Origin: Paraliobacillus zengyii
GTDB lineage: Bacteria; Bacillota; Bacilli; Bacillales; Amphibacillaceae
Length of the DNA: 64,000 bases
Assembly (NCBI RefSeq): GCF_003268595.1
Contig: NZ_CP029797.1
Coordinates: forward strand, 3,245,501 to 3,309,500
Reading direction: 5' to 3'
The position numbers and the translations under genes are program-made. The notes beneath the pieces were generated by a model that was not told the DNA's origin, did not search any database, and worked only from the letters and a program-made list of their open reading frames with translations. Within the stretch, counting starts at the first letter, position 1, and every line of letters starts with the position of its first letter. Positions 1 through 64,000 of this stretch are shown piece after piece.

Positions 1-60
1 AAGGCTGTGCTCAAAGAAAGGGAAACCATTTCATTTGATCTGCGGGTCCACTATTATGTA
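1..60. repeat. Edge fragment of a dispersed hairpin repeat
   Basis: The first bases (GGCTGTGCTCAAAGAAAGGG) resemble the outer end of the minus-oriented hairpin repeats found later in the window, for example GGTTGTGCCCACGGAAAGGG near 30312. It looks like the end of a further copy lying outside the window. Only a short match is visible, so the assignment is tentative. Confidence 0.4.
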
Positions 61-98
61 TTATTACCAAAACATCATTTTTTTAGAGAACAGTCATT

Positions 99-137
99 TA
101 AAATAATCCCTAACCGTTAATCTGGTTAGGGATTATT
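99..137 (-). terminator. Rho-independent terminator of glyA
   Basis: A perfect 14-bp stem (AATAATCCCTAACC and its complement, 102-115 with 124-137) with an 8-nt loop sits 12 bases beyond the glyA stop. On the minus strand it runs into a short T tract (TTTT at about 98-103). Confidence 0.85.
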
Positions 138-149
138 CTTATTAGGGAT

Positions 150-1388
150 TTAACGCTTGTATAGAGGGAATTTGGCTGTCAATTCCTTCACACGTGTTTT
201 GGCTTCTTGTAATTTTGTTTCATCTTCGTGATTTTTTAATGTGAATGCAATGATAGATGCTACTTCTTCCATTTCTGCTAAACCAAATCCACGAGTAGTT
301 ACAGCTGCAGTTCCGACACGAACGCCACTTGTTACAAATGGACTTTCTGGATCAAATGGGATGGTATTTTTGTTTGTTGTAATCCCAATATCGTCTAGTG
401 CCTTTTCAGCAACTTTTCCGGTTAATCCAAGATCACGTACATCTAATAATAATAAATGGTTATCCGTTCCACCTGATACAATGCGAATACCTTCTGATTG
501 TAATGTCTCACCAAAACGTTTTGCATTATCAATAATATTTTGGCCATATACTTTAAAATCATCCGATAGAGCTTCTTTAAATGCAGTTGCTTTCGCTGCA
601 ATGACGTGCATTAATGGACCACCTTGAATACCAGGGAAAATAGATTTATCAATTTGTTTTGCAAACTCTTCTTTACACAAAATCATTCCACCGCGCGGAC
701 CTCTAAGTGTTTTATGCGTTGTTGTCGTTACAAAATGGGCATGTGGAACTGGATCAGGATGCAAACCTGCTGCTACAAGTCCAGCAATGTGAGCCATATC
801 AACCATCAAATAGGCACCTACTTGATCAGCGATTTCTCTGAATTTTTTGAAGTCAATTGTACGTGAATAAGCACTAGCACCAGCAACAATTAGCTTCGGC
901 TTTACTTCGATTGCTTTTTCCAATAGAACAGCGTAATCAATTTGCTCTGAATCAGGATCTACCCCATAATCTTCAAAATTATAAAGCGTTCCACTAAAGT
1001 TAACTGGACTCCCGTGTGTTAAATGTCCACCATGATTAAGGTTCATACCTAAAACAGTATCCCCAGGCTCTAAAATCGTGAAATAAACCGCCATATTTGC
1101 TTGCGCTCCCGAATGGGGTTGAACGTTAACGTGTTCTGCACCAAATAGCTGTTTTGCACGATCCCGTGCCAAATTTTCAGCGATATCAACATATTCACAA
1201 CCACCATAATAGCGTTTGCCAGGGTAGCCTTCCGCGTACTTGTTTGTAAGTACAGATCCTTGGGCTTCCATTACTGCTTCAGAGACAAAGTTTTCAGATG
1301 CAATTAACTCAATTTTGTCATTTTGACGCTCGCGTTCCTGTTCCATTGCTTGGAAAAGCTCTAAATCATTTTGTTTCACATGCTCCAT
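150..1388 (-). CDS. glyA: Serine hydroxymethyltransferase
   Basis: Converts serine and tetrahydrofolate to glycine and 5,10-methylene-tetrahydrofolate, the main cytosolic source of one-carbon units. The 412-residue protein has the normal length of bacterial GlyA. The N-terminal stretch [14 protein letters not shown], the pattern YGGCEYVD, and the PLP-lysine region [15 protein letters not shown] are all present and intact. The ATG start has a strong Shine-Dalgarno (AGGGGGAA) 8 bases upstream. It is the last gene of a minus-strand run headed by ywlE/rpiB/ywlG, the same order as in B. subtilis, and is closed by a strong terminator. Nothing unusual was seen in the coding sequence. Identification rests on motif recognition and synteny. 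Confidence 0.97.
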
Positions 1389-1436
1389 CTTGTAATTCCC
1401 CCTAAGTAATATGGTTGCTTCGTTTATTATATTAGA

Positions 1437-1456
1437 AAAGTTAGTGTCCTAACTAA
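1437..1456 (-). terminator. Possible weak terminator after ywlG
   Basis: A 6-bp stem with a 4-base loop (AGTTAG-GACA-CTAACT on the minus strand) followed by TTTTCT lies just beyond the ywlG stop. It is short and may only attenuate read-through into glyA. Confidence 0.35.
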
Positions 1457-1465
1457 ACTGTCTAC

Positions 1466-2005
1466 TTAACGTTCATAAACCGCACGTGGTCCACCAATTA
1501 ATTTGGGCCTAGTATAAGCGGCGTTAATTCTAGCGCTCCCAACAGCGCGTTGTTTAAGGCGAAGTGGAACTGCTACATGTTTCAAATGCATGCCAATCAT
1601 GGTTTCACCAATATCAATTCCAGCATCTGCATTTATTTGTTCAACAACAACAGGATCTTTCATTTGTTTATATGCGAAAGCAGCCATTGAACCACCCGCC
1701 TTGCGAACAGGTACAGCAAACACTTCCTCATAACCATATCTTTCACTTGTATGGCGTTCAACTACGAGCGCTCGATTTAAATGTTCACAACACTGAAAGG
1801 CTAAGACAACACCTGTTTCCTTTTGTAATTGTTGAAAGGCTTGATAAATCTGTTCAGCTACCTCTTCACTACCAGACGTACCAATATGTTCACCAATTAC
1901 TTCACTTGTTGAACAACCAATCACAAACAGGCTATTTTCTTTTAAATAGCCACTATTTTTCCACTCGATAATAATTTCTTGTAATTGCTTTTCGAGTTGC
2001 ATCAT
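1466..2005 (-). CDS. ywlG: YwlG family protein (DUF436/TIGR01440)
   Basis: A 179-residue protein of the conserved YwlG family, whose biochemical function is not established. Visible family features are the stretches VIGCSTSEVIGEHIGTSGSE (residues about 28-47) and DIGETMIGMHLKHVAVPLR near the C-terminus, and a full-length reading frame. Two consecutive ATG codons open the frame; AAAGGATG lies 7 bases before the first. It sits between rpiB (stop 14 bases upstream) and glyA, the arrangement known from B. subtilis, so it probably shares their transcript. No membrane segment or signal peptide is visible. Confident about the family, not about a role. Confidence 0.9.
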   Translation of the reverse strand: MMQLEKQLQEIIIEWKNSGYLKENSLFVIGCSTSEVIGEHIGTSGSEEVAEQIYQAFQQLQKETGVVLAFQCCEHLNRALVVERHTSERYGYEEVFAVPVRKAGGSMAAFAYKQMKDPVVVEQINADAGIDIGETMIGMHLKHVAVPLRLKQRAVGSARINAAYTRPKLIGGPRAVYER

Positions 2006-2019
2006 AATTTTCGCATCCT

Positions 2020-2469
2020 TTATGCTTCTTGCTTCGTTTCGTAATCACTTAATTTACTTATTCGATCTGCGTGACGTCCACCTTGAAATGTCGTGCCAAT
2101 CCAAGTACGCACTATTTCTTTTGCTAAATCTTCTCCTATTACACGTGCACCCATCGCCAACATATTCGAATCATTATGTACTCTTGTAACACGTGCACTA
2201 TACACATCATGTACTAATGCACACCGAATGTCTTTTACCTTATTTGCAGCAATAGACATACCTATACCAGTTCCACAAATCAAGATCCCACGATCAAATT
2301 CACCTTTAGCTACACGTTCTGCTGCCGGAATCCCATAATCGGGATAGTCGACTGAATCAGCACAATCCGAGCCAATATTCGTATAATCAATACTTAAGTC
2401 TTCTAGTAATACACCTATTTGCTTTGCTAATTGATAGCCACCGTGATCCGAAGCCACTACTACTTTCAT
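2020..2469 (-). CDS. rpiB: Ribose-5-phosphate isomerase B
   Basis: Interconverts ribose 5-phosphate and ribulose 5-phosphate (pentose phosphate pathway); some family members prefer allose 6-phosphate or other sugar phosphates. The 149-residue protein has the RpiB/LacAB signatures: ASDHGGYQLAK at the N-terminus, SVDYPDYG around residue 40, and GILICGTGIGMSIAANK around 60-77, which contains the catalytic Cys and the phosphate-binding turn. The ATG is preceded by AAAGGAGCGG. The length and context (ywlE upstream, ywlG downstream) are as in B. subtilis, where the gene is ywlF. Confidence 0.94.
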   Translation of the reverse strand: MKVVVASDHGGYQLAKQIGVLLEDLSIDYTNIGSDCADSVDYPDYGIPAAERVAKGEFDRGILICGTGIGMSIAANKVKDIRCALVHDVYSARVTRVHNDSNMLAMGARVIGEDLAKEIVRTWIGTTFQGGRHADRISKLSDYETKQEA

Positions 2470-2644
2470 GAGTAAACCGCTCCTTTGTTCAACATAGATT
2501 CTATTATCTACTATCTTACTTGTTTTACAGAAAAATGAACAGATAAAGTAAGTCTTTTTCTAAAAATTTTTAGAAGTTTTTTAGATATAGTTGAGCCAAT
2601 TGGAATGTTAGCATCGATAATGCACTAGGATAAATTCACTCTAA

Positions 2645-3244
2645 TTATTCTTTGCTTTTTAACGTTTCGACTAAAATATCAATATATTTTTCCATTTCTT
2701 CTAAGGTTTGATTATAAACTTCAGAACTTCCACCATAAGGATCTGTGATGTCAAAATTAGGCATTTCTGCTTCTAACCGCTCAATTTCATCTTGTTCTTC
2801 TCGTAAAAAAGCACGGAGCTGTTGTTCTGATTGACTTTGATCTTTTTCTGCTACTACTAATGCTCTTTTTTCTTCTAATCTGATATATGCTTTTTTTAAT
2901 TGTTCCCATGTTGATTGTCCATCTAATAGTGTATATTCTTTTAATGTATAAACTTTGTCATGAACCTGTGGATATTGCATGGTTACTGTTTGCTTATGTT
3001 GCATCGTCATTGTTAGGATAAGATCCGCCCAATCTAACAGTTGTTCCGAAACAGGTTGTGATTGATGTTCCAATTCAATATTAACAGTTTGTAACGCATC
3101 GATTGTTCCTTGTGATGCTTTAGAACCGATTGATGCAAAAATTCCTGCTGACTTCACTTCAAAGTCAGATTTATGTTTAAGTAGCGCTTCTGCCATTGGA
3201 CTTCGACAAGTATTTCCCGTGCAAATAAATAAAACGTTTTTCAT
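2645..3244 (-). CDS. ywlE: Protein arginine phosphatase YwlE (low-MW phosphatase fold), with a helical insertion
   Basis: Low-molecular-weight phosphatase family; in Bacillus YwlE removes phosphate from arginine residues modified by McsB. The P-loop FICTGNTCRSPMAEA (residues 6-20, Cys8 and Arg14) and the acid-loop DPYGG (168-172) are present. The start is placed at MKNVLF because GAGGAGG lies 8 bases upstream; a frame-open extension of six residues has no ribosome site. The protein is 199 residues, whereas B. subtilis YwlE is about 150. The extra roughly 45-50 residues form one charged, Glu/Gln/Lys-rich, helical stretch (about 110-160) between the core and the general-acid loop. The catalytic residues are unchanged, so activity is likely kept. 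Confidence 0.9.
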   Translation of the reverse strand: MKNVLFICTGNTCRSPMAEALLKHKSDFEVKSAGIFASIGSKASQGTIDALQTVNIELEHQSQPVSEQLLDWADLILTMTMQHKQTVTMQYPQVHDKVYTLKEYTLLDGQSTWEQLKKAYIRLEEKRALVVAEKDQSQSEQQLRAFLREEQDEIERLEAEMPNFDITDPYGGSSEVYNQTLEEMEKYIDILVETLKSKE

Positions 3245-3316
3245 CTCTTGCTTCCTCCTCAACTGACAACTTTACCTATTAAAACTATATCATATTTATA
3301 TACTAGCACCAAAACA

Positions 3317-3351
3317 AGAAAAAAGAGCTCCGTTTGGTTCGCGCAGCTCGG
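3317..3351 (-). terminator. Likely terminator of mntP
   Basis: On the minus strand, GAGCT pairs with AGCTC across a 15-base loop and is followed by TTTTTTCTTG, 20-50 bases beyond the mntP stop. The stem is short but the T tract is good. Confidence 0.55.
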
Positions 3352-3370
3352 TTTCGTTCCGGATATTTTT

Positions 3371-3925
3371 TTAGCCAAAAATAAAGTGAAGACCAAATGC
3401 ACATAGAATGCTTCCACCACATAACTCACTATATACACCAAGTAAACCGCGGGCCTTCTTTCCTAAAAGTAAACCTGCCCACGTCAACATCATACTAGAT
3501 AAGCCAAAAATAATTATTGCGAAAAAAGTTTTAACTCCAGACATTCCTAAACTCAAGCCTACTGAAAAGCTATCTAGGCTAACACTTAAAGCAAATAACA
3601 ATAGACCTAAACCAATTGGTTTCAATGGGATCTTCTCTTCCTTTTCAAATGTTTGTAATATCATATGTATGCCTAAACCAAACAAAAGGAACCCTCCACC
3701 GATTACAGCAAGTCCTTCCATTTGCCCAGAAATGAATTTGCCTAGGACGATACCGATAAACGGCATAAACATATGAAAGAAGCCAACCGTAATTCCAATA
3801 AAAAGGATGCGCTTTAAGCGTAAGGCTTGTAAACCCATGCCAAGCCCTACCGAAAAAGCATCCATGCCTAACGCAATTGCCATCATTATTAGTGATAGAT
3901 ATTGATCAAGTTGATCGATCGGCAC
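3371..3925 (-). CDS. mntP: Manganese efflux pump MntP
   Basis: Six-helix membrane protein of the MntP (YwlD/YebN) family that exports Mn2+. The two internal repeats each carry the Asp motif: GMDAFSVGLGMG near residue 20 and SLDSFSVGLSLG near residue 117. The 184-residue length is typical. The start is a GTG with AGGGGA 7 bases upstream; no ATG is better placed. Many MntP genes are preceded by a yybP-ykoY riboswitch, but the 100 bases upstream here do not show its conserved core. Its place between ywlE and ywlC matches B. subtilis ywlD. Confidence 0.93.
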   Translation of the reverse strand: MPIDQLDQYLSLIMMAIALGMDAFSVGLGMGLQALRLKRILFIGITVGFFHMFMPFIGIVLGKFISGQMEGLAVIGGGFLLFGLGIHMILQTFEKEEKIPLKPIGLGLLLFALSVSLDSFSVGLSLGMSGVKTFFAIIIFGLSSMMLTWAGLLLGKKARGLLGVYSELCGGSILCAFGLHFIFG

Positions 3926-4029
3926 TGTTTATCCCCTACTTTCGGACATGCTATTGTACTATATGCACGAAAGTAAGACGTTATGAGTAGATCGATTTTA
4001 AATTTCCACTTCATTGACACTCCTATTCA

Positions 4030-4326
4030 CTACCAAAGAAACTCTTCTTCATTCGATAATTCTATCAGAAACGGATAAATCACCAGGATTAAAATACAAT
4101 AAACAAGAAAAATTCCAATTGAAAGGAAAAGTGAAATACCAAACATATTTAAAAGAAACATAAAGGGAGTGATAAAGACTATGGCTGTAGATCTTTTCCT
4201 TGCTCGTTTTGTATAATATTGCTTCTTGCCACAGTGTGGACATTTCATAGCAATATCTAATGTAAACATCTTTTTAAATGTTTGTTTCCAACTCCACTCT
4301 TTGTTGCAATTTTTACAAGTAGGCAC
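4030..4326 (-). CDS. Small zinc-ribbon membrane protein (CxxC-20-CxxC type)
   Basis: A 98-residue protein with two CxxC pairs (CKNC at residues 4-7, CPHC at 29-32) separated by 21 residues, followed by a basic stretch (YTKRARKRS) and two hydrophobic helices (about 48-66 and 68-88). This layout matches the small CxxC-20-CxxC family of Firmicutes, whose function is unknown. The start is GTG: an excellent AAAGGAGGT lies 8 bases upstream, while the ATG between them is in another frame. It is not part of the B. subtilis ywl order, so it is a local addition between mntP and ywlC. Role not known. Confidence 0.8.
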   Translation of the reverse strand: MPTCKNCNKEWSWKQTFKKMFTLDIAMKCPHCGKKQYYTKRARKRSTAIVFITPFMFLLNMFGISLFLSIGIFLVYCILILVIYPFLIELSNEEEFLW

Positions 4327-4502
4327 TTATTCATACCTCCTTTATTTTTAAGCTCAATTACTTTTCATATAGTTACAAGTTTTCATAAAGTATTATATAT
4401 ACACTATCACGTTCTCACCAAAAAAATCAGTCCTAATCTTTGGCTGTTATGAGTTTGGCGTATAACTGATATATTGCTTGGCAGTCTCAAAAAAGCTACT
4501 TT

Positions 4503-4990
4503 ATAAAAGATTGTCGTTTATTACAAAACATTTATAAACTACGACGTAACAGGAAATTCTGACCCGCTCCTCAAGTAAAATCGGCTCCCTTTCCGCAGGC
4601 ACGGCTTCAGCTAACTCGGATAAGCAAAGATCGCTTTCCGAGTGGATCTTCAGCCCGTGCTGTTCCTGCTGGAGTGTCACCAATTTCACTTGATACGCTA
4701 ATACCCATCTTCACATCATTAACAGAGAGTATAAATCTACATAAAAAGAACAGATTTTAATTATATTTTGTTATCTAGAAATTAGCATGTAAATTATTAT
4801 TTTCATCCAGTTCAATTCATCTTTTCTATCCATACTGTGTCCATGGAAAGGGAATCCATTTGGGGCTGCGATTACTCGCCCCAGCAAGATCGTTTGCTGA
4901 CGTAGCGGGTAAGAAAGTTCCACTACGTCACATTTTCTATCAATTTCGAAAGATGAAACGCAATGAGGAGAACGTGGTCAACTTCAACTT
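4503..4990. repeat. Paired hairpin-repeat locus 1
   Basis: Two copies of the dispersed hairpin repeat fill most of the 836-bp gap between the zinc-ribbon gene and ywlC. Copy 1 (about 4559-4700, plus orientation) contains CTTTCCGCAGGCACGGCTTC, TCAGCTAACTCGG, GGATCTTCAGCCCGTGCTG and ends in CCAATTTCACTTG, which pairs imperfectly with CAAGTAAAATCGG at its left end; inside, ACTCGGA pairs with TCCGAGT. Copy 2 (about 4840-4940) is reversed, with ATGGAAAGGGAATCCAT and GGGGCTGCGATTACTCGCCC. The outer motif AAACTACGACGTAA is at 4536-4549. Short open frames across it are not genes. Copy 1 is nearly identical to the one at 52648-52822. Confidence 0.8.
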
Positions 4991-5062
4991 TTGATTGTGA
5001 GACTTCTTAAGTTTATCAAGCCTTAAATTCCTGTTTCACGTTCAGGCTTTGTTCTAAAATAC

Positions 5063-5102
5063 ACAAAAACTAGCATACCAATATACAAATTGGTATGCTA
5101 GT
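5063..5102 (-). terminator. Terminator of ywlC
   Basis: A perfect 14-bp stem (ACTAGCATACCAAT at 5069-5082 with its complement at 5089-5102) and a 6-base loop, 60 bases past the ywlC stop, followed on the minus strand by TTTTGTG. Confidence 0.8.
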
Positions 5103-5162
5103 TCACTTACTCATTTAAGTTTGCTTCAGCCAAAGTGAGCTTCTAATCAGCCACCTAACGTG

Positions 5163-6194
5163 TTATTGCTTGATCAATTGGCTTGCCGCTTTTTCTAAAC
5201 GATTCATAATGGCTTCACCTACTCCAGCTTTTGGATAAACTTCAGCTAGAATAACATCCACATCTGTTTTGTTAAAAGCACGCAATGTATCATAAAGATG
5301 CACAGCGACAGTTGTTAAGTCTGTCTGTGTACCGATAATTTTCATATGAGATGTCGTTAAGTTTGCTACTAGCTCTTCGCTTACCATGACACCAACTTTT
5401 TTCCCTTCTAATTCAAGTTGATCAATCTGTGATTGAAAAAAAGTTACATCACCATCAACTAGATATAAAGGTACTTCCGGTTCGTAATGATTATATTTCA
5501 TTCCAGGCGCTTTAGGCTGATCTTCTTTTTTAATCGAATGATCTAAGACAAGCGCTCCAGTCACTTCTTCTAATTGTTCCTGGGTTATGCCACCAGGACG
5601 CAACACGACAGGCACTTCCATCGTACAATCTACCACCGTTGACTCCAGACCAACACCAGTTGGACCGCCATCAATAATCCCAGCAATTTTTCCGTTCAAG
5701 TCATTGTACACATGAACAGCGCTTGTAGGACTTGGCTTTCCTGATGTATTTGCACTTGGTGCTGCAACCGGTAAATTTGTTTCCTCTAATAACGCTCTAG
5801 CTACCCTATGATCAGGAATTCGGATCCCGATGGTATCTAATCCAGCTGTAACATTTTCTGCAATCTTTCCATTACTCGTCAGAATAATAGTAAGTGGTCC
5901 TGGCATAAACGCCTCTATCAGTTTTTTTGCAATAGGTGTAATCGTTGTAACATATTGTCCAATTTGTTCTGGACTAGCAAGATGGACGATCAACGGATTA
6001 TCTGATGGTCGCCCTTTTGCTGCAAATATATTGCTGACTGCTTGATTACTCGTTGCATCAGCACCTAATCCATATACGGTTTCTGTTGGAAAAGCAACAA
6101 CTTCTTGTTGCTTCAATAAGTTCGCAGCTTCACTGATTGCTTGTTGTCCTTCTCTATCTATTTCTGTTGCTTTCCAGTATTTTGTCTTCATCAT
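5163..6194 (-). CDS. ywlC: L-threonylcarbamoyladenylate synthase (Sua5/YwlC)
   Basis: Makes threonylcarbamoyl-AMP from threonine, bicarbonate and ATP, the first step of the t6A37 modification of ANN-decoding tRNAs. The N-terminal YrdC domain shows FPTETVYGLGADA and KGRPSDNPLIVHL (residues about 35-75). The C-terminal Sua5 domain follows the linker with PGMKYNHYEPEVP. With the start at the ATG-ATG pair behind AAAGGGA the protein is 343 residues, matching B. subtilis YwlC; the frame is open another 21 codons upstream but without a ribosome site and through the DnaA-box cluster. It lies downstream of ywlB/spoIIR in the B. subtilis order. Confidence 0.95.
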   Translation of the reverse strand: MMKTKYWKATEIDREGQQAISEAANLLKQQEVVAFPTETVYGLGADATSNQAVSNIFAAKGRPSDNPLIVHLASPEQIGQYVTTITPIAKKLIEAFMPGPLTIILTSNGKIAENVTAGLDTIGIRIPDHRVARALLEETNLPVAAPSANTSGKPSPTSAVHVYNDLNGKIAGIIDGGPTGVGLESTVVDCTMEVPVVLRPGGITQEQLEEVTGALVLDHSIKKEDQPKAPGMKYNHYEPEVPLYLVDGDVTFFQSQIDQLELEGKKVGVMVSEELVANLTTSHMKIIGTQTDLTTVAVHLYDTLRAFNKTDVDVILAEVYPKAGVGEAIMNRLEKAASQLIKQ

Positions 6195-6216
6195 AATCCC
6201 TTTCACTATTAACAGT

Positions 6217-6411
6217 TTACCCACAAGTTGTATACAATTTATATACAAGTTATCCACATATCAACTTTCTGTCCACAATTCAAAACTCTCTATTTACTGT
6301 ATGTTTACTTAGTTTATATAAAATTGACATTATTAACAAGCACTTCATATTATACACACATTATCAACAGGGTTTATCCACACTTGTTGATAATATTTTT
6401 ATTTACCCACA
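6217..6411. promoter_or_regulatory. Cluster of DnaA-box sequences between ywlC and ywlB
   Basis: Within 195 bp there are two exact TTATCCACA boxes (6250-6258 and 6374-6382), one TTATACACA (6350-6358), two TTATCAACA (6361-6369 and reversed at 6385-6393), two TTACCCACA (6217-6225 and 6403-6411), and a weaker CTGTCCACA (6269-6277). Four lie within about 45 bp. This density is far above chance and resembles the DnaA-box clusters that titrate DnaA outside oriC in B. subtilis; from memory one of those maps near ywlC. The intervening sequence is AT-rich and holds no gene. Function is inferred. Confidence 0.75.
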
Positions 6412-6809
6412 GGAAGCATCCACCATTCTCCTGTTGATTCTCGCTGAAATGCTGGTTCATCAATCAATTCAAAACCAAGTTGTTCAACTAAATCTCTTAT
6501 TGTCTTTTGCTGACTATGCACATAGAGCTTACTTGCTTCTTTCTTTCGTGCTACTTCAATACAAACCTCTATTAATCCCAATACATATGATGGTGCTAAC
6601 ACCTGTTTAATATAGAAGTTTTTTAACCAAAACGCATTCTCTTCTACTGGTTGTAACATGAAGAAAGCATATGCAACTTGTTCATCTTCATTTTTTACTA
6701 GATAGCCAGATTCCCATATTTCTTGTTCATTTAGCCCGTCAGGCCACTTATCTTGAAAAAAATCATCCACTACTGCATGATCTGCTACGCGTGTTGAAAG
6801 ACATTCCAT
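6399..6809 (-). CDS. GNAT-like N-acetyltransferase (YwlB position)
   Basis: A 136-residue protein with a compact GNAT-like layout: beta strand SGYLVKNEDEQVAYAFFML, a helix after FYIKQVLAPSYVLGLIEVCI, and the tail LYVHSQQKTIRDLVEQLGFE, which resembles the end of the acetyl-CoA fold. The canonical RxxGxG/A pyrophosphate loop is not obvious, so catalytic ability is uncertain. The start is the fourth codon of the open frame: TAGGAG lies 8 bases before ATGGAATG, but touches the earlier ATG. It occupies the ywlB position between spoIIR and ywlC. Its last codons overlap the DnaA-box cluster. Confidence 0.7.
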   Translation of the reverse strand: MECLSTRVADHAVVDDFFQDKWPDGLNEQEIWESGYLVKNEDEQVAYAFFMLQPVEENAFWLKNFYIKQVLAPSYVLGLIEVCIEVARKKEASKLYVHSQQKTIRDLVEQLGFELIDEPAFQRESTGEWWMLPVGK

Positions 6810-6876
6810 TCCTATCATCTCCTAATTGAATCTAGTTTTCTATCAGTTTATGAGAGAAAAAAGGAATTATACCTAT

Positions 6877-7476
6877 TTAACTAAACCATTCGAATAAAAA
6901 GAACTTTACTTCTACGTCCTCTTCCTCTTTTTCTTCTGGTTCATCCTTTTCTTCTGCAGCTGCAACACTAGTCCCATTAGAAAAATCTAGAAAACACAAG
7001 GGTGGAAACAGTACACACCACCAATTCGCGCCTTTCCCTTCACCTAACGTTATCATAATAGCTTCATATTCTCCCGCAGGATAAACATAAGATCCGTATA
7101 CTTTATCAGGAAAATTGACGTTCTTGCCGTATGATACCTCGGATGACATCTCTATCCCTTCCGCTTGCAACGTGTTCCTTACTATCTCTTCAATCTTATC
7201 TAGTCGAGACTCAATCAACTCACGTGCTACATCAATATCATCCAGGTCTTCTACCCATGTCGTAATTTCTTCATTTACTTCATCGCGTACCAACCTTTTT
7301 ATCTGTTGATCTTTATCTTGATCACTATTGGCAAGGATTCTTAATCGTATCGCCTCGTCCGGAATGACCTGATAAGCTTCTTCTGATACAGTTTCTTCCC
7401 CGCTGACAAAAGTTTGCATAGAAAATAGTGTAATACACACTGCTAAAAGTCCAATAATAGGTATGATTTTTTTCAT
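6877..7476 (-). CDS. spoIIR: Stage II sporulation protein R
   Basis: Secreted forespore signal that activates the SpoIIGA protease, which processes pro-sigma-E in the mother cell. The 199-residue protein has a signal peptide (residues 1-26), the family hallmark PDEAIRLRILANSD (39-52), then YGKNVNFP, YGSYVYPAGEYEA and LGEGKGANWWCVLFPP before a Glu-rich tail. The start is ATG behind AGGGGGC. In B. subtilis transcription depends on sigma-F; I could not define a sigma-F promoter by eye. The acidic tail (about 175-190) is variable in the family. Its presence is good evidence that the organism sporulates. Confidence 0.95.
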   Translation of the reverse strand: MKKIIPIIGLLAVCITLFSMQTFVSGEETVSEEAYQVIPDEAIRLRILANSDQDKDQQIKRLVRDEVNEEITTWVEDLDDIDVARELIESRLDKIEEIVRNTLQAEGIEMSSEVSYGKNVNFPDKVYGSYVYPAGEYEAIMITLGEGKGANWWCVLFPPLCFLDFSNGTSVAAAEEKDEPEEKEEEDVEVKFFLFEWFS

Positions 7477-7553
7477 TTGTAATAGCCCCCTAATTGCTTC
7501 TTAGCATTAGTATGGGCATGTTATTCTTTCTTTAAACTAGTAATCTCTTAAAT

Positions 7554-8441
7554 TTATATTTTAGGACTACCGTTTAATTTGCTCCTTGTTAAGGTTACGA
7601 AAATCATGCGATCACGTCCGTTTATATCTTGGCAGATTTCTACCTCACTATCAGGAAATGCATGCAAAATAAGTTTCTTAATCTGTGCAGCTTGTTGATA
7701 ACCTATTTCAAATGCAAGTAATCCACATGTGGATAACACAATTTTAGCTTGATTTATAATTTGTTGATAAGCAAAAAGCCCGTTAGCTTTTGCAAACAAA
7801 GCTAGCTCTGGATCGAAATTTCTAACCGTATCTGCTAACGTCTCTTTTTCTTCCCAGGCAATATAAGGGGGATTAGAGACAATGACATCTACCGTTTCCC
7901 CATTGTCTATCCACTTTTGCAAAAAATCACTTTGGTGAAACGTTACCTCCGCATCTAAGCGCATTGCATTATTGGCTGCTATTTCCTGCGCCGCTACTGA
8001 AATATCACATGCTTCTACTTGTAACGTTGGATCTTCCAACTTTAATGTAATTGCAATAATCCCGCTGCCTGTTCCAATATCCGCTACTTTGATTGGTCGT
8101 TTCATTTGTTTCGTTCGTTCAAGAACACCTAACACCAATTCTTCTGTTTCTGGTCTTGGAATTAGGACATCTTTTGTTACATGAAAGTTCCGTCCATAAA
8201 AATACTCTGAACCAATTATATGTTGAACCGGAATCCCTGTGTCTGTGTGTTTGTGTATATCCTGTTGATAAGCGTGATATTGCTTAGTAGAAATTGGTTC
8301 GCGTAAGTTCATTAAGAGTTGTGATTTCGTATAATTTAAATGATGTAGTAAAAGAATTTCTGCGACGCGTGGTTCACGATTATGTTCTTCTAAAAAAAGA
8401 GAAGCCCAACGAAGGACTTCTTGTAAGTTAGGCTGTTTCAT
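7554..8441 (-). CDS. prmC: Peptide chain release factor glutamine methyltransferase
   Basis: SAM-dependent enzyme that methylates the glutamine of the GGQ motif of release factors 1 and 2. The 295-residue protein has the N-terminal helical domain, IPRPETE (94-100), the SAM loop DIGTGSG (121-127) and the catalytic NPPY (190-193). It starts 3 bases after the prfA stop; the ribosome site TAGGTGA overlaps the end of prfA, so the two are translationally coupled. This prfA-prmC pair is conserved widely, and the substrate is the neighbouring product. Confidence 0.96.
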   Translation of the reverse strand: MKQPNLQEVLRWASLFLEEHNREPRVAEILLLHHLNYTKSQLLMNLREPISTKQYHAYQQDIHKHTDTGIPVQHIIGSEYFYGRNFHVTKDVLIPRPETEELVLGVLERTKQMKRPIKVADIGTGSGIIAITLKLEDPTLQVEACDISVAAQEIAANNAMRLDAEVTFHQSDFLQKWIDNGETVDVIVSNPPYIAWEEKETLADTVRNFDPELALFAKANGLFAYQQIINQAKIVLSTCGLLAFEIGYQQAAQIKKLILHAFPDSEVEICQDINGRDRMIFVTLTRSKLNGSPKI

Positions 8442-8444
8442 TTG

Positions 8445-9515
8445 TTATTCACCTATTTGTTCCATTTTATTTGTTTGCTCTTCCATAATCAATGCATCGA
8501 CTACTTCCATTAGTTTACCTTCTAAAACTTGATCAAGTTTTTGAATAGTTAAACCTATGCGGTGATCTGTCACACGGTTTTGCGGAAAATTATATGTGCG
8601 AATTCGTTCTGAACGATCTCCTGAACCAACAGCAGACTTACGTGTTTGGTCATATTCTGCTTGTGCTTCTTGACGGACTTTATCATAAATACGAGCGCGC
8701 AAAATTTTCATCGCTTTTTCTTTGTTCTTTATTTGCGACTTTTCATCTTGAATCGAAACAACTGTACCTGTAGGCATATGCGTTAGTCTTACTGCTGACA
8801 TTGTTGTATTAACACTCTGTCCGCCTGGTCCACTAGACGTAAATGTATCGACACGAATATCCTTTTCATGTACATCTACTTCTACTTCTTCCGCTTCTGG
8901 CATGGCTACAACAGTTGCAGTTGATGTATGAATTCGTCCACCTGACTCTGTATCTGGTACACGTTGTACACGATGGGCACCATTTTCATATTTTAACTTG
9001 GAATAGGCACCTTTACCATTAATCATAAAGATAATCTCTTTATAGCCACCAACTCCTGATGAGCTTGATTCCATCACATCCATCTTCCAACCTTGTGACT
9101 CAGCAAATCGAGCATACATCCGGTATAAATCAGCTGCAAATAATGCTGCTTCATCCCCACCAGCTGCACCACGAATTTCCATAATAACACTCTTATCATC
9201 ATTTGGATCTTTAGGAAGTAATAACAGTTTTAACTTTTCCTCTAATTCTGGTAATTGATCTTCTAATTCTGAAATTTCCATTTTGACCATGTCCTGCATA
9301 TCTGCATCTAATTTTTCCTCAAGCATTACCTTTGCATCCTGCAGTTCTGTCGACACGTCTTTATATTGGCGATAAACTTCAATAATATCTGTTAAGTCAG
9401 ATTGTTCTTTTGAGTAATCTCTTAGTTTCTTCGTATCATTAATTATCTCAGGATCACTTAATAGTTCATTTAATTTCTCATAACGATCTTCTAATGATTG
9501 TAATTTATCAAGCAT
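8445..9515 (-). CDS. prfA: Peptide chain release factor 1
   Basis: Recognises UAA and UAG stop codons and triggers hydrolysis of peptidyl-tRNA. With the start at [12 protein letters not shown] the protein is 356 residues, the usual RF1 length; GAGGTGA lies 5 bases upstream of this ATG, whereas a further upstream codon in frame has no ribosome site. The codon-reading tripeptide region RVPDTES (about 185-191) and the peptidyl-transferase motif SGPGGQSVN (GGQ at 231-233) are intact. First gene of the prfA-prmC pair. Upstream lies repeat array 1, so its promoter must sit between about 9516 and 9655 or read through from tdk. Confidence 0.97.
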
Positions 9516-9656
9516 GCAATTCACCTCTTTTTTCTTTTCCAAAGCACGTTCTTATTTATTATACAATACTTTTCATTATAGTATAGGTGATATCCCGAGT
9601 CAAAGTTTCAAAATAGCTCTAGACAGGTTTTAATTTTATATAGCGCACTTTTGAAT

Positions 9657-9975
9657 GGTTCGTCGGATTACTGCGGTGGTCCGACGGATTAACGCTTCGC
9701 TTCGTCGGATTATCGCGTGCTCCGCCGAATTAACGCTTCGCTCCGTCGGATTATTGCGTGCTCCGCCGAATTAATGCTTCGCTCCGCCGAATTATCGCGT
9801 GCTCCGCCGAATTAATGCTTCCTTCCGTCGGATTATCGCGTGCTCCGCCGAATTAACGCTTCGCTCCGTCGGATTATTGCGTGCTCCGCCGAATTAATGC
9901 TTCCTTCCGTCGAATTATCGCGTGCTCCGCCGGATTACCGCTGCCTTCCATCGAATTATCGCCACGCTTCGCCTT
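9657..9975 (+). repeat. Tandem array 1 of alternating 20/21-bp units
   Basis: About 15 head-to-tail units fill the gap between tdk and prfA. Each unit has a core TCCGNCGRATTA followed by a short variable part such as TCGCGTG or ACGCTTCG; units ending in CGCGTG/TGCGTG alternate with units ending in CGCTTCG/TGCTTCC, giving a higher-order period of about 41 bp. Many cores are near-palindromes (TCCGTCGGA). The array is GC-rich against an AT-rich background. The last units (CCATCGAATTA, then CGCCTTAATC) are decayed. It contains no gene. Confidence 0.93.
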
Positions 9976-10016
9976 AATCTTCAATTAGTGATAGAGTTAC
10001 ATCATAAAAATATCGA

Positions 10017-10048
10017 CTAAAAAGCACCGTACATGGACGGTGCTTTAG
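10017..10048 (-). terminator. Terminator of tdk
   Basis: AAAGCACCGT (10021-10030) pairs with ACGGTGCTTT (10037-10046) directly after the tdk stop; on the minus strand it is followed by TTTTAGTC. It lies between tdk and repeat array 1. Confidence 0.85.
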
Positions 10049-10050
10049 CA

Positions 10051-10674
10051 TTATTCAGATGTTTTTTCTGAAGTTTTTATATTTAGTAATTGTTTTGGCT
10101 TATTTGGAACTTCGTGGTGATGGCGGCAGCGTGGTTCATACGATTCTGAAGCACCAACTAAAATAATTGGATCATCATAAGAGGCAGGTAAATCATCGAT
10201 TAAACGTTGCGTTCTACTTGCAGGTGAGCCACAAATAGGGCAAATAGCATTTAATTTAGAGACGGATTCACTTAATGCCATTATCGCCGGAACAGGACCA
10301 AACGGCTCCCCACGAAAATCAGTGTCTAAACCAGCAACAATTACACGGTGACCATGATTGGCTAATTCATCTATTATTTCAACAATCTTATCATCAAAAA
10401 ATTGAACCTCATCGATACCTACAACATCAATTGAGTCATCCATTTCAGCGATAATATCGTCAGCACATGAAACTGGGCGAGCTAAAATAGTATTTCCATT
10501 GTGAGAGACTACGGATTCTTTTGCATACCGATCATCAATTGCTGGTTTAAAAACTCGAACAGATAAATTACCATATGTCGCTCTTCTGACACGTCGAATA
10601 AGTTCCTCTGATTTCCCCGAAAACATACTACCACAGATGAGTTCTACCCATCCACTTTGCTTCATAACATACAC
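10051..10674 (-). CDS. tdk: Thymidine kinase
   Basis: Type II (tetrameric) thymidine kinase of the pyrimidine salvage pathway. Walker [11 protein letters not shown] (15-24), the aspartate motif GIDEVQFFD, the DFRGEPFG stretch, and the zinc site formed by CPICGSP and CRHHHEVP are present. The 207-residue length is normal. The start is GTG: AAAGGAGAGG lies 6 bases before it, and the N-terminus MYVMKQSGW matches B. subtilis Tdk residue for residue; the internal ATG three codons on is too far from the ribosome site. It lies between rpmE2 and prfA as in related genomes. Confidence 0.96.
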
Positions 10675-10805
10675 GTATTGCCTCTCCTTTCATATGTAAA
10701 ACAAGCTGTATTAGAGAACATCTAGTAGCATTATATACATATTCCATCTATTTTGTTCATTGCTCTTGGAACAAAGGTTTATTTTTCATTTTTACACACT
10801 ATTTA

Positions 10806-10846
10806 AAAAGAAAAAAACAGGCAAAAGAAGATAATTCGCCTGTTTT
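10806..10846 (-). terminator. Terminator of rpmE2
   Basis: AAACAGGC (10815-10822) pairs with GCCTGTTT (10838-10845); on the minus strand a long T-rich tract (TTTTTCTTTTT) follows. A second hairpin with two G-U pairs (AAGCCA...TGGCTT, about 10869-10893) lies between it and the gene. Confidence 0.75.
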
Positions 10847-10924
10847 CTCGTCAACATTAGTTAAGATAAGCCACCCTTCAAAATGAAGAATGGCTTCTTA
10901 CTCTAACTAGCACAATGAAGTGAC

Positions 10925-11170
10925 TTAGTTAAGCTTATATTTTTTCTTAAAGCGATCTACACGGCCGCCAGCTTTATCTGCTTTTTGTTTACCAGTATAG
11001 AAAGGATGAGAATCTGAACTTACCTCTACACGGATTAACGGGTATGTGTTACCGTCTTCCCATTCGATTGTCTCGTCGGAAGATTTCGTTGATCCACTAA
11101 GAAATTTGTAATCAGAACTTGTATCAAGAAATACAACTTTTTTGTATTCTGGATGAATGCCCTCTTTCAT
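10925..11170 (-). CDS. rpmE2: 50S ribosomal protein L31, type B (zinc-independent)
   Basis: An 81-residue L31 protein beginning [19 protein letters not shown], with [11 protein letters not shown] and [10 protein letters not shown]. It has no cysteine at all, so it is the C-minus (type B) form that in B. subtilis replaces the zinc-binding L31 under zinc starvation. Here this form occupies the rpmE place beside rho. A good AAGGAG precedes the ATG. No Zur box was identified by eye in the short upstream gap. Whether a zinc-binding paralogue exists elsewhere cannot be told from this window. Confidence 0.95.
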
Positions 11171-11338
11171 ATTGTTCCACTCCTTCTGCCCTGAATCCCT
11201 TAGAAACAGAGTTATTATTTAGCTATATTACACAATTTTAAAAACTGTTTAATATACATATTCTTTTAGAACTCACACTGAAAGATTATAACAGTCTGAT
11301 TTGACGTTTGCAATAGCTAGTTTTATTTTTTACTAGGA

Positions 11339-12622
11339 TTACTTCTTCATCGTTCCTTTTCGTTTCATTTCTGTCTCTAGCTGCTCGTAAAACTCTAAGT
11401 TTGTTTTGGTTGAACGAATCTTACGTAAGAAGCGATCTAAGAAATCAGATGAATCCTGCATCGATTTACGCACAGCCCATAGTATATCCAGTTGTGCTTG
11501 TGGTAATAACAGTTCTTCTTTTCTTGTACCTGAAGGCAAAATATCAATCGCCGGGAAAATACGGCGTTGTGCCAAGGCTCTATCTAAATGTAATTCCATG
11601 TTACCAGTACCTTTGAATTCTTCATAAATAACATCATCCATCCGCGAACCTGTTTCGACTAAAGCAGTTGCTAAGATAGTGAAACTACCACCTTCTTCGA
11701 TATTACGTGCAGCACCGAAGAATCGTTTCGGTCTATGAAATGCAGCTGGATCAATACCACCTGATAAGGTACGACCGCTTGGAGGAATAACTAGGTTATA
11801 TGCCCTAGCTAAGCGCGTGATACTATCCATTAAGATAATAACATCCTTTTTATGCTCGACAAGACGCATTGCCCGCTCTAAAACAAGTTCAGATACTTTA
11901 ATATGATTTTCAGGAACTTCATCAAAGGTCGAACTTACAACATCCACATTAGGATGAACGGAACGCTCAATATCTGTAACTTCTTCTGGACGTTCGTCAA
12001 CTAATAAAATTATCAGTTTAGCATCCGGATGATTTTTCGTTATACTATTCGCAATTTGAGTTAATAACATCGTTTTACCAGCTTTTGGTGGTGCAACAAT
12101 AAGTCCACGCTGCCCAAACCCTACAGGCGTTATTAAATCCATAATTCGCGTTGATATTGCTTTTTCATCGGTCTCTAAATTCATTAAACGATTCGGATAT
12201 AAAGCAGTAAGCGCCGGAAAATGGACCCGTTCTTTTGCCATTTCAGGATTTTCTCCGTTTACAGCATCAACATGTAACAATCCATAATAACGTTCATTTT
12301 CTTTTGGTGGTCGTACCTTACCAGAAACTTTATCACCGTTTCGTAAGTCAAATCGACGTATTTGAGATGCTGAGATATAAATATCTTCTGCACTTGGAGA
12401 ATAATTAATTGGTCGTAAAAAACCAAATCCTTCTGATGGAATTATTTCTAACACACCATCCATGAATAAATATCCACCTTTTTCAGCTTGTGCCTTCAAA
12501 ATTGCGAATATTAATTCTTTTTTTGTTAATTTGGCATAGTAAGATACTTTAAACTCTTTTGCCTGAGTATAAAGGTCTTTCAATGTCATGGTCTCTAATT
12601 GAGAAATAGTTACTTCGTTCAC
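11339..12622 (-). CDS. rho: Transcription termination factor Rho
   Basis: Hexameric RNA-dependent ATPase that ends transcription and limits antisense RNA. The 427-residue protein has the helical Rho N-terminal domain (1-48), the RNA-binding OB domain (about 52-125, with GFGFLRP and [12 protein letters not shown]), and the ATPase core with Walker A APPKAGKT (177-184), [13 protein letters not shown], and the Q/R-loop region [15 protein letters not shown]. The start is GTG; the upstream GGTGTGGTGA gives a modest ribosome site. Of the B. subtilis neighbours, glpX between rho and murAB is missing. Confidence 0.96.
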
Positions 12623-13127
12623 ACAATCACCACACCTATTTAATTATTTAAACACACAACATGGCCATCTTAATTATAAATAAACAAGCATGTCCATCCT
12701 GTAATCTATTCAACTGTAAAAAATTATTCCTTTATTATATAGAAGCTACTTAATTCTTTGGATACTTCTTGTATTTGAAGTCTGCTAAGTTGTGTAAATA
12801 TCCTGCTGTGAAATATGTATGCAGCGTAGAAAGCATCTGGTTTTTTACACATTTATTCAAGAAGTTAGGCGAAGGAATTCATTGTTATATCTAGCTAGTA
12901 GACCGTCTTTATGGGAGTAAAAAATAGATTCAACTCTTAAAGATAGAATAGAAGTTTGTTCATTGCTACAAAGGATACCCTTTTCTTAAATACTTAAACC
13001 TCTTATATCGTACCTTTTTATTATAGATTATTCAATCTATAATTTTATTTTAGCACAAGTTGACTAGATTATTGCAAAAAAATAAAATTAAGAAGCGTTA
13101 TTGAGGTAGTAATATTAAGAGGATTTG
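12623..13127. other. 565-bp gap between rho and murAB, nothing recognised
   Basis: This AT-rich stretch must contain the rho promoter and leader, but no riboswitch core, repeat, transfer RNA or credible small gene was recognised on either strand. In B. subtilis glpX occupies this place; no trace of a glpX reading frame is visible. The murAB terminator forms the left end. Confidence 0.5.
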
Positions 13128-13169
13128 GAAAAAAATACAGGAAGCATATTTTAGTTACTAGCTTCCTGT
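13128..13169 (-). terminator. Terminator of murAB
   Basis: ACAGGAAGC (13137-13145) pairs with GCTTCCTGT (13161-13169) and on the minus strand is followed by ATTTTTTTCC, about 20 bases past the murAB stop. Confidence 0.82.
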
Positions 13170-13187
13170 TTACTCTTTTCATTGTAT

Positions 13188-14474
13188 TTATGAGTTTTGA
13201 AATTGTTCAATTTCACTATCTGTCATCTCTTCGCGCCAAATAATCGCGCCTAATTTAGTCAGTTTCTCTGTTAACTCTTCATAACCACGATCAATATGTT
13301 CTAATCCTGTTATTTCTGTTATACCATTCGCCATCAAACCTGCAACAATTAAGGCTGCACCAGCACGAAGGTCGCTAGCCTTCACTTTTGCTCCTTCTAA
13401 TTGAACAGGACCTGAAACAATTGCTGAACTTCCTTCAACTTTTATCTGTGCATTCATTCTACGGAGCTCATCTATGTGTTTAAAACGCGCTTGATAAATT
13501 GTATCCGTTACAACACCTGTTCCAGTTGAACTCGTTAACAACGATGTAAAAGGTTGCTGTAAATCGGTAGGAAAGCCTGGATGTACCAGAGTTTTGATAT
13601 CAACACTCTTTAGGTCTTTTGATCGAGTGATCAGTAACTGTTCTTCCCCTTCTTCAATTTGAACACCCATTTCACGAAGTTTAGCGAGTAATGGCTCTAA
13701 GTGTTGTGGAATAACATTATCAATCAACACTTTCTCCCCCTGTGCTGCCGCCATAATGGTATAGGTTCCTGCTTCTATTCGATCAGGAATAATAGTATGC
13801 ATACAACCCGTTAGAGAATCCACACCTTCAATTCGAATAACATCTGTTCCTGCACCTTTAATTCTTGCACCCATACTAGTAAGCAATGTAGCCACATCGA
13901 TAATTTCTGGTTCGCGTGCTGCATTCTCAATAATTGTTTTCCCTTTTGCTTTTACAGCTGCTAACATTATATTGATTGTCGCACCTACACTAACAACATC
14001 AAGGTAAATGCGTGCACCTTTTAGTTCATCAGCACGTAAATAGATTGCGCCCTGTTCATTTGTAACTTTTGCTCCAAGTGCTTCAAACCCTTTAATATGC
14101 TGATCAATTGGGCGTGGTCCAATATGACAGCCACCTGGTAAGCCAATTACTGCTTTCTTAAAACGTCCTAACATAGCGCCCATAAAATAATAGGAAGCTC
14201 TTAGTTTTTTTACTTTTCCGTTCGGTAATGGCATGGATGTCATATTCGAAGGATCAATATGTACAGTCTGTCCATGCCACGATACTTCTCCACCAATTTC
14301 TTCTAATAACTCGCCTAATATACCGACGTCAGAGATTTTCGGCAAACCCTCAATAATAACTTTAGAATCAGCTAAAATAGCTGCTGGCAACAATGCCACC
14401 GCACTATTTTTCGCACCACTGATCCGCACTTTTCCATTGAGAGGAGTACCGCCCTGCACATATAGTTTTTGCAT
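13188..14474 (-). CDS. murAB: UDP-N-acetylglucosamine 1-carboxyvinyltransferase (MurAB/MurZ type)
   Basis: Adds enolpyruvate from PEP to UDP-GlcNAc, the first committed step of peptidoglycan synthesis and the fosfomycin target. The 428-residue protein has the N-terminal [13 protein letters not shown] (20-32), the catalytic loop [16 protein letters not shown] with Cys116, and the typical C-terminal [13 protein letters not shown]. Its place beside fbaA and rho corresponds to B. subtilis murAB, the second and usually minor isozyme in low-GC Gram-positives; assigning paralogue type rests on synteny. The Cys is present, so it should be fosfomycin-sensitive. ATG start with GAGGAATG upstream. Confidence 0.95.
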
Positions 14475-14671
14475 TTTTGCATTCCTCGCTTTATCTATTG
14501 TTTATATAAATAATGATTGTATTCTTCTTATCGTACACATTTTCCCCGAAAACATGCATAATTTTTACTAACACAATTCCTATTATACTAACAATTGGGC
14601 TATCTATCCACCCTATCCAGATATTTTATTAAAAAGGTATGCGAGAGTGAAGGATATATTTCTTTAATAAA

Positions 14672-14703
14672 ACCAAAAAAACCACCCGCTTAGGATGGCT
14701 TTT
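14672..14703 (-). terminator. Terminator of fbaA
   Basis: AACCACCC (14680-14687) pairs with GGATGGCT (14693-14700) with two G-U pairs on the minus strand, followed by TTTTTTTGG. Confidence 0.75.
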
Positions 14704-14712
14704 TCTTCACTA

Positions 14713-15567
14713 TTATGCTTGGTTAGATGAACCAAATTCACGCATTTTACCGATTACTGTTGCTTTAATCGCATCGCGTCCTGGTCCTAAGTATTTACGT
14801 GGGTCAATCATGTCAGGATTTGCAGCCAAAACATCACGTACTTTTTGTGTTTGTTGAATTTGATTTTCTGTGTTCACGTTAATTTTAGATGTACCATAAG
14901 AAATTGCTTTTTTGATGTCTGCTGTAGGGATACCAGTTCCACCGTGAAGTACTAGTGGTACTCCAGCAACTACGTTAATTTCTTCCATTTCTTTGAATCC
15001 TAGGTTTGGTTCACCTTCATATGCACCGTGGACAGAACCTAGAGCTGGAGCAAGACAATCAATTCCAGTACGTTCTACTAGCTCTTTACACTCCGCAGTA
15101 TCAGCATACATGATGCCACCTGTAACACCGTCTTCTGTTCCACCAACAGTTCCAACTTCTGCTTCAACAGAAACACCATGGAAATGTGCAAGTTCAACCA
15201 CTTTAGAAGTTAACGCAACATTTTCTTCAAATGGATGGTGAGAAGCATCAATCATAACTGATGTGAAACCAGCATGGATTGCTTTAGCACATGACTCAAA
15301 TGTTTGACCGTGGTCTAAGTGGATCGCAACTGGTACTGTTGTTCCTTGAGCTTTCATTGTCGCATCAACCATTGCAACAACAACACTGTAACCACCCATG
15401 TATTTTCCAGCGCCTTCAGAAACCCCTAGAATAACTGGAGATTTTTCATCTTCAGCAGCTTGTAAGATAGCTTGAATATACTCCAAGTTGTTAATATTAA
15501 ATTGGCCAACTGCATAACGTTTTTCATTTGCTGTGTCTAACATTTCTTTCATTGATACTAATGGCAT
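14713..15567 (-). CDS. fbaA: Class II fructose-bisphosphate aldolase
   Basis: Zinc-dependent cleavage of fructose 1,6-bisphosphate to glyceraldehyde 3-phosphate and dihydroxyacetone phosphate. The 284-residue protein shows HLDHG (metal/catalytic, about 84-88), [38 protein letters not shown] and VLHGGTGIP, the full set of class II motifs. The ATG start follows AGGAGG. It sits between spo0F and murAB as in B. subtilis, except that the transaldolase gene found there is absent. Part of central glycolysis and gluconeogenesis; expected to be highly expressed. Confidence 0.97.
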
Positions 15568-15791
15568 AATTATTCCTCCTAATAAAGTTTAGTAAATATA
15601 ATATTCCCTATAGCCAGTCAAATATGTTTTGATGATTGGGTACTTTATAAGAATACCAATTTCATGAAGAAGGTGCAACAAATCTTACATATGTAAACGT
15701 TTTCTATTGAATTAATTTGTCATTTATATGAAGGTTATCATTTTATAACCCATTTTTTAAATTATATTGAAAAAATATCCATTAAATATAC

Positions 15792-16157
15792 CTATGTTTT
15801 AGTTAATAATCGATTAATATGAAATCTTGCATCTTCTATATTAAATGGTTTTGAGAAAACTTCTTTTACAGATGAAAAATCTTTTGTTTTATTCTTTGCT
15901 TGCTCCGCTAAACCACTCATCATTATTGTCGGAATATATTTTCCACTTTCCTCTAGTTTTTCGATAACAGTGGCACCATCAATTATCGGTAAACGAAAAT
16001 CAATTACTATTAAATCTGGTGGTGCTTGTTCCACAAAATCTAATGCTTGTTGACCATTTGCACAACTAATAGCCTTATAACCCTCACCTTTTACTATTTC
16101 TTCTAATAATAATCGTATTCCTAGTTGATCATCTACGATCAAAACTGTTCGCGTCAT
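15792..16157 (-). CDS. spo0F: Sporulation phosphorelay response regulator Spo0F
   Basis: Single-domain receiver that takes phosphate from sporulation kinases and passes it to Spo0B on the way to Spo0A. The 121-residue protein has the acidic pair in LIVDDQ (Asp9, Asp10), the phosphorylation site VIDFRLP (Asp53), the switch residue Ser81 and Lys103 in SKPF, and no output domain. Compared with B. subtilis, the TA pair after beta-4 is SG here. ATG follows AGAGGTGGG. Neighbours fbaA and pyrG match the B. subtilis order, but the IS element now separates it from pyrG. No Spo0A box was identified in the short upstream gap. Confidence 0.93.
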   Translation of the reverse strand: MTRTVLIVDDQLGIRLLLEEIVKGEGYKAISCANGQQALDFVEQAPPDLIVIDFRLPIIDGATVIEKLEESGKYIPTIMMSGLAEQAKNKTKDFSSVKEVFSKPFNIEDARFHINRLLTKT

Positions 16158-16400
16158 CGTAACCCACCTCTCTATCTAGTATCACAATTTACATCATAGT
16201 ATAATAAAAATGGAAAAAACAGGATAACTAAAATAACCATTATATACTATATATTTCTATGCCACTGATATTATTCCTGCTTTTTAAACTTAATTTGTAT
16301 AATCATTGTATAAAGATACCATTTTTTCTTTTTATTCTCTACTATATTATATATGTATAATACTAAAAAAGAGGCTGGGACAAAACCCAGATAAACAATA

Positions 16401-16446
16401 AAAAGTTGCACCTTTCCAAATTTATGGTTGGAGGGTGCAACTTTTT
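16401..16446. terminator. Hairpin at the left end of the IS
   Basis: AAAAGTTGCACC (16401-16412) pairs with GGGTGCAACTTTT (about 16432-16444) followed by T residues. Such hairpins near IS ends block read-through transcription into the transposase gene. Confidence 0.75.
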
Positions 16447-16534
16447 TATAAAATTGAAACAATTTAAGTAAGTAAAAAAGGATACCTTCTGATAAAATTA
16501 AAGTGACGAAACAATAACTATCGGAGGTATCCTT

Positions 16535-19863
<3,329 letters not shown>

Positions 19864-19923
19864 TTATTGGCGTTCCAATACAAAAAAATCTATTGAACAA
19901 AATAATTTATGGACATAAGTGCA

Positions 19924-19994
19924 TAAAAAAACAAAAGCGTCCCCCTATTAATAGGGGGACGCTATTTCTATTATTTAAATAAATAATGGAGCCC
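19924..19994 (-). promoter_or_regulatory. pyrG leader: CTP-sensitive reiterative-transcription attenuator
   Basis: On the minus strand the predicted transcript begins GGGCTCC (start at 19994), and 30 bases later forms a perfect terminator (AGCGTCCCCCTATT paired with its complement, 19963-19936) followed by TTTTGTTTTTTT. This is the B. subtilis pyrG arrangement. When CTP is low, polymerase stalls after GGG and adds extra G residues, and the poly-G tail pairs with the C-rich 5' side of the terminator (CCCCCT here), preventing termination. The start sequence, C-tract and T-run are all visible; the mechanism is taken from B. subtilis. Confidence 0.92.
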
Positions 19995-20001
19995 GAATAA
20001 A

Positions 20002-20030
20002 ATTGTACGCATTCCACTATCAAAAGTCAA
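20002..20030 (-). promoter_or_regulatory. pyrG promoter
   Basis: TTGACT (30025 equivalent: 20030-20025 on the minus strand) and TACAAT (20007-20002) are separated by exactly 17 bases; 7 bases further is the GGGCTCC start. A textbook sigma-A promoter. Confidence 0.88.
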
Positions 20031-20045
20031 GTGCAATTTTAGTGA

Positions 20046-20567
20046 CTATTTCTTTTTTTTATCTTTCTCATCTTCTTCGTCACTGTCGTCGTCATCTTCT
20101 TCGTCATCATCGTCAAAGTCTACATCTATATCTTCATCGTCATCATATGATTCATCATCATCTTCATTATCACTTTCATCAAAATCTGTTTGTTCAAAAT
20201 CAAGATCTATTTCTGTAAGATCCTCTTCTTCAACTACAGCTTTTTTCTTCTTGGCAGCAGCTTTCTTTTTCTTCTTTTTCTTAGGTACTGCTGTAATTTC
20301 TTCTTCAATTTTTTCCATAGGATACCAATCTCTTAGCCCCCATAGACCAGATCCAATTGTTAAAAATCGGCCATCAACATTTAAGTCTGTATAAAATTGT
20401 GCATAATATTCCTTTTTCATTACATCATTAAAACCTTTTAATTCAATAACCTGATCATAAATCTCCTGATAAGGCATCGCTTTATTCTCTTTTTTTAATA
20501 CCATTGTTGCTAAATTAACCATTGATAGCTCTTGTAATTCTTCGCGGCTATATTTATCGAAGCTCAC
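20046..20567 (-). CDS. rpoE: RNA polymerase delta subunit
   Basis: Gram-positive-specific RNA polymerase subunit that speeds enzyme recycling and lowers non-specific nucleic acid binding. The N-terminal HARE-HTH domain (about 1-85, with QFYTDLNVDGRFLTIG and WGLRDWYP) is followed by a lysine block and a long Asp/Glu tail that ends in KDKKKK. The frame is open from an ATG at 20591, but AAAGGGAG lies inside that extension and serves either a TTG at 20573 or the GTG at 20567; the GTG aligns with the start of B. subtilis RpoE (FDKYSREEL versus IKQYSQEEL). Located directly upstream of pyrG, as in B. subtilis. Confidence 0.94.
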   Translation of the reverse strand: MSFDKYSREELQELSMVNLATMVLKKENKAMPYQEIYDQVIELKGFNDVMKKEYYAQFYTDLNVDGRFLTIGSGLWGLRDWYPMEKIEEEITAVPKKKKKKKAAAKKKKAVVEEEDLTEIDLDFEQTDFDESDNEDDDESYDDDEDIDVDFDDDDEEDDDDSDEEDEKDKKKK

Positions 20568-20808
20568 CGTCAAAGCACTCCCTTTTATCATATTATTTTC
20601 TGTTTATATGTTAGCAAACGCATCAGCATCTATTAAACATTTTTTCGAATGGCATGATGATACTCTTTTATAAGCAGACTCTTCTTCTTCAAGTAAAACA
20701 TGAATCTGAATTGTCTCCAATACATTATATTGGTATGAAAATCAAAATGCAATATTTACCGCCATTCCTTTTTTAAAAGAGAGGGAATTTCGATCAACTC
20801 ACTTCCAA

Positions 20809-21393
20809 CTAGCTTATAAAATCGACTACTTTCTTAACTTTAGCTTCTGTTAAGGTTCCAGAATTATCAAATATGTGAATGTTTTCAGTAGGAATTGCCC
20901 AGTTAATTGTTGGGACAAAGTCTACTCGTGTTTCATAACTATCCCAATTATCAAGCTTCCATGTATCACGAATGGTACCTCGTTCTTCAATACGAGCGCG
21001 CTGCGTCTCTATATCCCCTAGTGTGACTACGACGACCTTAACATCTACTTCTGCAAAGGTTTTGCCACTTTTAGTTAAAACATCTTCTATCCATTGCTTA
21101 TTTTTTAACTCTGCTGTAAACGGTGAAATCATAAAGACATTCTGACCAGCAGCTAGATTATCTATACATATATCCATTGTTGTATCATATTCTAGATCTC
21201 TTAAATTCTCTTTATAAAATGCAGAATCACGATCATTTTTATCCATTCCTTGCATGTCCAAAAAACGTTCGACAAAACGTCCACCAACCGTATCACGATC
21301 AAGAAATGCATTTGGTACAAATGATGCAACTTCTTTCGCAACCGTTGTTTTTCCGGTGCCTGCTACTCCCACAAAAAATATAAGCTTTTGCAT
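20809..21393 (-). CDS. P-loop kinase-like ATPase
   Basis: A 194-residue protein with Walker A GVAGTGKTT (9-17) near the N-terminus, an Asp-Arg-Asp motif (FLDRDTVGGRF) and a mid-protein strand VKVVVVTLGDIETQRARIEERG resembling the lid arginines of AAA_33/zeta-toxin-like small-molecule kinases. The substrate is unknown. ATG start follows GAAGGGATG. It is transcribed in the same direction as rpoE but separated by 217 bp, and is divergent from the ClsB-like gene. Not part of the B. subtilis core order that I recall, so it is probably an accessory metabolic kinase. Confidence 0.75.
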   Translation of the reverse strand: MQKLIFFVGVAGTGKTTVAKEVASFVPNAFLDRDTVGGRFVERFLDMQGMDKNDRDSAFYKENLRDLEYDTTMDICIDNLAAGQNVFMISPFTAELKNKQWIEDVLTKSGKTFAEVDVKVVVVTLGDIETQRARIEERGTIRDTWKLDNWDSYETRVDFVPTINWAIPTENIHIFDNSGTLTEAKVKKVVDFIS

Positions 21394-21540
21394 AAATTTA
21401 TCATCCCTTCACATTTTAAATTAACTACTTTTTATGGTAACGCATACTTCCTAAAAAAGCATGTACTTTTTCTAGATCAGCAAATGATTTTTGCTTTTTT
21501 GGGAAAGATAACTCCTACGAATCAATAAGGGGGACATAAA

Positions 21541-22731
21541 ATGTCTAGTATCATCATTGGGGCATTCATTTTTCTCATTCTACTATGGGTTGACTTTCAA
21601 ATAGGAAAAAGACACTTTCAAAAAAAGGCTCCCAAAGTTACTTTCCCATTAGAACCTACTAAATACGAGCTAATCACAAGAGGAGATATATTTTTTAAAC
21701 AATTATTTAAAGATGTGAAACAAGCGAAAACACGCATTTCTATCTCCTTTTTCACTGTCCGAAATGATCAAATTAGTAAAGATATGTTTAAATTGCTAAA
21801 GGAAAAAGCTGAGACTGGTGTGACAGTTAAGTTAAATGTGGACTGGTTTGGATCTATTACCTTAAAGAGAAAGTTAATAAAAGACTTGCGAGCTAGCGGT
21901 GTACATGTGCGTAAAAGTAATCCACCTTCTTTTCCATTCTTCTTTTATCGCCTTAACAGAAGAAATCATCGAAAAATAACGATAATCGATGATAACATTA
22001 GTTATCTTGGTGGCTTTAACGTTGGTAAAGAATATCTAGGTGCTGACCCAAAGTTAGGTGATTGGCGTGATTATCATATAAAACTAGTTGATAAACAAAT
22101 GGCTTTGCTATTACAAAATATTTTCGACTATGACTGGGAGATAGAAAATAAACCAGCCCTAGAGAGGAATCCGACTAAACCTTTAAAAGGAAATAAAAGC
22201 TTTACTATTCACATAACAGAAGCTGGACAACTAGAAGACTTGCTAGTGAAATGGTTACAGCAAGCAAAACACTCCATTAGCATTGGTTCTCCCTACTTTA
22301 TTCCAAGTGAACGCGTCTTCGATTGCTTATTACAAGCATGTGCGAAAGGTATAAATGTAACCGTACTTGTTCCCGCAAAAGCGGACCATCCGCTAGTTAA
22401 ACCAACTGCTTTCCCTTACTATCGTAAATTACTAGCGGCAGGAGGGTCCGTCCATTTTTACAACAATGGATTTTATCATGCAAAAATTAGTTTAATTGAC
22501 GATAACTGGGCTGATCTTGGAACTGCAAATTTTGATAAGCGTAGCCTTTTTTTAAACCAAGAGATTAACCTTAAAATGTCTGGTAACAAAGAAATGATTG
22601 CGCCAATCAAAGACGCTTTCTTAAAAGATCTTAAATCTAGTTTTCCTGCTACAGAAGATTACTTAAATAACCAATCCGTCAAAGCAAAAATTTCTTGTTG
22701 GATTGGCAAATTAGTTGAAGGCCTTTTGTAA
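21541..22731 (+). CDS. ywjE: Phospholipase D-family phosphatidyltransferase, ClsB/YwjE-like cardiolipin synthase
   Basis: Membrane-anchored PLD-superfamily enzyme, probably making cardiolipin from phosphatidylglycerol. A single N-terminal helix (5-20) precedes two HKD sites: NHRKITIIDDNISYLGGFN (His143, Lys145, Asp150) and YHAKISLIDDNWADLGTANF near residue 313. At 396 residues it matches B. subtilis YwjE (ClsB), which also has one anchor helix rather than the two of ClsA, and it lies in the same region near rpoE. Strong AAGGGGG ribosome site. One of few plus-strand genes in this half of the window. Confidence 0.88.
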   Translation: MSSIIIGAFIFLILLWVDFQIGKRHFQKKAPKVTFPLEPTKYELITRGDIFFKQLFKDVKQAKTRISISFFTVRNDQISKDMFKLLKEKAETGVTVKLNVDWFGSITLKRKLIKDLRASGVHVRKSNPPSFPFFFYRLNRRNHRKITIIDDNISYLGGFNVGKEYLGADPKLGDWRDYHIKLVDKQMALLLQNIFDYDWEIENKPALERNPTKPLKGNKSFTIHITEAGQLEDLLVKWLQQAKHSISIGSPYFIPSERVFDCLLQACAKGINVTVLVPAKADHPLVKPTAFPYYRKLLAAGGSVHFYNNGFYHAKISLIDDNWADLGTANFDKRSLFLNQEINLKMSGNKEMIAPIKDAFLKDLKSSFPATEDYLNNQSVKAKISCWIGKLVEGLL

Positions 22732-22754
22732 AAACAATCAGACTTGAAGCGCGA

Positions 22755-23540
22755 CTAGCGATACATCATCCAATATCCTATATCCTGAAATCCAAGACGC
22801 TTATAGATTTTTCCGGCATCTGGATTATTATAAAATAAACATAGTTGTTTCCCTTCAGCCAATAAATCCTGACAGAGCCTTGTTAAACAAGCTGTCGCAA
22901 GTCCTTGTTGTTTATAGCTTGGATCCGTTGCAACAGCTACTATCATTGCTGAACTACTATTTTCCGCAGCTGTAGAAGCAGAAGAAACCATTTTATTGCT
23001 TCGCTCAATATAATAGCCGCGCGTTACACCTTTGTCGAGATTTCGACGCTTGGCTTCAGGATCATATACTAGTTCATCAAACTCCGGCACCCGAATCAAA
23101 AATCCACCTAATTCGTCGATTTCGTTATATGTTATCTCCTTAACCTCTGATGTATCCATTTTTGATAAAGATGCATCATTGGTGCATTTCGCATAATATA
23201 GCTCCCGTTTAATTTTATATGTAATTTGTAAATGTGGCTCGATTTGGGCCGTTATTTCTTTCAATCCAGAAAGCAGCGGAGCATTTTGATCTGCATTAAT
23301 AATATCCGCAAATCCTTTTGCATCAAAGGCTCCTTGTGCATATGGAATGTAATTTTTTTCATATTTTAATAAAACAGCTCGCAACTGATTATATTCGTCA
23401 AAGTCTCCCCATACTTTCTGAAAATCTTGCGCATAACCGAAGGCTTCAATATCTCCAATAATAAATAAATTTTCTGCTGGTTTTTGTTGAATTAATGCTT
23501 GTGTAACAGCATCATCTTGTTCAGTCAATTGTCGAATCAT
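22755..23540 (-). CDS. GNAT family N-acetyltransferase
   Basis: A 261-residue protein with a poorly conserved N-terminal half (about 1-130) and a C-terminal GNAT domain. The acetyl-CoA loop is VATDPSYKQQGLATACLTRL (about 205-224, matching the R/QxxGxA pattern), and the closing strand-helix is LFYNNPDAGKIYKRLGFQDIG. Two-domain architecture is like other FR47-type acetyltransferases of Bacillaceae; the substrate is unknown. ATG start, with GAGGTGGGAACGCG upstream. Convergent with the ClsB-like gene (stops 23 bp apart), with repeat array 2 just upstream of its start. Confidence 0.82.
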   Translation of the reverse strand: MIRQLTEQDDAVTQALIQQKPAENLFIIGDIEAFGYAQDFQKVWGDFDEYNQLRAVLLKYEKNYIPYAQGAFDAKGFADIINADQNAPLLSGLKEITAQIEPHLQITYKIKRELYYAKCTNDASLSKMDTSEVKEITYNEIDELGGFLIRVPEFDELVYDPEAKRRNLDKGVTRGYYIERSNKMVSSASTAAENSSSAMIVAVATDPSYKQQGLATACLTRLCQDLLAEGKQLCLFYNNPDAGKIYKRLGFQDIGYWMMYR

Positions 23541-23646
23541 CGCGTTCCCACCTCGTTTTGTTAATCAGTACTAATATATTACCACAACTTTCTTGAAAAT
23601 TTTCCTTTATGTTGATAGAAATGAGCTACTATTCTGTTTCAGCTGA

Positions 23647-23878
23647 AATTAGCGCGTGCTCCGTCGGATTATGACTGCCTTCCGCCGAATTAATGCGTGC
23701 TCCGACGGATTATGACTGCCTTCCGCTGAATTAGCGCGCGCTCCGTCGGATTATTACGGGCTTCCGCTGAATTATTGCGCGCTCCGTCGGATTATGCCTG
23801 CCTTCCGCTGAATTAATGCGTGCTCCGTCGGATTATGCCTGCCTTCCGCTGAATTAGCGCGCGCTCCGACGGATTATA
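23647..23878 (+). repeat. Tandem array 2 of alternating 20/21-bp units
   Basis: About 11 units in the gap between argS and the GNAT gene. Here the alternation is strict: unit A, 20 bp, CTCCGWCGGATTAT plus a 6-base tail such as GACTGC or GCCTGC; unit B, 21 bp, CTTCCGCYGAATTA plus ATGCGTG or GCGCGCG. A and B together make a 41-bp period repeated five times with very few differences. Orientation is the same as arrays 1 and 3. The array ends 21 bp before the argS terminator and encodes no protein. Confidence 0.94.
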
Positions 23879-23898
23879 GGTTAAAAAATGCCTTATAT

Positions 23899-23947
23899 AA
23901 AAAAAGAAGATCCAGTCCATCTTCAAATGGACTGGATCTTCTTTTAT
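23899..23947 (-). terminator. Terminator of argS
   Basis: A perfect 19-bp stem (AAAAGAAGATCCAGTCCAT at 23902-23920 with its complement at 23927-23945) lies just past the argS stop, with T residues on the minus-strand side. Confidence 0.9.
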
Positions 23948-23952
23948 GAAAA

Positions 23953-25623
23953 TTACATGCTTTCTGGGGCTTTTACGCCAATTAACTGTAAACCATTTGC
24001 AATCGTGTATTTTACAGATTTCATTAAAGCCAATCTTGCTTTTGTACGCTCTGGATTCTCAGCATCTAAAACTTTTTCAGCATTATAGAAGCTATGCAAG
24101 GCTGACGCAACATCAAAGATATATTGTGTTAGACGATGTGGTGTTCTATTTTCAGCTGCATCGATAATTACTTGTGGAAATTCACCAATGCGCTTCAATA
24201 AATCTTCTTCTTTTTCAGAAACTAACAAGCTAGCATCAATGTTTTCATCTGTAAGGAAACCCTTTTCTTCTGCTTGACGAAGCATTGCACAGATTCTTGC
24301 ATGCGCGTATTGGACATAAAAAACCGGGTTATCATTTGATTCAGATTTAGCTAAATCCATATCAAAGTCTAAATGTGAATCGCTTGAGCGCATAACGAAG
24401 AAATAACGCATTGCATCGACGCCTACTTCTTCCATCAATTCACGCAATGTTACAGCCTTTCCTGTTCGCTTACTCATTTTGACTTTCTCACCATTTTCAA
24501 ATAGGTTAACCATTTGGATAATCTCTACTTCAAGCGTTTCTGATTCATAACCTAATGCCTGGATAGCAGCGCGCATTCTTGGAATATAACCATGATGATC
24601 AGCACCCCAAATATTAATTAATGTTTTAAAACCACGCTCTAATTTATTATTATGGTAAGCGATATCTGGTGTTAAATACGTGTACGTTCCATCATTTTTA
24701 ATAAGTACACGGTCTTTATCGTCACCAAAATCAGTAGTACGGAACCAAGTTGCACCGTCCTCTTCAAAAGTGTGTCCCTTATCCTTTAGTAAAGCTAAAG
24801 TAGGAGCTATTTTACCATCATCATAAAGAGATGTTTCTGAGAACCATTGGTCAAAGTTCACTCGGAATTCTGATAAATCTTTTTCCAGTTTTTTAATCTC
24901 ATATTTCAAGCCATATTCTTTGAAAAATTCTAATCGTTCTTCTTCCGGTTTATTAGCCCACTCATCTTTATAAGCATCAACTAATTCCTCGCCAAGCGCA
25001 ATAATATCTTTACCATGGTAACCATCTTCAGGCATCGCCGTGTCTTTTCCTAGCGCTTGCATATATCTTGCTTGAACAGATTTAGCAAGGTTATTTATTT
25101 GGTTACCAGCATCATTAATATAATATTCACGTTCGACATCATAACCAGCCGCATCAAGAATATTACAAAGTGAATCACCTACTGAAGCGCCACGCGCATG
25201 CCCAAGGTGTAAGTCCCCTGTTGGGTTTGCTGACACAAATTCAACTTGGACTTTATGGCCTAACGCCGCTTCTGATCGTCCGTAATTGTCGCCCTCTTTT
25301 AATATAACTGGGATTAGACGCGTTAAATACGTATTATCCATGAAAATATTAATGAATCCTGGTCCAGCAATTTCTACTTTCATAATCGAAGCTTCCATTG
25401 TATCTAATGCAGCTACAATTTCATCTGCAATCTGTTTCGGTGCTTTCTTAGCAATTCGTGCTAGCTGCATGGCGATGTTTGTTGCGTAGTCTCCATGTCC
25501 TTTGTCTTTTGGTTGTTCCAGTACAATAGCAGGCAATTCTGCTTCTGTTGCTAATTCTGCTTTAAGTACAGCTTGTTTAATCTCTGTTTTTAATCTTTCT
25601 TGCATTTCTTGCATAATATTCAT
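23953..25623 (-). CDS. argS: Arginyl-tRNA synthetase
   Basis: Class I synthetase charging tRNA-Arg. The 556-residue protein has the N-terminal additional domain (about 1-90), the HIGH-type motif [19 protein letters not shown] (about 128-146), the KMSK-type motif [17 protein letters not shown] near residue 370, and a C-terminal anticodon-binding helical domain. The start codon overlaps the ywiB stop (TAATG), with GGAGG upstream, so the two are translationally coupled as in B. subtilis. No T-box leader is visible. Confidence 0.97.
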
Positions 25624-26057
25624 TACGAAACCTCCTTGAAAGTCAATGTTAATCGGTGTCTTCGCTCACCTTCACCATTTATTTTTGTGGTATAACTAAT
25701 AAACAGTTTTCCTGAACGCGCTCCATTTGGTTGCTGAAAAGTAATTTGATCTGTGTGGGTTTCCATATGTATCGTACCAAATTCATGGTGATAGATATTT
25801 TCCGTACGTTGTTTCATCTTAAATTGTTGGTGCATCGTCACAGCGCCTGTTCGCTTGATACTAACTTTATCATCTGTAATGGTAATAAATGCATCGACGT
25901 CAGCTTGTTCTTCTTGATGCTCCGTGAAGCGAATTGCCGCAATCGCACCCTTTTGAATAAATGAGCCTGTCTCTTCGACGACCGTTCTTGTCTTATCACT
26001 AAGCTCACGAATTTCTGTAACTAACTTAATTGTAACAGGGATTTGTTCACTTTCCAT
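25623..26057 (-). CDS. ywiB: YwiB family beta-barrel protein (DUF1934)
   Basis: A 144-residue protein rich in alternating hydrophobic strands, with the family stretches [17 protein letters not shown] and [13 protein letters not shown] in the middle and [20 protein letters not shown] near the end. DUF1934/YwiB proteins form a small calycin-like beta barrel of unknown function. The gene is upstream of and overlaps argS by one base, its constant partner in Bacillaceae, suggesting co-expression with arginyl-tRNA synthetase. ATG behind GAGGGTGA. Confidence 0.9.
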
Positions 26058-26149
26058 TGTATCACCCTCACTAACTAGATAACCTTAAGTATAAGAAGGT
26101 TTTCAATTAAACTCAACCCTCTTTTTATTTAGACCTTTTTGTAAACTTT

Positions 26150-26640
26150 AATTTTTTAAAAGATTGTTGAGATAAATCGATAAACTCTGTAATGATCCCG
26201 CTTTGGATATACACTACGCTTTCCGCAGGCACGTCTTCAGCTAACTTCGTATAGCAAAAAGCGTTTTACGAAGTGGATCTTCAGATCGCGCTGTTCCTGC
26301 AGGAGTCTTCGTGTATTTCCGTCGATAGTCGAACAGATTTATCAGAGGTATTAGACCAACAATAACAGACTTTTATACTTTCTTAAGAAAAACCATACAA
26401 AACGAAGGAAAAACGCGAGACTCCTATGGTAAAGGAACAGTCTGAAGACCCCGCAGTGAGCGTTTTTTGGACCTGCGATTACTCGGCCCATCGAAAACAT
26501 TTGCTCGCGAGGAGGCTGAAGCGTTCTCCATGGAAAGCGAGTGTTTTTCCGCAGTGGCAGAATAAAACTGCACTTATAAAGAATAGAACAAATTCTCAAT
26601 AATGTTAAGTCGGCATATATATCTTTCACTAATCTCTAAA
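26150..26640. repeat. Paired hairpin-repeat locus 2
   Basis: Between ywiB and speE. The plus-oriented copy (about 26195-26335) has ACGCTTTCCGCAGGCACG, TTCAGCTAACTTCG, an inner stem (ACTTCGTA with TACGAAGT), GGATCTTCAG, CTGTTCCTGCAGGAGTC, and outer arms ATACAC and GTGTAT. The reversed copy (about 26405-26580) has GCGAGACTCCTATGG, GGACCTGCGATTACTCGGCC, GAGGAGGCTGAAGCG and CCATGGAAAGCGAG; it is about 90 percent alike to the copy at 52885-53055. The left flank AAAAGATTGTTGAG matches loci 1 and 5. An open frame across the reversed copy is not considered a gene. Confidence 0.8.
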
Positions 26641-26669
26641 AGAAACAAGATTTACGAAAAGGGTCTTAC

Positions 26670-26715
26670 AAATGGAATAGAAGCACTTCTACTGATATAG
26701 AAGCGCTACAAATTT
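26670..26715 (-). terminator. Terminator of speE
   Basis: AGCACTTCTA (26682-26691) pairs with TAGAAGCGCT (26698-26707) with one G-U pair, directly downstream of the speE stop on the minus strand. The T tract is weak (TCTATTCC). Confidence 0.55.
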
Positions 26716-26722
26716 TATTCCT

Positions 26723-27553
26723 TTATTTTTCTGTTAAATCTTTAACGAATTTCGGTAAAGCAAAACTAGCTTTATGGATTTCTTCTGTATAATATTTAGT
26801 CTCTATCTCATGGAAACGTTCAGGCTTTACTTCTAATGGATTGTACTGTTTACTTCCAATTGTAAACGTCCATAAACCACTTGGATACGTAGGAATGTTA
26901 GCCGTATATAATTTAGTAATCGGAAAAATCTCTTCGACGTCATGGTAAACTTGCTTAATTAAATCTGCCTTAAACCAAGGATTATCTGATTGCGCGACGA
27001 AAATACCGTCTGACTTTAATGCTTTAGATATTCCAGCATAAAATCCTTTTGAAAACAGATTAACAGCTGGGCCTACTGGTTCAGTTGAATCTACCATAAT
27101 GACATCATACATTGCTTCACTTTCAGCGATATGCATAAAACCATCAATTACCTTTACTTCCACACGCGGATCATCTAACTTACCAGCTATTCCCGGTAAA
27201 AATTTCTTTGAGTACTCAATTACTTTACCATCAATTTCAACTAAAATCGCTTTTTCAACGGACGGGTGTTTTAAAATTTCACGAATGACACCACCATCGC
27301 CTCCACCTACTACTAAAACATGTTTCGGATTTGGATGCGTGAACAACGGAACATGCGTAATCATCTCATGATAAACAAATTCATCTTTCTCTGTTGTCAT
27401 AACCATTCCATCTAATACAAGCATATTTCCCCATTCGTTTGTTTCTATCATATCTAACTGTTGAAAATCTGTTTTCTCCGTATGTAATGTCTGTTTAACC
27501 TTTGCTGAAATACTGAAATCCTTTGTTTGTTTCTCTGTATACCATAAATCCAT
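26723..27553 (-). CDS. speE: Spermidine synthase
   Basis: Transfers the aminopropyl group of decarboxylated SAM to putrescine. The 276-residue protein starts [19 protein letters not shown], a typical SpeE N-terminus, and has [20 protein letters not shown] (SAM-binding, about 82-101), the gate/catalytic stretch [11 protein letters not shown] and the [13 protein letters not shown] signature. ATG behind AAAGGAGA. In B. subtilis agmatinase (speB) follows in the operon; no speB is present here, so putrescine must come from elsewhere. Divergent from the PBP gene. Confidence 0.95.
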
Positions 27554-27764
27554 ATGTCTATCTCCTTTGGCTTTTAAATCTATATTACAACTACTTATTT
27601 AATGTTTCAAACAAACTAATTTTAGAGAGTTTAATAAAAAAAGCAAGTGTTTTCTTTTTTTTCATAAAATTTGTCGAATATATACGTTTATTTATGGATA
27701 GTTTTCACCATAATGATACTACTATCCAGAGCGATATTGGCTGTATAAAGGAGTTTTAACAAAA

Positions 27765-29762
27765 ATGAAGAAGTTATTCAAACATAAATTCAAAAAGTTA
27801 GGTGACAGACCCCCTCGCTGGATTGTAAGAAGTTTTTATATTGGATCGCTTTCGATCATTATTTTCGCATTGTCCATTTACATATATGCGCTCGTTCTGG
27901 GAGCGCCTCCTTTAACGACCATTCAAAACACCATTTATTACAGTCAAGACGGAACCAAAATAGGTGAAGAATTAGGTGTAGTTAATCGTTATTGGGTTGA
28001 TTTAGAAGAAATTAATCCGACACTAATTGACGCAACTTTACAAGCAGAGGATCAAAATTTTCATAGTCACCACGGCTTTGATTTGAAGCGAATTCTAGCT
28101 GCAGTGTTAGTTAATATAAAAACTGGTTCAATGAAAGAAGGGGCGAGCACCATTACCCAGCAATATGCACGGAACCTCTACTTATCACATGAAAAAACAT
28201 GGTCGAGAAAGATAAAAGAAGCCTTTTATACCATCCGCTTAGAAATCTTCTATAGTAAAGATGAATTGTTGGAAGGCTACCTTAATACGATTTATTATGG
28301 TCATGGTGCCTACGGAATTGAAACTGCTAGCCAATATTTCTTTGAAAAAGAAAGTAGTGACCTAACGCTTGCAGAAGCGACACTATTAGCTGGCATACCG
28401 AATAGTCCAAGCTACTATTCACCAATCAATCATTATGATCAAGCAAAAGAACGTCAGCAGCACATTCTATCTTTATTAGCTGAGGAAGAAATGATAACCG
28501 AACAAACAGCTTTTTTGACTGAAAGAGAAGATCTACAAATCAATAGTGAATTGCCAACTACTTCGGATTCAATCGCACCTTATTTCCAAGATATCGTATT
28601 AGCTGAGATGGAAGCAATATTAGAAAAAGAGTCCGACGTTATTCGTACTAGTGGGTACCATGTTTATACAACACTAGACGAAACCCATCAAGAGAAATTA
28701 GACCAAACAGCAGCTAGCCAAATTAGTGAGAGTAGTGCGTTGCAAATTGGCGGCATTGCAATGGACCCGTCAACAGGTGCTATTACAGGCTTAATAGGTG
28801 GTAAGAACTATTCAGAAAGTCCTTATAATAGAGCCGTTCAAGCAAAACGGATGGTTGGTTCTACTTTTAAACCTTTCTTATATTATAGTGCATTGACAAA
28901 TGGTTATACGGCGGCCACAACATTAATGAGTAAGCCAACTACCTTTGTGTTAGCTGATGGGAGTAGTTATCAACCTAGTAACTACAATGGCTATTATGCC
29001 GATAAACCTGTCACTTTAGCGCAAGCATTGGCGGTAAGTGATAATATCTATGCGGTAAAAACGAATATTTTCTTAACACCAAAACGTCTGATTGATACAA
29101 CACGTACATTTGGTATTACAAGTGAGCTTGAAGCTGTACCTTCTCTTGCTTTAGGAACTGCATCCATAAGTGTGAAAGAAATGGTAACTGCCTATAGCAT
29201 GTTGGCAAATGGCGGTAACTCTTTATCACCTCACACCATTGAAAAAATAACCGATTCTAAAGGGAAGGTTGTTTATCAACGTCCAAAACAAGTGAAAGAA
29301 CAAGTGCTTGATCCACAGCAAACTTTTATCTTAAATCAATTAATGACAGGTATGTTCAACCCTTCTTTAAATGGTTATATGCATGTCACAGGAGAATCAA
29401 TCGTAGATCAATTACATCATACGTATGCAGGAAAGTCAGGTACCACCGAGACTGACAGTTGGATGATTGGTTATAGCCCACAACTAGTTATGGGGGTTTG
29501 GACAGGCTATGACGATAACAGGACGATTGATAAAACAATCGAACAACAGGCTGCCAAGCAAATATGGGCCGATTTTATGGAAGGTGTTCATACGAACCTA
29601 CCTGTTGAAAATTTTGAGGTACCTGCTGGTATTGTCGCGGCATATATTGATCCTACTATTGGCGAATTAGCTACTCCATACTGTGAAAACAAACAGCTTA
29701 TGTATTTCGTTGAGGGAACAGTTCCAGAACATTATTGCTCTGTTCATCGGCCAGAAGGATAA
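27765..29762 (+). CDS. pbpG: Class A penicillin-binding protein (PbpG/PBP2d-like)
   Basis: Bifunctional glycosyltransferase-transpeptidase for peptidoglycan synthesis, anchored by one N-terminal helix (about 24-46). The GT51 domain shows AEDQNFHSHHGFD (Glu95) and GASTITQQYARNLY; the transpeptidase domain has GSTFKP (Ser366, Lys369), SDN near 427 and KSGTTETD near 562. At 665 residues with a short tail it fits B. subtilis PbpG (YwhE), which is made in the forespore under sigma-F and shares the synteny beside speE. I could not assign a sigma-F promoter by eye. ATG with AAAGGAG upstream. Confidence 0.9.
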   Translation: MKKLFKHKFKKLGDRPPRWIVRSFYIGSLSIIIFALSIYIYALVLGAPPLTTIQNTIYYSQDGTKIGEELGVVNRYWVDLEEINPTLIDATLQAEDQNFHSHHGFDLKRILAAVLVNIKTGSMKEGASTITQQYARNLYLSHEKTWSRKIKEAFYTIRLEIFYSKDELLEGYLNTIYYGHGAYGIETASQYFFEKESSDLTLAEATLLAGIPNSPSYYSPINHYDQAKERQQHILSLLAEEEMITEQTAFLTEREDLQINSELPTTSDSIAPYFQDIVLAEMEAILEKESDVIRTSGYHVYTTLDETHQEKLDQTAASQISESSALQIGGIAMDPSTGAITGLIGGKNYSESPYNRAVQAKRMVGSTFKPFLYYSALTNGYTAATTLMSKPTTFVLADGSSYQPSNYNGYYADKPVTLAQALAVSDNIYAVKTNIFLTPKRLIDTTRTFGITSELEAVPSLALGTASISVKEMVTAYSMLANGGNSLSPHTIEKITDSKGKVVYQRPKQVKEQVLDPQQTFILNQLMTGMFNPSLNGYMHVTGESIVDQLHHTYAGKSGTTETDSWMIGYSPQLVMGVWTGYDDNRTIDKTIEQQAAKQIWADFMEGVHTNLPVENFEVPAGIVAAYIDPTIGELATPYCENKQLMYFVEGTVPEHYCSVHRPEG

Positions 29763-29879
29763 ATTAATATATACGAATTCAACTTTCTCATTTAAAAATA
29801 AGCGCTAATCATTGGCCGTGTTGCGTTTGGATTATATTTGTTCTATTATGTGACATTCCTTAAACAGATCTGATTTCTG

Positions 29880-30410
29880 TCAATGACAGAATTTATATAG
29901 ACTCTTTCGTAACTGCCATGTTGATTTCCGCTTCAGGCCGTCGCTTTCCGCGGGCAAATGTTTTCGGTGGGGCGAGTAATCGCAGTCCCAAGTCTTCAGC
30001 TAACTCCGTAAAGCACAAATCGCTTTACGGAGTGGATCTTCAGATCTTGCTTTTAAAGTCTGTACAGCGACGGAAGCGAATAGGTTACACTTTATTTGGA
30101 AAAGTACATGCTCTTCCAATAAGAGTATCGAAAATTTCACTTAATACGCTTGTTTATTATATTGCAATATAAGAAGGAGGGCGTAAAATAATTACAAGTC
30201 GAAAAGATTAGCTATCAAGCGAAGGAAGAAATGGCTTGAGACTCCTGTGGGAACAGCACAAACCGAAGATCCTCTATGGAAGCGATTTTTGCTTCTATAG
30301 ATAGCTGAGGTTGTGCCCACGGAAAGGGAAAGCCTTTTCTGACGCAGCGAGGACTAAGCATAAACTCTAACTACGACAGAGTTTATGTCAAGTTCGTCAG
30401 TTGCGTACGA
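29880..30410. repeat. Paired hairpin-repeat locus 3
   Basis: Between the convergent PBP and ywhD genes. The plus copy (about 29928-30082) begins TTCCGCTTCAGGCCGTCGC and ends GCGACGGAAGCGAA, making a complementary outer stem; inside are CAGTCCCAAGTCTTCAGC, an ACTCCGTAAAGC / GCTTTACGGAGT stem and GGATCTTCAGATC. The reversed copy (about 30216-30350) has GAGACTCCTGTGGGAACAGC, CCGAAGATCC, and CCACGGAAAGGGAAAGCC. No gene is supported; an open frame at 29918-30172 is just the repeat read through. Confidence 0.78.
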
Positions 30411-30446
30411 AGAAAAAGGATTCTGCTCTCTGCAGAATCCTTTTTT
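30411..30446. terminator. Bidirectional terminator at the 3' end of ywhD
   Basis: AAAAAGGATTCTGC (30413-30426) pairs with GCAGAATCCTTTTT (30432-30445) with a 5-base loop; T tracts occur on both strands, so it can also stop plus-strand read-through from the PBP gene. Confidence 0.9.
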
Positions 30447-30453
30447 GTGCGTG

Positions 30454-30978
30454 CTATTGTGCTGGGAGTGCATCTTTTAATTCATCCGGTGCATTTTCCC
30501 ACATTTTCGGATCAAATTCACGTAAAAAATCAGCTAATAATTTCTTCGATGCATCATCCATATGTTCTACTATATAGTAGCCTTTCATGGACTTATCCAT
30601 ATGTGTAACATGCTCAGGCATTGATTTGTAAGCCCGCTTGATTGATCGATCTACACGAACTTCACTACCTGCAACACCATGGTAATATGGACCATTCTCG
30701 CCTCGTTCAACGGTTACCCAGACAATCCAATATAAAAGGCCGTTTGGCACTTCATCTTTGTTTGGTAGAAATTTCACGCGTCGCTCGATTTCACTTCTGG
30801 CATGCATCGCACCCATATCAACAAAAGCATGGCTTTCATTTGGATCAATAATTACTGGTGATATATTTTCCAAACTAACTGAACCAACACCATAACCACC
30901 ATGACCTGCTGTCGAATCGTCTTTCATTATTGTAAAAGCATTACTTTTCTTTTGCTTTGATCCATCTTCATTAGACAT
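30454..30978 (-). CDS. ywhD: YwhD family protein
   Basis: A 174-residue protein of the YwhD family, with no known biochemical role. Recognisable stretches are SNAFTIMKDDSTAGHGGYGV, FVDMGAMHARSEIERRVKFL and WIVWVTVERGENGPYYHGVAG. It has no signal peptide or membrane segment and seems a compact cytosolic protein. ATG behind AGGAGG. Its place beside a 4-oxalocrotonate tautomerase gene (divergent here) is as in B. subtilis, where ywhB and ywhD are near neighbours. Confidence 0.9.
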   Translation of the reverse strand: MSNEDGSKQKKSNAFTIMKDDSTAGHGGYGVGSVSLENISPVIIDPNESHAFVDMGAMHARSEIERRVKFLPNKDEVPNGLLYWIVWVTVERGENGPYYHGVAGSEVRVDRSIKRAYKSMPEHVTHMDKSMKGYYIVEHMDDASKKLLADFLREFDPKMWENAPDELKDALPAQ

Positions 30979-31117
30979 AATTAAAATCCTCCTACATGAC
31001 TTCTCTTATATGGTGTTATTGTAGCATATTGCGTAACCATTTTTCATCTTGCAAACCTCAGAAATGAATTCACATCCTAATTTAAGTATAATGGTGATAG
31101 AAAAGGAGTGAATTATT

Positions 31118-31300
31118 ATGCCATACGTTACAGTAAAAATGTTAGAGGGCCGAACAGACGACCAAAAGAAAGCACTCATAGAAAAGGTTACAGAGGCAGT
31201 TAGTGAAACAACTGGAGCTTCCAAAGAGAAAGTCGTTGTATTTATTGAAGATATTGATAAAAGTCAATATGGTGTCGGTGGTAAACGTCTGATAGATTAA
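31118..31300 (+). CDS. ywhB: 4-oxalocrotonate tautomerase family protein (YwhB-like)
   Basis: A 60-residue tautomerase subunit with the catalytic Pro directly after the initiator Met (MPYVTVKMLEGRTDDQKK). The family assembles as hexamers. The C-terminal segment VFIEDIDKSQYGVGGKRL corresponds to the 4-OT region that shapes the active site. B. subtilis YwhB has the same size and synteny beside ywhD; its physiological substrate is unknown, so the aromatic-degradation function of the name should not be assumed. Clear AAAAGGAG ribosome site. Confidence 0.92.
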   Translation: MPYVTVKMLEGRTDDQKKALIEKVTEAVSETTGASKEKVVVFIEDIDKSQYGVGGKRLID

Positions 31301-31306
31301 TGAATA

Positions 31307-31346
31307 GAAAACCCTAGTAACGTAACCATACGTAACTAGGGTTTTC
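31307..31346. terminator. Bidirectional terminator between ywhB and the ABC permease
   Basis: AAAACCCTAGT (31308-31318) pairs with ACTAGGGTTTT (31335-31345); the loop contains a further ACGTA/TACGT pairing. It serves two convergent genes. Confidence 0.88.
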
Positions 31347-31347
31347 T

Positions 31348-32418
31348 TTATAAGAAATGAAAGTCTTCTGGTTTCACTGTTACTTCTTTAACAGAGCTTT
31401 CCTTTGGTTTACTCTTCCGATGAAATAAACTTCTTATCGATCTTGAACCTTTTATTCCCACACCAATTCTTCTCTGCTGTACCTCTTGGATGCCTTCTAC
31501 AATAAGCTGCATAGAAATAATCACGATTATAAATGCAAGAAAGACAGGTACAACAATCCAATAATAACCAGTCATAAACGCTTCCCTTGTATTACTAATG
31601 AGCCCAGACCATTCATATGTGACAGAATGTGGTGGTGATTTGTGAAATTCATCATACATGACACTTGTTCCACCTAAGAATAAACCAAATAAACCTAAAT
31701 GAATGAGTAGGACTAATACTTGAATAAACTGTTGGCCAAAGATCAGCCCTAATCTGGCACTTAAATGTGGCATCACATGTTTCTTAATAATTTGTCGATT
31801 AGATGCACCTAAAACCCTCGCCCCAGTGATAAACTCCTTTTCTAGAATTAAACGCATTTCATTTCCTATTAAAACGGTAAGAAGCGGCACAACTAGAATG
31901 GTCAAGATAAGTCCTTGTACAAGAATACGTTCCGTGAAACTATATTCAAATCCCGTTGTTGACCCCATTATAAAAGGTGATAATAATACAAGTGCAAGAA
32001 CAGTTAACGGCAAGTAGTGAAAGCTGTCTACTACTTTTTCAAACATCTTTCTCCACTTATTGCTCAGTAAAAACACATATGGAATTGCAAATAGAAATCC
32101 AACTAACATACGCAATAAAGCAATCCCACTAGCAAAAAGGATCGTATATTTCGCTCCTGTAATTAATTGATCCATAATACTATATCCAAGCAGATCACTG
32201 CCCATCGGCACATATTTGGAAGGTGGATGCGGTTTAGAACTTACTAGACCACCATCTTCATCATAAACCAATACATACTGTCGAACGGGTTCTTCTTGGA
32301 TAATCGAGTGGACCACGCTGACGACTAGCATTCCAAAGATGATCAGGAAGCCAATGAGGAACTTGGGGTTTTTAAAATGCGCTCCTAGTCCTTTTAGCAA
32401 TTGATAGCCAAATTTCAT
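31348..32418 (-). CDS. ABC transporter permease, DppC/OppC-like
   Basis: A 356-residue inner-membrane permease with an N-terminal helix (about 21-38), an extracytoplasmic segment, and five further helices. The cytoplasmic coupling (EAA-like) loop is TGARVLGASNRQIIKKHVMPHL. It overlaps the upstream permease gene by 4 bases, so the two form one unit resembling the B/C permease pair of peptide/nickel importers. No ATPase or binding protein gene is adjacent, so the partner subunits must be encoded elsewhere. ATG start; a charged C-terminal tail follows the last helix. Confidence 0.8.
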   Translation of the reverse strand: MKFGYQLLKGLGAHFKNPKFLIGFLIIFGMLVVSVVHSIIQEEPVRQYVLVYDEDGGLVSSKPHPPSKYVPMGSDLLGYSIMDQLITGAKYTILFASGIALLRMLVGFLFAIPYVFLLSNKWRKMFEKVVDSFHYLPLTVLALVLLSPFIMGSTTGFEYSFTERILVQGLILTILVVPLLTVLIGNEMRLILEKEFITGARVLGASNRQIIKKHVMPHLSARLGLIFGQQFIQVLVLLIHLGLFGLFLGGTSVMYDEFHKSPPHSVTYEWSGLISNTREAFMTGYYWIVVPVFLAFIIVIISMQLIVEGIQEVQQRRIGVGIKGSRSIRSLFHRKSKPKESSVKEVTVKPEDFHFL

Positions 32419-33335
32419 TTTCGAACCCCCAATTGTTTAAACGTTTGCCAATGGTTTGTTCGTCTTATTGGAGCTACCGGATGTGAATCATATGATTCGT
32501 TAAAAATGAATATCTCGACGCCTTGGTAAAGGATAAATAATGGTGTGAAAACCAACCATAGAACGACAGCAAGGATAATCGAACGAAAGTCTGTCATCAC
32601 AAAACTAGAGATTCCATTAATATTAAACATGTATTCAATAACAAATAAACTGGATAACGTTGTCCAAACAATAATTTTTGACTGGTAGAAAACACTCTTC
32701 ATAATATTACGCAGCACATGTTTCACTAAAATATAACTTTGCCTAATCCCTTTACTTCGAGCCAATTCAATATATTCTTTTGTCAGCTCTTCTTCCATCA
32801 ATAAGATAAGGATTCGATAGAGGGAGACCATTGGCAAAAAAGATAAAACCACAACAGGTGCTAAAAAGATACGTTCATCGCCTAATGTAACAAAACGCAT
32901 CAGTAAAATATCAGTGTGTTGAAAAATCGTAACAACACCTAACTGTAACAAAAAAGCCACCATCAAATCTGGAATAGATTCCATAAATCCTAGTAAGCGT
33001 TTAATAGATTGCATCAGTATTTTCGGTAAAAACATCGTTACGATACCTAATATAAATGCAACAAAAAAACCTAGAATAATAGCTCCAACAAATAATTTTA
33101 TCGAATATAGATAAGGATTCCATATCATTGAAAAAACGGATAACTCCCGATCTAAGTAAAAATATGTCCAGCTATCTGGTTGACCTAATGCTTTTACAAG
33201 CGAGATAACTTGATCTATATATGGAGATAGGTTCAATAGGTCTGAAGGTTGAAATAATATAGGTGCACTACTAACGAGAATGATGCCAATTAATCCTGCT
33301 ATGTAATATAGAAAAAAACGTACGATCCTGTGCAA
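32415..33335 (-). CDS. ABC transporter permease, DppB/OppB-like
   Basis: A 306-residue permease with about six helices; the coupling loop is IELARSKGIRQSYILVKHVL, a variant of the EAA motif in BPD-type permeases. The start is TTG, set by AAAGGAG 8 bases upstream. It leads the two-gene unit with the DppC-like gene, overlapping it by 4 bases. The family and the two-permease arrangement suggest import of peptides or a metal complex, but with no neighbouring ATPase or solute-binding protein the substrate is open. Confidence 0.8.
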   Translation of the reverse strand: MHRIVRFFLYYIAGLIGIILVSSAPILFQPSDLLNLSPYIDQVISLVKALGQPDSWTYFYLDRELSVFSMIWNPYLYSIKLFVGAIILGFFVAFILGIVTMFLPKILMQSIKRLLGFMESIPDLMVAFLLQLGVVTIFQHTDILLMRFVTLGDERIFLAPVVVLSFLPMVSLYRILILLMEEELTKEYIELARSKGIRQSYILVKHVLRNIMKSVFYQSKIIVWTTLSSLFVIEYMFNINGISSFVMTDFRSIILAVVLWLVFTPLFILYQGVEIFIFNESYDSHPVAPIRRTNHWQTFKQLGVRK

Positions 33336-33410
33336 TTTTACAACTCCTTTCCAATTACTATTTTTATTATAATGAAAATTCTAAAAATTAACAACAAATC
33401 TATGAACAGT

Positions 33411-33441
33411 AAAAAGCACAGCATTGGTTGCTGTGCTTTTC
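33411..33441 (-). terminator. Terminator of ywgA
   Basis: AAAAGCACAGCA (33412-33423) pairs with TGCTGTGCTTTT (33429-33440) with a 5-base loop. Confidence 0.85.
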
Positions 33442-33476
33442 TGTTTAACGTACTAAAAGTTTTTTTGCTAAAGCGT

Positions 33477-33968
33477 TTATTGCAATTCGTTAATAAACGT
33501 CCAAGCTTCATCGATATCGGCTGGTGTGTAATTTGAACTTTTCTTCACGACTTGCACTTTTTCTTCCACTTCTGTTTTGGTTAACTCGCTAAAATAAAGC
33601 ATCGTAGACACAAGTTCCAAAAAACGCGAACTTTTTTCTTTCATCTTTACTATTTTATCTTCAAATGATGGAAGGTTTACTTCGGATTGTTCAAGAAAGT
33701 CTTCTCCATCTGCTGTCATTGTATAACGATATTGATAATAATTGCTCTTTTTTTCCTTCTGTTCTGCAATAAAACCTAAGTTACATAACTCTTCCATTCT
33801 CAAAGATAATTCTTCTGAATAAGGTCCGTAAAAATGAAATTCAAATTTTTCTTCAAAAGGGACCTCACACTGTTTTAAGATATAAATCATCTTCTGTAAT
33901 TTTTTTCGGCCAACAATTTCGCCGGAAGTCATGAAAAACTTCATCAGTTTAGCATGATTTGCTAACAT
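33477..33968 (-). CDS. ywgA: YwgA family protein
   Basis: A 163-residue protein with an N-terminal region like a winged-helix fold (KLMKFFMTSGEIVGRKKLQKMIYILK, quoted in part; residues about 7-32), then FEFHFYGPYSEELSLRMEEL and a C-terminal helical half rich in charged residues. YwgA proteins are conserved next to ywfO in Bacillaceae, and some related proteins resemble antitoxin or SocA-like modules, but no function is proven. ATG behind TAGGAG. Ends 142 bp before the permease start with a strong terminator; probably transcribed with ywfO. Confidence 0.85.
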   Translation of the reverse strand: MLANHAKLMKFFMTSGEIVGRKKLQKMIYILKQCEVPFEEKFEFHFYGPYSEELSLRMEELCNLGFIAEQKEKKSNYYQYRYTMTADGEDFLEQSEVNLPSFEDKIVKMKEKSSRFLELVSTMLYFSELTKTEVEEKVQVVKKSSNYTPADIDEAWTFINELQ

Positions 33969-34020
33969 ACAAACATCTCCTATTCCAAACTTAGTAAAAA
34001 TTATTCCAGACCTGTATCCC

Positions 34021-35325
34021 TTATTCTTTACGCAAGCCTAGTAAAACTTCTATTCTTGCCTTTTTCGGGTTATCATCAGGTAATGTTTGAACAAAATCCA
34101 ACGGAAAATACAACTTATGATCTGTTCTCTTTTTCCCTGAAATTGATTCAACAATGTCAGATTGCCTTGATAATTCTTCTAACGATTTATTCGGCATTAA
34201 TAAGTTAATTGGTAATCGCTCGCCCTCTTCGCCAGGACGATAAAAATCATATGGTAAATCAGAGGATGAATCGACAACAAGATAATATGCTGGATCTATT
34301 CCTACTTCTGTAAATAAACGTGTTAATTCTATCGATTCTTTCATTTGTAAATTAGGATTAAATTCAATATATTTAAACAAATTACGATTCATAAAACGAC
34401 GACATAAATCTTTTAAAATAGGATCGGTTTCCTCCTGCCACATTTGAAAGTAATAAAGAACAATTGATTCATCCAATCGCAAATAATCTTTCACTGTTAC
34501 CTTTCCTGCAAAAATAGATAGGAAATGTGTTGGTTCTAAGGAAAAGGCGTAATCCGCTTGATATAAATCTTTTGCACGATGTAGAATTTTTGATAAAATG
34601 ACTTCTGCACTTCTACTAACCGGATGGAAATAAACTTGCCAATACATTTGATAGCGACTCATAATATAGTCCTCTACTGCATGCATACCAGAAGCTTTAA
34701 TCACGACCTGATCTTCAAGAGGACGCATGACACGTAAAATACGTTCCATATCAAAATGACCATAACTAACACCAGTAAAATAGGCATCTCGTTGTAAATA
34801 ATCCATTCGATCAGCATCAATCTGACTTGAAATCATACTAACCACTAATTGATCTTCATACGTCTTATTAATGACATCTGCCACTTTTTGTGGGAAATCT
34901 ACATCAACTTTACGTAATATCTGATTAATTTCTGTATTTCCTAAAATTATTTTTTTTGTAAAGTCTTCGTGATCTAATTTAAAAACCTTTTCAAAAGAAT
35001 GAGAAAATGGGCCATGACCTAGATCGTGCAATAATGCAGCACATAGACTGAGAAGACGCTCGTCTTTATTCCAATTAGGTCTTCCTTCAAAATTAAACAA
35101 TATTCGCCGAACAATTTCATATACACCTAAGGAATGATTGAAACGACTATGTTCTGCTCCGTGAAAGGTGACATAAGCTGTACCTAACTGTTTAATTCGA
35201 CGTAAACGCTGAAATTCAGCAGTTCCAATAAGATCCCATATCACACGATCTTTCACGTGAACATAGCGATGAACAGGGTCTTTAAAAACTTTTTCTTCAT
35301 ATAATTGTTCGTCCTTATAAGCCAT
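34021..35325 (-). CDS. ywfO: HD-domain phosphohydrolase (YwfO)
   Basis: A 434-residue HD-superfamily protein related to dNTP triphosphohydrolases. The metal site residues are visible in HSRFNHSLGVYEIV, AALLHDLGHGPFSHSFE (the HD pair) and QIDADRMDYLQRD. B. subtilis YwfO is a nucleotide-binding HD protein; (p)ppGpp or GTP activation has been described for Gram-positive homologues, but the substrate here is inferred only. ATG behind AGGAAAGGAA. Divergent from lipL, sharing a 142-bp promoter region. Confidence 0.9.
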   Translation of the reverse strand: MAYKDEQLYEEKVFKDPVHRYVHVKDRVIWDLIGTAEFQRLRRIKQLGTAYVTFHGAEHSRFNHSLGVYEIVRRILFNFEGRPNWNKDERLLSLCAALLHDLGHGPFSHSFEKVFKLDHEDFTKKIILGNTEINQILRKVDVDFPQKVADVINKTYEDQLVVSMISSQIDADRMDYLQRDAYFTGVSYGHFDMERILRVMRPLEDQVVIKASGMHAVEDYIMSRYQMYWQVYFHPVSRSAEVILSKILHRAKDLYQADYAFSLEPTHFLSIFAGKVTVKDYLRLDESIVLYYFQMWQEETDPILKDLCRRFMNRNLFKYIEFNPNLQMKESIELTRLFTEVGIDPAYYLVVDSSSDLPYDFYRPGEEGERLPINLLMPNKSLEELSRQSDIVESISGKKRTDHKLYFPLDFVQTLPDDNPKKARIEVLLGLRKE

Positions 35326-35467
35326 ATTCTATTCCTTTCCTCTACCTTTTTGTCTGCACAATTTATTATTTCATTATATAATAGTTTTGGTTATTCTAAA
35401 AGAGGTACTAGCTTTAAACAAATCAAAACTATTGAAAATAATAGCTACATACGAAGGAGCACAACAC

Positions 35468-36310
35468 ATGATAGATTGGAAAACTTTTTTTACTGGAAAA
35501 ACATATCGACTAATTGACCACAGTGATCCTAGCGTAACGGAAAAGGCAATGGATTCATTTGCTTATGATGATGCAATCGCTCTGTCTGTTAGTAAACATA
35601 CAGCACCACACACGATTCGATTATGGGTACACGACAAAACGGTCGTCTTGGGAATTTCAGATGCTCGCTTACCTTATATGGAGGAAGCTGTGCGCTGGTT
35701 GCAAAGTCAAGGTTACCAAACGGTTGTCCGAAACTCTGGGGGATTAGCCGTCGTACTTGATTCAGGTGTACTTAATATATCACTCTTACTTTCTGGCGGA
35801 AATACAGTAGGCATTCATCAAGGATACGATATCATGGTCGCATTCATTCAAGATTTATTAACAGATTACACAGATGAAATTAAAGCATTTGAGGTTGTTG
35901 GATCCTATTGTCCGGGGGAATATGATTTAAGTATCAATGGCAAAAAATTTGCTGGCATTTCTCAACGACGAGTTCGTGACGGAATAGCTGTTCAAATTTA
36001 TCTTTCAGTAGAAGGTGACGGACAAGAACGAGCAGAATTAATTCGACATTTTTACAATCTTGGCTTAAGAGGGGAAACATCGAAATTCACTTATCCAACC
36101 GTAAAACCTGATACCATGCGTTCCTTATCCGAACTAATTGGCGAGCAGATTACAGTCGATCAAGTAAAAGATAAACTTACACATCTATTGGATAATTTGA
36201 CTTCAGAAAGTGATCAAACTGATTTAACGGACGAAGAAAGTATCGAATATAAAAAAAGAAAACAACATATGATTGATAGAAATCAAAAAGCACTCGGTGA
36301 TTTAGCTTAA
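35468..36310 (+). CDS. lipL: Octanoyl-[GcvH]:protein N-octanoyltransferase
   Basis: Transfers octanoyl groups from GcvH to the E2 subunits of 2-oxoacid dehydrogenases in the Gram-positive lipoate pathway. The start at MIDWKTFFTG is set by GAAGGAG 8 bases upstream, although the frame is open 81 bases earlier; the resulting 280-residue length equals B. subtilis LipL (YwfL). The catalytic Cys148 lies in VGSYCPGEYDLS and the conserved Lys in INGKKFAGISQRR. The 3' end overlaps its own terminator. A following tandem array separates it from the menC-like gene. Confidence 0.93.
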   Translation: MIDWKTFFTGKTYRLIDHSDPSVTEKAMDSFAYDDAIALSVSKHTAPHTIRLWVHDKTVVLGISDARLPYMEEAVRWLQSQGYQTVVRNSGGLAVVLDSGVLNISLLLSGGNTVGIHQGYDIMVAFIQDLLTDYTDEIKAFEVVGSYCPGEYDLSINGKKFAGISQRRVRDGIAVQIYLSVEGDGQERAELIRHFYNLGLRGETSKFTYPTVKPDTMRSLSELIGEQITVDQVKDKLTHLLDNLTSESDQTDLTDEESIEYKKRKQHMIDRNQKALGDLA

Positions 36311-36322
36311 CGAGTGCTTTTT
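36285..36322 (+). terminator. Terminator of lipL
   Basis: AAAAAGCACTCG (36285-36296) pairs with CGAGTGCTTTTT (36311-36322). The upstream arm is within the last lipL codons. Confidence 0.88.
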
Positions 36323-36339
36323 GACTATGTTTGATGAAG

Positions 36340-36653
36340 TCTTCCGACGGATTATGGCGTCTTTCCGCCGAATTATTGCGTGACTCCGACGGATTAGTGC
36401 GGACTTCCGCTGAATTAAGGCGTGCTCCGACGGATTATGGCGGACTTCCGCTGAATTATTGCGCACTCCGCCGAATTAGTGCGGACTCCGACGGATTATG
36501 GCGCCCTTCCGCTGAATTAATGCATGCTTCCGCCGAATTACTGCGTGACTCCGACGGATTAGTGCGGACTCCCGCTGAATTAGTGCGGCTTCCGCCGAAT
36601 TAATGCATGCTCCGACGGATTAGTGCGGACTTCCGCTTGATTAGTCCGTGCTA
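36340..36653 (+). repeat. Tandem array 3 of alternating 20/21-bp units
   Basis: About 15 units between the convergent lipL and menC-like genes. Units with TCCGACGGATTA and tails TATGGCG or GTGCGGA alternate with TTCCGCTGAATTA or TTCCGCCGAATTA and tails TTGCGTG or ATGCATG; the alternation is looser than in array 2. Same orientation as the other arrays. The last unit reaches into the 3' end of the menC-like gene, whose final codons and stop derive from it. A frame stays open through most of the array by chance; no ribosome site precedes it. Confidence 0.93.
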
Positions 36654-37765
36654 TTTTTATTGATAACTATTTTTTCTACTGTAAAGTGCTTTAGCGCGTC
36701 TCTGTCAACTTCGTATCCAATTCCTGATTTATTTGGTATCTGAACTTGGCCATTTTTCACATGCACAGCTGGTGCAATAATATCGCGATGCCAATAGTTC
36801 TCTGATGCTGCTGTGTCTCCTGGCAATGTGAATTGTCCTAAACTCGCCACCGCAAGACTATGCGCTCTTCCAACACCTGCTTCAAGCATGCCACCACACC
36901 AAAGACTCACATTATGTTCTGTTGCATACTTTTCTATTTCTTTAACAGCCTGAATTCCACCTACACGACTCATTTTCACATTAATAATTTGACAGCTACC
37001 AAGTGCTACTGCAGTTTTCACATCACTATATGTATGAATACTTTCATCCAAGCAAATTGGTGTCTGTAATTGTTTTTGTAAAGATGCATGTTCAACAAAA
37101 TCATCATTCGCTAATGGTTGCTCAATCATTTGTAAATTAAATTGATCTAACTGTTTTAAAATTTTTAAATCGGATAATTTATAGGCAGAATTCGCATCTA
37201 CCATTAAATCAATCGCAGGAAACACTCGTCTCACTTCTCGAACAAGTTCCACATCATTACCAGGCTTAACTTTTAACTTAACTCGCTTGTATCCAAAAGC
37301 AAGCTTGTCATCAATCACTTTTAAAAGTTGATTCGTAGATGTCTGAAGGCCAATACTAACACCAACATCGATTACTTGTTTAGTTCCACCAATTAGCTGA
37401 TATAAAGGTCGATTCATCTTTTTCGCAAACAAATCCCAAACAGCGCTCTCTACAGCCGCTTTTGCCATGTTATTACGACGAACCTTTTGAAAACGTTCCG
37501 CAACCTCCTCTGGATGAGAAATTGGCGATGCTACTACCAAAGGAACTAAAAATCTTTCTATCACATGTCGATTTGTTTCCGTTGTTTCTTCTGTATACCA
37601 GGGAGTTGTAAATGCTTCTGTTTCACCAAAACCACTAATTCCATCTTCATCAATAACTTCTATGATATAAAAGTCCTTATGCTCCACACGCCCAAAACTT
37701 GTCACAAACGGGTATTTATATTCCATTATCAGGTGATGAAGTACGACACGATTTATTGTAAGCAA
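36641..37765 (-). CDS. menC: Enolase-superfamily OSBS/N-acylamino-acid racemase (MenC type)
   Basis: A 374-residue enolase-superfamily enzyme; the MenC reaction makes o-succinylbenzoate for menaquinone, and close relatives racemise N-acylamino acids. The catalytic pattern is complete: KRVKLKVKPG (Lys-x-Lys), the metal ligands in MVDANSAY, MIEQPL and CLDES, and the opposite lysine in INVKMSRVGG. No other men gene is in the window, so racemase activity is an alternative. The start is TTG with GGAGGG 6 bases upstream. The last residues (KNSTD) are encoded by sequence shared with repeat array 3. Confidence 0.82.
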   Translation of the reverse strand: MLTINRVVLHHLIMEYKYPFVTSFGRVEHKDFYIIEVIDEDGISGFGETEAFTTPWYTEETTETNRHVIERFLVPLVVASPISHPEEVAERFQKVRRNNMAKAAVESAVWDLFAKKMNRPLYQLIGGTKQVIDVGVSIGLQTSTNQLLKVIDDKLAFGYKRVKLKVKPGNDVELVREVRRVFPAIDLMVDANSAYKLSDLKILKQLDQFNLQMIEQPLANDDFVEHASLQKQLQTPICLDESIHTYSDVKTAVALGSCQIINVKMSRVGGIQAVKEIEKYATEHNVSLWCGGMLEAGVGRAHSLAVASLGQFTLPGDTAASENYWHRDIIAPAVHVKNGQVQIPNKSGIGYEVDRDALKHFTVEKIVINKNSTD

Positions 37766-37787
37766 TTAAATCCCTCCCAAAAGATAC

Positions 37788-37821
37788 AGAAAAGGCTCCG
37801 TCTTTTTCAGCGGAACCTTTC
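37788..37821 (-). terminator. Terminator of pta
   Basis: AAAGGCTCCG (37791-37800) pairs with CGGAACCTTT (37811-37820) with one G-U pair; followed on the minus strand by TTTTCTG. Confidence 0.8.
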
Positions 37822-37831
37822 TTCATAAATA

Positions 37832-38803
37832 TTATACAGATTGTGCTGCAGTGATGATCGCTAATTTATAAACATCATCTGTGTTACAACCACGAGATAA
37901 ATCATTTACTGGTTTATTTAACCCTTGTAAAATTGGTCCGACAGCATCAAAGTTTCCTAAACGTTGAGCGATTTTATAACCAATATTTCCTGCTTCTAAT
38001 CCAGGGAATACAAATACGTTTGCATCACCTTTAATGTCTGCATCTGGTGCTTTTTTCTCTGCTACACTAGGAACAAATGCCGCATCGAATTGAAATTCGC
38101 CATCTAATGTTAATTCCGGACGTTGTTCCTTAGCAATTCTTACAGCCTCTGCTACTTTATCTGTTTCTTCAGATTTTGCAGATCCTTTCGTTGAAAAACT
38201 TAACATCGCAACGCGTGGATCAATATTAAATAAGCTAGCTGTATCAGCACTTGCTAAAGCAATTTCAGCTAAGTCTTGGCTATCTGGCGCAATATTTATC
38301 GCACAATCCGCAAATACATACTTCTCTTCATCGCGAACCATTATGAATACACCAGATGTCTTTTTAATTCCCTCTTTTGTCTTAATAATTTGTAAAGCAG
38401 GACGAACCGTGTCAGCAGTAGAATGCACCGCACCACTTACTAACCCGTCTGCTTTGTTCATATAAACAAGCATAGTACCAAAGTAATTTTCATCTAAAAG
38501 CATTTTACGTGCAGCTTCTTCTGTTGCTTTTCCTTTTCGTCGTTCAACAAAGCTCGCAACCATTTCATCAAATGCTTCATATTTATTAGGATCAATAATT
38601 TCCACATTTGCTAAAGAAACATTCAATTCTTTCGCTTGCTGTTCTAATTTATCTCTTAATCCGACTAGTACAGGTTGAACTAAACCTTCCTCGCCTAATT
38701 TACTTGCAGCTTGTAGAATTCTTTCATCTGATCCTTCTGGGAATACAATTCTTCTGCTATTTCCTTTTAATCTACCTTTTAACATTTCATATAAATCGCT
38801 CAT
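37832..38803 (-). CDS. pta: Phosphate acetyltransferase
   Basis: Converts acetyl-CoA and phosphate to acetyl phosphate in overflow metabolism. With the start at MSDLYEML (GGAGGG 7 bases upstream) the protein has 323 residues, as B. subtilis Pta; a TTG five codons earlier overlaps the ribosome site. Motifs RIVFPEGSDERIL, GLVSGAVHSTADTVRPALQI and the C-terminal VFPGLEAGNIGYKIAQRLG are intact. Placed next to hemQ and divergent from it, as in B. subtilis. A sequence GAAAGTGTTAC near 38861 is only weakly like a CcpA site. Confidence 0.96.
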   Translation of the reverse strand: MSDLYEMLKGRLKGNSRRIVFPEGSDERILQAASKLGEEGLVQPVLVGLRDKLEQQAKELNVSLANVEIIDPNKYEAFDEMVASFVERRKGKATEEAARKMLLDENYFGTMLVYMNKADGLVSGAVHSTADTVRPALQIIKTKEGIKKTSGVFIMVRDEEKYVFADCAINIAPDSQDLAEIALASADTASLFNIDPRVAMLSFSTKGSAKSEETDKVAEAVRIAKEQRPELTLDGEFQFDAAFVPSVAEKKAPDADIKGDANVFVFPGLEAGNIGYKIAQRLGNFDAVGPILQGLNKPVNDLSRGCNTDDVYKLAIITAAQSV

Positions 38804-38818
38804 GTTTTTACCCTCCAA

Positions 38819-39140
38819 AATCTATTCTGTTATATATAATACGCCTTTTTGTGTGTGAATGAAAGTGTTACTGATTATTTTTTTTCAATCATTGGCTTGA
38901 TCTCGTCCTCTCCTTTCCCTTTTATTCACTTCCTACCTCTTTACGTTAGAAAAGACGCTACTTTCTGTCTGAATCATTTTAGAATTAAATCTTGTCTAAA
39001 TTATGACAATACGTTATGAAGCAACGATTAAAATCACTAAAATTAAAACTTCCAGTATGATTACTATTCCCGAATTATGTTATATTAAAAACAATGAGTA
39101 CTTTTAGATTATAACAATTATAAAATAAGGAGAGATTAAT
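38819..39140. other. Divergent pta/hemQ intergenic region
   Basis: About 320 bp hold the promoters of two divergent genes. A candidate minus-strand -10 (TATTAT near 38837) lies in front of pta, and TATATT near 39084 in front of hemQ, both with poor -35 boxes. No riboswitch, repeat or small gene was recognised. Confidence 0.4.
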
Positions 39141-39887
39141 ATGGCACAAGCAGTAGAAACAATGGATGGTTGGTATTGTTTACATGACCTCCGCAAAATA
39201 AACTGGGGCGCTTGGAAAGCTGCTTCAACTGAAACAAGAGATGCAGCTTTGGCAGAATTCCAATCACTTTTATCAAATTGGGAAGAAATTGATGAAGCAA
39301 AAACCGGAAGTAATGCTGTCTATTCCATTATCGGACATAAGGCAGATATGATTTTTATGATCTTACGTCCAACGATGAAAGAATTAAATGAAGCTGAATT
39401 AAAGTTCAATAAATCATCCCTCGCTGCTTTTACAACGCAAAGTTATTCTTATGTATCAGTTGTCGAGTTGTCTAAATATATGGTTAAAGAAGGAGAAAAT
39501 TCAGAAGATAATCCTGGAACACAAGCACGTTTACGACCTCGTTTACCTAAATGGGAATATATTTGTTTCTATCCAATGGACAAGCGGCGACAAGGTGATG
39601 AAAACTGGTATTCCCTACCAATGGAAGACCGTCGTAACTTAATGTATGAACACAGTTTGACTGGACGTAAATATGCAGGACGAATTAGACAAATCATTAC
39701 TGGTTCCATGGGTTTTGATGATTGGGAATGGAGTGTTACGTTGTTTGCCAAAGATGCAATAGATATTAAAAAATTGGTATATGAAATGCGCTTTGATGAA
39801 GTAAGTGCTAAATATGGCGAATTTGGTGCATTTTACGTTGGTAATATTTTAACAAAAGATACTGTCCCTACATTTTTACACATCTAA
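39141..39887 (+). CDS. hemQ: Coproheme decarboxylase HemQ
   Basis: Last enzyme of the Gram-positive coproporphyrin-dependent heme pathway: decarboxylates coproheme III to heme b using hydrogen peroxide. The 248-residue chlorite-dismutase-like protein starts with a typical MDGWYCLHDLRKINW, has the radical Tyr144 and Lys148 in CFYPMDKRR, and the proximal His171 in MYEHSLTGRKYAGRIRQI. B. subtilis ywfI holds the same place next to pta. ATG behind AAGGAGAG. Confidence 0.96.
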   Translation: MAQAVETMDGWYCLHDLRKINWGAWKAASTETRDAALAEFQSLLSNWEEIDEAKTGSNAVYSIIGHKADMIFMILRPTMKELNEAELKFNKSSLAAFTTQSYSYVSVVELSKYMVKEGENSEDNPGTQARLRPRLPKWEYICFYPMDKRRQGDENWYSLPMEDRRNLMYEHSLTGRKYAGRIRQIITGSMGFDDWEWSVTLFAKDAIDIKKLVYEMRFDEVSAKYGEFGAFYVGNILTKDTVPTFLHI

Positions 39888-39892
39888 ATTAG

Positions 39893-39921
39893 GAAAGCCT
39901 CACATATGTGGGGCTTTTTTT
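39893..39921 (+). terminator. Terminator of hemQ
   Basis: AAAGCCTCACA (39894-39904) pairs with TGTGGGGCTTT (39907-39917) with one G-U pair and runs into TTTTTTT. Confidence 0.88.
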
Positions 39922-40087
39922 ATTGGGTGATTTTCTAAATAAAAGATTGCTATTTATTAGTGAAAATACAAGTAACTTAATAAAAGTCCTTTAGAAGATG
40001 AATTATCTTTCCATTTTCAATCATTTTTCTTTCGCCCATGCATAAGTATAGGTAGTGGAGAATTTCTTAACAAAATGAGGTGAATGC

Positions 40088-40198
40088 ATGGCTGTTGTGA
40101 ACGATATGAAAGAAGAAGTAGATTTATTAGCACGATTCATGTGGGCTAACGAAGTCACATATATAAGTAAAATAATGAGAGGAGCGAATAATAAATGA
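40088..40198 (+). pseudogene. cwlJ: Remnant of cwlJ (spore cortex-lytic enzyme), 36 codons
   Basis: A tiny frame with TGAGGTGA 4 bases before its ATG encodes MAVVNDMKEEVDLLARFMWA and then NEVTYISKIMRGANNK. The first 20-22 residues resemble the N-terminus of CwlJ as I recall it (MAVVRATSADVDLMARLLRA), and cwlJ is the gene directly upstream of gerQ in B. subtilis and relatives. The other roughly 120 residues of the hydrolase, including its catalytic region, are absent, and what follows is unrelated. The stop codon overlaps the gerQ ATG (ATGA). It looks like an internal deletion that left the start and the gerQ junction. It may survive as a leader peptide coupling gerQ translation. Confidence 0.75.
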
Positions 40199-40713
40199 CT
40201 GATGAAAAGAAGCAACGCCAAACACCTGCTGGAGGATATATGGCTCAAGCGCAACCAATGCCGGGGCAACCAACTCCCAAAGTTACACAGCAACAAGGAT
40301 TACAAGGACAGACGATGTATCAGCCACAACAAATGCCTAGCTATGGTTACACACCTGGGATGTATCAACAAGGCTACCAACAACCAGCTTATTATCCTGC
40401 ACAAGCCTTTACAAGCCCTACTCAAAATCAACCTTCTTATAGCCAAGTACCAGGGATGTTACCTTTAGAAGAATCCTACATTGAGAATATTTTGCGCCTA
40501 AACAAAGGAAAAGTAGCCACTGTTTATATGACTTTTGAAAATAACGATCGCTGGAATGCAAAAGTGTTTAAAGGCGTAATCGAAGCAGCTGGTAGAGATC
40601 ATATTATCCTTAGTGATCCAGAGACTACGAAACGCTATCTCTTATTAATGGTCTATTTAGATTATATTACATTTGATGGGGAGATAAATTACGATATTCC
40701 TGGTGCCCGCTAA
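40195..40713 (+). CDS. gerQ: Spore coat protein GerQ
   Basis: Coat protein that in B. subtilis is crosslinked by transglutaminase and positions CwlJ in the coat for cortex hydrolysis during dodecylamine and Ca-DPA germination. The 172-residue protein has a low-complexity Gln/Pro/Tyr-rich N-terminal half (about 10-85) and a conserved C-terminal half with EESYIENILRLNKGKVATVY and ILSDPETTKRYLLLMVYLDY. The ATG overlaps the end of the cwlJ remnant by 4 bases; GAGAGGAG lies upstream. Its usual partner CwlJ is broken here. Sigma-E control is expected but I could not define the promoter. Confidence 0.93.
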   Translation: MTDEKKQRQTPAGGYMAQAQPMPGQPTPKVTQQQGLQGQTMYQPQQMPSYGYTPGMYQQGYQQPAYYPAQAFTSPTQNQPSYSQVPGMLPLEESYIENILRLNKGKVATVYMTFENNDRWNAKVFKGVIEAAGRDHIILSDPETTKRYLLLMVYLDYITFDGEINYDIPGAR

Positions 40714-40784
40714 TTGATAAAGTAAAACTTCAGCAGTAAGGTATCTTTTTCTCTTTCCACACTGTTTTTTAGTTAAATTACCGT

Positions 40785-40911
40785 CCGTTGCAACTCTCGC
40801 TTAAACAGCTTCATTTCACCTCATGTTTTAAAGGGAGAGCACTTCGGTCGGTTGCACCGAGAAATAAGAAGTCCTTGCTTTTTAATCAAGAGGCAAGGAC
40901 TACTTTATTTG
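40785..40911 (+). terminator. Structured region and probable gerQ terminator
   Basis: AGTCCTTGC (40870-40878) pairs with GCAAGGACT (40893-40901), followed by ACTTTATTT: probably the gerQ terminator. Upstream, TGCAACTCTC (40789-40798) can pair with GAGAG (about 40835) and GTTGCA (40851-40856), enclosing a small CGGT/ACCG hairpin. The region may be a structured leader of the next gene; the fold is inspection only. Confidence 0.45.
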
Positions 40912-40921
40912 GAGGAAAAGC

Positions 40922-41173
40922 ATGATGAGACATCCACATGAAAGGTTATTACAATTACAATTTTTAACGTTACTTTTAGCAATAGTATTCGGTATTATAA
41001 CAGTGTTCTCTGGGTACATATTTCTTGCATATGTAACTTGTCTTATGCTAGCTGTTAACCTATTATGTGAAGGGCTTATTGAATGGAAGAATCATGATAC
41101 CATTCAATTTGCCTATCATGTTTTACGTGTTATTCTAATCCTAGTCTTTGTTAGTTATTTGTATTTTACATAA
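40922..41173 (+). CDS. Small membrane protein, unknown
   Basis: An 83-residue protein with two or three predicted helices (about 10-34, 34-51 and 64-82) and short polar ends (MMRHPHERLLQ at the front). TTGGAGGAAAAGC gives a strong ribosome site. I do not recognise a family. It lies between gerQ and ywdK, convergent with the latter, and is close behind a probable terminator, so it may have its own promoter. Its size and composition fit the short membrane proteins that are common in Bacillaceae. Confidence 0.7.
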   Translation: MMRHPHERLLQLQFLTLLLAIVFGIITVFSGYIFLAYVTCLMLAVNLLCEGLIEWKNHDTIQFAYHVLRVILILVFVSYLYFT

Positions 41174-41186
41174 TATAGGTTATAAA

Positions 41187-41555
41187 TTAAACAACTTTCA
41201 TTACAGCATATCCAAGTAATATCCAACCTACTAAGAAAGCTACGCCTCCAAGCGGTGTGATTAATGCAAATGTTTTGATCGCGGTTGTTGAATAGATGTA
41301 CAAGCTACCCGAAAAAAGAATAATTCCCGCTAGAAAAAACCAGCCTGCCAAAGAGACACTTGTGATTTGATACTTCGCTAATAAAAAACCTGTAGCTAGT
41401 AATGCGACAGTATGAAACATTTGATATTGAACGGCCTTCTCCCATGTAGCTATTGCCTTTTCAGAAATCTTACCTTCTAGTCCATGTGCACCAAATGCTC
41501 CTAATGCAACTGCGATAAATCCATTAATAATTCCAAGTAATAAAAAAAACTTCAT
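41187..41555 (-). CDS. ywdK: DUF423 family membrane protein (YwdK)
   Basis: A 122-residue protein with four transmembrane helices and the DUF423 signatures FIAVALGAFGAHGLEGK and KAVQYQMFHTVALLATG, followed by FSGSLYIYSTTAIKTFALIT and PLGGVAFLVGW. The family is widespread (E. coli YgdD) but without established function. ATG behind AGGAGG. Position next to gerQ and ywdI is conserved with B. subtilis. Confidence 0.92.
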   Translation of the reverse strand: MKFFLLLGIINGFIAVALGAFGAHGLEGKISEKAIATWEKAVQYQMFHTVALLATGFLLAKYQITSVSLAGWFFLAGIILFSGSLYIYSTTAIKTFALITPLGGVAFLVGWILLGYAVMKVV

Positions 41556-41602
41556 TGTTCCATCCTCCTAATATTTTTTTATTAAATAACACATTTCCCT
41601 AT

Positions 41603-41923
41603 TTAAAAATCAAATAACGAATCCCCATTAGCGTCCTCTTCAACAAGAGGCTTTGATTGAGGTGAGCCATTTGTAACAGTAGGTTTTGATGATGCAGGTG
41701 ACTCGCCCATCATTTTTCGAAGTTCTAGCTCTTCTTGCGCATCGTGTGTTTGTACATGTGTAGAATTAGCTACATTTTCAGTTTCTTCCGTATCTAAAAC
41801 TAAATCACATAATAACTGAATTGCTCGAGCATGTTCTTTCACTTCACTTAGTTGGTCGTGTTTTGTAAGTGCAGTTTGTACTTCTTGCTGCATTTTTTGC
41901 AGTACTTTTTTATTTGTTATCAC
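41603..41923 (-). CDS. ywdI: YwdI family protein (DUF5327)
   Basis: A 106-residue soluble protein; an N-terminal helical half (NKKVLQKMQQEVQTALTK, KEHARAIQLLCDLVL) and a disordered Ser/Pro/Thr-rich C-terminal half ending in NGDSLFDF. This matches YwdI of B. subtilis in size and position next to ywdK. Function unknown. The start is GTG, with AGGGAGG 9 bases upstream. Confidence 0.82.
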   Translation of the reverse strand: MITNKKVLQKMQQEVQTALTKHDQLSEVKEHARAIQLLCDLVLDTEETENVANSTHVQTHDAQEELELRKMMGESPASSKPTVTNGSPQSKPLVEEDANGDSLFDF

Positions 41924-42043
41924 TTTTTATGCCTCCCTAAAACTTCTTTTCCTATTATACAATTCAAATCCTTTAGTTGAAATGGATAGCATTTGAAATT
42001 ATGCCAAATAAGCATTTATAATTAAGTAAAGGAAGTGAACAGA

Positions 42044-42910
42044 TTGAATCGAATCATACACGAAGCAATAGAAAAAATCAATCCAAATGCGACTATTGAG
42101 ACTATTAGATCTTTCTCAGGTGGAGATATTAACCAAGCATATCGTGTGGAAACAAACAATAAAAATTACTTTGTAAAAACAAATCAACATGTACCGGCCA
42201 ACTTTTTTACGTTTGAAGCAAATGGAATTCAGTTAATTAAGAATACAAATACAATCGCTGTTCCAACAGTCCATTACTACAATGAACCAAAGCAACATGA
42301 ACATGCCATACTCGTAATGGATTGGATTGAAGGGAAATCAACAGAAAAGTCGACAATTGAATTAGGGGAGCAAGTTGCTGCACTTCATCAACATCATCAC
42401 GAAAAATACGGGTTAGACCAAGATGGTTTTATCGGATCCTTAGCACAAGTAAACGATTTTACCGATACGTGGATAAGTTATATGCGTGATTATCGTTTAC
42501 TTCCGCAACTTCATCTCGCAAATGAACGAGGCAGATTATCAAACGAACGCTATGCTAAATTAGAAAAATTAATTAATCATATTGATAAATGGCTTCCTGC
42601 TAACCCTAAAGCTTCTTTATTACATGGGGATCTTTGGGGCGGAAATTGGTTAACTGGCGCTAATGGTAAACCATTTCTAATTGACCCTGCTGTTTTTTAT
42701 GGTGATCATTTATTTGAATTAGCTTTCACAGAATTATTTGGCGGGTTTCCACAGGACTTTTACAACGCCTACAAGGAAGTCATGCCGATTGAAGATTACT
42801 ATAATGATGTGAAACCGTTATACCAACTTTATTATCTTCTGGTCCATTTAACCTTATTCGGTGAAGGTTACGGGACCGCTGTAGATCGAACTTTAAACAG
42901 ATACGTTTAA
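42044..42910 (+). CDS. Fructosamine kinase family protein
   Basis: Protein kinase-like-fold enzyme of the fructosamine/ketosamine-3-kinase family, which phosphorylates sugar-amine adducts and so helps repair glycation. The N-terminal FSGGDINQAYRVET and FVKTN (ATP lysine) and the catalytic LLHGDLWGGNWL with FLIDPAVFYGDHLFELAF are present. The start is best placed at a TTG (residues MNRIIHEAIEK) with AAAGGAAG 8 bases upstream; a GTG nine bases earlier overlaps that site. Length 288 residues. Stands alone between ywdI (divergent) and a small membrane protein. Confidence 0.9.
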   Translation: MNRIIHEAIEKINPNATIETIRSFSGGDINQAYRVETNNKNYFVKTNQHVPANFFTFEANGIQLIKNTNTIAVPTVHYYNEPKQHEHAILVMDWIEGKSTEKSTIELGEQVAALHQHHHEKYGLDQDGFIGSLAQVNDFTDTWISYMRDYRLLPQLHLANERGRLSNERYAKLEKLINHIDKWLPANPKASLLHGDLWGGNWLTGANGKPFLIDPAVFYGDHLFELAFTELFGGFPQDFYNAYKEVMPIEDYYNDVKPLYQLYYLLVHLTLFGEGYGTAVDRTLNRYV

Positions 42911-42989
42911 ATGAAACTTTTGATAAAATTTATTCGTAATATAAATATGTACTATATTGCTACGTAACTTTCTAGAGAGGAGTGTTGAT

Positions 42990-43205
42990 GTGTCATTTTT
43001 CCTTATTATTGGCGTTATTGCCTTGATTATTTCGATGCTTCTTATTGGTGGTCTTCCGACAACTGTCCGTACACATCGAGAACGATCTAGTTATCAATCG
43101 GAAACAAGCAAACACCGTAATTCCAGGACAAAGTTTGCATTATATACAGGTTTAATAGCCGCCATTTCATTAGCAATTGCAGGATTCTCTTACCTTTTAC
43201 GTTAA
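42990..43205 (+). CDS. Small two-helix membrane protein, unknown
   Basis: A 71-residue protein starting at a GTG (MSFFLIIGVIALI) with GAGAGGAG 7 bases upstream; the frame is open further but without a ribosome site. Two helices (about 2-20 and 50-70) flank a charged, Ser/Arg-rich linker (TVRTHRERSSYQSETSKHR). I do not recognise a family. A strong terminator follows directly. It may have been the distal gene of a unit with the fructosamine kinase, 80 bp upstream. Confidence 0.7.
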   Translation: MSFFLIIGVIALIISMLLIGGLPTTVRTHRERSSYQSETSKHRNSRTKFALYTGLIAAISLAIAGFSYLLR

Positions 43206-43244
43206 TAACAAAACACGCATCCATAACGGATACGTGTTTTGTTA
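43206..43244 (+). terminator. Terminator after the small membrane protein
   Basis: AACAAAACACG (43207-43217) pairs with CGTGTTTTGTT (43233-43243), with an inner ATCC/GGAT pairing. Confidence 0.85.
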
Positions 43245-43284
43245 TTAATATCTAAATCATTTATAGTTTATGACTAAATTATCA

Positions 43285-43480
43285 TCAACTGCTACGTAAC
43301 ATTTTGGTCTTACCCGCTACGTCAGCAAATGCTTTCCCTTTCCACGGGCACGGCCTCAGCTAACTTGGTAAAGAAAAACACTTTACCAAGTGGATCTTCG
43401 GCTCGTGGGATTGCGATTACTCATCCCATCAAAAACATTCGCTGTTCCCGTAGGAGTGTCAAGCATTTGCTTCCTTCGCT
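43285..43480 (+). repeat. Hairpin-repeat locus 4, plus-oriented copy
   Basis: Outer arms CAGCAAATGCTT (near 43323) and AAGCATTTGCT (near 43461) enclose CCTTTCCACGGGCACGGCC, TCAGCTAACTTGGTAAAG, an inner CTTTACCAAGTGG arm, GGATCTTCGGCTCGTG, GGATTGCGATTACTCATCCC and CTGTTCCCGTAGGAGTGTC. The motif GCTACGTAACA to the left resembles the outer motif of loci 1 and 5. Confidence 0.8.
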
Positions 43481-43782
43481 GATATAGTTCTTATTCATTT
43501 GTTTGCACGCAATTACAAGTAAGAATTAGCGGCTTGATAAATGGGGTGGTAGCTAAATTAGCAACTCAGGTGGTTGATATTCCCAGAAAATAAAAAGCTA
43601 TTTTATTAAATAATTGTAATCTCTTCTTATATGTTAATTGCCAGTAAAATAGATTAGTCATTTCTTCATTTTTTTACTACAAACCAGCGGAGGAAGCCAA
43701 TGGTCGATTCTCCAGCAGGAATAGCATGGGCTGAAGATCCACTCGGAAGTGTTCTTTGCTTCCGAGTTAGCTGAAGCCGTGC

Positions 43783-45361
43783 CTCATAGCCGTCAAGCTA
43801 AGCACTACGGTTTAAAGAACTAGAAAAATACGATACCCTAACGGATAAGAAATAGTTATTTGGAGGGGATGTCGATGTATTTCAAGAAAGAAATGGAGCC
43901 ATTTATTCAAGGCATTCATCAAGTGTTATCAGTCTCTGAGGTGCGTCAATGGGCGCGTGAAATAGGGTTTGTTCAACGCCAAAATAAATTAAAGCCAGAA
44001 GATTTCTTAAGTATTTGTGCCTTTTTAAAAGAAACAGTAGGCTCTAGTGGTTTGGGGAATCTATGTTCAAGTATCACGCGCATATCCGGTGCGGATATAT
44101 CTAAACAGGCCCTACATCAACGTTTCGATGCGAAAGGTGTTGCCTTTCTCCAGGGGATTTTTAATCAACTAGCTGAACAACAAGCTATTTTTATGCGTCC
44201 ATTATATATAGATCATTTATTTTCTCGTATCCGTATTTTAGACGCCACTTCTTTTGGTGTACCTAAAAATGATCCAGATCACCCGGATGGTGCCAAAATC
44301 CAATTAGAATATGAACTATTTGAAGGGAAATTTCTGCATACATTCCTTTATGACCAAACAAAAAGCGACCAACATGCAGCACGGGAATTGGCAGACACAA
44401 TTGAACCAGGAGATCTTATCTTGCGCGATTTGGGTTACTTTTCTGGGGAACACTTGAAGAAAATAGATCGTGCAGGTGGCTTTTATATCTCACGTGTCCC
44501 TGCCAATATGACGTTTTGGACATGGGATAAAAAAGGGAAGATGATGCAAATCAAACCAGAAGAAGATGCAAAAAAATTGGAACATGGAGAAGCGATAGAT
44601 TATGGGCACATTCAAATCGGAAAGAAAGGGAAAAACACACTCCAAACACGTCTGGTCGTGCAACAATTAACCGAGGAACAAAAAAAGAAAAGAGAGGGGT
44701 ATTTACAAAAGAGAAGACGGAAAGGGGGTCACACCCAATCCGCCACCAAAAAAAATCAAATCCAAATCCTTGCCACCAATATAACATCGGATCAGGTAGA
44801 GATGCAAGAGCTATATCCGATTTATTCGTTGCGTTGGCAAGTGGAAATTCTATTTAAAACATGGAAATCATTATTTCATATCGACAAGGTGCGCGCAATG
44901 AATCCTGAACGGTTTGCGTGCCATTTATATGGTACGTTAATTCATATTCTTCTATCCTCTATGATTGCTTTTCAATGTCGGTATTATCTTTATCAGAAGC
45001 ATCAGATCGAAAGCAGTGAGTTCAAATCTATCGATCATGTGAAAAGTGCCATTGAAGAGGATCAAGGCCAAGCGTTGTATCATAGCGATTCCTTTATTAC
45101 ATTGATAAAGAATATCTATCAAAATGTCTACAGGCATGGAAGGAAAGACCATCGTTATCAACATAAGAGTCCTTTTGACATTCTATATCTTGCGTATGAA
45201 AGAACCGTTAAAGCAACATAGAACAACTGTATAAAATTTCCACAATAAAGCAGGAAACGTTTCTTATTTACCTTGTTGTAAAATAATTCAATATTTAGTA
45301 AAAAGTTGTTTAGATACTGTTTTGTTTTTCTATATTTTATCCTTAGCTTGACGGCTATGAG
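43783..45361 (+). mobile_element. IS4-family insertion sequence
   Basis: About 1.58 kb with 20-bp perfect inverted ends (CTCATAGCCGTCAAGCTAAG at 43783-43802, complement at 45342-45361) around one intact transposase gene. CGTGCC occurs at both junctions (43778-43783 and 45363-45368) and is the only visible target repeat. It is inserted into the conserved core of a hairpin repeat. Confidence 0.88.
43875..45221 (+). CDS. IS4-family transposase
   Basis: DDE transposase of about 448 residues. The N-terminal region has DISKQALHQRFDAKGVAFL; catalytic stretches are IRILDATSFGVPK (first Asp), ILRDLGYFSGEHLKKI (second Asp) and YSLRWQVEILFKTWKSLFHI (the YREK-like Glu region typical of IS4). A basic linker (KKKREGYLQKRRRKGGH) lies between the second Asp and the Glu. 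The start is set at the second ATG because GGAGGGG is 6 bases upstream. The frame is intact, so the element may be mobile. Confidence 0.9.
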   Translation: MYFKKEMEPFIQGIHQVLSVSEVRQWAREIGFVQRQNKLKPEDFLSICAFLKETVGSSGLGNLCSSITRISGADISKQALHQRFDAKGVAFLQGIFNQLAEQQAIFMRPLYIDHLFSRIRILDATSFGVPKNDPDHPDGAKIQLEYELFEGKFLHTFLYDQTKSDQHAARELADTIEPGDLILRDLGYFSGEHLKKIDRAGGFYISRVPANMTFWTWDKKGKMMQIKPEEDAKKLEHGEAIDYGHIQIGKKGKNTLQTRLVVQQLTEEQKKKREGYLQKRRRKGGHTQSATKKNQIQILATNITSDQVEMQELYPIYSLRWQVEILFKTWKSLFHIDKVRAMNPERFACHLYGTLIHILLSSMIAFQCRYYLYQKHQIESSEFKSIDHVKSAIEEDQGQALYHSDSFITLIKNIYQNVYRHGRKDHRYQHKSPFDILYLAYERTVKAT

Positions 45362-45502
45362 ACGTGCCTGCGGAAAGGGAGACCATTGGCTTGCGTAGCG
45401 TATCGTGTCTAAATTAATAGATTTTTGTTTGTGATAAGAATGGTACGTCGTAGTTTCTCTAAAATCCAAATAGCATAACAATACTCGCGAAAAAGGTCTT
45501 TG

Positions 45503-46525
45503 TTATTGATAGTTTACTTGTTTGTTTTTTCTGGTTTTTCTTTCTGTTAATCTTTGATTGATCTCAGTTAATCTGCCCTCGATAATTGGTTGAAAAGACA
45601 TGAACACTGTTTTGCTTGATAATAGCAAAACGATTAAAAGCGATAAGACAGCTAATCCGAAGACATCAAGTATGTGATCTACTCTGAACCAACCTGCTTC
45701 TCGAAAGAATTGGATGAATAATCCATGCAATAAATAAACATAAAGTGTTTGTTTGCCAAAATTGGTCCATCTATATTGTTTGCGAGGAATCCAGGCAAAT
45801 AAGCTACAGGTTAATATTGTTGCAATAAGATAAATACCTAGACGTATGAAACCTCCCCATATTGGTTGATCTAAATCTGCAAAAGCAAACGATCCGAGTA
45901 ACCAATGCGATGAAAAGCTAGGTAGATAGACAAGTAGTATTACTACGAGACTCATTGTTGCAAAACTTACTTGTTTCACAATTGGATGCGTTAAATTTTT
46001 TATTTGATCTTTTGTTATCCAGTAACCAATTAAGAAGAATGGGAAGAAGACAAAAGTTCTAGAAAGACTATATTCCGCTCCGATACCATTTATATAACCA
46101 GCACTAATTCCAATTCCCACTGCGATAATAATCCCTGCCATTGGTGATATTTTCTTAAATAGTATTAATAACAGATGCCAAGAGAATAAACTTAGTAAAA
46201 ACCATAATGACCAATGTGGTTGAAATAGTGGGGTTTGCCAACTAGCGTTTCCAATTAAAAAGTAATACGCCGAATATACACCCTGAAATACCACATACGG
46301 AAAGACTAACTTTTTAGTTAAATTCCAAATATACCCTGCATTTCCTATTCCTTTAGCAAAGAATCCACTTAGCAGAATAAATGCAGGCATATGAAATAGA
46401 TAGATAAAATCATAGCTGACACGCATAATTGCTGAATCATGCGTAAACGGTTGAATCATATGACCAAATACTACTAAAAAAATTAATATAAATTTAGCAT
46501 TATCAAAAAAAGCATCTCGCTTCAT
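45503..46525 (-). CDS. Membrane acyltransferase (acyltransferase family 3)
   Basis: An integral-membrane protein of 340 residues with about ten helices. The N-terminal RDAFFDNAKFILIFLVVFGH carries the conserved His after the first helix, followed by YLFHMPAFILLSGFF, both typical of the acyltransferase_3 / fucose 4-O-acetylase-like family that O-acetylates cell-surface sugars. The start is ATG at the fourth codon of the open frame: AAGGG lies 8 bases upstream of it and abuts the earlier GTG. Neighbours give no hint of the acceptor. Located between the IS4-type element and a CNNM/CorC gene. Confidence 0.85.
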   Translation of the reverse strand: MKRDAFFDNAKFILIFLVVFGHMIQPFTHDSAIMRVSYDFIYLFHMPAFILLSGFFAKGIGNAGYIWNLTKKLVFPYVVFQGVYSAYYFLIGNASWQTPLFQPHWSLWFLLSLFSWHLLLILFKKISPMAGIIIAVGIGISAGYINGIGAEYSLSRTFVFFPFFLIGYWITKDQIKNLTHPIVKQVSFATMSLVVILLVYLPSFSSHWLLGSFAFADLDQPIWGGFIRLGIYLIATILTCSLFAWIPRKQYRWTNFGKQTLYVYLLHGLFIQFFREAGWFRVDHILDVFGLAVLSLLIVLLLSSKTVFMSFQPIIEGRLTEINQRLTERKTRKNKQVNYQ

Positions 46526-46534
46526 TTCACTCAC

Positions 46535-46797
46535 CCTTATCTAGTTGAAAGATCTCTTATATATATACCCATTATATGATAAGATAAGCAAATTTAAATG
46601 CCGTTAATCAACTTGTAATGGATTTTTAATTTAATGTAATCCTTGTAATTATTCAGAGTAATTTACTAACTAATTATTTTATCTTTAAGATCTAACTCCT
46701 ATACAATTAACTGTACACGTATAAAGCTTTATATTATAATACCTTTTGTATACCTTTTCAATTAAGGTTTCAAAAATTTTTTTAAACTATTAGGAGT
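46535..46797. other. Divergent promoter region, AT-rich
   Basis: 263 bp between the acyltransferase and the CNNM/CorC gene. It is very AT-rich with several TATAAT-like strings. I recognised no Mg2+ riboswitch or other structured RNA, repeat or small gene. Confidence 0.35.
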
Positions 46798-46806
46798 GTG
46801 ACATTT

Positions 46807-48054
46807 TTGGACGATTTACCACTGAATGCGATTTTTTTACTTATATCTTTAATCCTGTTATCAGCCTTTTTCTCGTCTGCCGAAACAGCTTATTCTAGTC
46901 TCAACAAAATTAGAATTAAAAAATTTGCTGAAGCAGGCAAAAGTGGAAGTAAAAAAGCATTATATATTTCAGAAAATTTCGATAAGTCATTGTCGACAAT
47001 TTTAATCGGTAATAACATCGTTAACATTGCAGCTGCAAGTATTTCTACAAAAATAGCTACCGATTTAGTCGGCGGAAATAGCGCTATAGTAATCAGTACC
47101 ATTGTAATGACAATTTTAATATTAATTTTTGGAGAGATATTACCTAAATCTTTAGCAAAAGAACATGCTGAAACATATGCTTTGAAAATTTCAGGTATAC
47201 TATTTCTTTTAATAAAAATACTTGCCCCTATTAACTTTCTATTCATTAAATTAAAAGTATTCGTCTCGAATTTCTTCGCTAAAAGTGACGGAATGCCTTC
47301 TGTTACTGAAGATGAGTTGAAAGTAATGCTTGATATTAGTGAAGAAGAAGGAGTTATTGATAAAGAAGAACGTGAATTAATTCACCGATCAATGGATTTT
47401 GATGATACGATTGCTAAGGAAATTTTGACACCTCGCATTGATATGGTAGCCATCGATGTTAATCAATCAATAGATGAAATGAAAGAAGTTTTCTTTTCTG
47501 AGCAGTTTTCAAGAATACCAGTTTATGAAGGTAATACAGATAATATAATTGGAATATTGTCAGAAAGAGATTTCCTTACTCATATGATTAGATATAAAGA
47601 ATTAAATATTAGGGAGCTGCTTAGAGAACCCTTATTCATTGTAGAATCAACAAAAATATCAACTTTATTACCAACTTTACAAAAAGAAAAAGTTCATATG
47701 GCAATTGTTTTAGATGAATTCTCTGGTACAGCAGGTCTAATAACGTTAGAAGATATATTAGAAGAGATTGTAGGAGAAATATGGGATGAGCAAGATGAAA
47801 AGTTAACTTCTCTTTCCCAAATCGACGACCTTAACTATAGGCTTGATGCACAGTATCCTTTAGATGACTTCGCTAATATTATGAATGTGCCTATTCCCAA
47901 GAGTTCATATCATACCCTTGGTGGTTGGATTATCGAGAAGTTTGAAGCTATTCCAGAGATAGGTGCTACCTTTTCATACGACAAACTAAATATTATTGTA
48001 GATGATGTTACGGATAGAAGAGTTAAAAAAATTGTTGTCCAAATAAAAGAATAA
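46807..48054 (+). CDS. CNNM/CBS/CorC-HlyC domain transporter-like protein
   Basis: Membrane protein with an N-terminal DUF21 (CNNM) domain of three to four helices (about 5-155, with LSAFFSSAETAYSSLNKIR and IFGEILPKSLAKE), a CBS pair (about 195-320, with ILTPRIDMVAIDV and SRIPVYEG), and a C-terminal CorC_HlyC domain (about 330-415). Relatives such as MpfA export Mg2+. The open frame begins with a GTG only one base after AGGAG; the TTG three codons on is spaced 10 bases and is preferred, but the choice is uncertain. Transcribed alone, ending in a short terminator. Confidence 0.88.
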   Translation: MDDLPLNAIFLLISLILLSAFFSSAETAYSSLNKIRIKKFAEAGKSGSKKALYISENFDKSLSTILIGNNIVNIAAASISTKIATDLVGGNSAIVISTIVMTILILIFGEILPKSLAKEHAETYALKISGILFLLIKILAPINFLFIKLKVFVSNFFAKSDGMPSVTEDELKVMLDISEEEGVIDKEERELIHRSMDFDDTIAKEILTPRIDMVAIDVNQSIDEMKEVFFSEQFSRIPVYEGNTDNIIGILSERDFLTHMIRYKELNIRELLREPLFIVESTKISTLLPTLQKEKVHMAIVLDEFSGTAGLITLEDILEEIVGEIWDEQDEKLTSLSQIDDLNYRLDAQYPLDDFANIMNVPIPKSSYHTLGGWIIEKFEAIPEIGATFSYDKLNIIVDDVTDRRVKKIVVQIKE

Positions 48055-48066
48055 TATATAAAGAAT

Positions 48067-48100
48067 ATGCGTGCCAATCTTCATTGAGCACGCATTTCTT
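48067..48100 (+). terminator. Terminator of the CNNM/CorC gene
   Basis: TGCGTGC (48068-48074) pairs with GCACGCA (48088-48094), followed by TTTCTT. It lies between two convergent genes and could serve both. Confidence 0.7.
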
Positions 48101-48104
48101 CTAA

Positions 48105-49343
48105 CTATATTTGAATTGCCCAGTTACCATTTCGAAAAACAGCTTCTGTTTCTCCAGTTTCTGTTACACCATCAATGTCCATATCACTTGAACCTATCAT
48201 AAAGTCTTCATGAATTAAACTATCGTTCACCCCATATTGATCAAGCTCTTCTTTAGACATTGTCGAACCATTTTCAATGGAGGTCGGATATGCTTTTCCT
48301 AAGGCTAGATGACAAGATGCATTTTCATCGAATAAGGTATTAAAGAAAATTAATCCTGACATTGAAATTGGAGATTCATGTGGTACAAGTGCCACTTCTC
48401 CTAATCGCCTGGCACCATCCTCATCCGTATCAAGCATATTTTTTAATGATTCTTCTCCTTCTTCTGCTGAGAAATCAACCACTTTTCCATCCTTGAATGT
48501 AAGACTAAAATTATTGATAATGTTTCCACCATAGCTAAGTGGCTTGGTACTCGTAACTGTACCATTTACACCATATTTATCAGGCAAGGTGTACACTTCT
48601 TCAGTTGGAATATTCGCATTAAATTCTATACCTTTTTCTGATGGCCCTGATCCACCTTGCCAAATATGACCATCTGGCAAAGTAATTGATAAATCTGTTC
48701 CTGCTGCACGATAAATCAATTTTTTATATTGTTTCTCATTTAAATACTCTCGGGCTGACCTTAATGTTTCATTGTGTTTTTCCCAAGCGGCTACTGGATC
48801 ATCTTGATCTACACGTGTAATAAAAAAGATTTGTTCCCATAATTTCTCTTGCGCTTCCTCTAGAGGTAAATCTGGAAATACTTTTTTTGCCCAGGCTTTC
48901 GATGCAAAACCTACTATTGACCATGTTACACGATCATTCATCACGTAATCACGATATTCACTTAAGGCTTTTGCACTTGCTTTCGTTACCGCACTGATAC
49001 GTTCGCCATCAATTCCATTTAGCAAGTCTGGATCTGGTCCATACACAGTTAAAAGGGAGTATCCTTCCTTTACCATTTCAATCAGACCATCTGCTTGCCA
49101 AGTTGGAAAGTTTTCTAACACGGCAAGTGGTGCATGTTGCATTTTTAGATAAGTCAGCTGATCGTCACTCCATTGGATATGAACATTTTTTGCCCCTGCT
49201 TTATAAGCTTCTTTTGTAAGACTTCGAACAAAATCAACTGCTTCAATGGGAGCATTGATAATTAATCCCTGCCCTTGTTGGACATTAACACCTGTTTTAA
49301 TCGCAAGTTCTCCATACTTTGTTAATGTATCTTTTTGAGACAT
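48105..49343 (-). CDS. M29 family aminopeptidase
   Basis: Metal-dependent cytosolic aminopeptidase of the AmpS/PepS/aminopeptidase T group. The 412-residue protein has the family stretches GVNVQQGQGLIINAP (N-terminus), GSGPSEKGIEFNANIPTEEV (with the first metal Glu), LGEVALVPHESPIS and FDENASCHLALGKAYP (metal-binding Glu and His), and HEDFMIGSSDMDIDG. The start is ATG (MSQKDTLTK) 5 bases after GTGGGGA; an upstream in-frame GTG lies within that site. Single gene, convergent with the CNNM/CorC gene. Confidence 0.93.
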   Translation of the reverse strand: MSQKDTLTKYGELAIKTGVNVQQGQGLIINAPIEAVDFVRSLTKEAYKAGAKNVHIQWSDDQLTYLKMQHAPLAVLENFPTWQADGLIEMVKEGYSLLTVYGPDPDLLNGIDGERISAVTKASAKALSEYRDYVMNDRVTWSIVGFASKAWAKKVFPDLPLEEAQEKLWEQIFFITRVDQDDPVAAWEKHNETLRSAREYLNEKQYKKLIYRAAGTDLSITLPDGHIWQGGSGPSEKGIEFNANIPTEEVYTLPDKYGVNGTVTSTKPLSYGGNIINNFSLTFKDGKVVDFSAEEGEESLKNMLDTDEDGARRLGEVALVPHESPISMSGLIFFNTLFDENASCHLALGKAYPTSIENGSTMSKEELDQYGVNDSLIHEDFMIGSSDMDIDGVTETGETEAVFRNGNWAIQI

Positions 49344-49478
49344 TCTAATCCCCACACTTTCTATGTAATATCTATCTCTATTATTCCATATTTCCAGAAA
49401 AATAAATAGTGTATCTGATCAGCATTTTAATGATCGATCTGCTATAATCACACTATAGATAAATCAAGGAGGAACGAT

Positions 49479-52400
49479 ATGAAACTGCTTTTACATTACC
49501 GAAAAATCGTTTGGGTTTTTGTCATTTTATTACTATTCACTGGCATATTTACATATATCCAACTACCTAAACGCGACATTCCAGAAATAAGCCAAAACAT
49601 TGCATCGATTTCAACCGTATACCCTGGTGCAAATCCTGAGGAAGTCGAACAAACAGTTACCAATCCACTTGAAAATGCATTAGAAGATATTGATGGTATT
49701 TCAGAAGTATCATCCGCATCTACTACTGGTTTTTCTACTATAACCATTTCACTCGACAGTGATGTTGAAGCATCCACTGTATATAGCACGATACGCCAAG
49801 CTGCAGCAGAGGAAAGTGCTTCTTTTCCTGAAACAGCTCAATCGGCTTCTGTATCTACTGACATTGTTACCTCAAACGTAGCGACCTATCACTTATTAGC
49901 TGATAACCAAGCTAGCCTATTTGCGCTTCGCGCGTCGGTAAATGAATGGGAACAAACATTAACAGGGATTACTGGGGTAGAAGCAATTTTAACAAAAGGA
50001 TTACCAGATCAATCTATCGCAATTACCATGGATCCAGATGATTTAGGTAGCAATCAAATACAACCTAATCAAGTCATTTCGGCACTGAATACGGCAATTG
50101 CCCCCACTGCGATTGGCACCGAACAGCAAGATGATACTATTTATCAGTTATCTCTAGAGTCTTATCAAGAAATCGATGACCTTGAGCGTGTTTTGATCGG
50201 GCAAAATGCAAATAATCAGCCTGTTTATTTAGCAGATATTGCATCACTAGAAGTTGCAGATGATGAACTTGATGATATTATTCGTTATCAGGATCAATAT
50301 GCGCTATCTCTAACTATCCAAGCACAAGAAGGCGTAAATATTGCTAATTTACAAGCACAAATTAATGATAAAATTGAAGAATTAGAACAGGGTCTTCCTA
50401 ACGATGTATCTGTTGACCAATTTTACACACAAAGCACAGTTATAGATGAGGTTTTCACGAGTCTTATTACTTCATTCGCCATATCATTAATTGCTGTACT
50501 AGTAATTATGTTATTGGGGCTACCACTATCATCAGCCATTCTAGTAGCATTAGCCATACCCATATCGATTATAATCGGGCTAATTCCATTACCTTATGCG
50601 GGTGTTGATTTAAATCAAATATCAATTATTGGAATGATTGTTGCGATTGGAATTCTAGTTGATGATGCGATCGTAGTAAATGATAATATTCAACGGCGAT
50701 TCCAAATGGGAGAATCTGCACTTAAAGGTACAATTAATGGTGTACGCGAGATATCTGTTTCGATTATTACCTCGACCTTGATGATTGTATTCAGTTTTCT
50801 ACCACTAACATTTTTATCAGGAAGTAATGGAGACTTTATCCGTTCCTTGCCTTTAGCACTAATTTGTACAATAGTAGCTTCAACTATATTGGCACTAACG
50901 ATGATACCAACAATCCAATATACAAAACAAAAATATTCAAAGACGAAGAAAACCAAATCGGCAAACGGACTTTTAGGACCTCTTTTCAGTAAAATGGAAA
51001 AAGGTTATGCTGATAAAATTATTCCTGCAACTTTAAAAAGACCATGGTTGACAGTCATTAGTGGCGTAGTCCTTTGCTTTTTGTTAGTCCTTTTAGCTTT
51101 TAAAGTGCCTTTTGAATTTTTCCCTGCCGCTGATCGTTCGGAGGTTACTATCTCAGCTACGTTACCACAAGGAACAACACTTGAATCAACAAATCAAGAA
51201 CTTGAGGATATCGAAAGTTTTCTCATTTCACAATCAGATGATATAAGTGAAACAGCCATTTACAGTGGTAGTGGATTACCTGGTATATTTGCTTCCTCTT
51301 TAACACGGTCTGGAGAAAACACAGGACAATTAGTTGTTCGTGTAGATCGTGATCAAACAAGTGCAACTGCATTTATTGATCAATGGGAACCAGATTTACG
51401 CGCGGAATTTCCAACTACGGAACTATTCTTAGAAACTATTGTTTCAGGTCCACCCCCTTCTCCAAGTGTTGAAGTAAAGGTTCAAGGGCCAGAAATTAAT
51501 CAACTTGTTACCATTTCAGACAACCTTAAGCAAGAACTAGCTAGCTTAGAAACAGCTAAAATTGTCACGAGTAACACTAGTCAAGAACAGCCATTTATTA
51601 ACTATGAGATTGATCAGGACTTTTTAGCTTCAGAAAATATCAGTGTAGATCAAATAACTGGTACATTACAACTGGCTAACATCGGCGTGCCTCTTGGCTA
51701 TTTCGATAATGGTATTGATCGTTTACCTATCCAGTTAGGATTAGACGACGGAAATCCAGAAGGTATTGATTTAAGCACGTTAGAGATTACGTTAACAGAT
51801 CAAGCTGAAAATGGCATTCCTACTATGGTAGGTTTTGACACATTTATTACAACCGAAACAACAGATCAAATCGGCGCAATTCCACACTTAGATGGAGAAC
51901 GTACGATTACAATTGAAGGATATGAAATGGACGATGAGAGTGAGTCCTTTACTACAGATTCAGATGAAATAATCGCTCGTGCTATAGAGGATTTACCAGA
52001 GGGTTATCAAATCTTAGAAACGGGTGAATCGTCTGCTGAATCAGACTTCTTTATTGAAGTTGCAAAACTATTTTTGATCGTTCTGTTTTTAATTTACTTA
52101 ACAATTGCTATTCAGTTTAACTCCTTGTTAACGCCATTGCTCGTAACAAGTACAGTCTTTTTAGCGATTACAGGTGCTATTGTCGGACTATTTATCTCAG
52201 GACAGCCATTAAGTTTCTTAGCCGTTCTCGGTATTGTTTCCTTATCTGGTGTTGTCGTCCGAAATTCCATTTTACTGATTGAATTTATCGAACAAAACAA
52301 AACAAAATATGAATCAACAATAAAAGCTATAACCGAAGCTGGTCGTGCTCGTATTCGTCCGATCATATTAACAACACTTACGTCCATCGCGGCACTTGTA

Positions 52401-52535
52401 CCAATCATTTTCACTGGAGATGTACTCTTTAAGCCCTTAGCAGTTTCCATTGTTTTCGGCTTATTATTCTCCACTATATTAACGCTCGTTCTATTACCAG
52501 CATTTTACGTGACAATGGATCGAATTCGAAAATAA
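49479..52535 (+). CDS. RND-family efflux permease (SwrC/AcrB-like)
   Basis: A 1018-residue proton-driven exporter with 12 helices and two large extracytoplasmic domains. The N-terminus KRDIPEISQNIASISTVYPG, the helix-4 motif ILVDDAIVVNDN (double Asp of the proton relay), and VVVRNSILLIEFIEQ in helix 10 are typical of the HAE/SwrC type. No adaptor or outer-membrane gene is nearby, as expected for a Gram-positive cell. The extracytoplasmic domains are very rich in Asp and Glu (for example DDESESFTTDSDE), consistent with a salty environment. Strong AAGGAGG ribosome site. Substrate unknown; SwrC exports surfactin. Confidence 0.92.
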   Translation: MKLLLHYRKIVWVFVILLLFTGIFTYIQLPKRDIPEISQNIASISTVYPGANPEEVEQTVTNPLENALEDIDGISEVSSASTTGFSTITISLDSDVEASTVYSTIRQAAAEESASFPETAQSASVSTDIVTSNVATYHLLADNQASLFALRASVNEWEQTLTGITGVEAILTKGLPDQSIAITMDPDDLGSNQIQPNQVISALNTAIAPTAIGTEQQDDTIYQLSLESYQEIDDLERVLIGQNANNQPVYLADIASLEVADDELDDIIRYQDQYALSLTIQAQEGVNIANLQAQINDKIEELEQGLPNDVSVDQFYTQSTVIDEVFTSLITSFAISLIAVLVIMLLGLPLSSAILVALAIPISIIIGLIPLPYAGVDLNQISIIGMIVAIGILVDDAIVVNDNIQRRFQMGESALKGTINGVREISVSIITSTLMIVFSFLPLTFLSGSNGDFIRSLPLALICTIVASTILALTMIPTIQYTKQKYSKTKKTKSANGLLGPLFSKMEKGYADKIIPATLKRPWLTVISGVVLCFLLVLLAFKVPFEFFPAADRSEVTISATLPQGTTLESTNQELEDIESFLISQSDDISETAIYSGSGLPGIFASSLTRSGENTGQLVVRVDRDQTSATAFIDQWEPDLRAEFPTTELFLETIVSGPPPSPSVEVKVQGPEINQLVTISDNLKQELASLETAKIVTSNTSQEQPFINYEIDQDFLASENISVDQITGTLQLANIGVPLGYFDNGIDRLPIQLGLDDGNPEGIDLSTLEITLTDQAENGIPTMVGFDTFITTETTDQIGAIPHLDGERTITIEGYEMDDESESFTTDSDEIIARAIEDLPEGYQILETGESSAESDFFIEVAKLFLIVLFLIYLTIAIQFNSLLTPLLVTSTVFLAITGAIVGLFISGQPLSFLAVLGIVSLSGVVVRNSILLIEFIEQNKTKYESTIKAITEAGRARIRPIILTTLTSIAALVPIIFTGDVLFKPLAVSIVFGLLFSTILTLVLLPAFYVTMDRIRK

Positions 52536-52545
52536 ACAAGAATCT

Positions 52546-52581
52546 AAAAGCGCATCTCCTCATTTGAGGAGATGCGCTTTA
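52546..52581 (+). terminator. Terminator of the RND gene
   Basis: AAAGCGCATCTCCTCA (52547-52562) and TGAGGAGATGCGCTTT (52565-52580) form a perfect 16-bp stem. Confidence 0.9.
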
Positions 52582-52589
52582 ATTCGTTA

Positions 52590-53100
52590 TATTTTAAAAG
52601 ATTATCGTTTGAAGAATCGATATAATTAGACTTAACAGAATACCATGACCCGCTCCTCAAGTGAAATTGGCTCCCTTTCCGCAGGCACGGCTTCAGCTAA
52701 CTCGGATAAGCACAGTACGCTTTCCGAGTGGATCTTCAGCCCGTGGGATTGCGATTACTCATCCCATCGAAAACATGTGCTGTTCCTGCAGGAGTGTCGC
52801 CAATTTCACTTGATACGCTAGTTTGATTTAAGACTAATGTATGTTTATTATGGCACCCCGCTTTAGAAAAGGAAAATATCAATACAAACTAGCGGAGGAA
52901 AAATGCGAGACTCCTATGGGAAAGGAACAGTCTGAAGACCCCGCAGTGAGCGATTTTTGGACCTGCGATTACTCGGCCCATCGAAAACATTTGCTTACGA
53001 GGAGGCTGAAGCGTTCCCCATGGAAAGCGAGTATTTTTACGTAGCGACAGATTAACAAGGAATTATATAACTTAACCTTTATAATCTTACGTCGTAGTTT
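52590..53100. repeat. Paired hairpin-repeat locus 5
   Basis: Between the convergent RND and TcyP-type genes. The plus copy (about 52648-52822) has perfect outer arms CAAGTGAAATTGGC and GCCAATTTCACTTG; between them CTTTCCGCAGGCACGGCTTC, AGCTAACTCGGATAAGC, CTTTCCGAGTGGATCTTCAG, then an extra module GGATTGCGATTACTCATCCC that copy 1 at 4559 lacks. The reversed copy (about 52885-53055) closely matches locus 2. The right end has TTACGTCGTAGTTT (53087-53100), the complement of the left-end motif of locus 1. No gene is supported. Confidence 0.82.
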
Positions 53101-53155
53101 CTATCTACTATGACATTTAAACAGTAGTATTGTTGATGAGAACTGTCTTTCATTA

Positions 53156-54550
53156 TTAGATAGTTGTATCTTTTTCGATCGCTGTTGGGTTGTTATAGGT
53201 TTTTATATTTAACTTACGCATAATTTTTGATGTTAATGTTCCAGATAACATCGCACCATTAACATTCAATGCAGTACGTCCCATATCGATTAATGGTTCT
53301 ACTGAAATAAGTAGACCAGCTAACGCAACTGGTAAGTTCATTGATGATAAAACGATTAATGCTGCAAACGTTGCACCGCCACCAACACCTGCAACACCAA
53401 ATGAACTAATTCCAATAATTAAAATTAATTGAACAATGAAACCAAATGACAGTGGATCAATGCCTTGTGATGGTGCAATCATTACAGCTAACATAGCTGG
53501 GTAAATTCCTGCACAACCATTTTGACCGATTGTTGCACCAAATGATGCAGACATGTTTGCAATTCCCTCATGCACACCTAAACTATTCTTTTGTGCTTGG
53601 ATATTCAGTGGTATTGTACCCGCACTTGAACGTGATGTGAAGGCAAAACCTAATACCGGTAATACTTTTCTTAAAAAAGTTAGTGGATTTAAGCCAAACA
53701 ATGCTAAAACAATTAAATGAATTATAAACATTGCAATTAATGCTACATAAGAAGCTCCAACGAATTTACCGAGTTCTAGTATTCCAGCGACATCTGTTCC
53801 GGCAACTGTATTAGCCATTAGACCTAAAATACCAAATGGTGTTAATCGTAATATTAACGTTACAATTCGCATTACGACAGCATATACCGCATTGATTATC
53901 TCAGTGAATTTTGCTGCTTCTTCTGGTTTTTTGCGTCTCACACCTAATACTGCTACACCAATAAACACAGAAAAGATTACAACAGCTATCGTTGAGGTTG
54001 AACGTTGTCCTGTCATATCCAAAAATGGATTAGCTGGAATAAAACTTAATATTTTGTCTGGTGTAGATAAGTTTTCTACTTCTCCAAGTGTTTCTTCTAA
54101 AGCGAATCCTCTATCTTGTTCGGCTTGACCTATTTCAATTTGGTTAGCATCTAAATTGAATACAGAAGCTGCCACAATACCGACTAACGCTGCAACCATT
54201 GCCGTTCCAACAAGGATACCAATAATCCAAGCTGACATCTTACCTAGATCAGCCGACTTTTCTAAGTTTATAATAGATTGAATGATTGATACCATAACTA
54301 GCGGAATAACAATCATCATTAGTAATTGTACATAGCCACGGCCAAGTATGTTATACCATTCTGTTGTAGTACTTACTATCTCTGAATCAGCAGGATATGC
54401 TACTTGTAATAACACCCCTAAGAGTATTCCTAACCCTAAACCTGTAAAGACTCTTTTACTGAAAGAGACATGTCTTTTTTGCATGAAAATTAATAAACCT
54501 ATTAGTGCTAACATTAATGCAATGTTGATAAGAATAAATACTGTATCCAA
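53156..54550 (-). CDS. tcyP: Sodium:dicarboxylate-family symporter, L-cystine transporter TcyP-like
   Basis: DAACS-family sodium symporter; full-length similarity in layout to B. subtilis TcyP, the high-affinity cystine importer. Eight helices plus two re-entrant loops; LMMIVIPLVMVSIIQSI, FTSRSSAGTIPLNIQ (serine-rich HP1) and GATIGQNGCAGIYPAMLAV, then VEPLIDMGRTALNVNGA at HP2/TM8. The start is TTG: GGGGGAA lies 5 bases upstream, and the 464-residue product fits TcyP (463 in B. subtilis); the frame is open 15 codons further. Substrate assignment is by family resemblance; other dicarboxylates or amino acids are possible. Confidence 0.85.
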   Translation of the reverse strand: MDTVFILINIALMLALIGLLIFMQKRHVSFSKRVFTGLGLGILLGVLLQVAYPADSEIVSTTTEWYNILGRGYVQLLMMIVIPLVMVSIIQSIINLEKSADLGKMSAWIIGILVGTAMVAALVGIVAASVFNLDANQIEIGQAEQDRGFALEETLGEVENLSTPDKILSFIPANPFLDMTGQRSTSTIAVVIFSVFIGVAVLGVRRKKPEEAAKFTEIINAVYAVVMRIVTLILRLTPFGILGLMANTVAGTDVAGILELGKFVGASYVALIAMFIIHLIVLALFGLNPLTFLRKVLPVLGFAFTSRSSAGTIPLNIQAQKNSLGVHEGIANMSASFGATIGQNGCAGIYPAMLAVMIAPSQGIDPLSFGFIVQLILIIGISSFGVAGVGGGATFAALIVLSSMNLPVALAGLLISVEPLIDMGRTALNVNGAMLSGTLTSKIMRKLNIKTYNNPTAIEKDTTI

Positions 54551-54597
54551 GCTAATTCCCCCATATGTATGTAGTATTATGCTAAATAAAAACAAAA

Positions 54598-54638
54598 GTA
54601 AAAACTTATCGAATTACACTTAATCCGATAAGTTTTAT
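54598..54638 (-). terminator. Terminator of the OsmC gene
   Basis: AAAACTTATCG (54601-54611) pairs with CGATAAGTTTT (54626-54636); on the minus strand T-rich sequence (TTTTTACTTTTG) follows. It separates the OsmC gene from the symporter. Confidence 0.8.
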
Positions 54639-54702
54639 AAGGAATAGATTACAATTTCATAACTCTTTTGTCAAGATATTTAACAAAAGTTATGATAGCA
54701 AT

Positions 54703-55155
54703 CTATAATCGTGCAATCGAAATTTCCGGTTCGAGTTCAATTGTTACATTTCCTTGCACTGCTTTTGAAATCATACAGGTAGACTCTGCTTTTTTCACAA
54801 GTACTTTAAGTATGTCTAAATCTCTTTCACTTGCTTCCACTTTTAACTGTACTAATGGTCGATGTGTAATCTTTTGATAGGTGAAAATACCATTTGTTAC
54901 ATCGACTTCACCAACTGAAGTTAATTTTATCGTTTCTAATGGTAGATTTGCTCGTTCTATCATTGCAGCTAATGTAATCAAATAGCAAGTAGCTGCCGCC
55001 CCAAGTAACATTTCATCTGGATTCGTACCAATTCCTGGACCGTCCATTTCTGTTGGGATCGAAATTTCGGTTTGAAGATTACCTGCTTCAATTTTACCAA
55101 CGCTATTACGACCTCCAGTCCAATCTGCTTCTAGATGAAATTGATGTAATGCCAT
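54703..55155 (-). CDS. OsmC/Ohr-family peroxiredoxin
   Basis: A 150-residue OsmC-fold protein that reduces organic hydroperoxides with two cysteines: GAAATCYLITLAAM (about residue 57) and KAESTCMISKAVQG (about 126). The N-terminal strand region HLEADWTGGRNSVGKIEAG and the GIGTNPDEMLLGAAATC turn match the SACOL1771-type subgroup rather than Ohr. Cytosolic. ATG behind GAAAGGAAG. It lies between the TerC gene (63 bp upstream, same strand) and the symporter; whether it shares the riboswitch-controlled transcript is open because no terminator is visible between them. Confidence 0.9.
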   Translation of the reverse strand: MALHQFHLEADWTGGRNSVGKIEAGNLQTEISIPTEMDGPGIGTNPDEMLLGAAATCYLITLAAMIERANLPLETIKLTSVGEVDVTNGIFTYQKITHRPLVQLKVEASERDLDILKVLVKKAESTCMISKAVQGNVTIELEPEISIARL

Positions 55156-55218
55156 TATTATCTTCCTTTCAATTAATATAGTATTCCTTAAGTAAAGGAT
55201 AGGCTGCTTTGAACTTAT

Positions 55219-55986
55219 TTATAATGCACGCTCTTCAACTTTTTGAACACTTGATAAAAACCAACCAGCAAGTGCAATCCCTATGAGAACAATGTAAAAT
55301 GTTAATTTCCAAGCTAAGGAATGTGCAAAACCATGTGATAAAATTTGAACTGCATCATGGGAGAGAACACTAACTACTAGTTTAATACCGACCCAACCAA
55401 CAATAGCGAAGGCTGCAACTTCTAAACCCGGACGCTCATGTAATATTCGAACAAATACATTGGCAGCAAAACGCATGATAATTAGACCAATCATACCTCC
55501 AGCAAATACAACGAGAAATTGACCACCATCTAAACTACCAATATTGGGCAGACTAGTAGGTGGAAGTGCGACCGCTAACGCCACAGCTGCTAAAATAGAA
55601 TCAACTGCGAAGGCAACATCAGCAAATTCCACCTTTACAACTGTAGGCCAAAAACCACTGTTTTTAACTTTTTTCTCTTTTTCTTCTTTTTCCGAGCCTT
55701 TTCGAAACTTTTGATACATATGATTACCAGATATAAACAATAGGTAAAGTGCTCCAATTGCTTGTACTTGCCAAACATCTACTAAAAATGAAATAACAAA
55801 CAATGATGCAAAGCGTAATACAAAAGCACCAGCTAAACCATAAAACAAAGCCTTTTTACGTTGATCATCTGGTAAATGCTTTACCATAATAGCTAAAACA
55901 AGTGCATTATCAGCTGCCAAGATCCCTTCCAAACCAACAAGTACAATTAATACCCAACCATATTCAATTAACAATTGTGCATCCAT
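55219..55986 (-). CDS. TerC family membrane protein (YceF/MeeF-like)
   Basis: A 255-residue protein with seven to eight helices. The N-terminus EYGWVLIVLVGLEGILAADN and the repeat VEFADVAFAVDSILAAVALA carry the acidic residues that define TerC proteins. It resembles B. subtilis YceF (MeeF), which with YkoY exports Mn2+ and is linked to metallation of secreted enzymes. A charged cytoplasmic loop (KGSEKEEKEKKVK) is near the middle. ATG behind GGGGGAAT. The upstream yybP-ykoY riboswitch supports a manganese role, independent of the sequence resemblance. Confidence 0.9.
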   Translation of the reverse strand: MDAQLLIEYGWVLIVLVGLEGILAADNALVLAIMVKHLPDDQRKKALFYGLAGAFVLRFASLFVISFLVDVWQVQAIGALYLLFISGNHMYQKFRKGSEKEEKEKKVKNSGFWPTVVKVEFADVAFAVDSILAAVALAVALPPTSLPNIGSLDGGQFLVVFAGGMIGLIIMRFAANVFVRILHERPGLEVAAFAIVGWVGIKLVVSVLSHDAVQILSHGFAHSLAWKLTFYIVLIGIALAGWFLSSVQKVEERAL

Positions 55987-56043
55987 TAGTATTCCCCCTA
56001 TTTCTATTAATAAATAATTGGTCTTTATTTTTCAACATAGAAA

Positions 56044-56160
56044 TAGACCTTTACCATTTTTACTGGTAAAGGTCTTGCTAACAACTTTCGTTGCCAATTA
56101 TACCGGAGATATTCTCTCGTATTGACGATATAATTGTAACAGCTACTCCCCTTTATTCAT
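56044..56160 (-). promoter_or_regulatory. yybP-ykoY (Mn2+) riboswitch of the TerC gene
   Basis: On the minus strand the leader reads AAAGGGGAGTAGC (56154-56142), CGTCAATACG, CCGG, GGCAACG, and GCAAGACCTTTACC, the conserved blocks of the yybP-ykoY motif in their usual order. A hairpin AGACCTTTACC/GGTAAAGGTCT (56075-56045) follows as expression platform; its CCTTT can instead pair with AAAGG at the 5' end in the Mn2+-bound aptamer, giving activation by manganese. Family knowledge: this RNA senses Mn2+ and controls exporters. Confidence 0.9.
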
Positions 56161-56167
56161 GTATTTT

Positions 56168-56196
56168 ATATTAAGTCTACTGTGAGATATTGTCAA
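56168..56196 (-). promoter_or_regulatory. Promoter of the TerC leader
   Basis: TTGACA (56196-56191) and TAATAT (56173-56168) on the minus strand with a 17-base spacer, just ahead of the riboswitch. Confidence 0.85.
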
Positions 56197-56319
56197 CAAA
56201 ACTATCTTTTTTTACTATATTTAAAATATTAGAAGATTGTAGTTTTATATGCTATTCTTATAGTAAATACTGTTAAAATACATACTAAAAAATTTCAATA
56301 AAGGAAGTGGTTTTTTTTG

Positions 56320-57399
56320 ATGCATCAAAAATGGTTTCGAATTCTAATAACAACCATATTAATTTTCGTACTTATTTATTTAATTTCGATAACTAATTTT
56401 GTTTTTGCACCATTGGTCGCCTATCTGACAGCAATTGCCGTACCAATCATTGGAGCGGGAGTTATTTTTTACGTTACTAATCCGCTTGTGAATCTATTAG
56501 AAAAATACAAAGTTCCACGTCTCATCAGTATTTTCATTGTATTCCTTCTAATAATTACACTTGGATTTTTTGGAGTGAATTATATTGTACCAATTGTTCA
56601 AGATCAATTTAATAAACTTGTCTCGAATACACCAAGTATGATTTCGACCGCAGAGGAGTTAATAAACTTATGGCAAAATAATCAAGATTATATTCCAGAA
56701 CAACTCGAGACTACCATTCAGAATGTTACAGATAACCTAAACACCTATGTAGAAAACATTACATCTTTTCTACTTGATGCAGTTGGACAAATATTCGGCT
56801 TTGTATTTTCTTTCTTCCTTATCCCTTTCTTCCTATTCTTTATGTTGAAAGATGGGTATAAGTTTGTTCCATTTATTACACAGTTTTTAAGCAAAGCGAA
56901 AGCAAAAAGCTATAAAACATTAATGGGGGATATTAATCACACATTAGCTTCCTTTATTCAAGGACAATTTATTGTTAGTGTTTGCGTTGGTATTATGCTC
57001 TATATTGGATACGTCATTATTGATCTGCCCTATTCATTAACACTTGCATTATTCGCAGTCTTAATGAACTTCATTCCATTTGTCGGTCCATTTTTATCTG
57101 CAGTACCTGCTGTTATTGTCGGTCTCTTCCAAGATCCAATACTCGGGGTATGGGCTGCCGTTGTTATGATTATAGCGCAACAAATTGAGAGTAATTTCAT
57201 TTCACCTAATGTAATGGGCAAGGTACTACAAATTCATCCGTTAACTGTCATTACATTAATTCTTGCTGCTGGTGGTATTGCTGGTTTTCTTGGACTACTG
57301 TTTATAATACCAGCATATGCAGTAATTAAAACAATCATTTCACACTTTTATCATGAATGGAAAAAACAACAACCTGAAGATGAACAAGATATTTTATAA
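56320..57399 (+). CDS. AI-2E family transporter (YueF/YtvI-like)
   Basis: A 359-residue membrane protein of the AI-2 exporter (DUF20/PerM) family. It has four N-terminal helices, a roughly 70-residue amphipathic segment (about 95-145), and four to five C-terminal helices with GQFIVSVCVGIMLYIGY and FIPFVGPFLSAVPAVIVGL. Bacillaceae hold several paralogues of uncertain substrate; some relatives are Na+(Li+)/H+ antiporters. The ATG is preceded by a TTG; AAAGGAAG is 12 bases upstream, a long spacing over a T-rich stretch. It diverges from the TerC riboswitch. Confidence 0.88.
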   Translation: MHQKWFRILITTILIFVLIYLISITNFVFAPLVAYLTAIAVPIIGAGVIFYVTNPLVNLLEKYKVPRLISIFIVFLLIITLGFFGVNYIVPIVQDQFNKLVSNTPSMISTAEELINLWQNNQDYIPEQLETTIQNVTDNLNTYVENITSFLLDAVGQIFGFVFSFFLIPFFLFFMLKDGYKFVPFITQFLSKAKAKSYKTLMGDINHTLASFIQGQFIVSVCVGIMLYIGYVIIDLPYSLTLALFAVLMNFIPFVGPFLSAVPAVIVGLFQDPILGVWAAVVMIIAQQIESNFISPNVMGKVLQIHPLTVITLILAAGGIAGFLGLLFIIPAYAVIKTIISHFYHEWKKQQPEDEQDIL

Positions 57400-57443
57400 T
57401 CAAAAAACCAGGCTCATTAGTTGAGAGCCTGGTTTTTTTGATT
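57398..57443. terminator. Bidirectional terminator between the AI-2E gene and dctP
   Basis: AACCAGGCTC (57406-57415) pairs with GAGCCTGGTT (57425-57434); AATCAAAAA and TTTTTGATT flank it, giving T tracts on both strands. Confidence 0.9.
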
Positions 57444-57447
57444 ATGC

Positions 57448-58539
57448 TTATTGTGCTGCTTCAATTTCTTCTTCTAACTTATCAAGAATTGCACCATCTA
57501 CCTCTGATACTTCATCGCGATAGAAATCACGAACAGGAACAGCTAGTTCTCTAAATGCATCACGTTGTTCTTCTGTTAACTCAACAACTTCTGTTGGGTT
57601 ATCCGTGTCATTCTTAATTGTTTCTAAGAACTCTTCGTTTTGACTTGCTTGTTCATCGAATACCCATTCTTGCATCTCTTCTACTGTCTCATCAACAATA
57701 TCTTTTACATTGTCATCTAGACCATTGTACCAATCTGTATTAACTGTAGTCATTGCTACATAGTTATTATGATTAGAGATCGTCATGTAATCCTGAACTT
57801 CATTAAATGAAGCATCTCCAATAAAGAAGATTGGATTTTCTTGTCCTTGCACAGTGCCGTTATCTAATGCAGTATATAACTCACTCCAGCTCATTGCTGT
57901 TGGCTCTGCACCATATGCACGATAAGATTCAAGGATTAAAGGTGATTCTTGTGTACGCATTTTGAAATCCTGAAAATCTTCAGGTGTTTCAAGTGGTGTT
58001 GAACTCGTCCACTGCATTGCACCTTCTGTCCAGAATGATAATGGCGAGATATTATATTCTTCATAACGCTCACGTAAATCAGTGTTTAATGCTTCACTTG
58101 TTTCTAAAATTTCTTGCGTTGTTTCTACACTATCTGGAAATAGGAATTGAAGAGCAAAAATTTGTCCCTCTTTAACCATTCCACCTGTAAAACCTGGTGA
58201 CATAACTGCCATTTCAACTCCACCATTTTGCAATAGTTCTACTTGGTCAGTTTCACTACCTAAACCACCATATTCATATGGTTCAACAGTGATTGCTCCA
58301 TCTGTCTTTTCATCTATACGTGCAGCAAATTCAGCTGCATATTCATATTGTACTTGACCAGAAACTTCTTCTGTTACAAAACGCCATGTAGCAGCTTCAA
58401 TATCAGATGATGCTGTATCATCACCTTCTGTGTCGCTTCCTGTGTCCGTTTCTGTTTCTTCTTCCCCTCCACAAGCTACTAATAAAAAGCTAAGTGCGAG
58501 AACTGTTAATAAACCGAAAAGATATTTTTTCTTAAAAAT
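57448..58539 (-). CDS. dctP: TRAP transporter solute-binding lipoprotein, DctP family, with an ATT start
   Basis: Extracytoplasmic binding protein of a TRAP importer. Read from the lipoprotein signal (MFKKKYLFGLLTVLALSF then LLVACGG, lipid Cys23) the protein is 363 residues, a normal DctP length, with YGGLGSETDQVELLQNGGVE and the late EVYTALDNGTVQGQENPI-like stretch (SELYTALDNGTVQGQENP) typical of the family. No ATG, GTG or TTG exists between the upstream in-frame stop (58552-58554) and the signal peptide. ATT at 58539-58537 is the only plausible start and AGGGGG lies 8 bases before it. The first ATG in frame (58233) would cut off the signal and 100 residues. Last gene of the dctQ-dctM-dctP unit. 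Confidence 0.88.
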   Translation of the reverse strand: MFKKKYLFGLLTVLALSFLLVACGGEEETETDTGSDTEGDDTASSDIEAATWRFVTEEVSGQVQYEYAAEFAARIDEKTDGAITVEPYEYGGLGSETDQVELLQNGGVEMAVMSPGFTGGMVKEGQIFALQFLFPDSVETTQEILETSEALNTDLRERYEEYNISPLSFWTEGAMQWTSSTPLETPEDFQDFKMRTQESPLILESYRAYGAEPTAMSWSELYTALDNGTVQGQENPIFFIGDASFNEVQDYMTISNHNNYVAMTTVNTDWYNGLDDNVKDIVDETVEEMQEWVFDEQASQNEEFLETIKNDTDNPTEVVELTEEQRDAFRELAVPVRDFYRDEVSEVDGAILDKLEEEIEAAQ

Positions 58540-58583
58540 ATGCCTTACCCCCTAATAAATTTGTTATATATGATATCACTACT

Positions 58584-59864
58584 CTACGATGGGATGAACC
58601 AACGATAAGCTAGTGAAATATCCGGTATAAAGATTAAGAGTGCACCAATTACTAATAACATAACAATAAATGGTGGCGTTCCCTTAATAACCTCTAAATA
58701 AGGTTTTTGATAAACCGCACTGGCGGTGAATATATCGACACCAAATGGCGGTGTTGCAGAACCCAAAGCTGCTTGGAACGTTACGATAATTCCAAGATGA
58801 ACAGGGTCGATACCTGCTGCTGTTGCCGCTGGTAAAAAGATTGGTGTTAAAACTAAAATAACAACTATTGGATCAACAAACATACAACCTATGAAAAAGA
58901 ATAAAGATACCATTAATAGTACATATATTGCGCTAGGATCTGTACCTAGGACTGTTTCCGTAATCTGCTGTGGTATTCTTGCGAATGAGATCAACCATGT
59001 GAATGCTTGACCACCAGCCACTAAAACAAATACCGCGGAAGTTACTAAACCAGTTGACAACGCAACATTTGGTAGGTCCTTCAGTTTTATTGAGCGATAT
59101 ATTACTACTTCTAATATAAAAGCGTAAAATACTGACACACCGGCAGCTTCTGTTGGTCCAAAAATACCAGAGTATAAACCACCTATTACAATTATCGGAA
59201 ATCCTAATGGTAATAATGCTTTTTTAGTAAATTTCCAACGCTCACCCCAATTTGCCTTTTCTGCTAATGGGATTTTTTTGAAACGCGCGTATAAATAACT
59301 ATAAATTGCAAATGTAAGAAACACGAGCAAGCCTGGAATAATGCCTGCTAGGAATAAATCTCCAACAGAAGTTCCAGAAACAAGTGCATACATAATCATT
59401 CCAATACTAGGCGGGACAAGTAACGCGATATCTGAGGAATTAATTATTAATGCAATTGCACTTGAATCTTTATAACCTGCTTTAAGTAAACGTTGCCTCA
59501 TTGGTGTTCCAATTGCTACAACAGTTGCTTGTGTTGAACCAGAAATAGCACCAAACAATGTACATGCAGCTGCGGTTGTAATCGCATAACCACCACGAAT
59601 ATGCGCAACAAATGAGCCAATAAAATCTAATAAACGATTAGATGTTTTCCCTGTCGTCATTATGTCTGCAGCAAAGATAAACAATGGCACAGCCAATAAT
59701 ACATATGATTCAATTCCAGTTTTTAATTGCTGAATCATTAACATCGGATCCATCATTGGAAAATAGATCATCATTACCACTAATGGGGCAGCAATTAAAG
59801 GAATCATCATCGGGAAATTTAATAATAACAAGACGATCATAATCGTCACTAATGTCGTGAGCAT
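58584..59864 (-). CDS. dctM: TRAP transporter large permease, DctM
   Basis: A 426-residue permease with about 12 helices, driving uptake with the sodium gradient. Family motifs: SYVLLAVPLFIFAADIMTTG, FGAISGSTQATVVAIGTPM and SATPPFGVDIFTASAV. It follows dctQ by 39 bp and precedes dctP by 44 bp on the same strand, so the three are one operon. ATG behind AGGGGAAAGG. The substrate (dicarboxylates, sugar acids, ectoine and others occur in the family) cannot be read from the sequence alone. Confidence 0.93.
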   Translation of the reverse strand: MLTTLVTIMIVLLLLNFPMMIPLIAAPLVVMMIYFPMMDPMLMIQQLKTGIESYVLLAVPLFIFAADIMTTGKTSNRLLDFIGSFVAHIRGGYAITTAAACTLFGAISGSTQATVVAIGTPMRQRLLKAGYKDSSAIALIINSSDIALLVPPSIGMIMYALVSGTSVGDLFLAGIIPGLLVFLTFAIYSYLYARFKKIPLAEKANWGERWKFTKKALLPLGFPIIVIGGLYSGIFGPTEAAGVSVFYAFILEVVIYRSIKLKDLPNVALSTGLVTSAVFVLVAGGQAFTWLISFARIPQQITETVLGTDPSAIYVLLMVSLFFFIGCMFVDPIVVILVLTPIFLPAATAAGIDPVHLGIIVTFQAALGSATPPFGVDIFTASAVYQKPYLEVIKGTPPFIVMLLVIGALLIFIPDISLAYRWFIPS

Positions 59865-59903
59865 AGTGTAATCCTTTCCCCTACCATATTTACTATTTTA
59901 ACT

Positions 59904-60461
59904 CTATACATGAATTTGATCCTTTATATCTTCATCATTTTCTTTATCATTATAATCTTTCACATCTGTGCCTAGATAAATTTCTTTGTGCCTGATATTC
60001 ATCCATACATTTCTTAAGTACTGTAATCCACCTAGGAATAACCCAATAGGGATAAAGACTAACATATATACTGCTGGTAATTCTAACGCAGCTGTAACTG
60101 TTCCACTCTCATAAACAGATTGCACGTGTCTGAAAGAGTAATAAGAAACAACAAAAAGAACAATTGCAGTAACTAATGGAATAAATATTGCCAATACTTT
60201 TCTAACTTTAAATGGAGCTAAATCATAAAATGCTGACATACTAATATGTCGTCCTTTTCGTGCAGCATAACTGATTCCCATAAAAGTTGCGATAATTACA
60301 GCAAACAAACTAATCTCAGCTGCAAAGAACCAACTTTTCCCTGTAATCGCACGACTAAGTACGTTTCCAACAACCATAACTGCAATTAATAAAACGGAAT
60401 AACTTAAGATAATCTCTTCTAATTTCAATAAAAAATTATCGAGTATTTGGAATAGTTTCAA
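59904..60461 (-). CDS. dctQ: TRAP transporter small permease, DctQ
   Basis: A 185-residue membrane protein with four helices (about 17-38, 50-70, 92-112 and 131-153) and a charged C-terminal tail (DVKDYNDKENDEDIKDQIHV). The loop FMGISYAARKGRHISMSAFY is the DctQ signature. First gene of the TRAP operon; TTG start with GGAGGG 9 bases upstream. Confidence 0.9.
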   Translation of the reverse strand: MKLFQILDNFLLKLEEIILSYSVLLIAVMVVGNVLSRAITGKSWFFAAEISLFAVIIATFMGISYAARKGRHISMSAFYDLAPFKVRKVLAIFIPLVTAIVLFVVSYYSFRHVQSVYESGTVTAALELPAVYMLVFIPIGLFLGGLQYLRNVWMNIRHKEIYLGTDVKDYNDKENDEDIKDQIHV

Positions 60462-60524
60462 TTACTTGTTCCCTCCTCTATTGGGATGATGGTACACGAT
60501 AACCATATTATTCAGACTATTACT

Positions 60525-60553
60525 ATTATAGTGTAACGTAGATTTCTTAACAA
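60525..60553 (-). promoter_or_regulatory. Predicted promoter of the TRAP operon
   Basis: TTGTTA (60553-60548) and TATAAT (60530-60525) on the minus strand with a 17-base spacer, about 65 bases before the dctQ start. Confidence 0.65.
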
Positions 60554-60872
60554 ATACGCTAAGCTTTAGTTACACTGCTTCTTACGACAAATATAAGCCT
60601 GTAATAAAAAGGAGCGGTGTATATGTAGTTATAAGCTTAAATACTCTTTTTTCTTGGCAAATACTTTAAATATGCTAAAAAAAGGGTTTTAGTTCACTTA
60701 TATATTCCTAATTAATTTAACTCCCTCCTTTTTTATATCTATTACATCTGTAGACTACTGGATATCGCATCTCCTTATAATGTACAAACTGTATGAAATG
60801 CATAAGAGATACCTATACACATTATGTAATACCCTTTCTTTTAAAAAATATGCATTCATCCTAACAAATAGC
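60554..60872. other. Intergenic stretch upstream of the TRAP operon
   Basis: AT-rich sequence with no recognised gene, repeat or riboswitch. A string AAAAAGGAGCGGTGTATATG near 60606 looks like a ribosome site and start but is followed at once by a stop codon. Operator sites for an unlinked regulator could be here; none is identifiable. Confidence 0.35.
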
Positions 60873-60874
60873 AC

Positions 60875-60912
60875 GAAAAAAGGGCCATGCTATTTTTTGC
60901 ATGCCCCTTTTT
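60875..60912 (-). terminator. Terminator of the antiporter gene
   Basis: AAAAAAGGGCCATGC (60876-60890) pairs with GCATGCCCCTTTTT (60899-60912) with one mismatch; T tract on the minus strand. Confidence 0.85.
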
Positions 60913-60913
60913 A

Positions 60914-62764
60914 TTATGATTGTTTATCATTTCGTTGTTCTTCAATCTTTTCTCTCATCTTATTAAATTCCTTGCTTGGTGGTGTTAAACTGATGACCGT
61001 ATCACCTACTTCTGGTGAAATTGTTAGTTCCTCCGTAAAGAAAAGTAGTTTTCCGTTTGCTTTTAGCACAAATAATAAAACGGTATGTGGTTCACAGTTA
61101 TCACGATAATTTTTAAATGTATATTGCTCTGTTAATGTTGTCTTTCGGAATACATAACCGATTTCTACTTTATGTGCTAAATCATCCAAAGCGACATCTC
61201 GAGTGAATAATATTCTTCCACCAATTGTATGGTCCATATCTTCTATATTATCACCACTATTGTGTTGAATAGAAAGTCGATAAACGTCTTTTCTACCGAA
61301 CTCTGGGACAAACGTAGAAGCTACTAAAGCATTATAAGAATCATATTCAGTGGCAGCAATCAAGTAATCATACGGCGTCATATCGACCGTATACTCCGTC
61401 TGCTCTGATAAAATTTCTCCATGATGGATATCTATTCCTGCCTGTCTCGCTTTATAAAGACGTTCCCACGATGAATCACTAATTAAAATAGGTACTTTTA
61501 ATTCATTCATTACCTTCGCTAAGGCGACGGAGAATTGATTACTACCTACAATTAATGCACCTGGTTTACCATCTGAGGATAAATCTAATTTTTTCGCTAA
61601 CCAACCAATTGAAAACCCGTGTGCACAAACAGTAAAGAATACGAGAGCAAATGTTATAGATGTGATGATCTCTGCACCTTCAAAATCTCCATCTGTAAAA
61701 ACAGAAGCAAAATAGCTCGCCACTGTTAGTGCAACAATTCCGCGAGGTGCGATCCAACCTACTAGGATTTTTTCATTAAACTTCAAATCAGTTCCTATCG
61801 TCGATATAAAGATGGATAGTGGACGAACTAAAAATAACATTAAAAGTACGTAGCCTATAATTTCAGGATTAAAGACTTGAATTAATGTTTCTCTTGTTAA
61901 TGAAGCGGTCAGCATAATAAAGATTGCTGATACGAGTAAGATAGATATATCTTCTTTAAAGTGACGCATCTGTCGAATAGATGCAATACCCATATTCGCT
62001 AAAGTCATACCCATAGCTGTTACAGCTAGTAGACCTGTTTCATGCGTTACTTCATCTGCAATTGCAAAACAAGCGATTACTGCACTTAATACTGCCGAGG
62101 ATTTTAAATACTCTGGCATATGTCCAGCTTCAAATAACCAACCAATCAATTTTCCGAATCCTATACCAAGTACTACAGCAAAAATAGACGCTAGAATAAA
62201 GATTAGTAATGCTGTTATATCAGCAGTTTCAGCTGTTAAAAAGACAATAATTTCAAATGCAAACACAGCTAGTAGTGCACCAAAGGGGTCGACAATAATG
62301 CCTTCCCATTTCAGAATTTTAGCTGGCCTTGGTTTTAATTTTGACTGTCGTAATAACGGTAATATAACTGTTGGGCCTGTTACAATAAAAATGGCACCAA
62401 TGACAAAGGATATAGTCCATGATAATCCTGCTACATAATGAGCAGCTAGTGAGCCTAGAACCCAACTAATTAGAGCTCCCCACGTTACAATTCGAAGTAC
62501 AGGTTTACCTAATCCTCGTACTTCTTTAAAATTTAAATTCAAACTACCTTCAAACAAGATAATCGCAACTGCTACGGAAATAAAGGGACGATACATGTCA
62601 CCAAAGTCCTGTTCCGGATGAATAATACTAAAAATAGGACCTGCAAGTAAACCAACAATTGACATAACGACAATTGCAGGAAAACGAAATCGCCAAGCTA
62701 CCCATTGGGAACCGACTCCAAGTATACCAATTATCATAAATTGCACTAAAAATGAACCGATCAT
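60914..62764 (-). CDS. Cation:proton antiporter with C-terminal nucleotide-binding (TrkA-N-like) domain
   Basis: A 616-residue protein. The first about 400 residues form a 12-13 helix CPA-type exchanger with TGPTVILPLLRQSKLKPRPA and EGIIVDPFGALLAVFAFE, the latter carrying the conserved acidic transport residue. Residues about 410-520 resemble a TrkA-N/RCK fold (ALIVGSNQFSVALAKVMNEL, DYLIAATEYDSYNALVAS), and the end may be a TrkA-C-like sensor. Relatives export Na+ or K+ and are regulated by nucleotides. ATG behind AGAGGAGG. Single gene, consistent with life in salty or alkaline habitats. Confidence 0.9.
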   Translation of the reverse strand: MIGSFLVQFMIIGILGVGSQWVAWRFRFPAIVVMSIVGLLAGPIFSIIHPEQDFGDMYRPFISVAVAIILFEGSLNLNFKEVRGLGKPVLRIVTWGALISWVLGSLAAHYVAGLSWTISFVIGAIFIVTGPTVILPLLRQSKLKPRPAKILKWEGIIVDPFGALLAVFAFEIIVFLTAETADITALLIFILASIFAVVLGIGFGKLIGWLFEAGHMPEYLKSSAVLSAVIACFAIADEVTHETGLLAVTAMGMTLANMGIASIRQMRHFKEDISILLVSAIFIMLTASLTRETLIQVFNPEIIGYVLLMLFLVRPLSIFISTIGTDLKFNEKILVGWIAPRGIVALTVASYFASVFTDGDFEGAEIITSITFALVFFTVCAHGFSIGWLAKKLDLSSDGKPGALIVGSNQFSVALAKVMNELKVPILISDSSWERLYKARQAGIDIHHGEILSEQTEYTVDMTPYDYLIAATEYDSYNALVASTFVPEFGRKDVYRLSIQHNSGDNIEDMDHTIGGRILFTRDVALDDLAHKVEIGYVFRKTTLTEQYTFKNYRDNCEPHTVLLFVLKANGKLLFFTEELTISPEVGDTVISLTPPSKEFNKMREKIEEQRNDKQS

Positions 62765-62970
62765 TTTGTAGCCTCCTCTCTATCCGTCTAACTTTCTAAT
62801 TATAACGATAGTTTACTTGTCGCGCCTAATAATGTAAAACAGTTTGAACTATATTCGTCTTCTTTTTTACTCTTCACGAAACTTTGAAGCTAGTTAAACC
62901 TTGAATTTCAGCTATTTTAAAGCATCATACAAATTTTAAAACAACTTTTTAAAAAGTCCCTTCTATTAAT

Positions 62971-63000
62971 TTGTCATCTAATGTTAGAATAAGATATAAA
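62971..63000 (+). promoter_or_regulatory. Predicted promoter of recQ
   Basis: TTGTCA (62971-62976) and TATAAA (62995-63000) with an 18-base spacer, about 150 bases ahead of the recQ start and directly abutting the palindrome that follows. Confidence 0.6.
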
Positions 63001-63043
63001 GTTCGACTAACAATCCGCACTTCCACGGCTTGTTAGTCGAACT
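63000..63043. promoter_or_regulatory. Long palindrome at the recQ transcription start
   Basis: AGTTCGACTAACAA (63000-63013) and TTGTTAGTCGAACT (63030-63043) are perfect 14-bp inverted arms around a 16-base centre. There is no T tract in either direction, so it does not look like a terminator. It overlaps the predicted -10 and start of recQ, as an operator or a leader hairpin would. Confidence 0.6.
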
Positions 63044-63159
63044 AAACAGGTTGTTAGCGTCCTTTCGTTCCCACTAAATTAACCGCATTATACTTCAATT
63101 AAAGTGGAGCCTTATCGACGGTGATACTAAACTAAATTTGAAAAAGGATGGCTATCTAG

Positions 63160-64000
63160 ATGTTAGAAGAAGCAAAAAAGTTATTAAAAGAATATTATGG
63201 ATTTGATTCTTTTAGGCGTGGCCAAGAAGAGATCATTCAGCATGTTTTACATAAAAGAAATACGTTAGGTCTTATGCCTACTGGTGGTGGCAAATCGATT
63301 TGCTATCAAATTCCCGGTTTACTACTAGATGGTACTGCTATCATCGTCTCTCCATTAATTTCATTAATGAAGGATCAGGTAGATGCGCTACACGCTTTAG
63401 GTATTTCTGCTACATATATTAATAGTTCACTTTCTGGTGAAGAACAACAAGCCCGCTTAAAAGAGTTAAAGGAGGGGAATTATCACTTCGTCTATGTTGC
63501 TCCTGAACGTTTTGAAACCAATTCCTTTTTATATACGATTAAACAAATGAAGATTTCTTTTCTAGCCTTTGATGAAGCACATTGTATATCGCAATGGGGC
63601 CATGATTTTCGTCCTAGCTATCGATCAATCGTGAATACCTTCCACACCCTCACCCACATTCCCATGGTAATGGCTCTCACCGCGACAGCAACTACAGAGG
63701 TTGTGAAGGATATCCAGCGCTTGTTATCGATTGATTCAGACGCCGTAGTTAACACTGGTTTTGCCCGTGAAAATTTAGCTTTTCATCTTATTAAAGGTCG
63801 AGATAAACATGAATTTGTTTCTGAATATCTGAAGGAACATCCTCAAGAGTCCGGTATCATTTATGCACCAACAAGAAAGCAAGTAGATTCCATTGCTAAT
63901 CTATTAGAAGGTAAAAACTTGTCCGTAGCTAAATATCATGCAGGACTTAGTGAACAAAAGCGACAAACAGAACAAAATCGCTTTATCCAAGATGAAGCGA
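63160..64000 (+). CDS. recQ: ATP-dependent DNA helicase RecQ (5' part)
   Basis: The first 280 codons; the gene runs off the right edge. Superfamily 2 helicase acting in recombination and fork repair. Visible motifs: motif 0 YGFDSFRRGQEEII (14-27), Walker A LMPTGGGKSICYQ (38-50), SPLISLMKDQVDALHALGI, the DEAH box with the RecQ-specific aromatic loop AFDEAHCISQWGHDFRPSY (136-154), TATAT, and the start of helicase domain 2 (SGIIYAPTRKQVDSI, KYHAGLSEQKR). The ATG is the first usable start; AAAAAGG is 12 bases upstream, and an ATG nearer to it meets a stop after three codons. Confidence 0.95.
   Translation, partial: MLEEAKKLLKEYYGFDSFRRGQEEIIQHVLHKRNTLGLMPTGGGKSICYQIPGLLLDGTAIIVSPLISLMKDQVDALHALGISATYINSSLSGEEQQARLKELKEGNYHFVYVAPERFETNSFLYTIKQMKISFLAFDEAHCISQWGHDFRPSYRSIVNTFHTLTHIPMVMALTATATTEVVKDIQRLLSIDSDAVVNTGFARENLAFHLIKGRDKHEFVSEYLKEHPQESGIIYAPTRKQVDSIANLLEGKNLSVAKYHAGLSEQKRQTEQNRFIQDEA

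Follow-up and report, generated by a model that had tools for sequence, protein, structure and literature searches.

Direct repeats spaced at two helical turns are found in plasmid centromere and iteron arrays, on which proteins assemble cooperatively along the same face of the DNA. One example is parC of pSK41, whose 20-bp repeats are bound by ParR. Plasmid centromere arrays are single plasmid loci located beside their par operon. The REP/BIME sequences of enterobacteria are present in many extragenic copies, preferentially at the 3' ends of genes and in convergent gaps; the REPs form hairpins, often lie as inverted pairs, and are tied to RAYT transposases. Neisserial dRS3/NIME repeats form intergenic arrays with units of ~20 bp, in which the 20-bp palindrome dRS3 is mixed with longer RS units. 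CRISPR loci combine repeats of 20 or more bp with ~30-bp unique spacers.

STAR elements of Staphylococcus (PMC3532100) are intergenic, G+C-rich direct repeats with a short conserved core, T(G/A/T)TGTTG(G/T)GGCCC(C/A), and locus-specific spacers. Their units are ~50 nt in length, their cores are separated by 40 bp or more, their unit number is variable, and their function is given as unknown.

The arrays described here, from Paraliobacillus zengyii, a salt-loving relative of Bacillus, appear nearest in form to STAR elements and plasmid centromere arrays. A conserved core and locus-specific spacers are common to these arrays and STAR elements, whereas the P. zengyii cores are separated by 8-9 bp rather than by at least 40 bp, and the STAR core differs from TCCGNYGRATTA and from the cores of relatives at 20-21 bp. 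A search for STAR pairs (TGTTGKGGCCC-N25-55-TGTTGKGGCCC) gave no match in the P. zengyii genome and matched one genome among 398 of the class, with units of 60-61 bp. Two-turn direct repeats are shared with plasmid centromere arrays, but protein binding is a prediction here, the P. zengyii arrays occupy many chromosomal loci, and the flanking genes examined revealed no partition gene (families: the best 25 of 125). Like REP/BIME sequences, the arrays are extragenic, multicopy, and biased to 3' and convergent positions, but they are direct repeats. Their ~20-bp intergenic units resemble those of dRS3, whereas sequence and layout differ by description. Units made of a 12-bp core and an 8-9-bp spacer also fall outside the definition of CRISPR.

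Across 5.39 million open-access papers, P. zengyii-type motif strings were matched only in an Arabidopsis paper and an aptamer paper, and the strings of relatives were not matched. Topic searches found no description in the open-access text that they reached. Two-turn arrays of this kind are apparently undescribed in the open-access literature, as far as it was covered, and the statement in a preliminary description that no named repeat family has this form still stands, since no known class was matched by Rfam, the STAR pattern, or this literature. At the Rfam gathering score, no array was matched, and the sole match in the window was an L31-Firmicutes ribosomal protein leader elsewhere (11180-11211, − strand). 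Our preferred reading, to which we assign a probability of about two in three, is that each array is a row of putative sites for one DNA-binding protein, placed two turns apart on the same DNA face.

Arrays of the P. zengyii chromosome

Three arrays reside in the window, which is the whole 64-kb stretch of DNA that was analyzed, and all have the core TCCGNYGRATTA at a pitch of 20/21 bp. Array 1 (9659-9966, + strand) carries 15 phased cores, the last of which is TCCATCGAATTA. It is located between prfA (RF-1-type; 8445-9542, − strand) and tdk (thymidine kinase; 10051-10674, − strand), flanked on one side by the prfA upstream region and on the other by the tdk terminator-like hairpin (GCACCGTACATGGACGGTGC, 10020-10046, with flanking A/T runs). 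A similar hairpin lies alongside the array at the prfA-tdk site of P. quinghaiensis. Array 2 (23638-23878, + strand), with 11 clear cores and one decayed first unit, is placed between a GNAT-type gene (22755-23540, − strand) and argS (arginyl-tRNA synthetase; 23953-25623, − strand) and also adjoins a terminator-like hairpin (GAAGATCCAGTCCATCTTCAAATGGACTGGATCTTC, 23906-23941); both window hairpins were read from sequence. Array 3 (36343-36651, + strand) has 15 cores in the gap between two convergent genes, one lipoyl ligase-like (35387-36310, + strand) and the other of the enolase superfamily (36641-37765, − strand), the 3' end of which is entered by the array.

The window has 36 exact copies of TCCGNYGRATTA, whereas 100 dinucleotide shuffles gave 0.08 on average. 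TRF reports a period of 41 in all three arrays and a period of 21 also in array 3, and higher-order repeats of 41 and 123 bp are present. The G+C content is 0.55 within the arrays, and their 200-bp flanks have values of 0.285-0.40. These data bear out the preliminary description as to the reality of the three tandem arrays, their placement between genes (with array 3 running into its neighbor's 3' end), and their contrast in base composition with the surroundings. The common orientation noted for the three window arrays is correct for them but does not extend to the genome, where 4/9 arrays lie on the − strand.

The P. zengyii genome is a single 3.73-Mb contig with the DnaA gene at 278-1651. 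A pattern search revealed nine TCCGNYGRATTA-type arrays at 1381, 1391, 1402, 2854, 3255, 3269, 3281, 3340, and 3600 kb, together with a two-unit remnant at 1945 kb. Three more arrays, at 591, 2416, and 3176 kb, have a second core, TTCGCCYGATTA, with 16/16 core distances equal to 20; they were found with profile model R2 (see below), which gave a further match at 2896 kb that contains no chain of three cores. The nine arrays have 5 to 22 units each. When cores were accepted at up to two mismatches and distance was unbounded, 95/96 core-to-core distances were 20 or 21 (28 of 20, 67 of 21, and one of 24). The strict alternation of 20- and 21-bp units proposed earlier is therefore a tendency rather than a rule: every distance is 21 in the 1402-kb array, as are 19/21 in the 3600-kb array.

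Core identity in P. zengyii is 0.88 both within and between arrays, whereas spacer identity is 0.56 within arrays and 0.38 between them. The partly homogenized spacers show that unit duplication, too, shapes the P. zengyii arrays. An earlier remark that the arrays lack unique spacers thus applies within P. zengyii arrays, but neither between arrays nor in relatives, where spacers are unique.

Orientation relative to replication, raised as a check in the preliminary description, gives no general rule. In P. zengyii, 11/12 arrays point against the fork (p=0.006), although the arrays are clustered and so are not independent; GC skew in the stretches examined has a positive sign up to 1.95 Mb and a negative one from 2.4 Mb on. 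In five relatives, of ten searched, 27/67 arrays point against the fork, with the origin taken at position 1, the terminus opposite, and two genome lengths rounded. On this count, the polarity seen in P. zengyii is not general. Nearness to the origin reached p<0.05 in no genome tested.

The 2854-kb and 3340-kb arrays each start no more than 10 bp from a stop codon and are followed by a terminator-like hairpin. This layout could be expected if the arrays acted in the transcript, as 3' UTR structures or as RNA-binding sites. However, 17 arrays folded on both strands showed no consistent folding excess over 25 dinucleotide shuffles: 32/34 z-scores are above −3, with exceptions of −3.1 and −4.1. 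Whole arrays rather than single units were folded, with longer arrays represented by their first 330 bases, and on this measure a stable hairpin of the REP type was not seen. Next to tandem genes, 5 arrays have the same orientation as the genes and 8 the opposite one, and single-stranded RNA needs no fixed pitch of 20-21. A function in RNA is therefore extremely improbable.

Arrays in relatives and their genomic positions

Arrays of this kind were sought with two profile models. Model R1 was built from the P. zengyii arrays, and model R2 was built from relatives, without P. zengyii rows. R1 matched 9/159 genomes of the family and 19/299 genomes of the order, P. zengyii included. The order is named Bacillales in GTDB usage and Caryophanales in NCBI naming. 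R2 matched 52/299 order genomes and 25/117 genera sampled, again with P. zengyii included; six of the 52 (G355, G547, G525, G369, G392, and G254) match by construction because they supplied model rows. A draw from the class gave 6/279 matches (P. zengyii, two genomes of the same order, and three weak ones outside it), and a draw from the phylum gave 3/249 (P. zengyii and two weak matches that on visual inspection seem to be coding). The element kind thus scores in many Bacillales genomes and hardly beyond the order, and is present in more than one strain. The exact two-core pattern, found among 159 family genomes only in P. zengyii and as one pair in genome G096, had suggested a repeat of one species, an idea overturned by the profile models.

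The core differs among groups. It is TTCGCYGRATWA in P. quinghaiensis (G109), TTCGCCGRATTA in genome G108, TTCGCGGAATTA in families f4 and f58, and CTCGCCGGATTA in family f81. Two core types, TTCGCCGGATTA and TTCGCYTAATTA, occur within Alkalibacillus, with TTCGCCGGATTA being the core in A. filiformis (G547) and in G355 of the same genus. The f4 genome G254 is nearest to Mesobacillus selenatarsenatis by tblastx. Across 80 tdk loci, R1 gave three matches in two loci, so many 20/21-bp arrays of other genera have units that this model misses. In genome G097, a 12-copy 40-bp array of other sequence (TATCGCTCGAA...ACCACCAAAG; L104, 8606-9100) is situated near a CGCTGAATTA array.

In P. zengyii, P. 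quinghaiensis, and G108, 9/24 arrays occupy convergent gaps, compared with 14/116 background gaps (p=0.005). The distance from an array to a gene 3' end falls to 3-14 bp, with one 12-bp overlap, and the distance to a gene 5' end is never less than 75 bp. In Alkalibacillus, 8/24 chains lie in convergent gaps, and two short 5' distances (8 and 54 bp) occur. The arrays mostly occupy promoter-free intergenic space.

The 68 flanking proteins include recurrent families, namely MFS_1 (4), Xan_ur_permease (3), and NERD (3, at one orthologous site), with CorA, HSP20, TetR_N, Acetyltransf_1, and DUF2207_C seen twice each, among the matches listed. No candidate binder was named from these proteins among the matches listed (the best 25 of 125 families). 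The NERD-gene site has arrays in P. zengyii, P. quinghaiensis, and G108, co-oriented on the 3' side of the gene in all three. In the latter two genomes (L079 and L087), outward-pointing arrays are present on either side of the NERD-domain gene. The NERD proteins gave matches to defense-kinase models only far below cut-off.

Some sites are shared and others vary. At the prfA-tdk site, P. zengyii and P. quinghaiensis have arrays in identical orientation; at the same site in P. ryukyuensis and P. salinarum, no array was seen, which implies that any single array is dispensable. One site common to P. quinghaiensis and G108 has the array inverted relative to the genes. Because arrays come and go between species, they might be mobile or REP-like repeats whose core is a recognition site for a transposase or recombinase. 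Several arrays of genus g46 (L091-L103; G157 and G158) fit this idea: at different loci they are flanked by conserved sequences whose ends are inverted (AACTGCGAAGTA / TACTTCGCAGTT), an arrangement that resembles a small non-autonomous element carrying an array. No conserved ends were seen on the P. zengyii arrays, however. The Y1 (RAYT) transposase is also absent from this genome (0 matches to PF01797, Y1_Tnp), whereas 5/14 control genomes were matched. Moreover, the copies have no spacer similarity and so are not recent copies. Array 1 has no match in plasmid (72,556) or phage records, and two core patterns have none in viral contigs. On balance, we regard a mobile origin as improbable.

Divergence of core, spacer, and pitch

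Conservation in the relatives' elements is confined to a ~12-bp core and its two-turn pitch. The 8-9-bp spacers of one array are at chance likeness in Alkalibacillus and three other families, yet the spacing is still 20-21. P. quinghaiensis has 10 arrays with core identities of 0.78 within and 0.77 between arrays, and spacer identities of 0.38 and 0.39, respectively; 39/39 distances are 20-21 at up to two mismatches, and 6/48 differ when three are permitted. Two Alkalibacillus species have 17 and 7 chains, one of these 24 being a reverse-strand reading over another chain (L301). Their distances are 20-21 in 106/110 cases (the rest are 16, 27, 32, and 35), mostly in the order 21-20-20-20(-20), and their spacer identities of 0.33-0.39 compare with 0.35 and 0.40 expected from base composition.

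The Mesobacillus-like f4 elements have distances of 21-21-21-21 in 5/5 distinct elements, one of which has an extra poor core match 38 bp upstream. Family f58 has five units in 4/5 elements and 19/19 distances of 20-21. For f81, 29/29 chain distances are 20-21 where chains admit 19-22, and one distance of 28 appears when this limit is lifted. After rows repeating a locus were dropped (3/8 for f4, 1/12 for G525), spacer identities are 0.26 within and 0.29 between arrays for f4 (0.31 expected), and 0.46 and 0.47 for f81 (0.47 expected).

Orthologous elements provide a measure of rate. In six pairs, mismatches amount to 32/405 in cores, 68/232 in spacers, and 142/674 in flanks (Fisher p=3e-12 for core vs spacer and 4e-9 for core vs flank), with units found by fuzzy motif match, which biases towards conserved cores. 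One of the pairs, L298/L310, is identical throughout the element and thus is uninformative. A seventh pair (L305/L309; six vs three units, flanks differing at 74/120) was left out, with its alignment unsure; the six-unit chain of L305 is split into two of three, so that only three units were scored. Its addition gives 35/441, 79/248, and 216/794 for core, spacer, and flank and leaves the conclusion unchanged. Element length is kept among the six pairs save in three cases: one whole 21-bp unit in L299/L312, one 1-bp spacer gap in L297/L314, and a decayed last unit with three gap columns in L296/L313. In the Alkalibacillus orthologs L297/L314, core position 7 is G in 6/6 units of one element and in 0/6 of the other (T or C). 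These comparisons show purifying selection on the core and the 20-21-bp pitch, with spacers that drift as flanking DNA does and a copy number that can change in whole units.

A neutral satellite produced by slippage and recombination, with the 41-bp repeat as its by-product, is one of two origins offered in the preliminary description. The 41- and 123-bp higher-order repeats, the homogenized spacers and variable unit number of P. zengyii arrays, and the whole-unit difference between orthologs are what such a process would leave. Yet the relatives retain cores and pitch over spacers at random identity, ortholog cores change more slowly than spacers and flanks, and unrelated units share the same pitch. 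The conservation of core and pitch over chance-like spacers, with the ortholog rates, excludes a purely slippage-driven satellite, although slippage is still a real process that lengthens P. zengyii arrays. As a whole account, the satellite is very improbable, whereas the other origin, a phased protein-binding array, is supported by the same data, with the suggested nucleoid, segregation, or DnaA-like roles as conjecture.

The pitch extends beyond the core families. Among non-coding tandem arrays at 80 named Bacillaceae loci, 24/53 have a period of 20-21 or 40-42, as do 6/7 arrays from eight loci in other families of the order and 2/11 non-coding arrays of the class outside the order. Gene calls here followed a crude ORF rule, so that some of the survey arrays scored as non-coding, such as the acidic tail of rpoE, are likely coding. 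A random own-family sample of 39 regions, some of them short, had weaker phasing than the tdk-centered set, with 1/8 non-coding arrays phased and 3/8 at 52 bp. In a TRF-independent lag scan, 54/87 repeat-bearing gaps had lags of 20-21 (12), 39-42 (21), 51-53 (15), or 60-63 (6), whereas no gap fell at 22-26 or 43-50 and the shuffles gave none. These lag classes are near whole numbers of helical turns. Intergenic arrays with a 52-bp period, or five helical turns, were noted at L116, L146, L147, L167, L172, L236, and L241; by eye, their unit sequences are unrelated between species.

Phased repeats are present in 7/71 tdk 3' gaps and in 19/1005 other gaps, the latter figure obtained by subtraction. 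Arrays in the tdk-prfA gap occur in different genera (L109, L142, L152, L155, L161, L179, and L188). Units in the tdk gaps are mostly unrelated by eye, and their likeness to the P. zengyii arrays is in pitch alone. Two-turn phasing across genera, whatever the unit sequence, and the bias to convergent gaps and 3' positions are compatible with purely structural DNA, in which gene ends would carry a phased bend or an absorber of twist that needs no specific protein. A specific 12-bp core is nevertheless kept within each genome, and bending alone would not require one. We find this structural account distinctly improbable.

A putative nucleoprotein tract

If each array is a row of sites for one protein, then sites two helical turns apart would all lie on one side of the helix. 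The pitch, together with site numbers that are small and almost constant in several families, suggests that assembly is probably cooperative, with the protein joining head to tail on one face and forming a straight nucleoprotein tract. The protein itself would be the selective agent. Since the arrays sit at gene ends and mostly away from promoters, the tract may provide structure or insulation at those ends instead of acting as the operator of a promoter. The first unit of several Alkalibacillus elements adjoins an inverted half (CCGGCG-TT-CGCCGG), giving the dyad CCGGCGTTCGCCGG. This dyad might act as a seed from which assembly would run one way. The arrays of Paraliobacillus would be the same element, lengthened through local unit duplication.

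Taken jointly, and at somewhat less than even odds, these features could reflect an undescribed chromosome-wide system in Bacillales, in which a dedicated protein family polymerizes on phased 12-bp sites, starting from a dyad seed in some genera, with as many as tens of loci per genome, most of them promoter-free. Such a system would use at least two site codes per genome, exemplified by A (TCCGNYGRATTA) and B (TTCGCCYGATTA) in P. zengyii and by TTCGCCGGATTA and TTCGCYTAATTA in Alkalibacillus. The code would drift from family to family and could switch array-wide, as position 7 of the L297/L314 ortholog may exemplify.

Intergenic tandem repeats in bacteria are often held to be neutral or used as typing markers. 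The comparison of core, spacer, and flank instead shows selection on site and helical pitch, and the arrays may therefore report an activity that binds DNA sequence-specifically and is common across a well-studied order. Some genera have a short, discrete element of five units (~100 bp), so that one labeled DNA could capture the protein. STAR-like elements would also gain a testable model for their function.
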